From Candidatus Sulfopaludibacter sp. SbA4 (lineage in GTDB: Bacteria > Acidobacteriota > Terriglobia > Bryobacterales > Bryobacteraceae): a DNA stretch of 43,881 bases. Below, piece after piece: positions 1-43,881 of this stretch. Where the stretch lies: contig OMOG01000290.1 in the NCBI GenBank assembly GCA_900290305.1, positions 1 through 43,881 on the forward strand. Direction: 5' to 3'. Position numbers and translations under genes: made by a program. The notes beneath the pieces are model-generated. The model saw nothing but the letters and a program-made list of their open reading frames with translations, made no database searches and was not told the origin of the DNA. The number at the start of each line of letters is the position of its first letter. The stretch's first letter is position 1.

Positions 1-31
1 CCCTACAGTACCCGAGCCTTCCTGGACGATT

Positions 32-1168
32 GTGGTTGGCCGTGCCGCAGTCCATATCACGGGCACGGTGGGCAGGCTTTCGGGAGTGGCTTCGTGGCGA
101 ACGCTGAATCGGCTGCTCAGCTTTGGCGGCTTGTCGTACCCTCGCCTTCGCCTGTTCAAAGGCGGTGTAGAGTGCCCCGAGCAGCTCTATGTCGAGGCGG
201 GGCACACCGGATCCCCGAGGCTGCTCGTACGTGAGTTGACGAACGCGTTACGTGGGGGAGCGACGCTAGCGATAGAAGCCGTCGACGAGCTCCACGAGCC
301 GATATCCCACCTGTGCGAGGCCCTGGAGGGGGTGTTAGCCGTACCCGTACAGGCCGACATGTTCGCGAGCTGGGGAGAGCCGGCCCTGCCCATCATGCGA
401 TGTAATGAGCACGACGTCTTCATCTTTCAGGTGGAAGGGCGCCGAAAGTGGTGGGTCCACTGCCCAATAGCCAACCGCACGGGTACATCCCTGTCGTCAG
501 GGGAGTTTTACCGGGAGGCAACGTGGTGCGGAACGCTCGTTGAGGGCGATCTCTTGTATGTGCCGCGAGCTTGGCACCATCGTGATGAGCCAGAGGACGG
601 CGCTTCCCTTAGCGTAGCCGCAAAGTTTAGGCATCCGACGGGTTTGGATCTCATCGGTAGGGTCGCTCATCAACTGAGCAGCACAAAATTAGGGTCCGGC
701 ATCCCGCGCTTCGCTGCTGCGCGCGAGCTGAGCGAGTACCTGACCCTCTTTCAGAGGGAACTGGTCGAGACCGCCGGCAGGGCCGGAGCACTGGTCGGAG
801 CGCTGACCGAAATGCGAATGGTCGCGGATCCGCGAGTTCGCTTTTCGCTGCCATGGAGTGCTGAACAAGTCCCGCTGCCTCCGAGCGGCGATCATCGCCT
901 CGTTCCCCTGATGCGCTTTCCGGATGTCTGTATCAGACACTGCGCGGACGAGGATGCCATCGAAGTGTTCGTCGGGCCGGCCGCGACTCGGTTTGATAGC
1001 GCGGTGGCCCCGATTGTGGAGCGTGTTCTCCGTTCAGGAGGCGTAACTATGCGGCAGCTGCTGGAGGCCTTCGAGCCGGAGGTGCCACGCGAGCGCATCC
1101 TCCAGTGCGTGGCGCAACTCATTGCTTCGGGCGCGCTGTGGTTGCGGGAGGCAATCGGTCGCCGGTGA
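32..1168 (+). CDS. Cupin_4/JmjC-like protein with substituted iron ligands (possibly 5'-partial)
   Basis: The protein resembles the RoxA/YcfD-type ribosomal oxygenase (Cupin_4) family, whose members are Fe(II)/2-oxoglutarate hydroxylases acting on ribosomal proteins. Visible family features are EHDVFIFQVEGRRKW (residues 126-140), the second ligand region GDLLYVPRAWHH (172-183), and a C-terminal part (about 310-375) that looks like the family's winged-helix segment. In active members an HxD triad precedes the DVF motif; here those positions read R123-C124-N125, encoded CGA TGT AAT, so two of three usual metal ligands are replaced while the distal His183 stays. I infer loss of, or change in, catalysis. 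The GTG at 32 is the first visible start, but the frame is open to the window edge, so the N-terminus may lie outside. The codon choice looks less GC-biased than in the neighbours, compatible with transfer. The gene converges on a broken propeller gene. Confidence 0.7.
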   Translation: MVGRAAVHITGTVGRLSGVASWRTLNRLLSFGGLSYPRLRLFKGGVECPEQLYVEAGHTGSPRLLVRELTNALRGGATLAIEAVDELHEPISHLCEALEGVLAVPVQADMFASWGEPALPIMRCNEHDVFIFQVEGRRKWWVHCPIANRTGTSLSSGEFYREATWCGTLVEGDLLYVPRAWHHRDEPEDGASLSVAAKFRHPTGLDLIGRVAHQLSSTKLGSGIPRFAAARELSEYLTLFQRELVETAGRAGALVGALTEMRMVADPRVRFSLPWSAEQVPLPPSGDHRLVPLMRFPDVCIRHCADEDAIEVFVGPAATRFDSAVAPIVERVLRSGGVTMRQLLEAFEPEVPRERILQCVAQLIASGALWLREAIGRR

Positions 1169-2059
1169 ATGATCGGCGCGTACCTGGGCATGAACTGGTT
1201 CCAGTGCGCGGGCGGAAGCCGACATCGATCTCGGGATATCGCGCTGCCGGAAGGGACGCATAGCCAGGTGCCGTGGTGTCGACGCTGCCGGTCCGGCGGG
1301 AACGTGCCCGGCCACCGCGTGCGCCGGGTCGGATTTGGCGCGCGCCACATCGATCGCCATCACGGCCCCTTCCGGATTCACCAGGTCCGAAACATTCGGA
1401 CGGTTTTCTGGTTTGCAGGCCGCCGGCCAGCCCCAATCCTTCAAAGCCGCCTGGCTGGTGGAGAACAGCCAGTGTCCATCGGGCGAAAACGTCAGCGCGA
1501 TGGGCGCGTGCCCCACCGGTATCCCGCCGATGATGGAGCTGGCGGCGAATCCCGCGCTGCGGGCGCGTGGGAGGTCGATGACCGTGATGGCGCTCCCGGA
1601 CTCCTCGCTGACGAACAGCAGCTTGTCGTCGGGGGTCACGTTGGCGTAGATACTCTGCATGTTCCCGCCGTCGGAAAAGGACCCGGCCACAGGCTTGGCG
1701 CAGCCCGAAATCAGGCACGGCACGTCGAGGAACACGACGTTGTCGATGGCGGCGGCGATCAGCAGTTTGCCGTCGTGCGTCAGCACGATCCCGGTGGGCG
1801 GCGAGGGCAGCGGAACGGTCCGCACCAGGTCCACGCGCCCACCCTTCCGGCTGAGTACGGCGATGCCCGCTCCCTTCCCGCCGCTCGCGTTCATCAAGGA
1901 AACGAACGCCCAGCAGCCATCGCCGGACACCGCTACTCCGAATGGCGGCCCAGGCAGCGCAACGGTCAACACGGGCGACGCCAGCGGGTCGTTGCATCCC
2001 GTTTGCGCATGCAACGCCGCCGCAAGCACGGCCATCACGAAGAGCGCTGGTACTCGCAC
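1034..2059 (-). pseudogene. Secreted beta-propeller (YVTN/NHL-like) protein, 3' end broken
   Basis: From the GTG at 2059 the frame gives a signal peptide (VRVPALFVMAVLAAALHAQ) followed by repeats typical of secreted seven-bladed propellers: FGVAVSGDGCWAFVS, TGIVLTHDGKLLIAA, ANVTPDDKLLFVSEE and ALTFSPDGHWLFSTS. The pattern dissolves around 1200-1280. The last blade start (HLAMRP) is followed in this frame by unrelated sequence, while the neighbouring frame continues as PSGSAISRD and the original frame later gives SMSASARAL, which looks like the expected next strand. So at least one indel or truncation sits here, and about the last two blades are missing. The open frame runs on to a stop at 1034, inside the converging cupin gene, and that tail is probably not meaningful. 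The frame also extends upstream to 2155, but the signal peptide argues for the 2059 start. No clear Shine-Dalgarno was seen. Confidence 0.6.
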
Positions 2060-2126
2060 AGGAAAGATGATATCGCGTTTGGCGGAGCGCCGTGGCGAGT
2101 TAACAAGCCGGTAGCCGCGCCGGCGG

Positions 2127-2132
2127 TACAAT
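2127..2132 (+). promoter_or_regulatory. -10 element of the DinB-fold gene (TACAAT)
   Basis: TACAAT ends 7 nt before the GTG at 2140, the distance expected for a leaderless transcript starting at the start codon. The ATG at 2131 lies inside this hexamer, which argues against it as the start. No convincing -35 was identified. Confidence 0.45.
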
Positions 2133-2139
2133 GATTTCT

Positions 2140-2613
2140 GTGAATCCCTACGCAAGCTTTTTGGGCGATCGTAATGCGCGCGAAGTCATTGGCGAAACTC
2201 CGGGGCGATTGGCGGCTCTTGCCGCGCGGCTGGGAGCGGACGGAATGGAGCGCAGCCTGGCGCCCGGCAAATGGCCGGCGCGCGCCATCATTTGTCACCT
2301 GGCGGATTGCGAAACGGTCTTCGCGTTCCGCTTGCGGCAGGCGCTGGCCGAGCCCCACTACGTCATTCAGCCGTTCGACCAGGACGTCTGGGCCAAGCCC
2401 TACGGCTCGTTCAGCGCGGACGCGGCGCTGGCCGTGTTTTCTACGGTGCGCCGATGGAACCAGGCGCTGCTCGATACCGTGACGCCGGAGCAGTTTTCGA
2501 AAAAACTGAGCCACCCCGAACGCGGAGAGATGACCTTCCAGGTGGTGGTGGAGACCATGGCCGGCCACGATCTGAATCATCTGGGACAATTGGAGACCAT
2601 CGCATCCAAGTGA
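2140..2613 (+). CDS. DinB-superfamily (four-helix, metal-binding) protein
   Basis: A 157-residue protein of the DinB/YfiT-like four-helix bundle superfamily, whose members are metal-dependent transferases or damage-inducible proteins. The expected histidine ligands are visible in CHLADCE near the N-terminal third and in HDLNHLGQLE near the C-terminus, a typical HxxxH-type closing motif. I choose the GTG at 2140, giving VNPYASFLGD, because the ATG at 2131 overlaps the -10-like hexamer and because the family commonly begins with an NPYA-like segment. The stop overlaps the ATG of the downstream dehydratase by one base (TGATG), so the two are probably translationally coupled. Whether this enzyme acts in thiol transfer, detoxification or something else cannot be read from sequence. 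The superfamily call is firm; the substrate is unknown. Confidence 0.85.
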   Translation: MNPYASFLGDRNAREVIGETPGRLAALAARLGADGMERSLAPGKWPARAIICHLADCETVFAFRLRQALAEPHYVIQPFDQDVWAKPYGSFSADAALAVFSTVRRWNQALLDTVTPEQFSKKLSHPERGEMTFQVVVETMAGHDLNHLGQLETIASK

Positions 2614-3623
2614 TGGAAGCTGCCGTGGGCCGCGAGGGGATCGCGCGCGCTTACCAGGTGATCCGTCCCTGGATTCGCCGCACCCCGGTCGTGGAAGTGG
2701 GGGGCGGCGATTTCGGCCTGGATACCGGGAGCCTGTGGCTCAAGCTGGAGCTGCTGCAGCATACCGGCTCGTTCAAGACGCGCGGCGCCTTCACCAACCT
2801 GTTGACCCGCGAGGTTCCTCCGGCGGGCGTGGTGGCGGCATCCGGCGGGAATCACGGCGCGGCGGTGGCGTACGCGGCGATGAAGCTCGGGAAGCCGGCG
2901 CGAATCTTCGTGCCGCGCGTCTCTTCGCCGGCTAAGATGGAGCGCATCCGCGGGTACGGCGCGGACCTGGTGGTGACCGGCGAGCGGTATGACGATGCAC
3001 TGGCGGCGAGCCGGGAGTGGGCGGCCGAATCGGGCGCGCTCACGGTGCACGCCTACGAGCAGGTGGAGACGCTGTTGGGACAGGGAACGGTCGGCCTGGA
3101 ACTCGAGGAACAGGCGCCCTGGCTCGACACGCTGCTGGTGGCGGTCGGAGGTGGAGGATTGATCGGCGGGATCGCGGCCTGGTATGCGGGACGCGTGCGG
3201 ATCGTGGGCGTGGAGCCGGAGGCCGCACCGACTCTGGCGCGCGCCTTCGAGGCGGGCCATCCGGTGGATGCGCCGGCGGGAGGAATCGCCGCCGACTCGC
3301 TGGCCCCGAAACGTGTCGGCGAGATGATGTTTCCGATCGCACGGGCCTATGTCGAGCGCGCCGTGCTGGTGACGGACGAGGCCATCCAGGCGGCGCAGGA
3401 AACGCTGTGGAACGTGCTGCGGGTGGTGGCCGAACCGGGAGGCGCGGCGGCGCTGGCGGCGCTGCTCTCGCATCGGTACCAGCCGGCGGCGGGAGAACGG
3501 GTGGGCGTGCTGGTGTGCGGCGGCAATACGACGGCCGTGGATTTTGGCCGGGCCGCTGCTACTGCGCCGCAGCCGCCGCGCGCGGCATCAGCCCCACCTT
3601 GCCCCAATCCTTCGGCACCGTAG
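2613..3623 (+). CDS. PLP-dependent threonine/serine dehydratase (fold type II)
   Basis: This 336-residue enzyme belongs to the tryptophan synthase beta-like PLP family and most resembles catabolic threonine/serine dehydratases, which deaminate L-threonine to 2-oxobutyrate or L-serine to pyruvate. The Schiff-base lysine is K55 in TGSFKTRGA, the substrate loop is SGGNHG (77-82), and the phosphate-binding glycine loop is GGGGLIGG near 172-180. There is no C-terminal ACT regulatory domain, so feedback inhibition by isoleucine is unlikely. Length fits the short, ACT-less class; serine racemase is the main alternative. It starts in the TGATG overlap with the DinB-fold gene and probably relies on the same transcript. 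The last 20 or so residues are proline/alanine-rich and overlap the 3' end of the converging phosphoesterase by 65 nt. Confidence 0.88.
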   Translation: MEAAVGREGIARAYQVIRPWIRRTPVVEVGGGDFGLDTGSLWLKLELLQHTGSFKTRGAFTNLLTREVPPAGVVAASGGNHGAAVAYAAMKLGKPARIFVPRVSSPAKMERIRGYGADLVVTGERYDDALAASREWAAESGALTVHAYEQVETLLGQGTVGLELEEQAPWLDTLLVAVGGGGLIGGIAAWYAGRVRIVGVEPEAAPTLARAFEAGHPVDAPAGGIAADSLAPKRVGEMMFPIARAYVERAVLVTDEAIQAAQETLWNVLRVVAEPGGAAALAALLSHRYQPAAGERVGVLVCGGNTTAVDFGRAAATAPQPPRAASAPPCPNPSAP

Positions 3624-4434
3624 CGCGGCCCTGCCCGTGCGGCGGTTTCAGTTCCTGGATCCGGATGCTGACGTCCGTTCCGCGCACGTCCACGGCGGTT
3701 TCCGCGAAGAACCATCCGTCTTCGTATTTCTTCGAGTTGCGCAGGTGCCCTCCGGAACTGGGCATCGAGAGGTAAGTCACGCCGTCCAGATCGATGTGCA
3801 GCATCTGGTGTACGTGGCCGGCAATCACGTAGCGCACTCCGTACCGCTTGGCGAGCTGGTGAAAGGGGAATTGCGGATTGGCGAATGCGGCGTTGATAAG
3901 CCAGGACGGGCGGTGCGAGAAGACGAACTTCACGGGCTGGGCCGCGTGGGCTTGCAAATCGGCATCGAGGAACGCCAACTCGGCGTCCGGCAATTCGTCG
4001 GAGCGGCTGTTGTCGAGAACCGCGAAGTGCGCGGTACCGTAATCGAAGCTATAGTGCGGGGGGTGCGCGGCGAACTTGCGAAAGAGTTGTTCGGAACGCT
4101 CCGACCAGATGTCGTGGTTGCCCGGGACGAGATACAGGGGATACTGGCGGTACGGGGCGACGATCCGCTGCCACTGGCGCCACTGCTCCTCCGCGGCCGA
4201 GTCGTCGCCGCCCTCGATGTTATCTCCGACGCTCAGCACGAAGGCCGGATGCAGGGCGGCGGTCTCGCGCCACACCTGTTCGAAGACGCCGGGCTGGGCT
4301 TCGCCGGTGCGGTCGCCCAGGATCACGAAGCGGAACGAGTCCGGCGGGGCGGGTCCCGCGAGAGCGGCCAACGCAAGCGTGGCCAAGGCAAGCGCAAATG
4401 CCGCGAAAACCAGGAGCCGTCGATTCCCCGTCAT
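3559..4434 (-). CDS. Secreted calcineurin-like metallophosphoesterase
   Basis: A 291-residue protein beginning with a hydrophobic signal peptide or anchor (residues 5-27, ending near ALAG), so it acts outside the cytoplasm. The dinuclear metal site of the calcineurin-like phosphoesterase family is complete in outline: GDR at 40-42, GDN at 70-72, GNHD at 105-108, a later histidine in FSHRPS and GHVHQ near residue 200. The likely activity is hydrolysis of phosphomono- or diesters; the exact substrate is not readable. The ATG at 4434 is preceded by AGAAGG almost touching the start, so spacing is short, but the signal peptide begins here and supports it. An in-frame extension to 4980 is possible but would overlap the oppositely oriented cytochrome gene. 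It converges on the dehydratase gene and is divergent from the cytochrome gene. Confidence 0.87.
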   Translation of the reverse strand: MTGNRRLLVFAAFALALATLALAALAGPAPPDSFRFVILGDRTGEAQPGVFEQVWRETAALHPAFVLSVGDNIEGGDDSAAEEQWRQWQRIVAPYRQYPLYLVPGNHDIWSERSEQLFRKFAAHPPHYSFDYGTAHFAVLDNSRSDELPDAELAFLDADLQAHAAQPVKFVFSHRPSWLINAAFANPQFPFHQLAKRYGVRYVIAGHVHQMLHIDLDGVTYLSMPSSGGHLRNSKKYEDGWFFAETAVDVRGTDVSIRIQELKPPHGQGRATVPKDWGKVGLMPRAAAAAQ

Positions 4435-4533
4435 CCTTCTGCCACGGTAGCACGCCGTCACCGGATGGATCGGCGTCGCACGCCGGAACCGCACTCCCAT
4501 CCCAAAATGGTTGGCGGGGAATCGCTTCGCGGC

Positions 4534-4539
4534 TACAGT
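4534..4539 (+). promoter_or_regulatory. -10 element of the diheme cytochrome gene (TACAGT)
   Basis: TACAGT lies 6 nt before the ATG at 4546 and there is no Shine-Dalgarno between them, so a leaderless transcript is likely. The inference rests on position and on the same arrangement at several other genes in the window. Confidence 0.35.
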
Positions 4540-4545
4540 CGTGTC

Positions 4546-5345
4546 ATGACGAGGTTGGCTGTCGCACTCGCACTCGTTCCTTGGGCCGTGGCCCAAACCA
4601 CTCCGAACTTCAGCGGTGTGTGGGAACTGAACCAAGCCCAGAGCAAATCGTCGGGCCACGCGCCCGACCGCATGCGATGCAAAATCGATCAGCAGGGCTC
4701 TACCTTCGCGGTCACGTTTCGGGTGACGGCGCGCGGCGAGACTCAGCAGGAGACGCAAAAGTACGCCATCGGCCAGGAGAGCAAGACCGAGATGCACGGC
4801 GCTCCCATGACCAGCCATGCCGAGTGGGATGGGGCGACGCTCGCGGTCCGGTCGGTGGCCGTTTTTGCGGGCAAGGAACTGCGCCTGGCCGACCGCTGGA
4901 GCCTGTCGGCGGACGGCAACACGCTGACCTTTGCCGAGCGCCACCAATACGGCGCCGACCCGGAAGCCGAAGACGTCCATATCCCGACCCGGAAGCCGAA
5001 GACGTCCATATCTTCGACCGGCGGCCGGCCGAGTCCTGGGAGCCGGACGCGCCGCCTAAAATGGCCGAAGAGGTATACAAGAATATACAGGTCCTCAAAG
5101 GCGTTCCAGCGCCGCGCTTGCGGACAGTAATGACGAACCTTACACAATGGCTGGGCGTGGATTGCGCGCATTGCCACGTGGTGGGTGAGTTCGAAAAGGA
5201 CGACAAACCCGCGAAACAGACGGCCAGAAAAATGTTTCAGATGGTTCGCGGCATCGGTCACGATTATTTCGGGGACGCCAACCCGGTGACCTGTTGGACG
5301 TGCCATCGCGGGCAGCCGAAGCCGCAGTTTCTGCCGCCGCAATAG
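4546..5345 (+). pseudogene. Secreted diheme c-type cytochrome, split by a 29-bp tandem duplication
   Basis: The first frame gives a signal peptide (MTRLAVALALVPWAVAQ) and an about 125-residue beta-rich domain starting TPNFSGVWELN, ending in DPEAEDVHI. Here a perfect 29-bp direct duplication adds 29 nt, not a multiple of three, and moves translation into a frame that stops at 5130. Skipping one copy gives a continuous reading through DVHIFDRRPAESW into a C-terminal domain with two heme motifs, CAHCH and CWTCH, and a stop at 5345. This C-terminal part resembles the small c-type cytochromes related to the photosynthetic reaction-centre cytochrome subunit that are frequent in Acidobacteriota. With one copy removed the protein would be about 256 residues. 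As sequenced, hemes cannot be made from the normal start. Either a recent mutation or an assembly slip explains this; both halves otherwise look intact, so decay is recent if real. Confidence 0.75.
4955..5012 (+). repeat. Perfect 29-bp tandem duplication
   Basis: Copy one is 4955-4983 and copy two 4984-5012; both begin CCGACCCGGAAGCCGAAGAC and end GTCCATATC, with no mismatch. The duplication lies inside the diheme cytochrome gene and shifts its reading frame. Confidence 0.97.
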
Positions 5346-5380
5346 AGCTTCTGCGAAGGGCTTCTGCGAAGTCCGGGCGC

Positions 5381-6127
5381 TCAAATGTTCAGCCGGTCGC
5401 GATAGGCTTTGCTCAACGTAAGTTGTTGCCCGTTCCGCAGAATGATGGCGTAGTCCCCGCGGAACAGCGGCTGCAGTTCCTTAATGCGGTCCAGGTTGAC
5501 GATGGACGAGCGATGGACCCGCACGAATTTTTCGGGCGGCAGGCATGCTTCCATCTGCGCCATCGTGGTGCGGTGCAGATAGGTCTCCTTTCCGGCATGC
5601 ATCCGCACATAGTTGCCGGCGGCCTCCAGCCAATCCAACTCATCGAACCGCACGAAGCAGACGCGCCCGCCGCACCGGATCACCAGGCGGCCCGGCCCTT
5701 GCTTGCGCTGTTTCCATTCGTCCAGCATGCTGTGGAGGCGTTCGCTGAGGCCGCTGGTGGAGCAGCGCATGTGCTCCATACGGACGCGCGCCAGCGACTT
5801 CGAGAAGCGCTCGCGGTCGAACGGCTTCAGAAGATAATCCAGCGCTCGCGCTTCAAACGCCTGCACGGCATACTGATCGAAGGCGGTCACGAAGACAATA
5901 ATCGGCATGGCGGAGCGGTCGATCCGTTCCAGCACGCCGAAGCCGTCGAGCTCCGGCATCTGGACATCCAGAAATACGACATCCGGCGCGCTGTTCCGAA
6001 TCGCCGCGATGGCGGCCTCCCCGTCGGAACATTCGCCCACGATCTCGACCTCCGGCTCGGCGGCCAGCAGGGTGCGGATTCGCTCGCGCGCCAGCGGCTC
6101 GTCATCCACGATCAGAATTTTCATCAC
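5381..6127 (-). CDS. LytR/AlgR-type response regulator (REC + LytTR)
   Basis: A 248-residue response regulator. The receiver (residues 1-120) has the acidic pair in LIVDDE, the phosphoacceptor D54 in VVFLDVQMP, the conserved Thr in FVTAFDQ and the Lys in LLKPFD. A linker of about 25 residues leads to a LytTR DNA-binding domain (about 145-248) with YVRMHAGKETYLHRTTM and FVRVHRSSIVNLDRI. It acts in the cytoplasm as a transcription factor; LytTR proteins bind paired direct repeats. It starts 26 nt inside the end of the sensor kinase gene, so both are made from one transcript and are the cognate pair. The start could be 6127 or 6124 (Met-Met). Its target is not known; the divergently transcribed TonB-dependent receptor is the nearest candidate. 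Confidence 0.95.
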   Translation of the reverse strand: MMKILIVDDEPLARERIRTLLAAEPEVEIVGECSDGEAAIAAIRNSAPDVVFLDVQMPELDGFGVLERIDRSAMPIIVFVTAFDQYAVQAFEARALDYLLKPFDRERFSKSLARVRMEHMRCSTSGLSERLHSMLDEWKQRKQGPGRLVIRCGGRVCFVRFDELDWLEAAGNYVRMHAGKETYLHRTTMAQMEACLPPEKFVRVHRSSIVNLDRIKELQPLFRGDYAIILRNGQQLTLSKAYRDRLNI

Positions 6128-7184
6128 CCGCCTCCGTACGCTTCGGTATGGTCAGCCGCACTTGAAAACCTCCCCTCGGTCCGTTGCGCATCTCCAGGCG
6201 CGATCCGCTTCCATATAACCGGTCGAGCCGCGCCCGCGTCCTCGAGATGCCGACGCCTTCCAAAATCTCGCCGTGCGAACCGCGGCCATCGTCCAAGACC
6301 TCGATCCTCAGGCAGCCTTCTTCCAACCGTGCGCCCACTTCGATGCGGCCGCGTGCCGCGTGCGGCGCGATGCCGTGCCGTACCGCGTTCTCTACCAGCG
6401 GTTGCAGAATGAGGTTCGGCACCAGCAGGTGAAGAGTCTCCGGATCGATGCTCCGCCGCACTTCCAACCGGTCCCCAAAACGCGCCTGTTCGATCTCGAG
6501 ATATTTGTCGAGACACTCGATTTCCTGTTTCAGGGTAACCTCCTGCTCTCCCGCGCTGTTCAATGTGAGCCGCAGAAACTCGCTGAGCCTGCTGATCATG
6601 CGGTCGGCGCTTTCGACATCGCGATGCATCAGCGTGGAGATGGAATGCAGGGTGTTGAACAGGAAATGCGGCTGGAGCTGCATCTTCAGCACATCGAGCT
6701 GGGCCTGCGCCAGTTGCGCCTCCAACTGGCTGGACCGCAACTGCCTCATCCGGTACTGCCGATAGTACTCGATGCCGTGCCGCACGCCGAACACCACCCA
6801 GCACGTAAGCACATCCGCATGGAACCGGCTCATGAATACCACGCGCGCCGCGCTCGGCGAATTCCGATAGCCGGCCAGCGGCAGCATGCGCACAAATACC
6901 GTCAGGTGCAGCCACCCGAAAGCAATGCCCGCCAGAAACAGGAGCGGCCCCGTCCACCAGTAGTTCTCCCGCTTTACCACGAGCCGGCCAGCCACAAGAA
7001 AGAGCATCGGCGTCAGCACGGCCCAGAGATACGAATCGATGGCCGAAACCCCGAGAGCCAACCTCCATGGCATTTGGGCGCCGTACGCGCGCGCGATTGC
7101 CTGTGTGGCCGAGAACAGGGCGTACAGGGTCCACGCGGCTGCAATCCAAAACGCCCGCACCGCCAGATATCGTGCCCTTCCCAT
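6102..7184 (-). CDS. LytS-type membrane sensor histidine kinase
   Basis: A 360-residue sensor of the LytS/YehU (His_kinase PF06580) type. The N-terminal 135 residues hold about four hydrophobic segments (near 10-30, 48-68, 79-100 and 122-136). A short coiled coil (about 145-168) leads to the phosphoacceptor H173 in LQPHFLFNTLHSIS. The ATPase domain has the N box LILQPLVENAVRHGI, the G1 box DDGRG and a slightly changed G2 box GVGISRTRARL. No periplasmic domain of any size is present, so the stimulus is probably sensed within the membrane. It overlaps the LytTR regulator by 26 nt. A CATAAT hexamer 8 nt upstream of the ATG and no Shine-Dalgarno suggest a leaderless transcript. Confidence 0.93.
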   Translation of the reverse strand: MGRARYLAVRAFWIAAAWTLYALFSATQAIARAYGAQMPWRLALGVSAIDSYLWAVLTPMLFLVAGRLVVKRENYWWTGPLLFLAGIAFGWLHLTVFVRMLPLAGYRNSPSAARVVFMSRFHADVLTCWVVFGVRHGIEYYRQYRMRQLRSSQLEAQLAQAQLDVLKMQLQPHFLFNTLHSISTLMHRDVESADRMISRLSEFLRLTLNSAGEQEVTLKQEIECLDKYLEIEQARFGDRLEVRRSIDPETLHLLVPNLILQPLVENAVRHGIAPHAARGRIEVGARLEEGCLRIEVLDDGRGSHGEILEGVGISRTRARLDRLYGSGSRLEMRNGPRGGFQVRLTIPKRTEAGDENSDRG

Positions 7185-7192
7185 AGACCGCC

Positions 7193-7198
7193 ATTATG
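7193..7198 (-). promoter_or_regulatory. -10 element of the lytS-type gene (CATAAT)
   Basis: On the minus strand CATAAT is followed by 8 nt and then the ATG at 7184. The 276-nt gap 7185-7460 between this gene and the divergent receptor gene must carry both promoters. A small dyad, GTTGC-N6-GCAAC at 7409-7424, lies 36 nt before the receptor start and could be a regulator site; otherwise I see nothing in the gap. Confidence 0.35.
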
Positions 7199-7460
7199 CC
7201 CACAAGAAACGGCGCCCGTCGCGCCTCGGGGACAGACACGAGGTTTTCAGGGTTAAAAACGCGGATTTCCGGGACCAGCGATTCGGCCGCGCCGGCTGCT
7301 TCCCGTAACCCCCGCGTGGAGCCCCTTGTCACCGCTCCGGCGCGATTCACAACGAATAAGTCCCGCTCCGTCACACAAAGCTTGAAGTCAGATCACCCGC
7401 GGCGCATAGTTGCCTGAAAGCAACACGAGTAAACCTACGCACACTGGAGGGGTTGGTACC

Positions 7461-10400
7461 ATGCAGTCTCGCTCATTTACAAGGATTACGATACTCGCCG
7501 GAATTCTGTCAGTCTCCGGCGCGGTTGCCTGGGGACAATCGTCCACCGCCGGCACGGTCGCCGGCCAGGTGACGGACGAAACAAACGCCGCGGTGCCCGG
7601 CACTCACGTGAAAATCACGGACACCGCGACCAATGCGGTCGAAACCACCACGACCAACGACGCCGGTCGGTACATCTTCAGCCAGGTCCCGCCCGGAAAC
7701 TATAACCTGAGCTTCACCAAGCAGGGTTTTACCGTCTACCAGGTCAATTCGCAAGCCGTCGACGTGGGCGTGGCACTGACCATCAACGCCAAACTCAAGG
7801 TCGGCTCGACTTCGACCACGGTGGAAGTTACCGCGTCGGCCGGCTCGGAATTGCAGACCATGAATGCCGCTGTGGGCACGACGTTGAACAACCAAAGTCT
7901 CATGCTGCTCCCGAACCTGGGCCGCGACGTGTCCACGCTGGCGGTGCTGCAGCCAGGGGTCACTCCGGGCGGATTCACCGCGGGCAGCCACAACGAGCAG
8001 AACACATTCCAGCTCGACGGCGGCAACATCACCGACGATATGGCGGGCAACACCACCGGGTACCAGACCAACTTCACCGGCCTCGGCGGCACCCAGACCA
8101 ACGCCACCCCCTCCGGAGTGATTCCGACTCCCGTCGAAAGCATCGAGGAATTTCGCGTTTCCACCATCAACCAGACCTCGGATTTCAATAACTCATCCGG
8201 TTCCCAGGTCCAGTTGGTCACCAAGCGCGGAACGAATCAGTTGCATGGCTCCGGCTACCTCTGGTATTTCGATACGACCATCGGGGCCGCGAATTCATGG
8301 ACCGCGAACCACACGCCGTCTACCATAGGCGGCGTGAGTTACCCTTATACGCCGCTGGTTTCCAACCACCGGACGCGCTTCGGCGGTTCCCTCGGCGGAC
8401 CGCTGATCCCGAAGGATTTTCTGGGCAAGAAGTGGTACTTCTTCTTCAACTACGAAGGTCTTCGATATCCCAATGTCGGCACGTTTTCGAAAAATGTGCC
8501 TTCCGCGCTAATGCGAGCCGGCGTGATTCAGTTGCCGGATGCCGCGGGTGTCTATCATCCTTATAACTTGAATCCCGCTGCGGTCACTGTCGGCGGGATC
8601 ACTTATCAGCCGGCGGTCTGTCCCATTGGCGCATGCGACCCGCGCGGCATCGGCATCAGTCCCGTGGTTGCCGAAATATGGAACAAACAGATGCCCCTGC
8701 CAAACAACCCGCAAGGCGGCGACACCTACAACACACAGGGATTCATCTCGACCATCCGGTCCCCACTGACTTCCAATAGCTATGTCGGCCGGATCGATCA
8801 TGACTTCAATGAGAAATGGCGCTGGTACGCAACCTACCGCGACTTAAAACTCATCAACCTGACCACCAACCAGGTGGATATCGGCGGTGTTCTGCCTGGC
8901 GCCCAATTCGGCCAGCCAACGGCAGTTGCTCCCCGGCCGCAGCAGCCGTCGTTCTGGTCCAACGGCCTGACCACGGCGATTTCGCCCACTACCACCAATA
9001 ACCTCGTGTTCAGCTATACGCGCAGCTTCTGGCAGTGGGGCAGCGCCAATGCGCCGCCGCAGCTTCCGGGCTTGGGAGGCGCGGTGGAAATCGGCGGCGA
9101 GAGCACGGCCGCCTTGATTCCGTACAACGTGAACACCCAGAGCGTTCGCCAGCGCTTTTGGGACGGACAGGACAAGCTGTTACGCGACGACCTGACCACC
9201 ATCAAGGGGAACCACCTGTTCGGTTTCGGCGGAGCCTACCAGCGTAATTTCGATTACCACATGCGCACCGACAACGGAAACGGCATCAATAACCAGATTG
9301 TGTACCAGGTGGGCAGCTCCGGCATCAATATTCCCTCGGCTTCCTACCTTCCTTCCACGGTCGCGGCATCGAGCGCGACTGTCTGGAATACCCTCTACGC
9401 CGAAGTGCTGGGCATGGTGAACCAGCCGCAAGTGGCTTATACGCGCTCCGGCCCTGACCTGACTTTGCAGCCCGTCGGCAGCACGGCTCAAGACCAGAGC
9501 GTCATTCCGTATTACAGCGTGTATTTCTACGACACGTGGCGCATGAAACCCTCCTTCACGCTGACTTACGGACTGGGATGGAATCTGGAGATGCCGCCGT
9601 ATGAGCTGAACGGCAAACAGGTGGCACTGACCGGCAGCGACGGTGAGATCATCAATACGCAGGATTACATCGCGCAGCGCGAAAAAGCCGCGCTGGCCGG
9701 ATCGCCGGCAAGTTACAACCCGACTCTCGGCTTCGCGCTGGTGGGAAACGTGGGAAAGGGGCTGAAGTACCCGTACAATCCTTATTACGGCGAGTTCAGC
9801 CCGCGCGTGGCCGGCGCCTGGAATCCGCATTACAGCGACGGCATCCTAGGCAAGCTGTTGGGCAATGGCAAGACGGTGGTTCGGGGCGGATATTCGCGCA
9901 TCTTTGGCCGGCTGAACGGCGTCAACCTGGTGCTGGTTCCGCTGCTGGGCGTGGGCCTGCTCCAGCCGGTGACCTGCCAGGGCGCATCGCGCACGGGCCA
10001 ATGTCTGGGAACCGGCGCAGTAGATCCGACCAACGCCTTCCGCATCGGGCCCGACGGCCTGACGGCTCCGCTGCCGGCGGCTTCGCCGACTCTCGCCCAG
10101 CCCTTCTTCGCCGGGATCAACGGCGCGGCCACGGCGGGCGACGCGACCGTGCTCGATCCGAATTACAGGCCCGACCGCACCGATCAGTTCACCTTCACCA
10201 TTCAACGGGAGCTGAACTCCCACATGCAGCTCGAGGCCGGCTATATCGGCAAGATTCTGCGCAACGAGACCACCTCCATCAATCTCGATGCGGTTCCCTA
10301 TATGACCACGCTGGGCGGCCAGACTTTCGCTCAAGCTTACTCCAACAGCTATTGGCAGGTCTGGGAGGGAGCTAATCCCAATACCATGCCGGTCCAGGCG

Positions 10401-11453
10401 TTTTGGGAGAATGCCATGGGTGGAGCGAGCTCGCCTTACTGCGCCGGCTTCGCCAGTTGCACGGCCGCGGTGGCTTCGAAGAACGCTTCGCTGTTCAAGA
10501 ACACGCAGGTATCGGATCTTTGGGCGGCGCTCAACAAAGCCCCCGGTTGGACTCTTGGCCGCACGATGATGAGCTCGCCCATTAACGGAGGGCCGGGCCA
10601 GGCGACTTCGATCGATGAAGTCAGCAGCCTGGGCTGGAGCAACTACAATGCGCTGTTCGTCACGTTGCGCACGAACGACTTTCACGGGCTGACGGCGATT
10701 TCCAACTTCACGTGGGGCCGCGCGCTGGGCACGGGGCCGATCGCGCAGTACAACAGCGCCTACACCGTGCAGACGCCTTTTGATATCGGCGCCAACTATG
10801 GGCTGAACAGCTTCGATATCAAATTCATCTACAACCTCGCGATGTTCTATCAGCCCCCATGGTTCCGCGCGCAGAGGGGGGTGCTGGGCCACATTCTCGG
10901 CGGGTGGACCTTTTCGCCGCTGTTCACGGCGCAGAGCGGAGGCGGCATAGAGCCCAGTTACAGCGAGATCAACTGCACCGGATGCCAGGCGTTCGGCGAG
11001 GTGGGCAACACGTCCGCGTCGAATGGCTCGGTCACGGAGGGGGCGGTCGGCTTCTCCCCGTATACCGGGACCGCCTCGGCAAAATATGGCGTCTTCGGCA
11101 ACAATGGCGTGGGAACGCGGAATCCGCAGTACGGCCTCAACATGTTCAGCGACCCGGCGAGTGTGTACAACGAGTTTCGTCCTTGCGTGCTGGGATTCGA
11201 TACGAGTTGCGGGGGATACTATAACCTGCGCGGTCTTGCGACCTGGAATCTGGATCTTTCCATTGTGAAGGACGTCGGCATTTACCGGGAGCGGCTGGGA
11301 TCTCAACTGTTCGTCCAGATTACGAACGTGCTGAATCACTTCCAGCCGGGCAATCCGAGCCTCAGCCTCTCCGGCCCTACGACATTCGGCCAGATTACGA
11401 GCCAGGCCAACATCCCGCGGAGCATGGAGTTCGGGCTGCGGATTCACTTTTAG
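7461..11453 (+). CDS. Oar-like TonB-dependent outer-membrane receptor
   Basis: A 1330-residue outer-membrane protein. A signal peptide (about residues 1-28, ending near VAWGQ) is followed by a carboxypeptidase-regulatory-like beta domain (about 30-115, TVAGQVTDETNAAVPGTHVKI), a plug-like region (about 120-250, containing NTFQLDGGNITDD and ESIEEFRVST) and a long beta barrel whose last residue is Phe (EFGLRIHF), the usual outer-membrane assembly signal. This is the Oar/CarboxypepD-reg TonB-receptor architecture that is greatly expanded in Acidobacteriota; substrates are usually large molecules such as oligosaccharides or peptides, but none can be named here. The ATG at 7461 has GGAGG at 7446-7450, 10 nt upstream; the frame extends to 7410 but without a signal peptide at that start. 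It is transcribed away from a LytS/LytR pair that may control it. Confidence 0.93.
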   Translation: MQSRSFTRITILAGILSVSGAVAWGQSSTAGTVAGQVTDETNAAVPGTHVKITDTATNAVETTTTNDAGRYIFSQVPPGNYNLSFTKQGFTVYQVNSQAVDVGVALTINAKLKVGSTSTTVEVTASAGSELQTMNAAVGTTLNNQSLMLLPNLGRDVSTLAVLQPGVTPGGFTAGSHNEQNTFQLDGGNITDDMAGNTTGYQTNFTGLGGTQTNATPSGVIPTPVESIEEFRVSTINQTSDFNNSSGSQVQLVTKRGTNQLHGSGYLWYFDTTIGAANSWTANHTPSTIGGVSYPYTPLVSNHRTRFGGSLGGPLIPKDFLGKKWYFFFNYEGLRYPNVGTFSKNVPSALMRAGVIQLPDAAGVYHPYNLNPAAVTVGGITYQPAVCPIGACDPRGIGISPVVAEIWNKQMPLPNNPQGGDTYNTQGFISTIRSPLTSNSYVGRIDHDFNEKWRWYATYRDLKLINLTTNQVDIGGVLPGAQFGQPTAVAPRPQQPSFWSNGLTTAISPTTTNNLVFSYTRSFWQWGSANAPPQLPGLGGAVEIGGESTAALIPYNVNTQSVRQRFWDGQDKLLRDDLTTIKGNHLFGFGGAYQRNFDYHMRTDNGNGINNQIVYQVGSSGINIPSASYLPSTVAASSATVWNTLYAEVLGMVNQPQVAYTRSGPDLTLQPVGSTAQDQSVIPYYSVYFYDTWRMKPSFTLTYGLGWNLEMPPYELNGKQVALTGSDGEIINTQDYIAQREKAALAGSPASYNPTLGFALVGNVGKGLKYPYNPYYGEFSPRVAGAWNPHYSDGILGKLLGNGKTVVRGGYSRIFGRLNGVNLVLVPLLGVGLLQPVTCQGASRTGQCLGTGAVDPTNAFRIGPDGLTAPLPAASPTLAQPFFAGINGAATAGDATVLDPNYRPDRTDQFTFTIQRELNSHMQLEAGYIGKILRNETTSINLDAVPYMTTLGGQTFAQAYSNSYWQVWEGANPNTMPVQAFWENAMGGASSPYCAGFASCTAAVASKNASLFKNTQVSDLWAALNKAPGWTLGRTMMSSPINGGPGQATSIDEVSSLGWSNYNALFVTLRTNDFHGLTAISNFTWGRALGTGPIAQYNSAYTVQTPFDIGANYGLNSFDIKFIYNLAMFYQPPWFRAQRGVLGHILGGWTFSPLFTAQSGGGIEPSYSEINCTGCQAFGEVGNTSASNGSVTEGAVGFSPYTGTASAKYGVFGNNGVGTRNPQYGLNMFSDPASVYNEFRPCVLGFDTSCGGYYNLRGLATWNLDLSIVKDVGIYRERLGSQLFVQITNVLNHFQPGNPSLSLSGPTTFGQITSQANIPRSMEFGLRIHF

Positions 11454-11454
11454 A

Positions 11455-11572
<118 letters not shown>

Positions 11573-11679
11573 ACGGCGGCTGGCGACTGACTTCCTCAAC
11601 AGAGAGGGACGGTGCATGGCGGGGGCGTCTCCGGCGTCCTGCTGAAAGCCGGCGGGGCCGGGCTAACAGCCAGGCAAGT

Positions 11680-11707
11680 GACAGGCGACAAAAAACGATC
11701 GCCTGTC
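11680..11707 (-). terminator. Hairpin downstream of the Ig-repeat gene
   Basis: A perfect 9-bp stem (GACAGGCGA / TCGCCTGTC) with a 10-nt loop begins 20 nt after the minus-strand stop at 11728. The T-run on the minus strand lies in the loop rather than after the stem, so it is not a standard intrinsic terminator. It may instead be a member of the REP-like family with the hairpin at 26817-26836, with which it shares CAGGCG...CGCCTG followed by CCCACC. Confidence 0.45.
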
Positions 11708-11727
11708 CCACCTCAGACTCGCCCGGG

Positions 11728-14700
11728 CTACTGTCCCCCGGATACCGCCGTCGAAGTCCCTACGGAATTCGTCAGCGTGACCGAGGCCGATCCCAGGGCG
11801 CTGGTGTCGCCGGAGTAGGTGAAGGGAATGGTCAGCGAAAACGCTCCGCCGCTCATCGTAGCGTTGGCGTTGGCGGGGTCGAACCAGGTTCCGGCAGCAC
11901 CGCCGAGCGAAACCGCGAAGGTTGGCGTACCGTTCAACTGAGTTCCCGAAGCCGCGGTGAACGTCACGTTCGCGCCGCTCAAATCGCGCGGCGTCGAACT
12001 GGCGTCCAGAATCACCTGGAATCCCGCCGGCGTAATCCCTGTAATTTTCACCGAGCCCGGCACGATGACCGGCGCCAACTGCGGCACCGTGATGGTCTGG
12101 CTCGGCGCGGGAGTGGGAAGGGTTACCGTCTGGCCGGTACTGGTAATGGTCAGTACCTTCAGTGCTATCGTGATCACGCCAGCCACGGTACCCAGTTGGA
12201 CCGCCGGCAGCGCCACCGGCGCAATTGAGTTGGCAGGGATCTTCACGGTCGACGTGATGCCGCCGCTGAGGAATTGCACGGCGCTGTTGGTGAAACTCGC
12301 CGGCAAGCCCGCGGCATTCGGCGTGAACGAAAGCTGGAAGGTCGCGTTCAACGCCACGGGGTAGGCCGCAGGGGTCACCTGTGGGACCGGCTGGTCCGCG
12401 ATCGTGGCCGGCGCGGTCACCGCGATGGAAATCGCGATCGGGTACACCACCCAGGCGAGTGACGTCGTGCTCGCCTGACCGGCGCTGTCCTGCACCCGGA
12501 CCGTCAACGTGAAAGTGCCGGCCGTCTTCGGCGTCCCGGAGAGAATCCCATTGCTGCCGGAGGCGGTCATGGTCAGTTCCGAGGTACCCGATACCAGCGT
12601 CCAGGTAAATGGAGTGGCGCTGCCCGTGGCGGTGAAGGTCTGCGAGTAGGATGTGCCGACAAAGGCCGCGGGCAGCGAGCTTGGGGAACCGATCTGGACC
12701 GGAAGCCCCACACTCACGGTCTCCGTGACCGTAGCCGACGTGCTGGGAGAATCGTTGGCATCGCCGCCGTACGAGGCCGAAAGCGAATGGCTGCCCGCCG
12801 CCAAAGTGGAGATCCGGAAGGTCGCGGTCCCGCCGCTCAGCGTCACGGCTCCAAGGGCCGTCGAGCCATCCAGGAAGATCACCGCCCCGGTGGCGGTGGA
12901 GGGCGCGACGGAGGCGGTCAAAGTCACCGCCTGGCCCGGGGTGGAGGTTGTGGGCGAGGCAGTCAGCACGGTCCGGGTAGCGGAGACCGTTTGCGGCGGG
13001 CCGACGGTTGCGGTTACCGCGCTGGAGGTGCTTGGGCCGTTCCTGGAATCGCCGCTGTAGGAGGCCGTGATACTGTGGGCGCCCGGCGCCAGGCTGGCGG
13101 TCGTCAAGGTTGCGGTACCGCCGCTCAGAGTCGTCGCCCCAAGGGTGGTTGAGCCATCGAGAAAGGTCACCGATCCGGAGGCGGAGGAGGGCGTGACCGT
13201 GGCGGTCAAGGTGACGAACTGGCCGGAAGTCGACGCGAGCGGCGTCACCGAGAGGGTGGTGGTGGAGAGCTGGAGACCCGCGATCCGCCACGCGAGCGTG
13301 CTGGGAATCCGCGAGCCCGGAATCATTCCGCCGGGGAACGGCTGGCCGCTCAGCGGATCGATCAGCAGCCCGGCAAAGGGGCTGAAGTCGCCCGTCCGTT
13401 CGGCGGCGGTCGGGACGTACGCCACTGCCGGAACGCCAGTGGCCAGCAAGACCGTGCCGCAGAACTGCTGATTGGGCACGGCGGGCAACGGAAGGCCTTG
13501 GTAGGTGGCGAAGTTCGCGAGGCTCATGGTTCCGACGGCTGCCAGATCGCCGGCGCTATCGGGCTTGGAGATGCCGGCGATCGAACTGAACGGAACGAAG
13601 CCAACCGGGAACGCAACGCAGCCCGTCCCCGACCCCACGGTTTCGGTGACCGAATTCGACGTGCTGGCGCCGAAGTTGGCGTCGCCGGAGTAGGACGCGG
13701 TGAGCGTGTGGCTCCCGGCGGCCAGGGAGGAAGTCGAGAACGTGGCAGTCCCGCCGTTCAGCGGGGCGGTGCCCAAGGCAGTCGAACCGTCCATGAAGGT
13801 GACGCTTCCGGTGGCGGCGGAAGGCGCCACGGCCGCAGTCAGAGTGACGGCCTGGCCCGGAGTGGAAGCAGCCGGTGAGACCGAGAGCGTGGTCGTGGTG
13901 CTGGTGGTCCCCGCCGGATTGACGACCTCGGTGAGGGTCGCGGACGTACTCGCGCTGTTGGCGCCATCCCCGGAGTAAGAAGCCGTCAGACTATGGCTGC
14001 CCACTGTCAGGTTTGAGATGGTGTAGGTGGCGCTTCCGCTGCCGATGGCGGCCGTGCCGAGGGCGGCAGTGCCGTCCTTGAAGGCAACCGTTCCGGTCGC
14101 GCCGGCCGGTAAGACGGCCGCGGTCAGGGTCACGATCTGGCCCACAGTCGCGGGGTTCGGCGAGGCGGTCAGTGTCACTCCCGCGGTGGCCTGGTTGATG
14201 ACTTCCACCATTGCCTGGGACGTGCTCGGGCTGTTAGACGCATCCCCGGAGTACGATGCAGTCAACGGGTGGCTGCCCACCGAAAGGGTGGAGAGGACCA
14301 GCCTGGCGCTTCCACTGCCGATGGTGGCCGTGCCGAGAGTAGTAGTGCTCTCCTTGAAAGTGACAGTTCCGGTGGCGCTCAAGGGACTCACTGTCGCCGT
14401 GAGGGTCACTTGTTGTCCAGCGCTCGCGGGATTCGGGGAAGCGGAGAGACTCGTGGTGGTAGCAGCCGCCGCCGTAACGATCGACTCAGTGACGGCCGCG
14501 GAAGTACTCGAGGCGTTGTTGACGTCCCCGGCGTAGGAAGCCGTCAGACTGTGGGTGCCCACTGTCAGGTTGGAGACGGCGATGGTGGCGCTTCCGCTGC
14601 CGAGCGTCACCGTGCCGAGTGTGGTAGTTCCGTCCTTGAAAGTGACGGTTCCGGTGGCGCTGGAGGGAGTCACGCTGGCGGTCAGGGTCACCGGCTTTCC

Positions 14701-15675
14701 CGCGTTGGCGGGATTTGGAGAAGCCGAAAGGGTCAAGGTGGTGGTTCCCTGCCCCACGGCTACCGGCGCGGCCGCGGACGTGCTCCCGCCAAACTTGCTG
14801 TCACCGCCGTAGGCCGCGGTGACGGAGTGGGCGCCGACTGTCAGGATGGACGTCGCAAAGGTGGCGGTTCCGTTGGATAGCGTGCCGCTGCCGAGGGCGA
14901 CCGTTCCGTCGTTGAACGTGACGGCGCCGGTGGCGCTGGAGGGGGACACGGTGGCGGTCAGGGTTACCTTTTGCCCGACAACGGCGGGATTGGGCGAAAC
15001 CGTAAGAGTGGTCGTGGTGGCGGCCACCTGGTTCACGGTCAGGGTGACGGCGGAGGAAGTGCTCGCGGCATTGGTGGCATCGCCGCCGTAGGTGGCGCTC
15101 AGCGAGTGAGTCCCCGCCGTCAGGGTGGAAATCGGGAAAATCGCGGTTCCGTTCGACAGGCTGCTGGTGCCCAGCGCGGACGTGCCATCCAGGAAGGTGA
15201 CGTTTCCGGTAGCTCCGACGGTAGCCGTCACCGTCGCGGTCAGGGTCACGGTCTGCCCGGTATTGGCGGGACTGGCGGGACTGGGGCTCACCGCCAATGT
15301 TGTGGTGGTGGCGAGCCATTTCACGGTCTCGTTAAACGGTGGCGAAGTGCTCGACGAATGGCTGGTGTCACCGCCGTACGTGGCGGTCAGGGTGCGGACT
15401 CCCGGCAAGAGGTTGGAAGTCGAGAAGCTCGCAGTTCCCGCCCTCAGACTGGCGCTTCCGATTTGGGTCCCGCCATCCACGAAGGTAACCGTGCCGGTGG
15501 CGCCGGTACCCGTTACCGTCGCGGTGATGGTGACCGTCTGGCCGATAACCGACGGATTGGGCGACGCGGAAACGGCGGTTGTGGTGGCCGTCTGCGCGGC
15601 AGACGAGGAAGTGGGGTCGAGCGCTGCACACGCGCCCAGCAGGGCGAGAGCGTAGACGCGTGGAAGCGCGATCAT
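11728..15675 (-). CDS. Large secreted protein with nine Ig-like (Big_3-type) repeats
   Basis: A 1315-residue exported protein. The N-terminus has a hydrophobic signal with a lipobox-like LLGAC, so it may be a lipoprotein. Nine repeats of about 85-90 residues follow, each with the pattern TTTLxxSPNPAxxGQxVTLT, ATGTVTFxDG, LGTxxL and HSLTASYxGD, as in bacterial Ig-like group 3 domains. After repeat seven a 110-residue module interrupts, containing RTGDFSPFAGLLIDPLSGQP, a motif also common in acidobacterial TonB-receptor proteins. Repeats eight and nine follow, then a putative-Ig (cadherin-like) domain (SYSQTFTATG...GILSGTPKTAGTFTL) and a beta-rich C-terminal region. Likely role: cell-surface or extracellular binding or structure; no catalytic motif was seen. 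Its ATG overlaps the upstream stop (ATGA), so it is the last gene of a three-gene operon. Confidence 0.9.
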   Translation of the reverse strand: MIALPRVYALALLGACAALDPTSSSAAQTATTTAVSASPNPSVIGQTVTITATVTGTGATGTVTFVDGGTQIGSASLRAGTASFSTSNLLPGVRTLTATYGGDTSHSSSTSPPFNETVKWLATTTTLAVSPSPASPANTGQTVTLTATVTATVGATGNVTFLDGTSALGTSSLSNGTAIFPISTLTAGTHSLSATYGGDATNAASTSSAVTLTVNQVAATTTTLTVSPNPAVVGQKVTLTATVSPSSATGAVTFNDGTVALGSGTLSNGTATFATSILTVGAHSVTAAYGGDSKFGGSTSAAAPVAVGQGTTTLTLSASPNPANAGKPVTLTASVTPSSATGTVTFKDGTTTLGTVTLGSGSATIAVSNLTVGTHSLTASYAGDVNNASSTSAAVTESIVTAAAATTTSLSASPNPASAGQQVTLTATVSPLSATGTVTFKESTTTLGTATIGSGSARLVLSTLSVGSHPLTASYSGDASNSPSTSQAMVEVINQATAGVTLTASPNPATVGQIVTLTAAVLPAGATGTVAFKDGTAALGTAAIGSGSATYTISNLTVGSHSLTASYSGDGANSASTSATLTEVVNPAGTTSTTTTLSVSPAASTPGQAVTLTAAVAPSAATGSVTFMDGSTALGTAPLNGGTATFSTSSLAAGSHTLTASYSGDANFGASTSNSVTETVGSGTGCVAFPVGFVPFSSIAGISKPDSAGDLAAVGTMSLANFATYQGLPLPAVPNQQFCGTVLLATGVPAVAYVPTAAERTGDFSPFAGLLIDPLSGQPFPGGMIPGSRIPSTLAWRIAGLQLSTTTLSVTPLASTSGQFVTLTATVTPSSASGSVTFLDGSTTLGATTLSGGTATLTTASLAPGAHSITASYSGDSRNGPSTSSAVTATVGPPQTVSATRTVLTASPTTSTPGQAVTLTASVAPSTATGAVIFLDGSTALGAVTLSGGTATFRISTLAAGSHSLSASYGGDANDSPSTSATVTETVSVGLPVQIGSPSSLPAAFVGTSYSQTFTATGSATPFTWTLVSGTSELTMTASGSNGILSGTPKTAGTFTLTVRVQDSAGQASTTSLAWVVYPIAISIAVTAPATIADQPVPQVTPAAYPVALNATFQLSFTPNAAGLPASFTNSAVQFLSGGITSTVKIPANSIAPVALPAVQLGTVAGVITIALKVLTITSTGQTVTLPTPAPSQTITVPQLAPVIVPGSVKITGITPAGFQVILDASSTPRDLSGANVTFTAASGTQLNGTPTFAVSLGGAAGTWFDPANANATMSGGAFSLTIPFTYSGDTSALGSASVTLTNSVGTSTAVSGGQ

Positions 15676-16643
15676 TGAGCGCCCCCGACTCCCGCGGCCG
15701 GTATGAACACCACGCGCCCCGCGTCTCCGTCGCGGAGGAAGACACTCCCCGGCTGGCCGGGCTTGGCGGAAATCAGGAACGTGTCGCGGTTGCGCAAGGG
15801 CTGGAGTTGGACCGGCGCGACACCCGCGGGAAGGGTCTGGACGTCGCCCGAGACCACGTCGACGGACGACACGGCCTTGGCCCCCGGCCGCGCTACCAGG
15901 ATCGAGCGGCCGTCCGCGGCGGGGTAGATCTTTCCGATGCCGGACAGGCCCGACGCCAGGACCCCGATCACGGGCGCGGAAGCGACGTTCTGCAGGAGGT
16001 GGATGGAGTCCGTGCGGCGATCCGCGACCGCCACATCCGTACCATTAGGAAGGACCGCCAACGAGAGGACCTCGCCAACCGACAGCAGCAGTTGGGCGGG
16101 GCCGGCGGGCGGAACGAGGTAAACGGAGTGCGCGGAAGCAACCACGAGCAGGCTTCCGTCATCGCTCACCGCCGCCGTGAAGGGCGGCACGGGTAACGTC
16201 GACGCATCCAGGTCCAGGGCTATCCGCGGCATACCGGGAAGACCCGTCAGAAGCTGTAACCGCTGGGCCGAGGAAGAAAACAGGATGGCCGACCTGGCGC
16301 CAGGGCTGAACGCCGCCCAATCGGCCGCGGGCAGGGCGCCGCCGAGCGCCTCGACACGATCGACCGCGCCGGCGGACAGGTACAGGACCGCGAGTCCGGC
16401 CGCCCCTTGTTCGATCAGCGCGAAATCCTGTCCGGGCGCCAGATGGATGCGGGTCGTGCCGGCCGGCAGGGGAAGCGGATCGCTGAACAGGTACGAACCG
16501 GGCACGCCGGAAATGGCCCGCAACTCCGGCTCGGACGGCCCGGCCACGTACCCGGCAACGGGTCCGGTGAGGTTCACCGCACCGGCCAGCAGGCCGGCGA
16601 TCGGGAGCAGCAGCGAGCAGGCGCATATAAGAGGTTTTACCAT
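15672..16643 (-). CDS. Secreted beta-propeller-like protein of an acidobacterial family
   Basis: A 323-residue protein with a signal peptide (MVKPLICACSLLLPIAGLLA) and repeated strands of propeller type (DFALIEQGAAGLAVLYLS, SLLVVASAHSVYLVP, TDVAVADRRTDSIHLL, SILVARPGAKAVSSVDV). The opening GPVAGYVAGPSEPELRAISG is reminiscent of secreted proteins from Solibacter-type genomes that I recall as uncharacterised. It has no catalytic motif and probably mediates binding outside the cell. It is the middle gene of an operon: 24 nt after the stop of the anchored Ig-like protein and overlapping the next gene by ATGA. No clear Shine-Dalgarno precedes the ATG at 16643, which suggests coupling to upstream translation. 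Confidence 0.78.
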   Translation of the reverse strand: MVKPLICACSLLLPIAGLLAGAVNLTGPVAGYVAGPSEPELRAISGVPGSYLFSDPLPLPAGTTRIHLAPGQDFALIEQGAAGLAVLYLSAGAVDRVEALGGALPAADWAAFSPGARSAILFSSSAQRLQLLTGLPGMPRIALDLDASTLPVPPFTAAVSDDGSLLVVASAHSVYLVPPAGPAQLLLSVGEVLSLAVLPNGTDVAVADRRTDSIHLLQNVASAPVIGVLASGLSGIGKIYPAADGRSILVARPGAKAVSSVDVVSGDVQTLPAGVAPVQLQPLRNRDTFLISAKPGQPGSVFLRDGDAGRVVFIPAAGVGGAQ

Positions 16644-16667
16644 ATGAATATCTGAAAATGTGCCGAA

Positions 16668-17276
16668 CTAATGGGGTGGCCCGAGGCTGACACCGGACCC
16701 GGCCCCAATGGTTACCGACGGCACGGCCGGCGGCGTGGGCGAGGCGGGCGAGGCGGGGGTGGAAGGACTGCTTTTGCCGCGCGAGGCCACGACGGCTGCC
16801 CCGGCCCCGGCGGCCGCTACGGCGGCAATGATGCCGACGATCACGCCGGTCGAAACCGCGGCGCCGGGCACGCTGGACTGGGCTATGTTGGCGCTGGCCT
16901 CCACCCCGCCCTGCGCGGCATGCACCTTGATCTGGTAGTCGCCGGCGGTGGAATTCAGTTGCAGGCGGGGCATTACGGCGCGGCCGCTGCTGTCGGCCAC
17001 TACGATGGCGCTCTTCGAGTCCGTGACGAAGGCGCCGCCCGGCCCGTTGGCGGGCAGCAGGAAGACCACCACCGCCCCGGGGACGGGTTTGTGGTTTTCG
17101 TCTTCCACCTCCACGATAGTTTCGCGGGCAGTGCGCAGTTTGATGTTGTTGACCGCGCCTTCACCCGCGACGATTACCAGATGGAGTCCCGGGGGTTGAG
17201 TCTGGGGCTCCTGGGCGGCCAGGAGTGCACCCGCGAGGAGCATGGGCAGTAGTGGTGGGACCCTGCGTGAGAACAT
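16668..17276 (-). CDS. Exported Ig-like/carboxypeptidase-regulatory-like protein with C-terminal anchor
   Basis: A 202-residue protein: signal peptide (MFSRRVPPLLPMLLAGALLAAQ), a beta-sandwich domain (about 30-125, with VEVEDENHKPVPGAVVVFLL and SSGRAVMPRLQLNSTAGDYQ, typical of Ig-like or CarboxypepD_reg folds), one strongly hydrophobic helix (VIVGIIAAVAAAGAGAAVVA) and a short Pro/Ser/Gly-rich tail. It is therefore anchored in a membrane with the sandwich outside. I choose the ATG at 17276, preceded by GGGGG, over 17300, because the latter ATG lies within a TATGAT hexamer that looks like the -10. It is the first gene of the operon with the propeller and the Ig-repeat protein, and could be their anchor or a small structural subunit (inference). 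Confidence 0.78.
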   Translation of the reverse strand: MFSRRVPPLLPMLLAGALLAAQEPQTQPPGLHLVIVAGEGAVNNIKLRTARETIVEVEDENHKPVPGAVVVFLLPANGPGGAFVTDSKSAIVVADSSGRAVMPRLQLNSTAGDYQIKVHAAQGGVEASANIAQSSVPGAAVSTGVIVGIIAAVAAAGAGAAVVASRGKSSPSTPASPASPTPPAVPSVTIGAGSGVSLGPPH

Positions 17277-17295
17277 TCGGTGAAACCCCCAGCAA

Positions 17296-17301
17296 ATCAT
17301 A
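17296..17301 (-). promoter_or_regulatory. -10 element of the secreted-protein operon (TATGAT)
   Basis: On the minus strand CACTATGATTTGC places TATGAT 19 nt before the ATG at 17276, after the terminator of the previous gene. No good -35 was seen at the usual distance. Confidence 0.4.
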
Positions 17302-17350
17302 GTGCCGCCGGGAGACGGATTCTCTCAGTTTTGAAGGGATGGGTACAACG

Positions 17351-17383
17351 AAAAACGGCGGCGGGAGTTGTCTCCCGCCGCCG
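17351..17383 (-). terminator. Strong intrinsic terminator after the TIGR03437-type gene
   Basis: A perfect 12-bp GC-rich stem (17356-17367 with 17372-17383) closes a TTGT/ACAA tetraloop and is followed on the minus strand by TTTTT (17355-17351). It lies 30 nt after the stop of the gene ending at 17414 and separates it from the next operon. Confidence 0.9.
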
Positions 17384-17413
17384 AAGGTGTTTGAGGTGCT
17401 GGTTGGCCAGGAC

Positions 17414-20400
17414 CTATGAGCTGACCGTAATGGTCAGGGTGAGGAACTCCGCCGGCAAAGTACCGCCGCCGGCATCGGTCGCGGTGATTACGACCGAGTA
17501 GGTACCCACCGGGAGTACCGCCGGGATCGTGACGGCCCCAGAAGCGGCATCGACGGCGATGCCGGTTGTCTGCGGGCCGGTTATGCTGACAACCGCGTAC
17601 GCGGGGCCGGTCCCGGTATTCTGTGCGGCGGTTACCGTGTCAAGGGCGTACGCCGATGGCAGCCCAGACGTGATGGCGGCATTCGAGACCAGATAGATCC
17701 CCGGTCCCGGGGTTGCCGCGGCGGACAGTGTCATCGCCGGCTGCACCCACATATTGACAGTCGGGGCGACGGTGCCGCTGGCGGGGGTGACGACGACCGG
17801 CACTTGAACCGCACCGGTAATCGGATTGACGATGGTGCCGCTTATATCTCGCATCGTTGTGACACCAGAGCCGGGCAATTGTACGTTCACCTGATAGAGG
17901 CCGGCGATGGCGTCATTCGCCCATCCGACATATTTTAAGGTCGCCGCCACGCCGCCGACTGTTACTGCGACGTAGGGCGTGCCGGAGATGGGGAAGCACG
18001 GAGCCAACATTCCCGCGGTGATGATTGAGCTCTGGATGATCGCGCCATCGGGGAGTGTATTTCCGAGACCCGCGGCGCCGGAGTAGCCAGTGGCAGTAGC
18101 GGGATTGAGACAGTCAGTATAGGCTATGCTGGTCCCGCTGGTGGTTGCGTTGCTGCCTGTCGAATTGGGTGTGCCGAGTCCTGTCATGTAGATCGAAACC
18201 CAATCGGAATTCGACGCGCTATTCCGCAGCCGGGCTGGGTGCAATAGCGACCCATCATTCTGATTAGTGACCAGGCCCATGTTGGGACCGGCGGCGATTT
18301 CGATCGCGCCATTGCCGTTCGAATCGACCACGAACACGCCGGCATCGGTGGCCGCGGCGGTGAAGGTATAGGCGGGAGTGGAACTCACGGTGCCGAATTT
18401 CACATAGATGTCGTACTGTGATGCTGCCACGATCTCGTTCGGAACCACGGCATTAATCTGGTTGTTCGTGGCGAACAAGAGAGGGGCAGCCCAGCCGCCG
18501 GAGGTAGTGCCCTTGGGATAAATCCAGACCTGGAGCAGGCGCTGGCCCGCATCCGGGGTGACGGAGAGCCCGTACACGTCGCTGGCGCTGATCGTGGGAT
18601 ACAGCACCTGGCCGTTGGTGCAGCCCGTACCGCCGGAGGTGCAGAAGTTGCTTCCGAAGAGGGTGATGATGTCGTAAGGCGCCAGAACTCCCGAACCTTG
18701 GGTGACCGTGGCAAATGTGGAAGCGCTGGTGACGGACTGGATGATCGGCCCAGCATCGATCTGAAGGCCCAAAGTGCTGGTGGCGGCGCAAGGCGGAGCC
18801 ACACCGTTGGGATTGCAGACGCCGAAGAGCACGGTTGAGCCTGGAGTGGTGAAGGGCAGGGCTGTGTCGGAGGCGGGTACCGTAATGGTCAGAAGGATGG
18901 TCGAGGCGTTCACGATCTGGACAGCGATGTTGTTGTCGGCCGCAAATGCGCTGCTGACGGGGTTCACAATTCCCACATACGTTTTTTGGGTATTCAGCGT
19001 GCTGGAGACGAATCCCGATCCGTAAAGCGTCACCTGGAAGGTCTCGCCAGCGGTGCCGGAGGGCAGGTTGGTGGGATTGATGCCGGTCAGAACGGCCGTG
19101 GTGGAGGGCGCCTGGATACCTACCGTGAAGACGACCGCGGTGGTTTGCCCAACGCCTCCGAGAGACCAATTGAGCGTTACCGTGGAACTCAGGGTCGAAC
19201 CGGGTGTGGCTGCGGCGAAAGCCAGTGGATTGAAGGTGATGTTAATCGGCGAGCCCGAGCTAAAGGCCAGGCCATTCATGGGCGACGCGATGGCGCCCGC
19301 ATCGGGGCTGCCGGTTGTTATCGTCACGGTATAGGGGATGGGCGAGCCGCTGGAAAGGGCCGTGATGGTGGCCGTCGGAAGCAATTGTCCCATGCTCCAC
19401 GATAGATGCCGGGCCTGTCCTTCTACCACACTGAGGCTCGAGCTGGAGCCTTGCACTACAAGGGTTATGTACACCGGAGTACTCGCATATCCCGATACGT
19501 TGAGATTAACGTGAATGGGATAGTTACCCGGCGTAAAGGAGTTGGCAACTGGCGTTACCGTGAAGATCAGGGTACAACCCGGAGCCGGGTTGGTCAGGCA
19601 ACTGGTAAAGTTTACCGTGAGCCAGTTCGGCAGAGAGGTCGTGTCTACCGTGAAATAGACACTGTTCGCGGCGGTCACCACGATGGTACCTTGTGGCTGG
19701 GTGGCCGGGTTCTTCGAATAGTCAATCATCATCGGACTCCCCGACGTCCCGGCTCCTGCCGGTGAAGCATTGCTGGTCACAGCTCCGAGGCTTAATTGCG
19801 CCGGACCGACGATCAGGAGAGTTACCGGCAGGCTCGCTTCCGCATATGCCGGCAAATTCTGCAATTTCAGCGTGCCACTCTTGTAGCTGCCGACGTTGCC
19901 GCTGCAGTTTTGGGCGGTTGCCGTGTACTCAAGATTCGTACCCAAATTGGCGATGTTACTGCCACCGTTAGTCAGCGCGACGGAGGCGACCCAGGTCGGC
20001 ATCGCAGGATCGATGGTGACCGGCACTCCCGCCGTGGTAGTGTTAGTCGTAACGAAGAAGTTTGCGGTTCCCGGCGTGTACGTCCCGTTGGCATTCTTCG
20101 TGCAGGGGATCGTGATCCCCGCACTGGGCGAGGCGGCCAGTGGAGACGTAGCAGGTGCGGTAACTGCGACCGACAGGGCCTGCGTGATATCGTTGCCGAC
20201 CCCGGACCCGCCCGAGACGTTCGACGTGAATTGCAATGTCGGGGCGTAAGTTTCGGAGAGGCCGGAGGGGAGGTTTGCGGCGCCGGCGCAGCCCGCCAGT
20301 GCCGTGATCGTAAAGGCCACCGTCGTGGTGCCGGAAATCGTCGTGGTCGAACCGGCGGATGCGGCAAGCCCGTTCTGGGCGAGCGTATTTCCGTTTGCTG

Positions 20401-20617
20401 TGACCCCTGCGATCGCCACAGTGACGGTATCGTGGGCGGTCTGCGCGGCCGGTGTGAGCGCGATGGTTACCTTCGCGGAACCGCTGCCCCCGGTGTTGGT
20501 GTTGCACGCGAGGTTAGCACCCGACGTCAGAGTTGCCACCAGAACGTTAGTGGCGTTCGCCATGCCCGTGCAAATCGTAAGCGCGAGCAGCGGTAAGAGA
20601 ATTCGAATTCGAAACAT
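17414..20617 (-). CDS. Secreted protein with Solibacter C-terminal (TIGR03437-type) domain
   Basis: A 1067-residue exported protein. A signal peptide (MFRIRILLPLLALTICTGMANA) is followed by several beta-sandwich segments of about 90-110 residues (to about 540) and an IPT/TIG-like stretch (TTAVLTGINPTNLPSGTAGE). Then comes a region matching the Solibacter C-terminal domain: VLAPYDIITLFGSNF, VLYPTISASDVYGLSV, PLLFATNNQINAVVP, VSIYMTGLGTP, VTVGGVAATLKYVGWAND and YQVNVQLP. A final Ig-like domain ends in EFLTLTITVSS. Proteins with this domain are exported and abundant in Solibacter; the function is not established. I choose the ATG at 20617, preceded by AAAGGA, over 20674 because the signal peptide starts there. 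It has its own terminator, so it forms a separate transcript from the downstream three-gene operon. Confidence 0.88.
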   Translation of the reverse strand: MFRIRILLPLLALTICTGMANATNVLVATLTSGANLACNTNTGGSGSAKVTIALTPAAQTAHDTVTVAIAGVTANGNTLAQNGLAASAGSTTTISGTTTVAFTITALAGCAGAANLPSGLSETYAPTLQFTSNVSGGSGVGNDITQALSVAVTAPATSPLAASPSAGITIPCTKNANGTYTPGTANFFVTTNTTTAGVPVTIDPAMPTWVASVALTNGGSNIANLGTNLEYTATAQNCSGNVGSYKSGTLKLQNLPAYAEASLPVTLLIVGPAQLSLGAVTSNASPAGAGTSGSPMMIDYSKNPATQPQGTIVVTAANSVYFTVDTTSLPNWLTVNFTSCLTNPAPGCTLIFTVTPVANSFTPGNYPIHVNLNVSGYASTPVYITLVVQGSSSSLSVVEGQARHLSWSMGQLLPTATITALSSGSPIPYTVTITTGSPDAGAIASPMNGLAFSSGSPINITFNPLAFAAATPGSTLSSTVTLNWSLGGVGQTTAVVFTVGIQAPSTTAVLTGINPTNLPSGTAGETFQVTLYGSGFVSSTLNTQKTYVGIVNPVSSAFAADNNIAVQIVNASTILLTITVPASDTALPFTTPGSTVLFGVCNPNGVAPPCAATSTLGLQIDAGPIIQSVTSASTFATVTQGSGVLAPYDIITLFGSNFCTSGGTGCTNGQVLYPTISASDVYGLSVTPDAGQRLLQVWIYPKGTTSGGWAAPLLFATNNQINAVVPNEIVAASQYDIYVKFGTVSSTPAYTFTAAATDAGVFVVDSNGNGAIEIAAGPNMGLVTNQNDGSLLHPARLRNSASNSDWVSIYMTGLGTPNSTGSNATTSGTSIAYTDCLNPATATGYSGAAGLGNTLPDGAIIQSSIITAGMLAPCFPISGTPYVAVTVGGVAATLKYVGWANDAIAGLYQVNVQLPGSGVTTMRDISGTIVNPITGAVQVPVVVTPASGTVAPTVNMWVQPAMTLSAAATPGPGIYLVSNAAITSGLPSAYALDTVTAAQNTGTGPAYAVVSITGPQTTGIAVDAASGAVTIPAVLPVGTYSVVITATDAGGGTLPAEFLTLTITVSS

Positions 20618-20825
20618 GCGTTTAATCCTTTTAATCCCTTTCTTGTGACCCGCGCCTGATTGCTTGGGTGACAATCCTCATATCGGCAGGCAGTTGGCGG
20701 GCGGGAGGGCGCGCGGCGTTTCTAAGGTAAAATTTCGCGAAACCGGGACATTTGTACCGGTGACTACGGCAACAGTTCAGGCCCGAGCAGGTATGGGCGA
20801 GGCGGCCTGCCTGGCAGGCGGAAGG

Positions 20826-22100
20826 CTACCGCATAACCGGGCGAAAGTAGTCCGGCAGGCCGGGCCTGGTCTCGCGGAGGATTTCGACGATGGCCTGGCG
20901 GACGGCGAGCGGCAGGCGGGCGTAGCGCGGGTCCTTTTCCTGGCCCGACAGGATCTGCCAGAGACGCGCGTAGACGGCCTCCCGGGCGGCCTCGGGCAAG
21001 CCGTCGAAGGCCTCCGAGTAAATCATGTAGCTGCACGGATACCGCATGAGGCGGCTTTGGAGATCGAGCTGGCGGAGGGAACGGCCGCGGCTGTCGCGAG
21101 GGCCCCGGGCGGCGAACTTCCGGGCGAAGCCGGACGAGCCTTCGATCCGGCCGGGGAGCGGCGCCTCGTCGACGAACAGCAGGTAGGCCGCGAGTTCCCT
21201 GGCCGTGTCGCGCAGAAGGGCGGCGGTGGGACGCTGCTCATGCTGGGCAAGCCGGATCTCCCAGCCCACGCGCGTCAGCAGGTTGGCCAGGTGCATCTGG
21301 TGTTCGAAGACCATGAGGGCCACGATGTCGCTATAAGGAGAAAGGTAGGCTCCGGTATCGAATCTGCCTTCGAGCGACGTCAGATTGACGGGGGCGGGCG
21401 GCGGCGGCTCGGGGTCGCCGCCTTCTTCAGGTGGAACCACGGTGGCGTTGCCCATGTGCTTCAGCGCACCGGGTTGGCCGGTGACGTACCAGCCGCCCCA
21501 GCGCTCTTCCCACGGACTGCGATGGTCGGTGAGGAAGTCGCCCAGCCGGCGGATGGGCGCGCCGTTGGCGGCGGGGAACACGCTGCGCACCAGCATGCCG
21601 GGGACCCCCAGGCTGGACCACGATTCGTGGCAGGTCAGGCAGGAGTCGCGGCGCACGAATCGCGCCTGTTCGGAGGGCTGCTGGTCGAGGGTGTAGAAAA
21701 TGACGCCCTGGCGGGGATCCTCGGCGGCCAGCTCGACAAACGGCTCGTAGCGCACCCAGGCGGCGGCGACGGAATCATTGAAGAAGATGGTGCGCGGGTT
21801 CTGGGGGTTGATGAGGGGCTTCTGGAGGCTGGTCTTGGAAAAGACCGCCATCTGCGACTCGATGGGGATGTCGAGCGCCTGGAGCACGGAGCGCAGCCAG
21901 CCTTGCGGGGGCTCGAAGCGGAGGTGGACGGCGCCCTCCTGGAGCTGGCGGTTGAGGCGGGCGACGGGGTCGTTGGCGGGGGTCGCGGAATACCGGATGG
22001 CGGGGTGGTCGAGGCCGCCGGGAAAGAGGCCCTCGAGATCGCCGGACCAGGCCGCGGCGGCGGCGATCAGTCCCGCGGCGAGCCAGGGAAGGCGGCGCAT
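20826..22100 (-). CDS. Exported monoheme c-type cytochrome-like protein
   Basis: A 424-residue protein with a signal peptide (MRRLPWLAAGLIAAAAAWSG) and a single heme-binding motif, CLTCH, at 154-158 within RRDSCLTCHESWSS. The rest (DHPAIRYSATPANDPVARLN, FVELAAEDPRQGVIFYTLDQ, WGGWYVTGQPGALKHMGN) is a large mostly helical region not assignable to a named enzyme; I recall similar proteins in Acidobacteriota and Planctomycetes as uncharacterised. Methionines near 186 or 226 or histidines further on could be the distal heme ligand. The gene stands alone between a secreted-protein gene and a small membrane protein gene. The 208-nt gap to the next start (20618-20825) carries a perfect 10-bp palindrome TTTCGCGAAA at 20733-20742 and nothing else clear. 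Confidence 0.78.
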   Translation of the reverse strand: MRRLPWLAAGLIAAAAAWSGDLEGLFPGGLDHPAIRYSATPANDPVARLNRQLQEGAVHLRFEPPQGWLRSVLQALDIPIESQMAVFSKTSLQKPLINPQNPRTIFFNDSVAAAWVRYEPFVELAAEDPRQGVIFYTLDQQPSEQARFVRRDSCLTCHESWSSLGVPGMLVRSVFPAANGAPIRRLGDFLTDHRSPWEERWGGWYVTGQPGALKHMGNATVVPPEEGGDPEPPPPAPVNLTSLEGRFDTGAYLSPYSDIVALMVFEHQMHLANLLTRVGWEIRLAQHEQRPTAALLRDTARELAAYLLFVDEAPLPGRIEGSSGFARKFAARGPRDSRGRSLRQLDLQSRLMRYPCSYMIYSEAFDGLPEAAREAVYARLWQILSGQEKDPRYARLPLAVRQAIVEILRETRPGLPDYFRPVMR

Positions 22101-22160
22101 TCTTCTATTATGCGGCTGTTCGGGGCGCTTCTGGGGCGAGCCGGGCTCGGCCGGTGGGCG

Positions 22161-22451
22161 TTACCTTTTGAAGCAGCCCTTGGCGCACATCCAGAACATT
22201 GCCAGGCCGGCCGCTGCGATTGGTAGATTGAGACCGGAGAATTTCGGGATGATTTCGGCGTCGACTGCGCCCCAAAGCAAGATCAGGCCGGTCGGCAAAG
22301 CCCCCGCCGCGCCGGCACGTGCAAGATGTGTTTCCAGGGATGCGTTCTCTTTCTTGCGGAGATCGATGATGGTGCTCGTAGCGAAAACAATCGCTGCCGG
22401 CGCGACCGAGACGAAGACGGGCAGATGGGATACCAGGCGTGGCAAGGGCAT
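22161..22451 (-). CDS. Small hypothetical membrane protein
   Basis: A protein of about 96 residues from the ATG at 22451. It has a hydrophobic N-terminal segment (LVSHLPVFVSVAPAAIVFATSTII), a charged middle (DLRKKENASLETHLARAG), a second hydrophobic segment (AAGALPTGLILLWGAV) and a third near the end (LPIAAAGLAMFWMCAKGCF). This suggests two to three membrane helices. I do not recognise the family. The start is uncertain: in-frame GTG at 22475 and TTG at 22532 are alternatives and none has a good Shine-Dalgarno. It may belong with neither neighbour. Confidence 0.45.
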   Translation of the reverse strand: MPLPRLVSHLPVFVSVAPAAIVFATSTIIDLRKKENASLETHLARAGAAGALPTGLILLWGAVDAEIIPKFSGLNLPIAAAGLAMFWMCAKGCFKR

Positions 22452-22674
22452 CGGCTGGCAAGGCTGTGGATTCACGGTCTTACCGCCAAGTGTGCCTGAA
22501 CAAGGAAATAACCGCCGCGACGGCGGAACCAATTGTCGCGATCCACGTAATCAAACGTGAGACCGCCCCGTCATTCGCAGCGACCCAATCCCGCATGGAC
22601 ATGTCAAGTCGAGCTTAGCACGCCGGTCGGACGCGGTCGCGATCCGCAACCTGCCTCATTCTCCGGTGGCGATG

Positions 22675-22680
22675 TAAGAT
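22675..22680 (+). promoter_or_regulatory. -10 element of the amidohydrolase gene (TAAGAT)
   Basis: TAAGAT ends 5 nt before the ATG at 22686 and no Shine-Dalgarno can fit between them, pointing to a leaderless transcript. Confidence 0.4.
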
Positions 22681-22685
22681 CAGAC

Positions 22686-24073
22686 ATGCGGCTTCTCCTC
22701 GCGCTTCTGGCAGTGTCTTCTCTATCGGCACAGCAGTACGACCTGGTCCTGGCCAACGGCCACGTGATGGACCCGGCCTCGGGAACGGATGCCGTGCGGC
22801 ACATCGGGATCCGCGGCGGCAGGCGGCGGTGTCGGCCGGCGCGCTGCGGGGCGCGACCGTCCTGGACGTCAAGGGGCTGGTGGTGGCCCCGGGATTCATC
22901 GACCTGCATTCGCACGGGCAGACCCCTGAGAACTACCGATTCAAAGCGCGCGACGGCGTGACCACGGCTCTCGAGATGGAGGTGGGGGTGTCGCCGGTGC
23001 GCGCGTGGTACGCGGAGCGCGAGGGCCGCGCGCTGATCAACTTCGGCGCTACCGTGGGGCACATTCCGGCGCGCATGGCGGTGCTGCACGATACCGGCAC
23101 GTTTCTGCCGCGCGACAAGGGCACCGGTCCGGCGGACGCGGCCGAGAGGCGCGCGGTGCTGGAACTGCTTGGCCGCGGGCTGGACGAGGGCGCGCTGGGG
23201 ATCGGGATGGGGATCGCCTACGTGACCGAGGCCACGCGCGCCGAGATTTTCGAGGTGTTCCAGTACGCCGCCGAACGCAAGGTTCCGATCTACGCGCACA
23301 TGCGAAACAGCGGCCCGGTGGAGCCGGGGGCTATCGATTCGTTGCAGGAGGTGCTGGCGGATGCGGCGGCGAGCGGCGCGCCGCTGCACATCGTACACAT
23401 CACCAGCACCGGACTGCGCGAGACCGGACTGTGCCTGGAGATGATCGCGGGGGCGCGGCGGCGCGGCCTGGACGTGACCACCGAGGCGTATCCATACACC
23501 GCGGGGATGACGGACCTCTCGTCGGCGATTTTCGCCGAGGGTTGGGAGAAACGCCAAGGCGGCCTCGGCTACGGCGACCTGCAGTGGGCGCTCACCGGCG
23601 AGCGTCTGACGGCGGAGAGCTTCGCGCGCTACCGCAAGCAGGGCGGCTGGGTGGCGATCCACAGTATTCCGGAAGAGGTGGTGCGCACCGCCATGTCGAA
23701 CGCCATGGTGATGATCGCGAGCGACGGCATCATGGAGGAAGGCAAGGGGCATCCGCGGGCCGCGGGCACCTATGCGCGCGTGCTGGGGCGCTACGTGCGC
23801 GAGCAGCGGGTGATGAGCCTGATGGACGCGTTGCGCAAGATGACGGTGATGCCCGCCGACCGGCTGGGGATGAAATCCAAGGGCCGGCTGGCGGTGGGTG
23901 CGGACGCCGATATCACGGTCTTCGATCCGGCGCGCGTTATCGACCGCGCCACGTTCGAGAAGCCCGCGCAATACTCTGAAGGCATTCCCTACGTGCTGGT
24001 GAACGGGGTCCTCGTCGTGAAGGACGGGCAGCTCAGCGAGTCAGTGTTGCCTGGGCGCGGGCAGCGGCGCTGA
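22686..24073 (+). pseudogene. Exported D-aminoacylase-like amidohydrolase, frameshifted near the 5' end
   Basis: The first frame encodes a signal peptide (MRLLLALLAVSSLSAQQ) and the family's opening strand YDLVLANGHVMDPASGTD-AVRHIGIRGGR. After 22823 it loses homology and ends at 22961. The frame starting at 22829 continues exactly where expected (VSAGALRGATVLDVKGLVVA) and runs to 24073. A net loss of one base, for instance four bases that would restore ...GGRIAAVSAG..., explains this. The catalytic domain is otherwise complete: metal ligands in GFIDLHSHG, an EMEVG segment, YAHMRNSG, IVHITSTG and the catalytic-type Asp in MIASDGIM. Relatives (N-acyl-D-amino-acid deacylases and dihydroorotase-like enzymes) hydrolyse N-acyl or cyclic amides. 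Downstream translation could begin at GTG 22829, giving a cytoplasmic protein lacking its first strands. Its end overlaps the converging kinase gene by 41 nt. Confidence 0.78.
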
Positions 24074-26681
24074 GACTCCCGAAGGGCGCGGGCGCGCGGA
24101 GGATGGCGTAGAGACACCAGGCGGCGATAGCGACGAACACGGCGATTACCAGCACGGAGTATCCGGCGAAGTAACCGGTCACGGTGAGTGGGAGCCGCGG
24201 GACAATGCTTCCGAAGAAATAGCTGGCAACAAAGGACAGGAGACCGAAGCGGCGCAGCAGCCACATGGCGCAATACGCGAACAGGAAGGCGATGCCCAGG
24301 TGCCACAGCAGCGGCCTCGCGTAGGAAGTGAAGGCGTAAAGCACGGCAAACACCACGTCGGCAGCCCGATTCCGGCGGATCGCCAGGCGCAGCAGCACGA
24401 TGAGAAAAATGAAAGCGCCGCATAGAAAAACGGAGTCTTGCAGAAGCACCAGCGCCGACCCGCACAACGTGCGGGCTCCGTTCAACGTGCTCGCCGCGGG
24501 GAACGGTTGCACCGCCAGATGTCCCGGGAGCCGATTGACGACGACATCCCCGAGCATGTGGGGAAGGATTCCGGCCAGCCCGACCAAGGCGCCGGCCAGC
24601 ACGTGCGATGCGGCCAGGGGATCGCGCCCTCGCCCGCCGATCAGGCGGACCCAGGAAATCAGGGCTTCCGGCCAATGCCGGCGCACGTAGGGCTCGATGG
24701 CAGCGTACATCATCCAGACCGCAGCGGACACGAACAAGGCCCAACTCAGGCCCAGCACCGCCAGGTAGAGCTCCCAGAAGCCGGGGACGTGTCCGGCAAC
24801 CAGCGCCCACGCCAGAAGCGGGACCACGAACAGCAAGGCGGCAATCCGCCACGCGGCGCGGGGATCGGTTCTCCCGGCCCGTACGTTTCTCCAGGCGACC
24901 AGTGCCGCACTGGCTAAGACGATCACGAAGAGCACGGCCGGGACGATCTGATCTACCAATGTGAGGGAGCCGGCTGAGGGATTTTCGGCGGCTTGCCAGG
25001 ATCCGGAGATCGTCACAAACACAGGGCGGCCCTTCCAGGCGGCGGCTTCCACGCGGATCTGGTCGGGCCTTCCTTCCTCGTAAGTGCCGGTCCACGCCAT
25101 GCGCGCATCGGCGAACATTGGTGGGATGTGCGTGGGCGTGGCGGGCGTCATACGGGAGGGATCGAGTCCGGCCGCGGCCAGCAGTCCGTTCCAGTCGGGT
25201 GCGCGGGGGTCTGCTTCGGGTGCCGCGTACGGCAGAATCGATAACTCCACCAACCTCCCCTGAGCGTCCAGGATCAACCGCGCGTCTCCTGGTTGAACCT
25301 GTGGCGGCGAGTCTTCCGACAACGAGCCTGGAGGGAAGAAAGTGCCGGCGGTCTGCAGATAGTGATCCGCCTGGCGATACCAGAAACGGACGAGGGCTGG
25401 CTGATGGCTGGCAAGCCGCTTCCACTTGGCCGCGGAATCGTGCCGGGCCACCCAGTCGAGGTACGACAGATCGCCGTAGTAGAAACCGTATGCGGAATCC
25501 AGGGGCACCTGGGAGTAACCGAACTGTTTGAGGATCTGGCGCGCCTGGAACGCGAGCGCGTCCGGAGGCAGAGGCAAAGGGGCAACAGCGGGCAGGAAGA
25601 TGCTCCTGCCGAGGAACGAAAGCGCGATCAGCGACGCCACGATGCCCGCAAAGCACGCCACGGCCGTGCGCGAGGTGAAGCCTTCGCGCTCCTGCGACGC
25701 CGCCACCATCTCGGGCGAGGGCGTCTCTCCCGCCGCCAGGGCCGCCGCCACGGGATCGCCGCCGGGCAGCGCCATGGCCACCGCGATGGCCGAGGCGGGC
25801 CGATGGCGCGGGTCCTCTTCCAGGCACCGCAGCATGACGCGCTCGATGGCCGGGTCCAGGTCTCTTACGTGCTCGCTGGGGGTAGTGCGGCTGGCGTCGC
25901 GGCGCTTGCCGGTGAACATTTCGTAGAACACCACGCCCAGCGAATAGAGGTCGCTGCGCACGGTGACTTCGGCGCCCGACCTCTGCTCCGGCGCCATGAA
26001 GGCGGGGGTGCCGCTGCGGATATCGCCGGCGCCGATCTCGCCGGCCAGGGCGGCCAGTCCGAAATCGGTGATGCGCACGTGGCCGCGGCCGTCGATCATG
26101 ATGTTGGCGGGCTTCAGGTCGCGATGCAGCACGCCGCGCTCGTGGGCGGCGGCGAGGCCCATGCAGATGCGGCGCGCGATTTCGATGGCCTTGTCCTGGG
26201 GCAGGCGGCCGATGCGGCGCAGCAGCGAGTCGAGGTCCTCGCCATCGATGTACTCCATGGAAATGAAGTGCAGGCCTTCGACCATGCCGATGTCGTAGAC
26301 GCGGCAGACGTTGGGATGCGACACCTGGCGCGCGATGCGGACTTCGTTGCGGAAGCGGGCGAGAGCGGCTTCGCTGGCGTGGCCTGCCGCGGAGAGGAAT
26401 TTCAGGGCCACCGCTTGATTCAGGATGAGGTCGGAGGCGCGGTAGACTTCGCCCATGCCGCCGCGGCCCAGCAGGCCGAGAATGCGGTAGCGGCCGGCGA
26501 GAACAGTGCCGGCGGGAAAGCGGCCCTCATCGATGCCGGCCGAAGCGGTGGATGCGGTGTCCTCGCGGATGGCCACGGTGGCGGCCGACGAATCGGCCGG
26601 GCGCTCTGCGAGCGCGGTTCCGCAGGCGAGGCAGAAGCGGCCGTGGCCGGGAGTCTCGTTGGAGCAGGAAGGACACCGCAT
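24033..26681 (-). CDS. Zinc-ribbon Ser/Thr protein kinase with polytopic membrane tail
   Basis: An 882-residue PknB-type kinase. A zinc ribbon (CPSC at 3-6, CLAC at 17-20) precedes the kinase domain (about 65-320): P loop LGRGGMGEVY, catalytic K94 in VALKF, HRDLKPAN with D188, and DFG with D206. A membrane helix near 345-370 is followed by an about 220-residue extracytoplasmic-looking region (SYLDWVARHDSAAKWKRLAS, VRFWYRQADHYLQTAG), then about seven to eight further hydrophobic segments to the C-terminus. Kinases with this layout are frequent in Acidobacteriota; the membrane part may sense an envelope signal (inference). It has all active-site residues. The ATG at 26681 starts the zinc ribbon. 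It lies next to a hybrid histidine kinase in the same orientation, 161 nt apart. Confidence 0.92.
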   Translation of the reverse strand: MRCPSCSNETPGHGRFCLACGTALAERPADSSAATVAIREDTASTASAGIDEGRFPAGTVLAGRYRILGLLGRGGMGEVYRASDLILNQAVALKFLSAAGHASEAALARFRNEVRIARQVSHPNVCRVYDIGMVEGLHFISMEYIDGEDLDSLLRRIGRLPQDKAIEIARRICMGLAAAHERGVLHRDLKPANIMIDGRGHVRITDFGLAALAGEIGAGDIRSGTPAFMAPEQRSGAEVTVRSDLYSLGVVFYEMFTGKRRDASRTTPSEHVRDLDPAIERVMLRCLEEDPRHRPASAIAVAMALPGGDPVAAALAAGETPSPEMVAASQEREGFTSRTAVACFAGIVASLIALSFLGRSIFLPAVAPLPLPPDALAFQARQILKQFGYSQVPLDSAYGFYYGDLSYLDWVARHDSAAKWKRLASHQPALVRFWYRQADHYLQTAGTFFPPGSLSEDSPPQVQPGDARLILDAQGRLVELSILPYAAPEADPRAPDWNGLLAAAGLDPSRMTPATPTHIPPMFADARMAWTGTYEEGRPDQIRVEAAAWKGRPVFVTISGSWQAAENPSAGSLTLVDQIVPAVLFVIVLASAALVAWRNVRAGRTDPRAAWRIAALLFVVPLLAWALVAGHVPGFWELYLAVLGLSWALFVSAAVWMMYAAIEPYVRRHWPEALISWVRLIGGRGRDPLAASHVLAGALVGLAGILPHMLGDVVVNRLPGHLAVQPFPAASTLNGARTLCGSALVLLQDSVFLCGAFIFLIVLLRLAIRRNRAADVVFAVLYAFTSYARPLLWHLGIAFLFAYCAMWLLRRFGLLSFVASYFFGSIVPRLPLTVTGYFAGYSVLVIAVFVAIAAWCLYAILRAPAPFGSLSAAARAQATLTR

Positions 26682-26816
26682 GCTATCGCTCCGCCGCCAT
26701 AGGGGCAGGTACGAGACCGGAGACCCAATGGATGTGACTCAAGAGGCACGGACAGTGCATGACGGTTCACCCGTGAGGTAGATACTCTATCACGGATGGC
26801 GAGGCGCCACGCTGTT

Positions 26817-26836
26817 GGCAGGCGGAAGCGCCTGCC
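26817..26836 (+). repeat. REP-like hairpin (GGCAGGCG-GAAG-CGCCTGCC)
   Basis: A perfect 8-bp stem with a GAAG loop, 6 nt from the minus-strand stop at 26843 of the hybrid kinase. CAGGCG/CGCCTG followed by CCCACC also occurs at 11680-11712, and a partial copy (GGCAGGCGGAAG) at 20814-20825. It lies in the 161-nt gap before the Ser/Thr kinase gene; no T tract follows, so a simple intrinsic terminator is unlikely. Confidence 0.6.
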
Positions 26837-26842
26837 CCACCG

Positions 26843-29800
26843 TCAAGTCCAGTCCGACCGTCCCATGGCGGCTTTGACTCGTTCGAACTCGTGCTCGACC
26901 GCGGGGAGGAGCTGGGCGAGATTGGCCAACTGGCCTGCCTGGGCCGCCTGCTCCGCCTCGAACGCTGCCGCGCGAAGGGCGCCGGCCGACAGGTTGGCGG
27001 CGGCTCCTTTGATGGTGTGGGCCTGGCGGCGGGCGCTGGGAAAATCGCCGCCCTCGAGTTGCTTGCGCAACATTTCCAATTGCGATGGGAGGTCGTTCAG
27101 AAACGTCCGGACCAATCTCTCCGCCAGCGGCCGGTTTCCCATGAGGCGCTTCAGCAGCCCGGCCTCGTCGAAGACGCTTTCGGCGGGCGCCGGCGCGGCC
27201 GGTTGGGGATTTCCGCCATCGCTCGCGTGCCGGGTACTTCCCAGCCATTTCGCCAGCACCTGGGCCAGCTCATCCGGCTCGATGGGCTTCGAGAGGTAGT
27301 CGTCCATTCCGGCGCGAATGCACCGCTCGCGATCGCCGGGCATGGCGCTGGCGGTCACCGCCACAATCGGAATCCGGGGATTCAGGGCCCCGGTCTGGGG
27401 ATCGCGAATGCGGCGCGTGGCTTCGTAGCCGTCCATTTCCGGCATTTCGCAGTCCATGAGAACCAGGTCGTATGCATTATTTTGCAGGGCTTTAACCGCC
27501 TGGACGCCGTCGAAGACCGGTTGGGCGGTCAAGCCGAACTGGCCCAGGATGGCGAGCGCCACCTCACGATTCACGGGGTTATCTTCGGCCAGCAGGATGC
27601 GGGCCTGACTGTCGATCACGATTCGGCGGCGGGGCGGCGGGTGCGCGGTAGTTCGCGGTTCCGGAGCCGTCCGCCGGCCCAGAGCGCTGGTCAGCGCATC
27701 GCGGAGGCGCGCTTCGAGGATCGGCTTGGAAACCGAGGCGGCGAATCCGGATGCCTGCGGGCGCGCCGCCGCGCCCTCCTCGCCGAGCGGCGCCATGAGA
27801 AGCAGGACGGCGTTATGCAGCGCGGGGTTCGTCCCGATCCGCCGCGCGAGATCCTCGCTGCCGGCTCCGGGCAGGTTCCGGTCCACCAGTACGATTGCGA
27901 AGGGGTCGCCGGCCTGGACCGCCTGACCAAGTTGATCCAGTGCGGAGTCCGCATCCGCGGCCTCGCTCGGCCGGCACTCCCAGGACCGCAACAGGGTCGT
28001 CACGACCTCGCGGTTCGCCGGCTGCTGGCAGGCGACCAGAGCCTTCACCCCGCGCAACTCCGCCGGCCGGGCAGCGGGCAGCGATTCCGGCGGCTGCCGG
28101 TCAAAGACGGCGGTGAACCAGAAAGTGGATCCACGGCCTTCTTCGCTCTCGAAACCGATCCGGCCGCCCATGAGCTCGGCCAGTTGCCTGGAGATGGCCA
28201 GTCCCAACCCGGTGCCGCCGAACTTGCGGGTAGTGGATTCGTCAGCTTGCACGAACGGGGAGAAGAGCGCCGCCGCCCGTTCTTTGGGGATTCCGATACC
28301 GGTGTCCCGGATAGCGAACTGGAGGGTTGCGCGATGCGCGTCCTGGCTGGCCGGCTTCACGCGGATGGCGACGTCGCCCCGCTCGGTGAACTTGATGGCA
28401 TTGGCGGCCAGGTTGTTGACGATCTGGCGGAGGCGTCCCGGATCGCCGCGCAGCCGCGAGGGCGTTTCGGGCGACACCAGGCAGGTAAGCTCCAGGCCCT
28501 TGCGGCTGGCCTGGATGGCCAGCGTTTCGACCGCTCCCTCCAGCACTTCGCGCACATCGAAATCCAGGGATTCGAGCGTCACTTTCCCGGCCTCGATCTT
28601 GGACAGGTCGAGGATGTGGTCCAGAAGCGATTTCAATGTCTCGGCACTGTTCAGCACCACCTCGGCATAGCGGTGCTGCTCGGGCGAAAGCCGCGTGTCG
28701 AGCAGCAGCCTGGCCATGCCGATGACGCCATTCATGGGGGTGCGAATCTCATGGCTCATGTTGGCCAGAAAGCGGCTCTTGGAGCGGCTGGCGGCTTCGG
28801 CCTGTTCCTTGGCCCGCACCAGTTCCTCTTCGGCCCGCCTCCGCTCGGTGATATCCAGAAACGCGATCACCGCGCCGATCACCTCCCCGTCTTTCCGGAT
28901 GGGGTGCGACCAGTATTCGGCGGGAAAACTCGTGCCGTCGGCCCGCCACAGGACTTCGTCGTCGACATGGCTTCCGTTTCCTTCGCGAAACGCCTGAATG
29001 ATACGGCATTGGCCGGCGGGAGATGGCCTGCCGTCGGCCCGGCTGTGGTGGATGAGGCCGTGCATGTTACGGCCGATCAGCGCCTGCGCATCGGCGTATC
29101 CCAGCAGGCGCAGACAGGCGGGATTGGCAAACGTGCATTGGCCATCGAGATCGATGCCGTAGATGGCCTCGGCAGTGGAATCCAGCAGCAGGCGCACACG
29201 GTCTTCGCTGGCCCGGATGGCCTCCTCGGCGCGTTTGCGTTCGGTGATGTCTTCGATATGGGTGACATAGTGCCACCCTTCGGCAGCGTCAGCCGCCATC
29301 GAGAGCCTCACCCGCACCCACACGAAGTGCCCCAGGCTGTGACGGAAGCGCTTCTCGAATTCCACCCAGGGGAGCAAGTCGCGCTCCAATCGGTCGATCG
29401 CCTCATGCGAGATGAACACATCCTCGGGGTGCGTGATGTCGGCCCACTGTCGGGCCAACAACTCCTCCTCGGAATAGCCCAGCATGTGGCACATCGTGGC
29501 GTTGACCTGCAGCGGTTGGCGATTTCGCCCGCTCACGGACAGTCCGAAGGGGGCGTGCTCGAAGGCGTTCCGGAAGCGCTCCTCGCGGTCGCGCAACTCG
29601 GTCTCGGCCCGCTTGCGGTCGGTAATGTCTTCGATGTGGGTAATGAAGTGAGATGGTTGGCCTTCGCTATCCCGCAGCAGCGAGATCCTCAGGCGCACCT
29701 GGATGATATTCCCCAGGATGCCGATGTATCGCTTTTCGAATTCCACGAACGAAGCCGGTCCGCGCAGCAGTCGATCGTTGGCCGCCAGCGAAATGCCCAG

Positions 29801-30895
29801 ATCGCCGGGGTGCGTCAATTCCTGCCAGGACCCGGCCAGCAGGTCCTGCTCCGAGCGGCCCACCAGTTGGCAGAACGTCTTGTTGACCTGCAAAAGACGC
29901 CCGGTTGGCGCCGAGAGAAGCATGCCGAAGGGCGCTTCTTCAAAAGCCTTGCGGAACCGTTCTTCGCTGGCGAGCAGCCGCTGTTCGGCGAGTTGGCGCT
30001 CGGAGATCTCCCGCTCGAGCTTGCCGTTGGCCAGTTGCATGGTTTCCGCGCGGCGCTTGCTGCTGAGCGCCAGGTGCACCATGGCAGCCAGCAGCATGCT
30101 AAGCAGGGTTCCAGAGACGAGCACGGCGGCGGGCAGGATTCCGTGTTCCACGTCATGCCCGGGGCGCGACCCCAAATCCCGTTCCAGCGCATAGGCCAGG
30201 CACAACGTGATGGTAAACTGCGCGCAGCCGGCGGCCGGCGCCAGCCACCGCCGCGGAGCGTCCGTGGTGCGTTCGCCGGACTGCCAGGCCAGCGTGACGA
30301 TGCCCATCCCCAACACCATAAACCCCATACCGGCATTGGCCGCCATTTGCGCCCATTGTCCCCACACGTAGGTGGGATAGCTGGACAGATAGCCGACAAC
30401 CGTGGAGGTCCCGAGCGCCAGCACTACCGCGCCCAGCACACCCGTCAGGGCTGATAGTTTCGCGCGCAAGCGGGGCCTCGACAGGCAGAACAACGCCACC
30501 CCGCAGAGCACGAAGCACACCGCCGAATTCGGCGCGACCTGGCGCAGTTTGCCGGGGAGCAGGCGGATGGAATGGGGAACCAGGATATCGTCAATCTCCA
30601 GTTCTACCGAAAAAGCGTACTCCGCCAGCGCCATGAGCCCTATCAGGAAGCTCCAGACAGCGCCCACGAGGGCGCCTCCCGGCCGGCCTGCGGCAATCGA
30701 AAGCAGGGCCAGACCATCCAGAACAAACCCCGCCGCGGTGTTGAAGGCCATGGAGTTGGAGGAGGGCACGAGGCGCGTCAACGCGGGAATATCGAGGTAC
30801 CAACCGAGCAGCGCGAGGCCGCCCAGGAGTACGCAGACGCTACCGGCCGAGATCAAAACGGCGTGCCGGATGTGCGTCGTGGAATCTCTGCTCAT
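26843..30895 (-). CDS. Membrane hybrid histidine kinase (3 PAS, HisKA, HATPase, 2 REC, Hpt)
   Basis: A 1350-residue phosphorelay kinase. About eight hydrophobic segments fill the first 280 residues and a coiled coil follows. Three PAS domains with PAC motifs begin near 305, 435 and 565 ([52 protein letters not shown]). HisKA has phosphoacceptor H715 in [15 protein letters not shown]; the ATPase domain has [18 protein letters not shown] and [13 protein letters not shown]. The first receiver (about 945-1065) keeps VLVDRNLPG but lacks the acidic pair (VACQQ). The second is complete, with AEDN, D1148 in [14 protein letters not shown] and LSKP. The C-terminal Hpt domain has H1293 in [12 protein letters not shown]. 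It is divergent from a pseudo-GGDEF/receiver operon, the second gene of which could receive its phosphate (inference). The 99-nt divergent gap 30896-30994 holds both promoters. Confidence 0.95.
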
Positions 30896-30994
30896 TCCAT
30901 ACTTCTATCGGCAACTTGGAGAAAAACCTTAGTGCTTTGGCACCTCTTATGAAAATGCGGCATCCCGCCGATACGTTCTGTAGTTGAAGCGACC

Positions 30995-32053
30995 ATGATC
31001 TCCATCAAGCGGTTCTTGGAGCAGAAAAGTACCGGGGCCCCGTCGGATCGAGGCATCCTCGAAGCATCGCTGCAGATGGGGCGCCTGCTGCTCGATGGCA
31101 TCGCAACCCATCTGGTCCGCGGCCACGAAGTCGATTGGAAGGCCCTCGGCCGGACCTTGAAAGGGCTGATCCGCAGGATGGACGAGCCGCCATCCGCCCT
31201 CGGCCTGCTGACCATCGCCAGCGAGGCGGTGGAGGCCCTCGAAACCTATTCCGAGTCCACGGCCCGGTATCTGCGCGAAGAGAACGAACAAATGCAATCG
31301 ATGGTCGCCATGCTCACCGATACGGTGGCCGATCTCACCGGACAATCCGATGCCTCCGTCGCACGCCTGCAGGACATCGAGCAGCAGATCGTACGGGCAT
31401 CCGGGCTGGACGACATACGGGTGCTGAGCGCCAATCTGGAGAGCTGCCTGGCGGCGGTGCGGGAGGCCGCCGCCCAGCAGCGCAACGGCTATGCCGAGAC
31501 GGTCAAGCGTCTTCAGGGGCAGATCGACGCCGCGCACATCCGGGCCTTGCTGAACTCCACCAAGTTACCGCCGGAGGATTCCGGTATGGATTTGTCAGGC
31601 GGAACGATTGACGGTGAGGAGGCGACCGAGGTGACTCCTTATGTGGCTGTGTTCAGGTTACAGCGCGCCGAGCATATCGCCACGCGGTTCGGCGAAAACG
31701 CGAGACATCAGATGCTCTCGCTCATCGCTCAGAGCCTGAAGATTGTGATGGAACCGGACGACCGGCTGCTGCGCTGGAAGGGGACGTCTCTCGTAATGTT
31801 TCTCAAGTCGGCAGCCACGATCCGCGAGGTCCGGACGCGGTTGTCGAAGGCGGTCACGGCAACCGGCCAGCAGTACATCGAGGTGGGCAAGAAATCGGCG
31901 CTGCTCTCGGTCGGAGTCGATTGGATGGTCTTTCCGGAGGCCCAATGTCCCACGCTCGATGCGGTATTCGCGGAGGTGGATTCGTTCCTGGCTAACTCCA
32001 AGCCTGCGAGCTCACCCCTGCCGGAGCAGAAGATTGGAGGAATCAATTCATGA
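30995..32053 (+). CDS. Degenerate GGDEF-domain protein with helical N-terminus
   Basis: A 352-residue cytoplasmic protein. Residues 1-200 are charged and largely helical, with coiled-coil character (YLREENEQMQSMVAMLTDT, SVARLQDIEQQIVRASG). Residues about 215-335 align with the diguanylate cyclase fold: FRLQRAEHIATRFGENARHQ at the start of the domain, LLRWKGTSLVMFL where active enzymes have R-x-GGDEF-x-x-x-L, and LLSVGVDWMVFP for the following strand. The signature thus reads KGTSL, without the metal-binding and GTP-binding acids, so it should not make c-di-GMP. I infer a regulatory or scaffold role. The stop overlaps the start of the receiver gene (ATGA), so the two products are probably made in similar amounts and may act together. 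Confidence 0.72.
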   Translation: MISIKRFLEQKSTGAPSDRGILEASLQMGRLLLDGIATHLVRGHEVDWKALGRTLKGLIRRMDEPPSALGLLTIASEAVEALETYSESTARYLREENEQMQSMVAMLTDTVADLTGQSDASVARLQDIEQQIVRASGLDDIRVLSANLESCLAAVREAAAQQRNGYAETVKRLQGQIDAAHIRALLNSTKLPPEDSGMDLSGGTIDGEEATEVTPYVAVFRLQRAEHIATRFGENARHQMLSLIAQSLKIVMEPDDRLLRWKGTSLVMFLKSAATIREVRTRLSKAVTATGQQYIEVGKKSALLSVGVDWMVFPEAQCPTLDAVFAEVDSFLANSKPASSPLPEQKIGGINS

Positions 32054-32457
32054 AAGCGTTGGTGGTAGACGACGATTTGGTAACCCGGATGCTGCTGCAG
32101 GAGATCCTCGCCCCTTACGCGGAAGTCCACAGTTGTGCCGACGGAAGCGAAGCCGTGTGGGCCTCCACCAGGGCCCTCGAGCGCGGCGGTCCGTACGACC
32201 TGATCTGCATGGACCTCATGATGCCGGCGATGGGCGGGCTGGAGGCGCTGAAGCTCATCCGGCAGGAAGAGGCGCGGCACGGGCGGTCCCGTCCGCAAGC
32301 CACCAAAGTCATCATCGCCACCGCGTCCGACGATGTCGACACCATCGATAAAGCGTTCCGCGAGCTGTGCGACGCCTACATCGTAAAGCCTGTCGATGGG
32401 AGCGAGCTGCTCAACCTGGTGCAGTGCCTGTTTCCCATCGAGGAACGCGTTCTGTAG
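32050..32457 (+). CDS. Single-domain CheY-like response regulator
   Basis: A 135-residue receiver without an output domain. The acidic pocket is in LVVDDD, the phosphoacceptor Asp is in ICMDLMMPAMGG, the conserved Thr/Ser position is in IATASDD and the Lys is in IVKPVDG, so phosphorylation should be possible. As a stand-alone receiver it must act by protein-protein contact. It overlaps the pseudo-GGDEF gene by ATGA and is 55 nt upstream of the OmpA-like gene. The divergent hybrid kinase with its Hpt domain is the closest possible phosphodonor. Confidence 0.92.
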   Translation: MKALVVDDDLVTRMLLQEILAPYAEVHSCADGSEAVWASTRALERGGPYDLICMDLMMPAMGGLEALKLIRQEEARHGRSRPQATKVIIATASDDVDTIDKAFRELCDAYIVKPVDGSELLNLVQCLFPIEERVL

Positions 32458-32512
32458 CAACCGCCGCTAAAGCTTCCAGCCGGGAATGCCGATCACCCGC
32501 AAGAGGCTGTAG

Positions 32513-33232
32513 ATGAGAGTTCATGGCAAAAATGGGCGGCTGACGCGGCGCCTCCGGCCGCTCTCGAGCAACATCCCGGGGTCTTTCACCTTGATCCTGG
32601 TGGCCGTGCTGGCGCTGTCGGTGGCGGTGCCGTTCGGTTATCTCTCCAATCGCCGTCCTGCGGAACCGGTGGAAACGGTGCAGCCCGCACCGCCGCCGCA
32701 GGTCGAAGCCAGCATTCAGACCGAAGGCCTGGATGCCCACCAGCGGGCCTTGCCTTTCACGGTCTATGTCCTGAGTCAGGAGCTTTCCTGGAAGCTCGAA
32801 AGCGTCAGCGACCTGGAGGGCCACCAGCCTCTGCTCAACCCCGAGCTGGCGGCCGCCATCAACCGGGCGCGCGATGTGTTTTGTGTCGGCACCGCTTCGT
32901 TCGAAGGCTCCACCGGGAAGGAAGAAGCGCGCGCCGCCGAAAGAGCGGCCACTCTCGAACGATGGGCCAGGAGCGCCATACAGGATCCCCAATCGACCCG
33001 CGTCTTCCGCGTGAACGCCGGGCAGTACAAGGGCCCCCCGGAGTTGGAGTCGGCGAATCAGCGCAAGGCCGTCCTTATGGTCGCCGAAGGGCATGCGGAC
33101 GACGTGGATCTGAGCGAGGCCTTGGAGTCCGGGCTGCGCAAGAAGCAGCAGGAATGTCCGATCGTCTACGGCTTGCTGCACCACTATTCCCGGTCCGGCG
33201 AATGGCTGCACGGGCTGTCAGCCGTCAAGTGA
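32513..33232 (+). CDS. Membrane-anchored protein with OmpA-like C-terminal region
   Basis: A 239-residue protein. A basic N-terminus is followed by one membrane helix (about 24-45, FTLILVAVLALSVAVPFGYL), a Pro-rich linker (about 50-65) and a domain of about 165 residues. The segment FCVGTASFEGSTGKEEARAA followed by ERAATLERWARSAI and VFRVNAGQYKG...SANQRKAVLMV has the order of an OmpA-like peptidoglycan-binding fold: strand, loop, helix, strand and an NRR-like closing element, here NQRK. The similarity is by eye and the key Asp/Arg are not exact. The ATG at 32513 is supported by AAGAGG at 32501-32506, 6 nt upstream. Its place after the receiver gene suggests co-transcription. Confidence 0.6.
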   Translation: MRVHGKNGRLTRRLRPLSSNIPGSFTLILVAVLALSVAVPFGYLSNRRPAEPVETVQPAPPPQVEASIQTEGLDAHQRALPFTVYVLSQELSWKLESVSDLEGHQPLLNPELAAAINRARDVFCVGTASFEGSTGKEEARAAERAATLERWARSAIQDPQSTRVFRVNAGQYKGPPELESANQRKAVLMVAEGHADDVDLSEALESGLRKKQQECPIVYGLLHHYSRSGEWLHGLSAVK

Positions 33233-33262
33233 GACAATGACCGGGTTGACGAGACCAGACCA

Positions 33263-33373
33263 CTCCCTTACGGTCGTGGCTCCGATGCAACGGGCCGACA
33301 GCATGACCGCTGGCGTTACCGGGCGCGGCGCAGGCGAATTGATTCACGGCTTCTTGCGGTCGTGGCTCCGATG
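33263..33373 (+). repeat. Two copies of a short dispersed repeat (CGGTCGTGGCTCCGATG)
   Basis: CGGTCGTGGCTCCGATG occurs at 33271-33287 and 33357-33373 in the 203-nt gap between the OmpA-like and MCE genes. The first copy is preceded by CTCCCTTA. A related sequence in the other orientation (GGAGCCGCGACCGT) occurs near 34605. Further on, GACCGCTGAAAGCCGATCG is followed by another CTGAAAGC, a low-complexity tract. No gene is visible in the gap. Confidence 0.6.
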
Positions 33374-33435
33374 GGAGCCGCCGGAGGTCACGGTGCCAGA
33401 GCTGACCGCTGAAAGCCGATCGCTGAAAGCTGCCT

Positions 33436-34449
33436 TCAAAACAAGCCCAGCCGCAGGGTCAAAAACTTCTTGGGGTTCGCCTGCAGGTCTTTCATGAACG
33501 CCTGGAACTCACCGGTGGTGCCGGCCAGCGCCTCGGAAAGCTGGGGATTCACCAGGAGTTGGCCAATCGTGCCCTGGCCCGCTTCGATCTTGCCGGCAAT
33601 GCCGTCGAACCTGGCCACCAAATCATCCATGCGCTGCTGAAGGTCTCCGAGATTACCCGATCGCGCCTGGACCGCCGCCTTCAACCCGTCGATCTCCCGC
33701 ATCGTCTGGTCCAGATCCTGGCGCAGCCCCTGAATCTTCCCCGCCGTCCCCTGTCCGGCCTGGAACCCTCCCAGAATGTCGTCGATCCGCTTGCGCGTGG
33801 TCTCGACCTGGTTCGACAACTCGTCGTTATCGACGAAGACCTTGTCGAGGGTACCGTGCGCATTGCGATAATCCGCCATGAGCTTCCGTACCTCGTCGGG
33901 CAGCCCGCCGTATTGCGACTCCCAATCCTTGGTCAGCTTCCCGATGCTCCCGCGCCCGGCATCCACGCCGGCCAGCAGGCTGTTGACGCGGTCCGAAACG
34001 GTCTGCAGCGCTTGCAGCTCGTTGGCGATCTGCGCCATCACCCGATTGGGATCCACCGCCTTGATGGACCGCAGCTCGGCCCCCGGCTCGACGTGCTGCG
34101 TGCTGTTTCCGCGCGTGATGGCGATGGAGTGGTCGCCCATCAGGTTATCGGCGGTCACCCCCACCACCGAATCCACCGGAATCTTAGACAGGTAGCTGGT
34201 CTTCACTTTCATGTCGAACTCGACTCTCCGCAGAGGATCGCGGGAGCCCGTCAGCCGCTGGTGATCCAGATAGCCGATGGGGATGCCGTCGACCCGCACC
34301 TTGGTGCCGTCCGTGAGCCCGGAGGCGTCATCCGTATAGGCGCGCAACTGCGCGTAGCCGGGAAGCAGGCCCATCGAGTTCGCCACCCACAAGCCCAGCG
34401 CGCACAAAATGAGGAAGGCGCCCATTCCGATGATCACCGCCTTGCGCAT
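33436..34449 (-). CDS. MlaD/MCE-family lipid-transport substrate-binding protein
   Basis: A 337-residue protein with one N-terminal membrane anchor (about 3-27, KAVIIGMGAFLILCALGLWV), an MCE domain (about 35-125: LRAYTDDASGLTDGTKVRVDGIPIG and DSVVGVTADNLMGDHSIAIT) and a long helical, coiled-coil-rich C-terminal region (about 150-310). It ends in NPKKFLTLRLGLF, like other MlaD-type proteins. Such proteins form hexameric rings that carry phospholipids between inner and outer membranes together with an ABC permease (MlaE), ATPase (MlaF) and periplasmic carrier (MlaC). None of these partners is adjacent, so it is an orphan here. The start at 34449 begins the anchor. It is divergent from an ADOP permease gene. 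Confidence 0.9.
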   Translation of the reverse strand: MRKAVIIGMGAFLILCALGLWVANSMGLLPGYAQLRAYTDDASGLTDGTKVRVDGIPIGYLDHQRLTGSRDPLRRVEFDMKVKTSYLSKIPVDSVVGVTADNLMGDHSIAITRGNSTQHVEPGAELRSIKAVDPNRVMAQIANELQALQTVSDRVNSLLAGVDAGRGSIGKLTKDWESQYGGLPDEVRKLMADYRNAHGTLDKVFVDNDELSNQVETTRKRIDDILGGFQAGQGTAGKIQGLRQDLDQTMREIDGLKAAVQARSGNLGDLQQRMDDLVARFDGIAGKIEAGQGTIGQLLVNPQLSEALAGTTGEFQAFMKDLQANPKKFLTLRLGLF

Positions 34450-34543
34450 GGTTCTCCTGAGGGCAGGTTACCAAACCTGGCGCCGGCCCGGCGGCGCGGC
34501 ATCCGAGCGAGTGCTTACCAGATGTGGGGAACCTGGGCCTCGC

Positions 34544-34649
34544 GAACCGCTCCCTCACGGGGTGCCCTCTGGGCCCGGCTCTGAAAGCACGCAGCATTTG
34601 CAACGGAGCCGCGACCGTTACTCGCCCTTGGCGAGCGAGGGAGCGGTTC
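34544..34649 (+). repeat. Perfect 13-bp inverted repeat in the MCE-ADOP gap
   Basis: GAACCGCTCCCTC at 34544-34556 and its exact complement GAGGGAGCGGTTC at 34637-34649 are separated by 80 nt. The enclosed sequence contains GGAGCCGCGACCGT, related to the repeat at 33271. This occupies much of the 327-nt gap 34450-34776; besides it and a hairpin near the ADOP start I see no gene. It could be a decayed small mobile or REP-type element. Confidence 0.6.
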
Positions 34650-34733
34650 TTCGAGAATGCGCTGCGAAATCCCCAAAACGGTTAAGCACCCCATCCGAGC
34701 CCGTCCCCTTTTTTCTCCGGGAACATTCCCGCG

Positions 34734-34759
34734 CTTCTGGCGTATATCCAAGCCAGAAG
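34734..34759 (+). promoter_or_regulatory. Hairpin overlapping the ribosome binding site of the first ADOP gene
   Basis: CTTCTGGC (34734-34741) and GCCAGAAG (34752-34759) form a perfect 8-bp stem with a 10-nt loop. The right arm includes the first bases of the only Shine-Dalgarno-like sequence (AGAAGGAG, 34755-34762) before the ATG at 34777, so folding could hide it. It could equally be an operator dyad. Confidence 0.45.
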
Positions 34760-34776
34760 GAGCTCGCTCAAACTGT

Positions 34777-37263
34777 ATGGACATCTCCGGTGAACTGCGC
34801 TACGCCGTCCGATCCCTGGCGAAGTCCCCCGTCTTCGCCTCCGTCGCGGTCCTCTCGCTGGCCCTCGGAATCGGCGCCAACACGGCCGTGTTTACCATGC
34901 TCGATCACGTCCTGCTCGGGCAGCTTCCCGTGCCGGGTCCCGAGCGATTGGTGCAGCTCCTGGAGGTGGGCGCCCACTACGGTTCCAACACCGGCCTGCA
35001 TGCGCTTTCCTACCCCATGTATCAAGACCTACGTGACCGGAACCAGGTCTTCAGCGGCATGCTCTCGCGGGATCTGACGACCGTCAGCGTGAGCCACAAC
35101 GGAAACAACGAGCGGGCCACCGCGGAATTGGTCTCGGGAACGTACTTCCGCGTGCTCGGCGTCGAGGCGGCTCTGGGCCGCCTGTTCACGGCCGAGGAAG
35201 ACCGCACGGTCAACGGCGCGCCGCTCGCCGTGCTGTCCTACGACCACTGGAAGACCCGATTCGGCGGCGACCCCTCCATCGTCGGGCGGGAGATCCTGGT
35301 TAACGACCGTAAACTTTCCGTCGTCGGTGTCTCCGCCCAGGGCTTCTTCGGAACCGAGCGGCTGTTTCCCGCGCAGATGTTCATCCCGGTGGTGATGGCC
35401 CCGCAAATCGAGGGCCGCTCGCTGGAGGACCGGCGTTTCCGCTGGGTGCAGGTCTTCGCCCGCCTCAAGCCGGGAGTCGCTCCGGCTCAGGCCAAAGCCT
35501 CGCTCCAGCCCATCTTCCACAACGTGCTCGCCATGGAGGTCCAGCAGAAGGAGTTTGCCCACGCTTCCGCCTACGCGCGCGAGCAATTCCTCAAAATGAC
35601 CCTGGACGTGATGCCCGGGGGCGGTGGCGACAACGTCGCCGAGCAGTTCCTGAAGGCGCCGCTATGGGCCCTGATGGCCATGGTCGGCCTGGTGCTGCTG
35701 ATCGCCTGCGCCAACGTCGCCAACCTCATGATCGCCCGCTCCACGGCGCGCCAGAAGGAGGTTGCCGTGCGCCTCGCATTGGGCGCCGGCCGCGCGCGGA
35801 TCGTCCGCCAACTCCTGCTGGAAAGCGTCATCCTCTCGTTCGCCGGTGGCATGGTGGGCCTCCTCATCGAGCCCTGGGCGATGCGGCTGCTGACGGACAT
35901 CATGCCGCAAATGGACCCGCCCCTCCGCTTCATTACCGATCCCAATCTGCGGGTGCTGGGCTTCAACCTCGCGGTTTGCGGATTCACCGCGCTGTTCTTC
36001 GGCCTGGCGCCGGCGTTGCAGGCCACCCGGCCCAACATTGCCCCCACGTTGAAGGACCAGGCCGGCTCGCTGGCCGGCGGGGGCGCCGGTTGGCGCAAGG
36101 TGCTGGTCACCGCTCAGGTCAGCCTCTCGCTGCTGCTGCTCATCGGCGCCGGGTTGTTCGCGCGCTCGCTCGCCAACCTCAAGGACCTCAACCCCGGTTT
36201 CGAAGTCTCCGGCCTGCTTTCCTTTAACGTCAACCCCATGCTCAACGGCTACAAGCCGGACCGCGCCAAGCTCTTCTACCAACAACTGACGCAGGAGCTG
36301 GGCGCGTTGCCCGGCGTCCGCTCGGCCGCCGTGTCGGTGGTGGCGCCGCTGAGCTACAACGACTGGGATGAAGACTTCACCGTAGACGGCCACATCGCCC
36401 AGCCCGGCGAGGATGCCAACTCTCACGTGAATTACGTCTCGCCAGGATTCTTCGCGACGCTCGGAATTCCCGTCCACGCCGGCCGGGATTTCACCGAGCG
36501 GGATGCGGCCGCCGCGGCCAAAGTGGTCATCGTCAACGAGAAGTTCGCGCGCTACTACTTCGGTACCCGCGACGCCCTCGGGCGGCATATCGGCAAGGGC
36601 ACCGACCCCGGCACCAAGACCGATCTGGAAATCGTCGCCGTGGTGGGCGATACGCGCTATGAGACCATGCGGCAGGAGATCCCCCGCCAGGTCTATTTTC
36701 CTTACCTCCAGAACGATTTTGCCACGGCGATGACGGCCTTCGCCCGCACCACTGCGGGCCCGGCGCAGATGTTCCCCGTATTTCGCGCCACCGTCCGCAA
36801 GCTCGACGCCAACCTGCCGGTCTATCTCATGAAGACCGAAGAGCGGCAGCGCGACGATTCGCTCTCCGTGGACAAGCTCGCGGCGGTGCTCTCCACGGCC
36901 TTCGGCGTGCTCGCCACCGTGTTGGCCGCCATCGGACTCTATGGAGTGATGGCTTTCCTGGTGACTCGCCGCACGCGCGAGATCGGCATCCGTGTGGCTC
37001 TCGGCGCCCTCACTGGAAATGTCATCTGGCTGGTGATGCGCGAGGTGCTGCTGTTGGCCGGCATCGGAATTCTCATCGGCCTTCCCGCGGCCCTGGCGGT
37101 GAGCCGCCTGCTTGCCAGCCAGCTCTTCGGGATCGCTCCCAACGATCCGGCGACCATCGTCCTGGCCACCGCGGGAATCGCCGCCATGGCGGCGTTGTCG
37201 GGCTATCTGCCGGCGCGGCGCGCGACCCGCATCAACCCCGTCACGGCGCTGCGGTACGAGTAG
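34777..37263 (+). CDS. ADOP-type ABC transporter permease (FtsX/MacB duplicate)
   Basis: An 828-residue permease of the acidobacterial duplicated orphan type: two FtsX/MacB-like units in one chain, each with a periplasmic MacB core. The first membrane segment follows ELRYAVRSLAKSPVFASVAV. The first permease core has LLIACANVANLMIARSTARQ and KEVAVRLALGAGRARIVRQLL, and the second ends with GVMAFLVTRRTREIGIRVAL and the family terminus PARRATRINPVTALRYE. It lacks the N-terminal helical extension seen in the second copy (37637-40315). No ATPase is encoded nearby. Such proteins are thought to work with a separate ATPase in mechanotransmission or export; the substrate is unknown. The ATG at 34777 is the first Met before the membrane segment, with AAGGAG 14 nt upstream. 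Confidence 0.92.
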   Translation: MDISGELRYAVRSLAKSPVFASVAVLSLALGIGANTAVFTMLDHVLLGQLPVPGPERLVQLLEVGAHYGSNTGLHALSYPMYQDLRDRNQVFSGMLSRDLTTVSVSHNGNNERATAELVSGTYFRVLGVEAALGRLFTAEEDRTVNGAPLAVLSYDHWKTRFGGDPSIVGREILVNDRKLSVVGVSAQGFFGTERLFPAQMFIPVVMAPQIEGRSLEDRRFRWVQVFARLKPGVAPAQAKASLQPIFHNVLAMEVQQKEFAHASAYAREQFLKMTLDVMPGGGGDNVAEQFLKAPLWALMAMVGLVLLIACANVANLMIARSTARQKEVAVRLALGAGRARIVRQLLLESVILSFAGGMVGLLIEPWAMRLLTDIMPQMDPPLRFITDPNLRVLGFNLAVCGFTALFFGLAPALQATRPNIAPTLKDQAGSLAGGGAGWRKVLVTAQVSLSLLLLIGAGLFARSLANLKDLNPGFEVSGLLSFNVNPMLNGYKPDRAKLFYQQLTQELGALPGVRSAAVSVVAPLSYNDWDEDFTVDGHIAQPGEDANSHVNYVSPGFFATLGIPVHAGRDFTERDAAAAAKVVIVNEKFARYYFGTRDALGRHIGKGTDPGTKTDLEIVAVVGDTRYETMRQEIPRQVYFPYLQNDFATAMTAFARTTAGPAQMFPVFRATVRKLDANLPVYLMKTEERQRDDSLSVDKLAAVLSTAFGVLATVLAAIGLYGVMAFLVTRRTREIGIRVALGALTGNVIWLVMREVLLLAGIGILIGLPAALAVSRLLASQLFGIAPNDPATIVLATAGIAAMAALSGYLPARRATRINPVTALRYE

Positions 37264-37306
37264 AGCTGCCTCCGATTCGGATCGCAACCATCCCGTGCCG
37301 CCGCGG

Positions 37307-37312
37307 TACGCT
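37307..37312 (+). promoter_or_regulatory. -10-like TACGCT shared by both AlbA_2 copies (truncated copy)
   Basis: GCGGTACGCTAGAC occurs here and at 41018-41030, ahead of each copy of the AlbA_2 gene start, so the duplicated sequence includes the presumed promoter. The match, not a strong consensus, is the evidence. Confidence 0.35.
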
Positions 37313-37325
37313 AGACCGCATGCAG

Positions 37326-37574
37326 ATGACCGATGCCGAACTGGAGCGCCTGCTCGCGGACGTAGAATCGGACCGGGTCGAACGGAAGGAGTCTCTGGCC
37401 GATCGCGAGAAGATCCGCGAGGCAATTGTGACTGGACCCATAAACTTGCCGCCGCGGCAGGTTTATCGGTCCAAGCCTGCAAGCGGCATGATTTCAACAA
37501 TGATCTTACTGCTCGCGGGTAGCTGCGTCAGTCCTGTAAGGTTCCGGCGGGACAGCCCCGGCGATCCCTTGTAA
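37326..37574 (+). pseudogene. Truncated 5' fragment of an AlbA_2/Schlafen-type gene
   Basis: From the ATG at 37326 the reading is MTDAELERLLADVESDRVER followed by KESLADREKIREAI, nearly identical to residues 1-34 of the gene at 41041. DNA similarity runs from about 37303 to 37426, with roughly one mismatch in ten and many changes silent, so it is a diverged copy and not an assembly duplicate. After REAI the similarity stops and the frame continues through unrelated sequence to a stop at 37574. The rest of the domain is missing. The 373-nt gap 37264-37636 holds only this fragment and a palindrome. I infer loss of the rest when the ADOP/PadR cassette came to lie to its right. Confidence 0.8.
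37440..37466 (+). repeat. 27-bp imperfect palindrome
   Basis: ATAAACTTGCCGC (37440-37452) and GCGGCAGGTTTAT (37454-37466) are complementary except at one position, with a single base between. It lies just to the right of the point where AlbA_2 similarity ends. It could be an operator, a transcript hairpin or the end of a lost mobile element. Confidence 0.6.
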
Positions 37575-37636
37575 TCGGACGTAGATTCCGAGAGCGGCCA
37601 CCCGCAATGCGGGGCAACAATCCGGAACGCGTTGCT

Positions 37637-40315
37637 TCACTCGTAACGCAAAGCAACGATGGGACTCATGCGGCTGGCGCGGTTGGCAGGAATGTAACAT
37701 GCGCCAATCGCCACCAATGTCACGAGCACGGCGACGGTGACGAAGGTCGGGGGGTCAACTGTGCTGACGCCGAATAACAGGCTGCGCATCAAGCGCGTCA
37801 GACCCACAGCGGCGAAGAGGCCAAGACCTACGCCGATCAGAGCCAGGCGCGTTCCTTCTCCCACGACGAGGCGCAGCACGTCGCGCCCTTGCGCGCCCAG
37901 AGCGACGCGAATGCCCACCTCACGCGTACGCTGCGAAACCGAATACGAGATCAGGCCATACAGCCCGACCATGGAGAGGATCAGCGCCAGCCCGGCGAAG
38001 CTGCCGAGCAAAAAGGACGGGTAGCGGCGCAGAAATACCGAGGGCGACTGCGCGATGATCTGGTCCATTGTCGCCGGAAGGATCAAAATCAGTTGCTGAT
38101 CCGTACTGCGCAACGCGCCGCGGACCGCGCCGATCGCGCCGGCCGGATCGCCGGCGGTGCGCGCTATGTAGGTGATAAACGAACTCGGGGCTTGCAGGTA
38201 CGGAGTGAAGAGCATCGGGTCTTCTGGACCGTCCAGGCCGGTTTCGGCGATGTTGCCGACGACGCCGACGATTTCGCGGAAGGGCTGCGTGGGCGAGTTC
38301 GTGAAGCGAATCCGCCTGCCCAGCGGATTCTCGCCATGCAGATGCCGGTTCACCCACGACTGGTTCACGAGGACGCGTTTTGGGCCGGACGCAGTATCGT
38401 CGGTATCGTTAAAGAGGCGGCCCGCCACCAGCGGAATGCCCAGGGTGGAGAAATAGCCGGAAGAGACGTCGCGGATAAAGCATTCGCCCTCCTGGCCGAT
38501 GGAGGTCGGCTGGCCCTCGACGAGGAAGCGTATCGTGTTGCCGCCGCCGGTGAGCGGAACGACGCTGGTGGAAGCGATTCCGGCCACGCCGGGCAAGGCG
38601 CGGACGCGTTCCATGAAATCCCGGTCGAAGCGGATGGCGTCCGGATTCTCGGGGTAAGAGGAAGGCGGAAGAAAGACTGAGAAGGTGAGAAGCCGTCGCG
38701 TATCGAAGCCGGGATTGCGGTCGAGCAGTGCGGCGAGGCTCTTCACCATCAGGCCGGCGCCGATCAGGAGCACCAGGGAGAAGGCGATCTCCGAGATGAC
38801 GACCGCCTGGCGGAGCCGGGTGCCTGCTCCACCGGCGGACGTTCGGCTTTCCTGCTTGAGAGGAGCACCCAGGTTGCGGTTGGAGACTTCGAGCGCCGGT
38901 GCGAGGCCGAAGGCGATTCCCGTGAGGATGGTGGTACCGAACAGGAACGCCAGCACCACGGGATCGGCCCTGGCATCGCGCAGGAACGGCATCGCATCAA
39001 GCTGGTTCTGGGGAATGGCGGCGATCAGGAGGGCGGTTCCCGCGCGCGCGACGAACAGGCCGAGCGCCCCTCCGGCAGACGCCAGCATCAGGCTCTCGGC
39101 AAGGAACTGGGAAACCAACCGGCCGCGGCCGGCGCCGAGGGCGGCGCGCAGGGCGAACTCCCTCCTGCGGCGCGCCGCGCGGGCCATCGTCAGATTGGCG
39201 ACATTGGCACAGGCGATGAGGAGCACGCATCCGACAGCGCCGAACACCACCAGGAGCAGGGGCCGGACGCGGCCGACGATGCGATCGCGCAACGGGGCCG
39301 CCACCAAGCGAAGGGCGCCGTTCTCTTTGGGGTAAGCGGCGACCAGGCTCGCGGTGATGAGATCCATTTCGGTTCTGGCCTGCGCCGGAGTGGCGCCGGG
39401 AGCCAGACGGCCGATGACGCTCAGCCAGCGAAGGTTGCGCCGCGTCGCCATGGCCGGGCCGAGATGCAGCGGCACCCAGAGCGGAGCGCTCCCGCCCGGC
39501 GCAAACTCAAACCCCGCGGGAAGCACCCCGATAATCGTGACACTGTTGGAGTCGAGCTGGATGGAGCGGCCGACGGCCTGGGGGTCGCCGCCGAAACGGC
39601 TTTTCCAGTAGCTGTGGGTGAGGAGTGCGACATACGGCCCCTCAGCCAGATCCTCACCGGCGTGGAAGCCGCGTCCAAGGAACGGTTTGACGCCGAGAGT
39701 CGAGAGGAAATTGGTGGTCGCCTGCACCGCCAGAACGGTCTCGGGCTCACCGGCGCCGCGCAGGGTGAAACCGTCTCCAGTGAAGCCGGCGAGCGACGCG
39801 AAGGTCTTCGACTGCGTCCGCCAGTCCAGGAAGTTAGGGTAGGAGACGTTCCAAGTTGACGCGGTGAGCTGGCCGGACAGAGCTTCCTGGCCGCGGACTT
39901 CGCCGAGGGTGATGAGGTGGTCCGGCTGGGCGTACGGCAGGGGGCGCAGCAAGGCGGCGCGGACCACCGAGAAGATGGCGGTATTGGCGCCGATCCCCAG
40001 GGCCAAGGTAAAGACGGTGACGGCGGCGAAAGCCGGAGTCCGCCGCAAAGTACGAAGGCCGAAATGCAGGTCTTGCAACAGATTCTCGATGATTTTTACA
40101 CGGCGCATATCGCGGCACTCCTCCTCGAACTGGGTCAGGCCTCCGATGGTGCCGAGCGCCGCCCTGCGGGCTTGGCCGGGCGTCATGCCGGAGGCGAGAT
40201 TCTCCTCGATCTGCTGGTCCAGATGAAAGCGCAGCTCGGCCTCCAGCTCGCGTTCCACGCTGGGGCGGCGGAGGAGCGAGCGGAGGCGGAGACGCATTTT
40301 GCGGAAGGCGCGCAC
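37637..40315 (-). CDS. ADOP-type ABC transporter permease with N-terminal helical extension
   Basis: An 892-residue duplicated FtsX/MacB permease. It begins with the ADOP N-terminal helical domain (about 15-75: ERELEAELRFHLDQQIEENL and GMTPGQARRAALG) before the first membrane segment (AFAAVTVFTLALGIGANTAI). The two permease cores show LLIACANVANLTMARAARRR, EFALRAALGAGRGRLVSQFL and, near the end, SVSQRTREVGIRVALGAQG; it finishes PANRASRMSPIVALRYE. The start is a GTG at 40315, supported by AGGAGG 6 nt upstream, 1 nt after the PadR stop, so it is co-transcribed with padR. A Met at 40297 is the alternative. No ATPase is nearby. PadR-ADOP pairs are a standard acidobacterial arrangement, suggesting export of a toxic compound or a stress role under PadR control (inference). 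Confidence 0.94.
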   Translation of the reverse strand: MRAFRKMRLRLRSLLRRPSVERELEAELRFHLDQQIEENLASGMTPGQARRAALGTIGGLTQFEEECRDMRRVKIIENLLQDLHFGLRTLRRTPAFAAVTVFTLALGIGANTAIFSVVRAALLRPLPYAQPDHLITLGEVRGQEALSGQLTASTWNVSYPNFLDWRTQSKTFASLAGFTGDGFTLRGAGEPETVLAVQATTNFLSTLGVKPFLGRGFHAGEDLAEGPYVALLTHSYWKSRFGGDPQAVGRSIQLDSNSVTIIGVLPAGFEFAPGGSAPLWVPLHLGPAMATRRNLRWLSVIGRLAPGATPAQARTEMDLITASLVAAYPKENGALRLVAAPLRDRIVGRVRPLLLVVFGAVGCVLLIACANVANLTMARAARRRREFALRAALGAGRGRLVSQFLAESLMLASAGGALGLFVARAGTALLIAAIPQNQLDAMPFLRDARADPVVLAFLFGTTILTGIAFGLAPALEVSNRNLGAPLKQESRTSAGGAGTRLRQAVVISEIAFSLVLLIGAGLMVKSLAALLDRNPGFDTRRLLTFSVFLPPSSYPENPDAIRFDRDFMERVRALPGVAGIASTSVVPLTGGGNTIRFLVEGQPTSIGQEGECFIRDVSSGYFSTLGIPLVAGRLFNDTDDTASGPKRVLVNQSWVNRHLHGENPLGRRIRFTNSPTQPFREIVGVVGNIAETGLDGPEDPMLFTPYLQAPSSFITYIARTAGDPAGAIGAVRGALRSTDQQLILILPATMDQIIAQSPSVFLRRYPSFLLGSFAGLALILSMVGLYGLISYSVSQRTREVGIRVALGAQGRDVLRLVVGEGTRLALIGVGLGLFAAVGLTRLMRSLLFGVSTVDPPTFVTVAVLVTLVAIGACYIPANRASRMSPIVALRYE

Positions 40316-40316
40316 C

Positions 40317-40646
40317 TCAAACCTCCTGGACCACGAGGTTTATGGCGGCGGAGAGGCGAGCCCAGGATTCCAATTCCCTCTTCATTTGGCTGCCCCCGGA
40401 GCGCGTGAGTTTGTAGAACTTCGCCATTCGGCCGGTCTCGGTTGGCCGCCATTCGGACTCGATCCAGCCCTGCTGTTCCAGCCGGTGCAGGGCCGGGTAT
40501 AGCGAACCCTGTTGGATCTGGAGGGTTTCCCCCGACATTTGCTGAATGCGTTTGGCGACCGCCCAGCCGTGTTTAGGTTCGAGCGAAATGGTCTTGAGAA
40601 TGAGCAGATCGAGGGTTCCCTGGACGAGATCGGTTGGCTTGGGCAT
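40317..40646 (-). CDS. PadR-family transcriptional regulator
   Basis: A 109-residue PadR regulator of the short subfamily. The winged-helix domain has LVQGTLDLLILKTISLEPKH, GWAVAKRIQQ, QQGSLYPALHRLEQQGWIES and RMAKFYKLTRSG, the usual PadR sequence. A short C-terminal helix probably forms the dimer. PadR proteins repress neighbouring transport or stress genes and are released by small ligands, often phenolics. It directly precedes the ADOP permease gene, and a dyad overlaps its own promoter, so autoregulation is likely (inference). Confidence 0.95.
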   Translation of the reverse strand: MPKPTDLVQGTLDLLILKTISLEPKHGWAVAKRIQQMSGETLQIQQGSLYPALHRLEQQGWIESEWRPTETGRMAKFYKLTRSGGSQMKRELESWARLSAAINLVVQEV

Positions 40647-40652
40647 ACGCTT

Positions 40653-40672
40653 AGATTATCTGCAATTGTAGA
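40653..40672 (-). promoter_or_regulatory. padR promoter: -10 TAATCT with adjacent operator-like dyad
   Basis: On the minus strand TAATCT (40658-40653) lies 6 nt before the padR ATG, with the 14-bp near-palindrome TCTACAATTGCAGA (40672-40659) directly upstream, in the spacer of the promoter. One pair in seven mismatches. The position fits repression by PadR itself. Confidence 0.5.
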
Positions 40673-40732
40673 CGATCATAGTATCGATTGGTTAGGTGGT
40701 CCCGGTCGGCGGCGGGAGCCCACCGCCAGATG

Positions 40733-41044
40733 GCACGCGGCTTGTGCGGTCTCGCTACGGTGGCGTCCACGGGTCCGTTCGCGGGGATGATCGGCACGGT
40801 GTGGGGGATCTACGGTTCGTTTCCGGCTTGCGGCGCGGACCAGTGGACGTGCATGGCGGCCATCGCGGAGCTGTTGTCGGAGTCGATCATGCCGGCCGCG
40901 CTCGGACTGGCCGTGGCGATTGCGGCGTCATGGGGCTACAAACACCTGAGCGCCCGGATGGCCGAATTCGACATCGAAATGCGGGGCGCGGTGCGGGGCC
41001 TGCCCGGCTATCTGTCGCGGTACGCTAGACTGCATAGCAGATGA
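40733..41044 (+). pseudogene. TolQ/ExbB/MotA-like proton-channel remnant (5' truncated)
   Basis: The protein from the ATG at 40733 (MARGLCGLATVASTGPFAGM) contains the conserved core of TolQ/ExbB proteins, GPFAGMIGTVWGIYGSF and IAELLSESIMPAALGLAVAI, followed by SWGYKHLSARMAEFDIEMRG. These are two membrane helices. The N-terminal helix and cytoplasmic part found in full-length members (about 200 or more residues) are absent: upstream lies the padR promoter, and the frame closes at 40679. No TolR partner is present. It ends at 41044, overlapping the AlbA_2 gene start by ATGA. I read it as the 3' remnant of a gene cut when the PadR/ADOP cassette arrived, but a short functional protein is not excluded. 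The 394-nt gap 40647-41040 holds nothing else. Confidence 0.6.
41021..41026 (+). promoter_or_regulatory. -10-like TACGCT before the AlbA_2 gene
   Basis: TACGCT ends 14 nt before the ATG at 41041 and is conserved in the truncated copy at 37307. It lies within the TolQ-like reading frame. No Shine-Dalgarno of strength precedes the ATG. Confidence 0.35.
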
Positions 41045-42219
41045 CCGATGCCGAATTGGAGCGCCTGCTCGCGGATGTGGCATCGGATCGAGTCGAGCGG
41101 AAGGAGTCTCTAGCCGATCGCGAGAAGATCCGTGAGGCCATCTGCGCATTCGCCAACGATCTGCCCAACCATCGGGCGCCCGGCGTGATTTTCATCGGCG
41201 CAAAAGACGATGGGTCCTGCGCCGGCTTGAATATCACCGACGAGTTGTTACTCACCCTCGCGGATATGCGATCCGGCGTCCTGCCTTTTCCTTCCATCGT
41301 GGTTCAGAAGCGGACTCTCCATCAGTGTGACATGGCGGTGGTCCTGGTGGAGCCCGCTGACGCTCCGCCCGTCCGCGTGCGCGGCCGCACGTGGATTCGC
41401 GTCGGCCCGAGCCGGGCGATTGCCACTCCCGAGGAGGAACGCCGCCTGACGGAGAAAAGGCGCTTTAAGGATGTCGCCTTCGATATTCGCCCTGTTTTCG
41501 GGGCCACGATCGCCGACCTCGACATGGACCTGTTCCGCCGAACCTATCTCCCGGCCAGCGTCGCGCCGGAAATCATCGCGGAAAATCAGCGGTCCGAGGA
41601 GCAGCAGTTGGCCTCTTTGCGCATGACCGGCAACGCGGTGCCGACAGTCCTCGGCGTTCTCGTCCTGGGACGCGATCCATGCGCCTTCCTTCCCGGTGCG
41701 TATGTGCAGTTCCGGCGGTTGGATGGAACCGTGTTGACCGACCCGACCCAGGAGGCTGCCAGGATTGCCGGCCCGCTGCCGGAGTTGGTACGGACACTCG
41801 AGGAAAAGCTGATCGCGCACATCGAGACCGCGCGCGATTTCACTTCCGGCCCCATCGACATCGCGCGCCCCGATTACCCGCTGGTGGCTTTGCAGCAATT
41901 GGCCCGCAATGCCATCCTGCATCGCACCTGCGAAGGCACCAACGCTCCCGTGCGTATCAATTGGTTTTCCGGCCGGATCGAGATCCACAGCCCCGGCGGA
42001 CCGTACGGGCAAGTCAATAAGACCAACTTCGGCGAGCCCGACGCCACGGACTACCGCAATCCGTACCTGGCGGAAGCGATGCGCAATCTGGGCTACGTGC
42101 AGAAGTTCGGCGTGGGCATCGCGCTTGCCCGCAAGGAGCTGGAGAAAAACGGGAACCCGCCGCCCGAGTTCCGGGTCGAAGACTCCACCGTGGTGGCTGT
42201 CCTCAGGAGACGGCCATGA
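41041..42219 (+). CDS. AlbA_2/Schlafen-type ATP-binding protein
   Basis: A 392-residue protein with an N-terminal AlbA_2 (Schlafen-like) domain (about 15-125: VERKESLADREKIREAICAF, APGVIFIGAKDDGSCAGL, WIRVGPSRAIATPEEERRL), a linker (about 130-250) and a C-terminal HATPase_c_4-like domain (about 255-392: LVALQQLARNAILHR and IEIHSPGGPYGQVNKTNF, ending YVQKFGVGIALARKELEKNG). Proteins of this type are annotated as ATP-binding transcriptional-regulator-like, and AlbA_2 domains also occur in RNA-cleaving Schlafen proteins and some defence loci. The first ATG of the AlbA_2 domain is the start. It overlaps the ParA-like gene by ATGA, so the two are coupled. A diverged copy of its 5' end lies 3.7 kb upstream. 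A role in regulation or defence is inference. Confidence 0.88.
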   Translation: MTDAELERLLADVASDRVERKESLADREKIREAICAFANDLPNHRAPGVIFIGAKDDGSCAGLNITDELLLTLADMRSGVLPFPSIVVQKRTLHQCDMAVVLVEPADAPPVRVRGRTWIRVGPSRAIATPEEERRLTEKRRFKDVAFDIRPVFGATIADLDMDLFRRTYLPASVAPEIIAENQRSEEQQLASLRMTGNAVPTVLGVLVLGRDPCAFLPGAYVQFRRLDGTVLTDPTQEAARIAGPLPELVRTLEEKLIAHIETARDFTSGPIDIARPDYPLVALQQLARNAILHRTCEGTNAPVRINWFSGRIEIHSPGGPYGQVNKTNFGEPDATDYRNPYLAEAMRNLGYVQKFGVGIALARKELEKNGNPPPEFRVEDSTVVAVLRRRP

Positions 42220-43133
42220 GCGTGCCGGTGATTGCCTTCTTCAATAGTAAGGGCGGTGTGGGAACGACGTCACTGGTCTATCACCTGGCGTGGATGTTCA
42301 ACGATCTCCGAGTCAAGATTCTGGCCGTCGACTTAGACCCCCAGGCCGATCTCACTGCCGAATTTCTCGGGCCGGACTTGGGGGAGTTGATCGATTTGAC
42401 CCTCTACGATTGGGTACAGCAACCCCTCCACTCAAGGCCGGTTGTAGTCGATGAGCGCCTATGCTTACTGCCTGCCGATTTGAGGTTATCGTATTTCGAA
42501 GAGAAACTTGCCCTGGAGTGGCGTGAGCCCGCGCGGGCGGTTCACTCCGCTGTCTGGCGTGAGACGCAACACGTGGCGAGTCTCACTGAGTCGCAGTTAG
42601 TGCTGCTGGATTTGGGACCGAACCTGAGTGCGATCAATCGTGCGGGCCTGGCTTGCGCGGATCGCGTTGTGGTTCCCGTGGGATCGGATCTCTCTTCGCT
42701 CGAAGGCCTCCGCAATCTCGGGCCGGCTCTCGCACGATGGCGGAAAGGGGACGTCGGGTTGCCCGCGGGGCGGATGCGGCCACTGGGCTATGTCGTGTTG
42801 CTCCGTTCCGTCCGGTTCGATCGCCCGGTAAACGGAAATGCGAATTGGGCCGGCCAGATTCCTGGCGAATATCGCACCTGCGTCTTGTCAGAAGCCGCCG
42901 GCAGCACGATCCCCATACAAGACGACCCTTTCAACTTGGGTGTGCTCAAGTCCTATCCTGGTCTCGAAGACATGGCCCACGAAGCGGGCAAACCCATGTT
43001 CCACCTGAAGCCCGCGGATGGCGCCCTCGGCGCTTACCTGCAGTCCGCGGAAGAGGTCCGCAAGGCGTTTGAAGCCCTGGCGAGGACCATCGTGGCGAAG
43101 GCCGACCTTCCCGTCACACTGCCGGTGATATAG
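42216..43133 (+). CDS. ParA/MinD-like ATPase with P-loop lysine replaced by threonine
   Basis: A 305-residue ParA-type (AAA_31) protein. The Walker A region reads SKGGVGTTSLVYH at 11-23: signature K12 is present, but the P-loop lysine of KGGxxKT is T17 (codon ACG, where AAG would give Lys, one base away). Other motifs are intact: LAVDLDPQADLT (switch 1/A'), LVLLDLGPNLSAINR (Walker B-like) and RVVVPVGSDLSSLEGLRNLG. In the family, loss of this lysine severely reduces ATP binding or hydrolysis. The later part (GEYRTCVLSEAAGSTIP, LEDMAHEAGKPMFHL) matches the chromosomal ParA-like subgroup, not plasmid partition proteins; no ParB or centromere-like repeats are nearby. It overlaps the AlbA_2 gene by ATGA and is probably its partner (inference). 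Confidence 0.88.
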   Translation: MSVPVIAFFNSKGGVGTTSLVYHLAWMFNDLRVKILAVDLDPQADLTAEFLGPDLGELIDLTLYDWVQQPLHSRPVVVDERLCLLPADLRLSYFEEKLALEWREPARAVHSAVWRETQHVASLTESQLVLLDLGPNLSAINRAGLACADRVVVPVGSDLSSLEGLRNLGPALARWRKGDVGLPAGRMRPLGYVVLLRSVRFDRPVNGNANWAGQIPGEYRTCVLSEAAGSTIPIQDDPFNLGVLKSYPGLEDMAHEAGKPMFHLKPADGALGAYLQSAEEVRKAFEALARTIVAKADLPVTLPVI

Positions 43134-43150
43134 TCTTGGCAGGCACTCAC

Positions 43151-43881
43151 ATGAGAGAAAACAGAATCGGGACGGCACTCGCGCCGCTGCTGTGGACTGC
43201 ACTGGCCGTAGCACAAAACACCCCCCACGCCCCACTTCCGCCGCTTCCCTCCCCTCTCGCGGTGCCGAAGCCCGGCCCGGCGACCGACGCTCCGTATGCA
43301 CCGCAGCCCATTTTGCCCGGCGGCGTGGTGGTCGCTCTCTATCCGCCCGGCTCGCCTTTCCTCAAAATGGACCGCATCCGCGAGCCCGAGCAATACAACA
43401 TGAGCCAGGCCGTGCCGGGGCGCATTGGCAGCATCGTCAACATCCACAACCCCTCCATCGAAGTGCACACCGTCGATCGCGGCCTCAATACCGGCGCGGC
43501 CGTGATCCTGGCGGCGGGCGGCGGGCACAATACCCTCAACGTCGGCTCGGAGGCCGCCGATTTCGTTCCCTTCTTCTATAACTTCGGCGTCTCGACCGTC
43601 ATCCTGCGGAACCGCCTGCGCCGCGATGGCTACAACCCGCAGACCGACGAGGTCAACGACGCCCTGCAAGCCATCCGCCTGGTGCGCGCTCACGCCAAGG
43701 AATGGAATATCGATCCTGACAAGATCGGCATCATGGGCTTCTCGGCGGGCGCGGAACTGGCCGCTCCGGCGGCGGTCCTGTTTCCGGACTTCGACAAAAA
43801 GAATTCCGACCCCGCCGATCCCCTGGCGGGAATCACTTCGCGGCCCGACTTCGCCGGCATCGTCTATCCCGGCCCCTCGCC
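43151..43881 (+). CDS. Secreted alpha/beta-hydrolase esterase, 3' partial
   Basis: The first 243 residues of an exported alpha/beta hydrolase; the gene runs off the window. A signal peptide (MRENRIGTALAPLLWTALAVA) and a Pro-rich linker are followed by the fold: AAVILAAGGGHNTLNVGSEA (oxyanion region), FYNFGVSTVILRNRLRRDGY, ALQAIRLVRAHAKEWNIDPD and the nucleophile elbow GFSAGAE with its Ser. This resembles acetylxylan-esterase/BD-FAE-type enzymes that deacetylate polysaccharides. The catalytic Asp and His lie beyond the end. The ATG at 43151 begins the signal peptide; GGCAGG is 7 nt or more upstream. It is 17 nt after the ParA-like stop and may be read from the same transcript, though no functional tie is evident. 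Confidence 0.9.
   Translation, partial: MRENRIGTALAPLLWTALAVAQNTPHAPLPPLPSPLAVPKPGPATDAPYAPQPILPGGVVVALYPPGSPFLKMDRIREPEQYNMSQAVPGRIGSIVNIHNPSIEVHTVDRGLNTGAAVILAAGGGHNTLNVGSEAADFVPFFYNFGVSTVILRNRLRRDGYNPQTDEVNDALQAIRLVRAHAKEWNIDPDKIGIMGFSAGAELAAPAAVLFPDFDKKNSDPADPLAGITSRPDFAGIVYPGPS

Follow-up and report, generated by a model that had tools for sequence, protein, structure and literature searches.

An AlbA_2/Schlafen-ParA gene pair without the P-loop lysine in Candidatus Sulfopaludibacter: probably an inactivated copy of a widespread two-gene module

The stretch of DNA analysed here (the window; 43,881 nucleotides of Candidatus Sulfopaludibacter sp. SbA4, contig OMOG01000290.1) carries a gene for an AlbA_2/Schlafen-type protein followed by a gene for a ParA-type ATPase. 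The deviant Walker A motif of ParA/Soj partition ATPases, KGGVGK[TS], is absent from the latter, which reads KGGVGTT. The locus thus raises the question of whether the pair is a working regulatory or defence module, in which the altered ATPase acts as a sensor or scaffold as the first-pass annotation had suggested, or whether it is a copy that is losing its function.

The gene pair and its two proteins

Direct reading of the window confirmed that the two frames overlap by ATGA and that residue 17 of the ATPase is encoded by ACG (Table 1). The ORF preceding the pair, of the MotA/TolQ/ExbB type, ends with a 4-nt overlap between its stop and the AlbA start. This neighbour does not recur at homologous loci and lies outside the module. 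The truncated ORF resembles a deletion scar, and the deletion may have taken away the module's own promoter.

Table 1. Coordinates in the window of the gene pair, its motifs and the preceding ORF
Feature	Positions	Strand	Basis
AlbA_2 (Schlafen-type) + HATPase_c_4 protein, 392 aa	41041..42219	+	Pfam, family alignment (n=113), Foldseek
ParA-type ATPase, 305 aa, P-loop KGGVGTT	42216..43133	+	AAA_31, 9e-21
ATGA stop/start overlap of the AlbA and ParA ORFs	42216..42219		Direct sequence reading; near-universal in the family
ParA P-loop codons aagggcggtgtgggaacgacg (K12-T18; Thr17 = ACG)	42249..42269	+	Sequence, direct reading
AlbA N-terminal codons, motif D-V-A-S-D-R-V-E-R-K	41041..41106	+	Sequence
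5'-truncated MotA/TolQ/ExbB-type ORF	40688..41044	+	Pfam MotA_ExbB, profile positions 38-125 only

In the AlbA protein, Pfam assigned SLFN_AlbA_2 to residues 16-124 (5e-13; 50.1 bits against a cut-off of 25.3) and HATPase_c_4 to residues 302-387 (1.6e-17). The structure was predicted with a pLDDT of 89, and a Foldseek search with this model returned DIP2311 of C. diphtheriae (3lmm, E 2e-19) as the top match, with sensor kinases and human SLFN11/12/14 next. By sequence, too, the best solved relative of the AlbA family is DIP2311. We regard the window AlbA as a putative RNase that also carries a GHKL-type ATP-binding domain, with E14/E19/D56 as the putative catalytic triad positions. The spacing E14-x4-E19...D56 is the same as that of E205/E210/D248 in SLFN13, of which the E205A mutant is inactive (PMC5862951). 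That E14 corresponds to the Schlafen catalytic E205 is suggested by this motif spacing and by the fold matches rather than by a residue-level structural alignment. SLFN_AlbA_2 matches were also found at no fewer than four other loci of the same genome (C306, C476, C4 and C583), one of these matches sitting in a 1391-aa open frame.

The ParA protein of the window possesses an AAA_31/CbiA domain and the ParA fold. Among solved structures, the best sequence match to the family profile was DIP2308 of C. diphtheriae (3pg5), and the fold search returned Soj and DIP2308.

A conserved pair, essentially not plasmid-borne

Among 84,980 species genomes scanned, at least 476 relatives were found. In the best 80 of these, AlbA lay upstream of ParA in 79 cases and the 4-nt overlap was present in 68; these 80 came from Cyanobacteria, Deltaproteobacteria, Planctomycetes, Chloroflexi, Actinobacteria, Gammaproteobacteria, Elusimicrobia, Acidobacteria, methanogenic archaea and others. 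At the homologous loci retrieved, ParA is almost always immediately preceded by AlbA, and within the Acidobacteria set the overlap was exactly 4 nt in 33 of the 40 pairs with a measurable overlap or gap. The distribution is patchy, with ParA present in 34 of 237 genomes of the window's taxonomic family and AlbA in 24 of 399 genomes of the class, and no constant third gene was seen beside the pair among the homologous loci compared. The earlier view that the two genes form a unit, together with the proposed check of their joint conservation, was borne out: AlbA-ParA is a real conserved two-gene module, paired far beyond chance. It is very widespread in bacteria and apparently undescribed; a literature search returned no paper naming an AlbA_2-ParA pair, although preprints and subscription papers fell mostly outside its scope, so this absence is weak evidence.

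Copies broken by frameshifts, stops or internal deletions were observed at the Acidobacteria loci L071, L072, L073, L074, L093 and L102, and the module therefore appears to be often lost. At L074, L092 and L093, AlbA stands without ParA or beside ParA fragments. Since AlbA persists there without an intact ParA, the latter probably does not serve as an obligatory antitoxin and looks more like an activator.

The ParA fold, with Soj and DIP2308 as best solved relatives, could suggest the remnant of a plasmid or chromosome partition system in which AlbA_2 served as the ParB-like DNA-binding partner. In place of a ParB there is the AlbA_2 protein; neither a ParB neighbour nor iteron- or centromere-like repeats were seen at the window locus, in agreement with the first-pass annotation, which had held the pair not to be a standard partition system. 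The plasmid tblastn with ParA gave only four weak matches; no AlbA partner was listed beside the annotated one examined (Vibrio), and the Burkholderia record has no annotation at the matching place. Searches of phages and plasmids with AlbA (tblastn) retrieved only remote (<30%) general AlbA_2/HATPase relatives, and the IMG/VR viral contigs contained no relatives of the window ParA. The pair is essentially not plasmid-borne, and given also its sporadic distribution and the Hma context described below, we consider a partition origin very unlikely.

Lesions in the window copy and across the family

The earlier statement that the other ATPase motifs are kept holds for the signature Lys12, DLDPQ and the Walker-B-like LLDLGPN, but the window ParA has lost about 18 further sites outside the P-loop with 90% conservation across the family (larger set). 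By the leave-one-out approach, 14 of 82 conserved positions are broken in the window ParA, compared with mostly 0-5 in members with the Lys. Four in-frame deletions have removed segments of 6, 7, 6 and 11 residues, leaving 305 aa against about 330 in the family, and the terminal branch ratio ParA/AlbA of 2.28 is the third highest of 35 pairs.

The partner protein is altered as well. The family consensus at the AlbA N-terminus is E-S-D-x-x-E-R-K/T, as against the window motif given in Table 1, and in the family alignment (n=113) position 14 is Glu in 110 homologues and Ala only in the window copy, while E19 is conserved in all and D56 in 89%. In place of the three-carboxylate Schlafen active site, the window AlbA thus has A14/E19/D56, as matched by spacing. 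Moreover, Cys replaces Tyr297 (conserved in 110/113) and Gly replaces Asp311 (102/113); apart from such losses the protein is well conserved. Because both the P-loop Lys and the putative catalytic Glu are gone (K17T in ParA, E14A in AlbA), ATP hydrolysis and RNA cleavage are likely both lost, as judged from the sequences.

Lesions of the P-loop are not confined to the window. Of 115 ParA sequences, 99 have KGGVGKT, two have conservative variants, eight are without the Lys (T, R or Q instead) and six are otherwise damaged. Parsimony on an AlbA tree of 106 pairs gave seven independent losses of the Lys and 12 alterations of the P-loop. In the sample of genome contigs the low lesion rate is a lower bound, as this sample was picked by patterns favouring an intact P-loop. 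At L062 an otherwise full-length ParA has NARASARKT near its N-terminus (from 9421, + strand) in place of NKGGVGKT, which looks like the result of a short compensated frameshift across the P-loop.

That the Lys is truly present in the window genome and was obscured by a sequencing or assembly error is conceivable, the change being a single base and the assembly fragmented (790 contigs, 84% complete). However, the same gene differs at many other conserved residues and in four segments. Furthermore, the P-loop was altered in 9 of 38 Acidobacteria-set copies but in none of 30 Soj proteins from genomes of the same taxonomic family (Fisher p=0.0036). Since Soj was KGGVGKT in 30/30 cases, many of them from likewise fragmented assemblies, sequencing error is not the cause of the altered P-loops, and we regard it as extremely improbable for the window.

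A functional pseudo-ATPase is another reading: the loss of Lys would have been selected, locking ParA in one nucleotide state and turning the module into an ATP-independent scaffold. The seven or more independent losses are consistent with this, as are the window deletions, all in-frame, and several full-length ParA proteins that lack the Lys, have few other lesions and stand beside an intact AlbA (L123 with KGGVGTT, L119 and L156 with KGGVGQT, L110 with KGGVGRT). On the other hand, the replacing residue varies (T, R, Q) and no T clade is supported. A "Thr subgroup" of the window, L077 and L100 appeared in a concatenated tree and was absent with AlbA alone or with the larger set, long branches being the likely cause; Thr17 is not a subgroup hallmark. 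Members with an altered P-loop also lose more of the other conserved sites (median 4 vs 2, Mann-Whitney p=0.004, relatedness uncorrected), and the window AlbA is itself without the putative catalytic Glu. The pseudo-ATPase reading is therefore possible but unlikely.

The alignment at residue 17 proposed in the first-pass annotation gave a divided answer. Loss of the Lys does recur in other lineages; the nearest kin of the window copy by AlbA, on the other hand, all keep KGGVGKT, the outcome that had been named in advance as a sign of simple decay or error. With a broadly degraded ParA and a partner lacking its putative catalytic Glu, a sensor or scaffold role is not supported for the window ATPase.

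A likely inactivated copy of a probable defence module

We conclude, with a probability of about two in three, that the window holds a drifting copy, no longer active, of a widespread module of probable Schlafen RNase and ParA, which probably serves in defence. In the intact module, the AlbA_2 domain would be a Schlafen-type RNase effector gated by AlbA's own GHKL domain, a second ATP gate. ParA, translationally coupled to AlbA through the 4-nt overlap, would cycle with ATP and license the RNase or sense for it. Such a module would most likely belong to anti-phage defence or assist it, and if ParA is the activator, P-loop lesions could be a cheap way of silencing a costly system. Against decay, both window ORFs are intact, the ParA deletions all keep the frame, AlbA is otherwise conserved and the Lys was repeatedly lost elsewhere beside an intact AlbA Glu. 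With open frames, in-frame deletions, a gene-like GC3 and a conserved AlbA, the decay is probably recent, or a non-catalytic role is still selected. In a broader and rather doubtful version, a pan-prokaryotic Schlafen-ParA defence module would repeatedly have had its ATPase turned Lys-less and ATP-insensitive, a switchable system thereby being constitutively silenced or constitutively scaffolded, with the window pair as a late, still selected case.

The Hma (HmaABC, Type-1 BREX-related) operon context speaks for a defence role. At L191 the gene order is HmaA helicase, AlbA_2, ParA, HmaB DUF1156 methylase and HmaC DUF499 ATPase, as confirmed by PADLOC models. HmaB lies directly 3' of ParA at L157, L132 and L151 (with a 4-nt overlap in the first two), HmaC follows ParA at L127, and at L080 a DUF1156-type ORF, assigned by clustering, takes the position that HmaB has elsewhere. 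Hma fragments or partial sets were found at L152, L159 and L198. The defence part of the earlier suggestion thus gains in likelihood, while the altered ATPase as sensor or scaffold is unsupported for the window.

Enrichment in defence islands beyond Hma was considered and rejected: the immediate neighbours of homologous pairs are mostly ordinary genes, and ten further same-strand neighbours had no PADLOC match. The window pair itself gave no strong PADLOC match, only weak partial ones (pAgo and Aga fusions, PDC-M28B). At L198 (2795-4432), a further protein, AlbA_2-like at its N-terminus (EGARIEFK) and without a PADLOC match at 1e-15, is encoded between an Hma-type helicase and the pair; at L132 (10410-12319), HmaB and HmaC, beside the pair, are separated by an inserted OLD-like-looking ATPase and a small gene.

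If the module is truly a defence system, a ParA-type switch joins the Schlafen RNase toolkit in hundreds of species, and a component is missing from PADLOC's Hma models. The repeated P-loop lesions form a natural mutational experiment, from which it seems that the module owes its activity or its cost to ParA binding or hydrolysing ATP.

Degenerate P-loops without the catalytic Lys (RGGVGTT/KGGVGTT-like) occur in the ParA/MinD relatives BcsQ and TadZ/CpaE. These belong to other operons, whereas the Lys change is private in the window and scattered in the family, and the window ParA stays far below the cut-offs of the curated pseudo-ATPase families (BcsQ, 45.2 bits vs 157.85; CpaE_hom, 15.8 vs 154). 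DIP2308 and DIP2311, relatives of ParA and AlbA respectively, have locus tags three apart, which suggests that a distant version of the pair was probably crystallised gene by gene with the link unnoticed; identity is, however, about 20%. With Hma, the likeness is that at least six homologous pairs lie inside or beside its genes, and the difference is that most copies, including that of the window, stand alone: HmaB had no match in the window genome, so the set HmaA+HmaB+HmaC is not present there. In one description of BREX and BR (Hma) loci (PMC12839542), the back-up effectors include Schlafen RNases with a fused minimal histidine-kinase domain; the paper also refers to a 2025 preprint on anti-phage defence by bacterial Schlafens, and neither "ParA" nor "MinD" occurs in its text. 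The AlbA protein resembles these RNases in combining AlbA_2 with a C-terminal ATPase domain of the minimal histidine-kinase type and, where sited in BR/Hma operons, in its location, but here a 4-nt overlap joins it to a ParA-type ATPase, and it is found mostly outside Hma loci.
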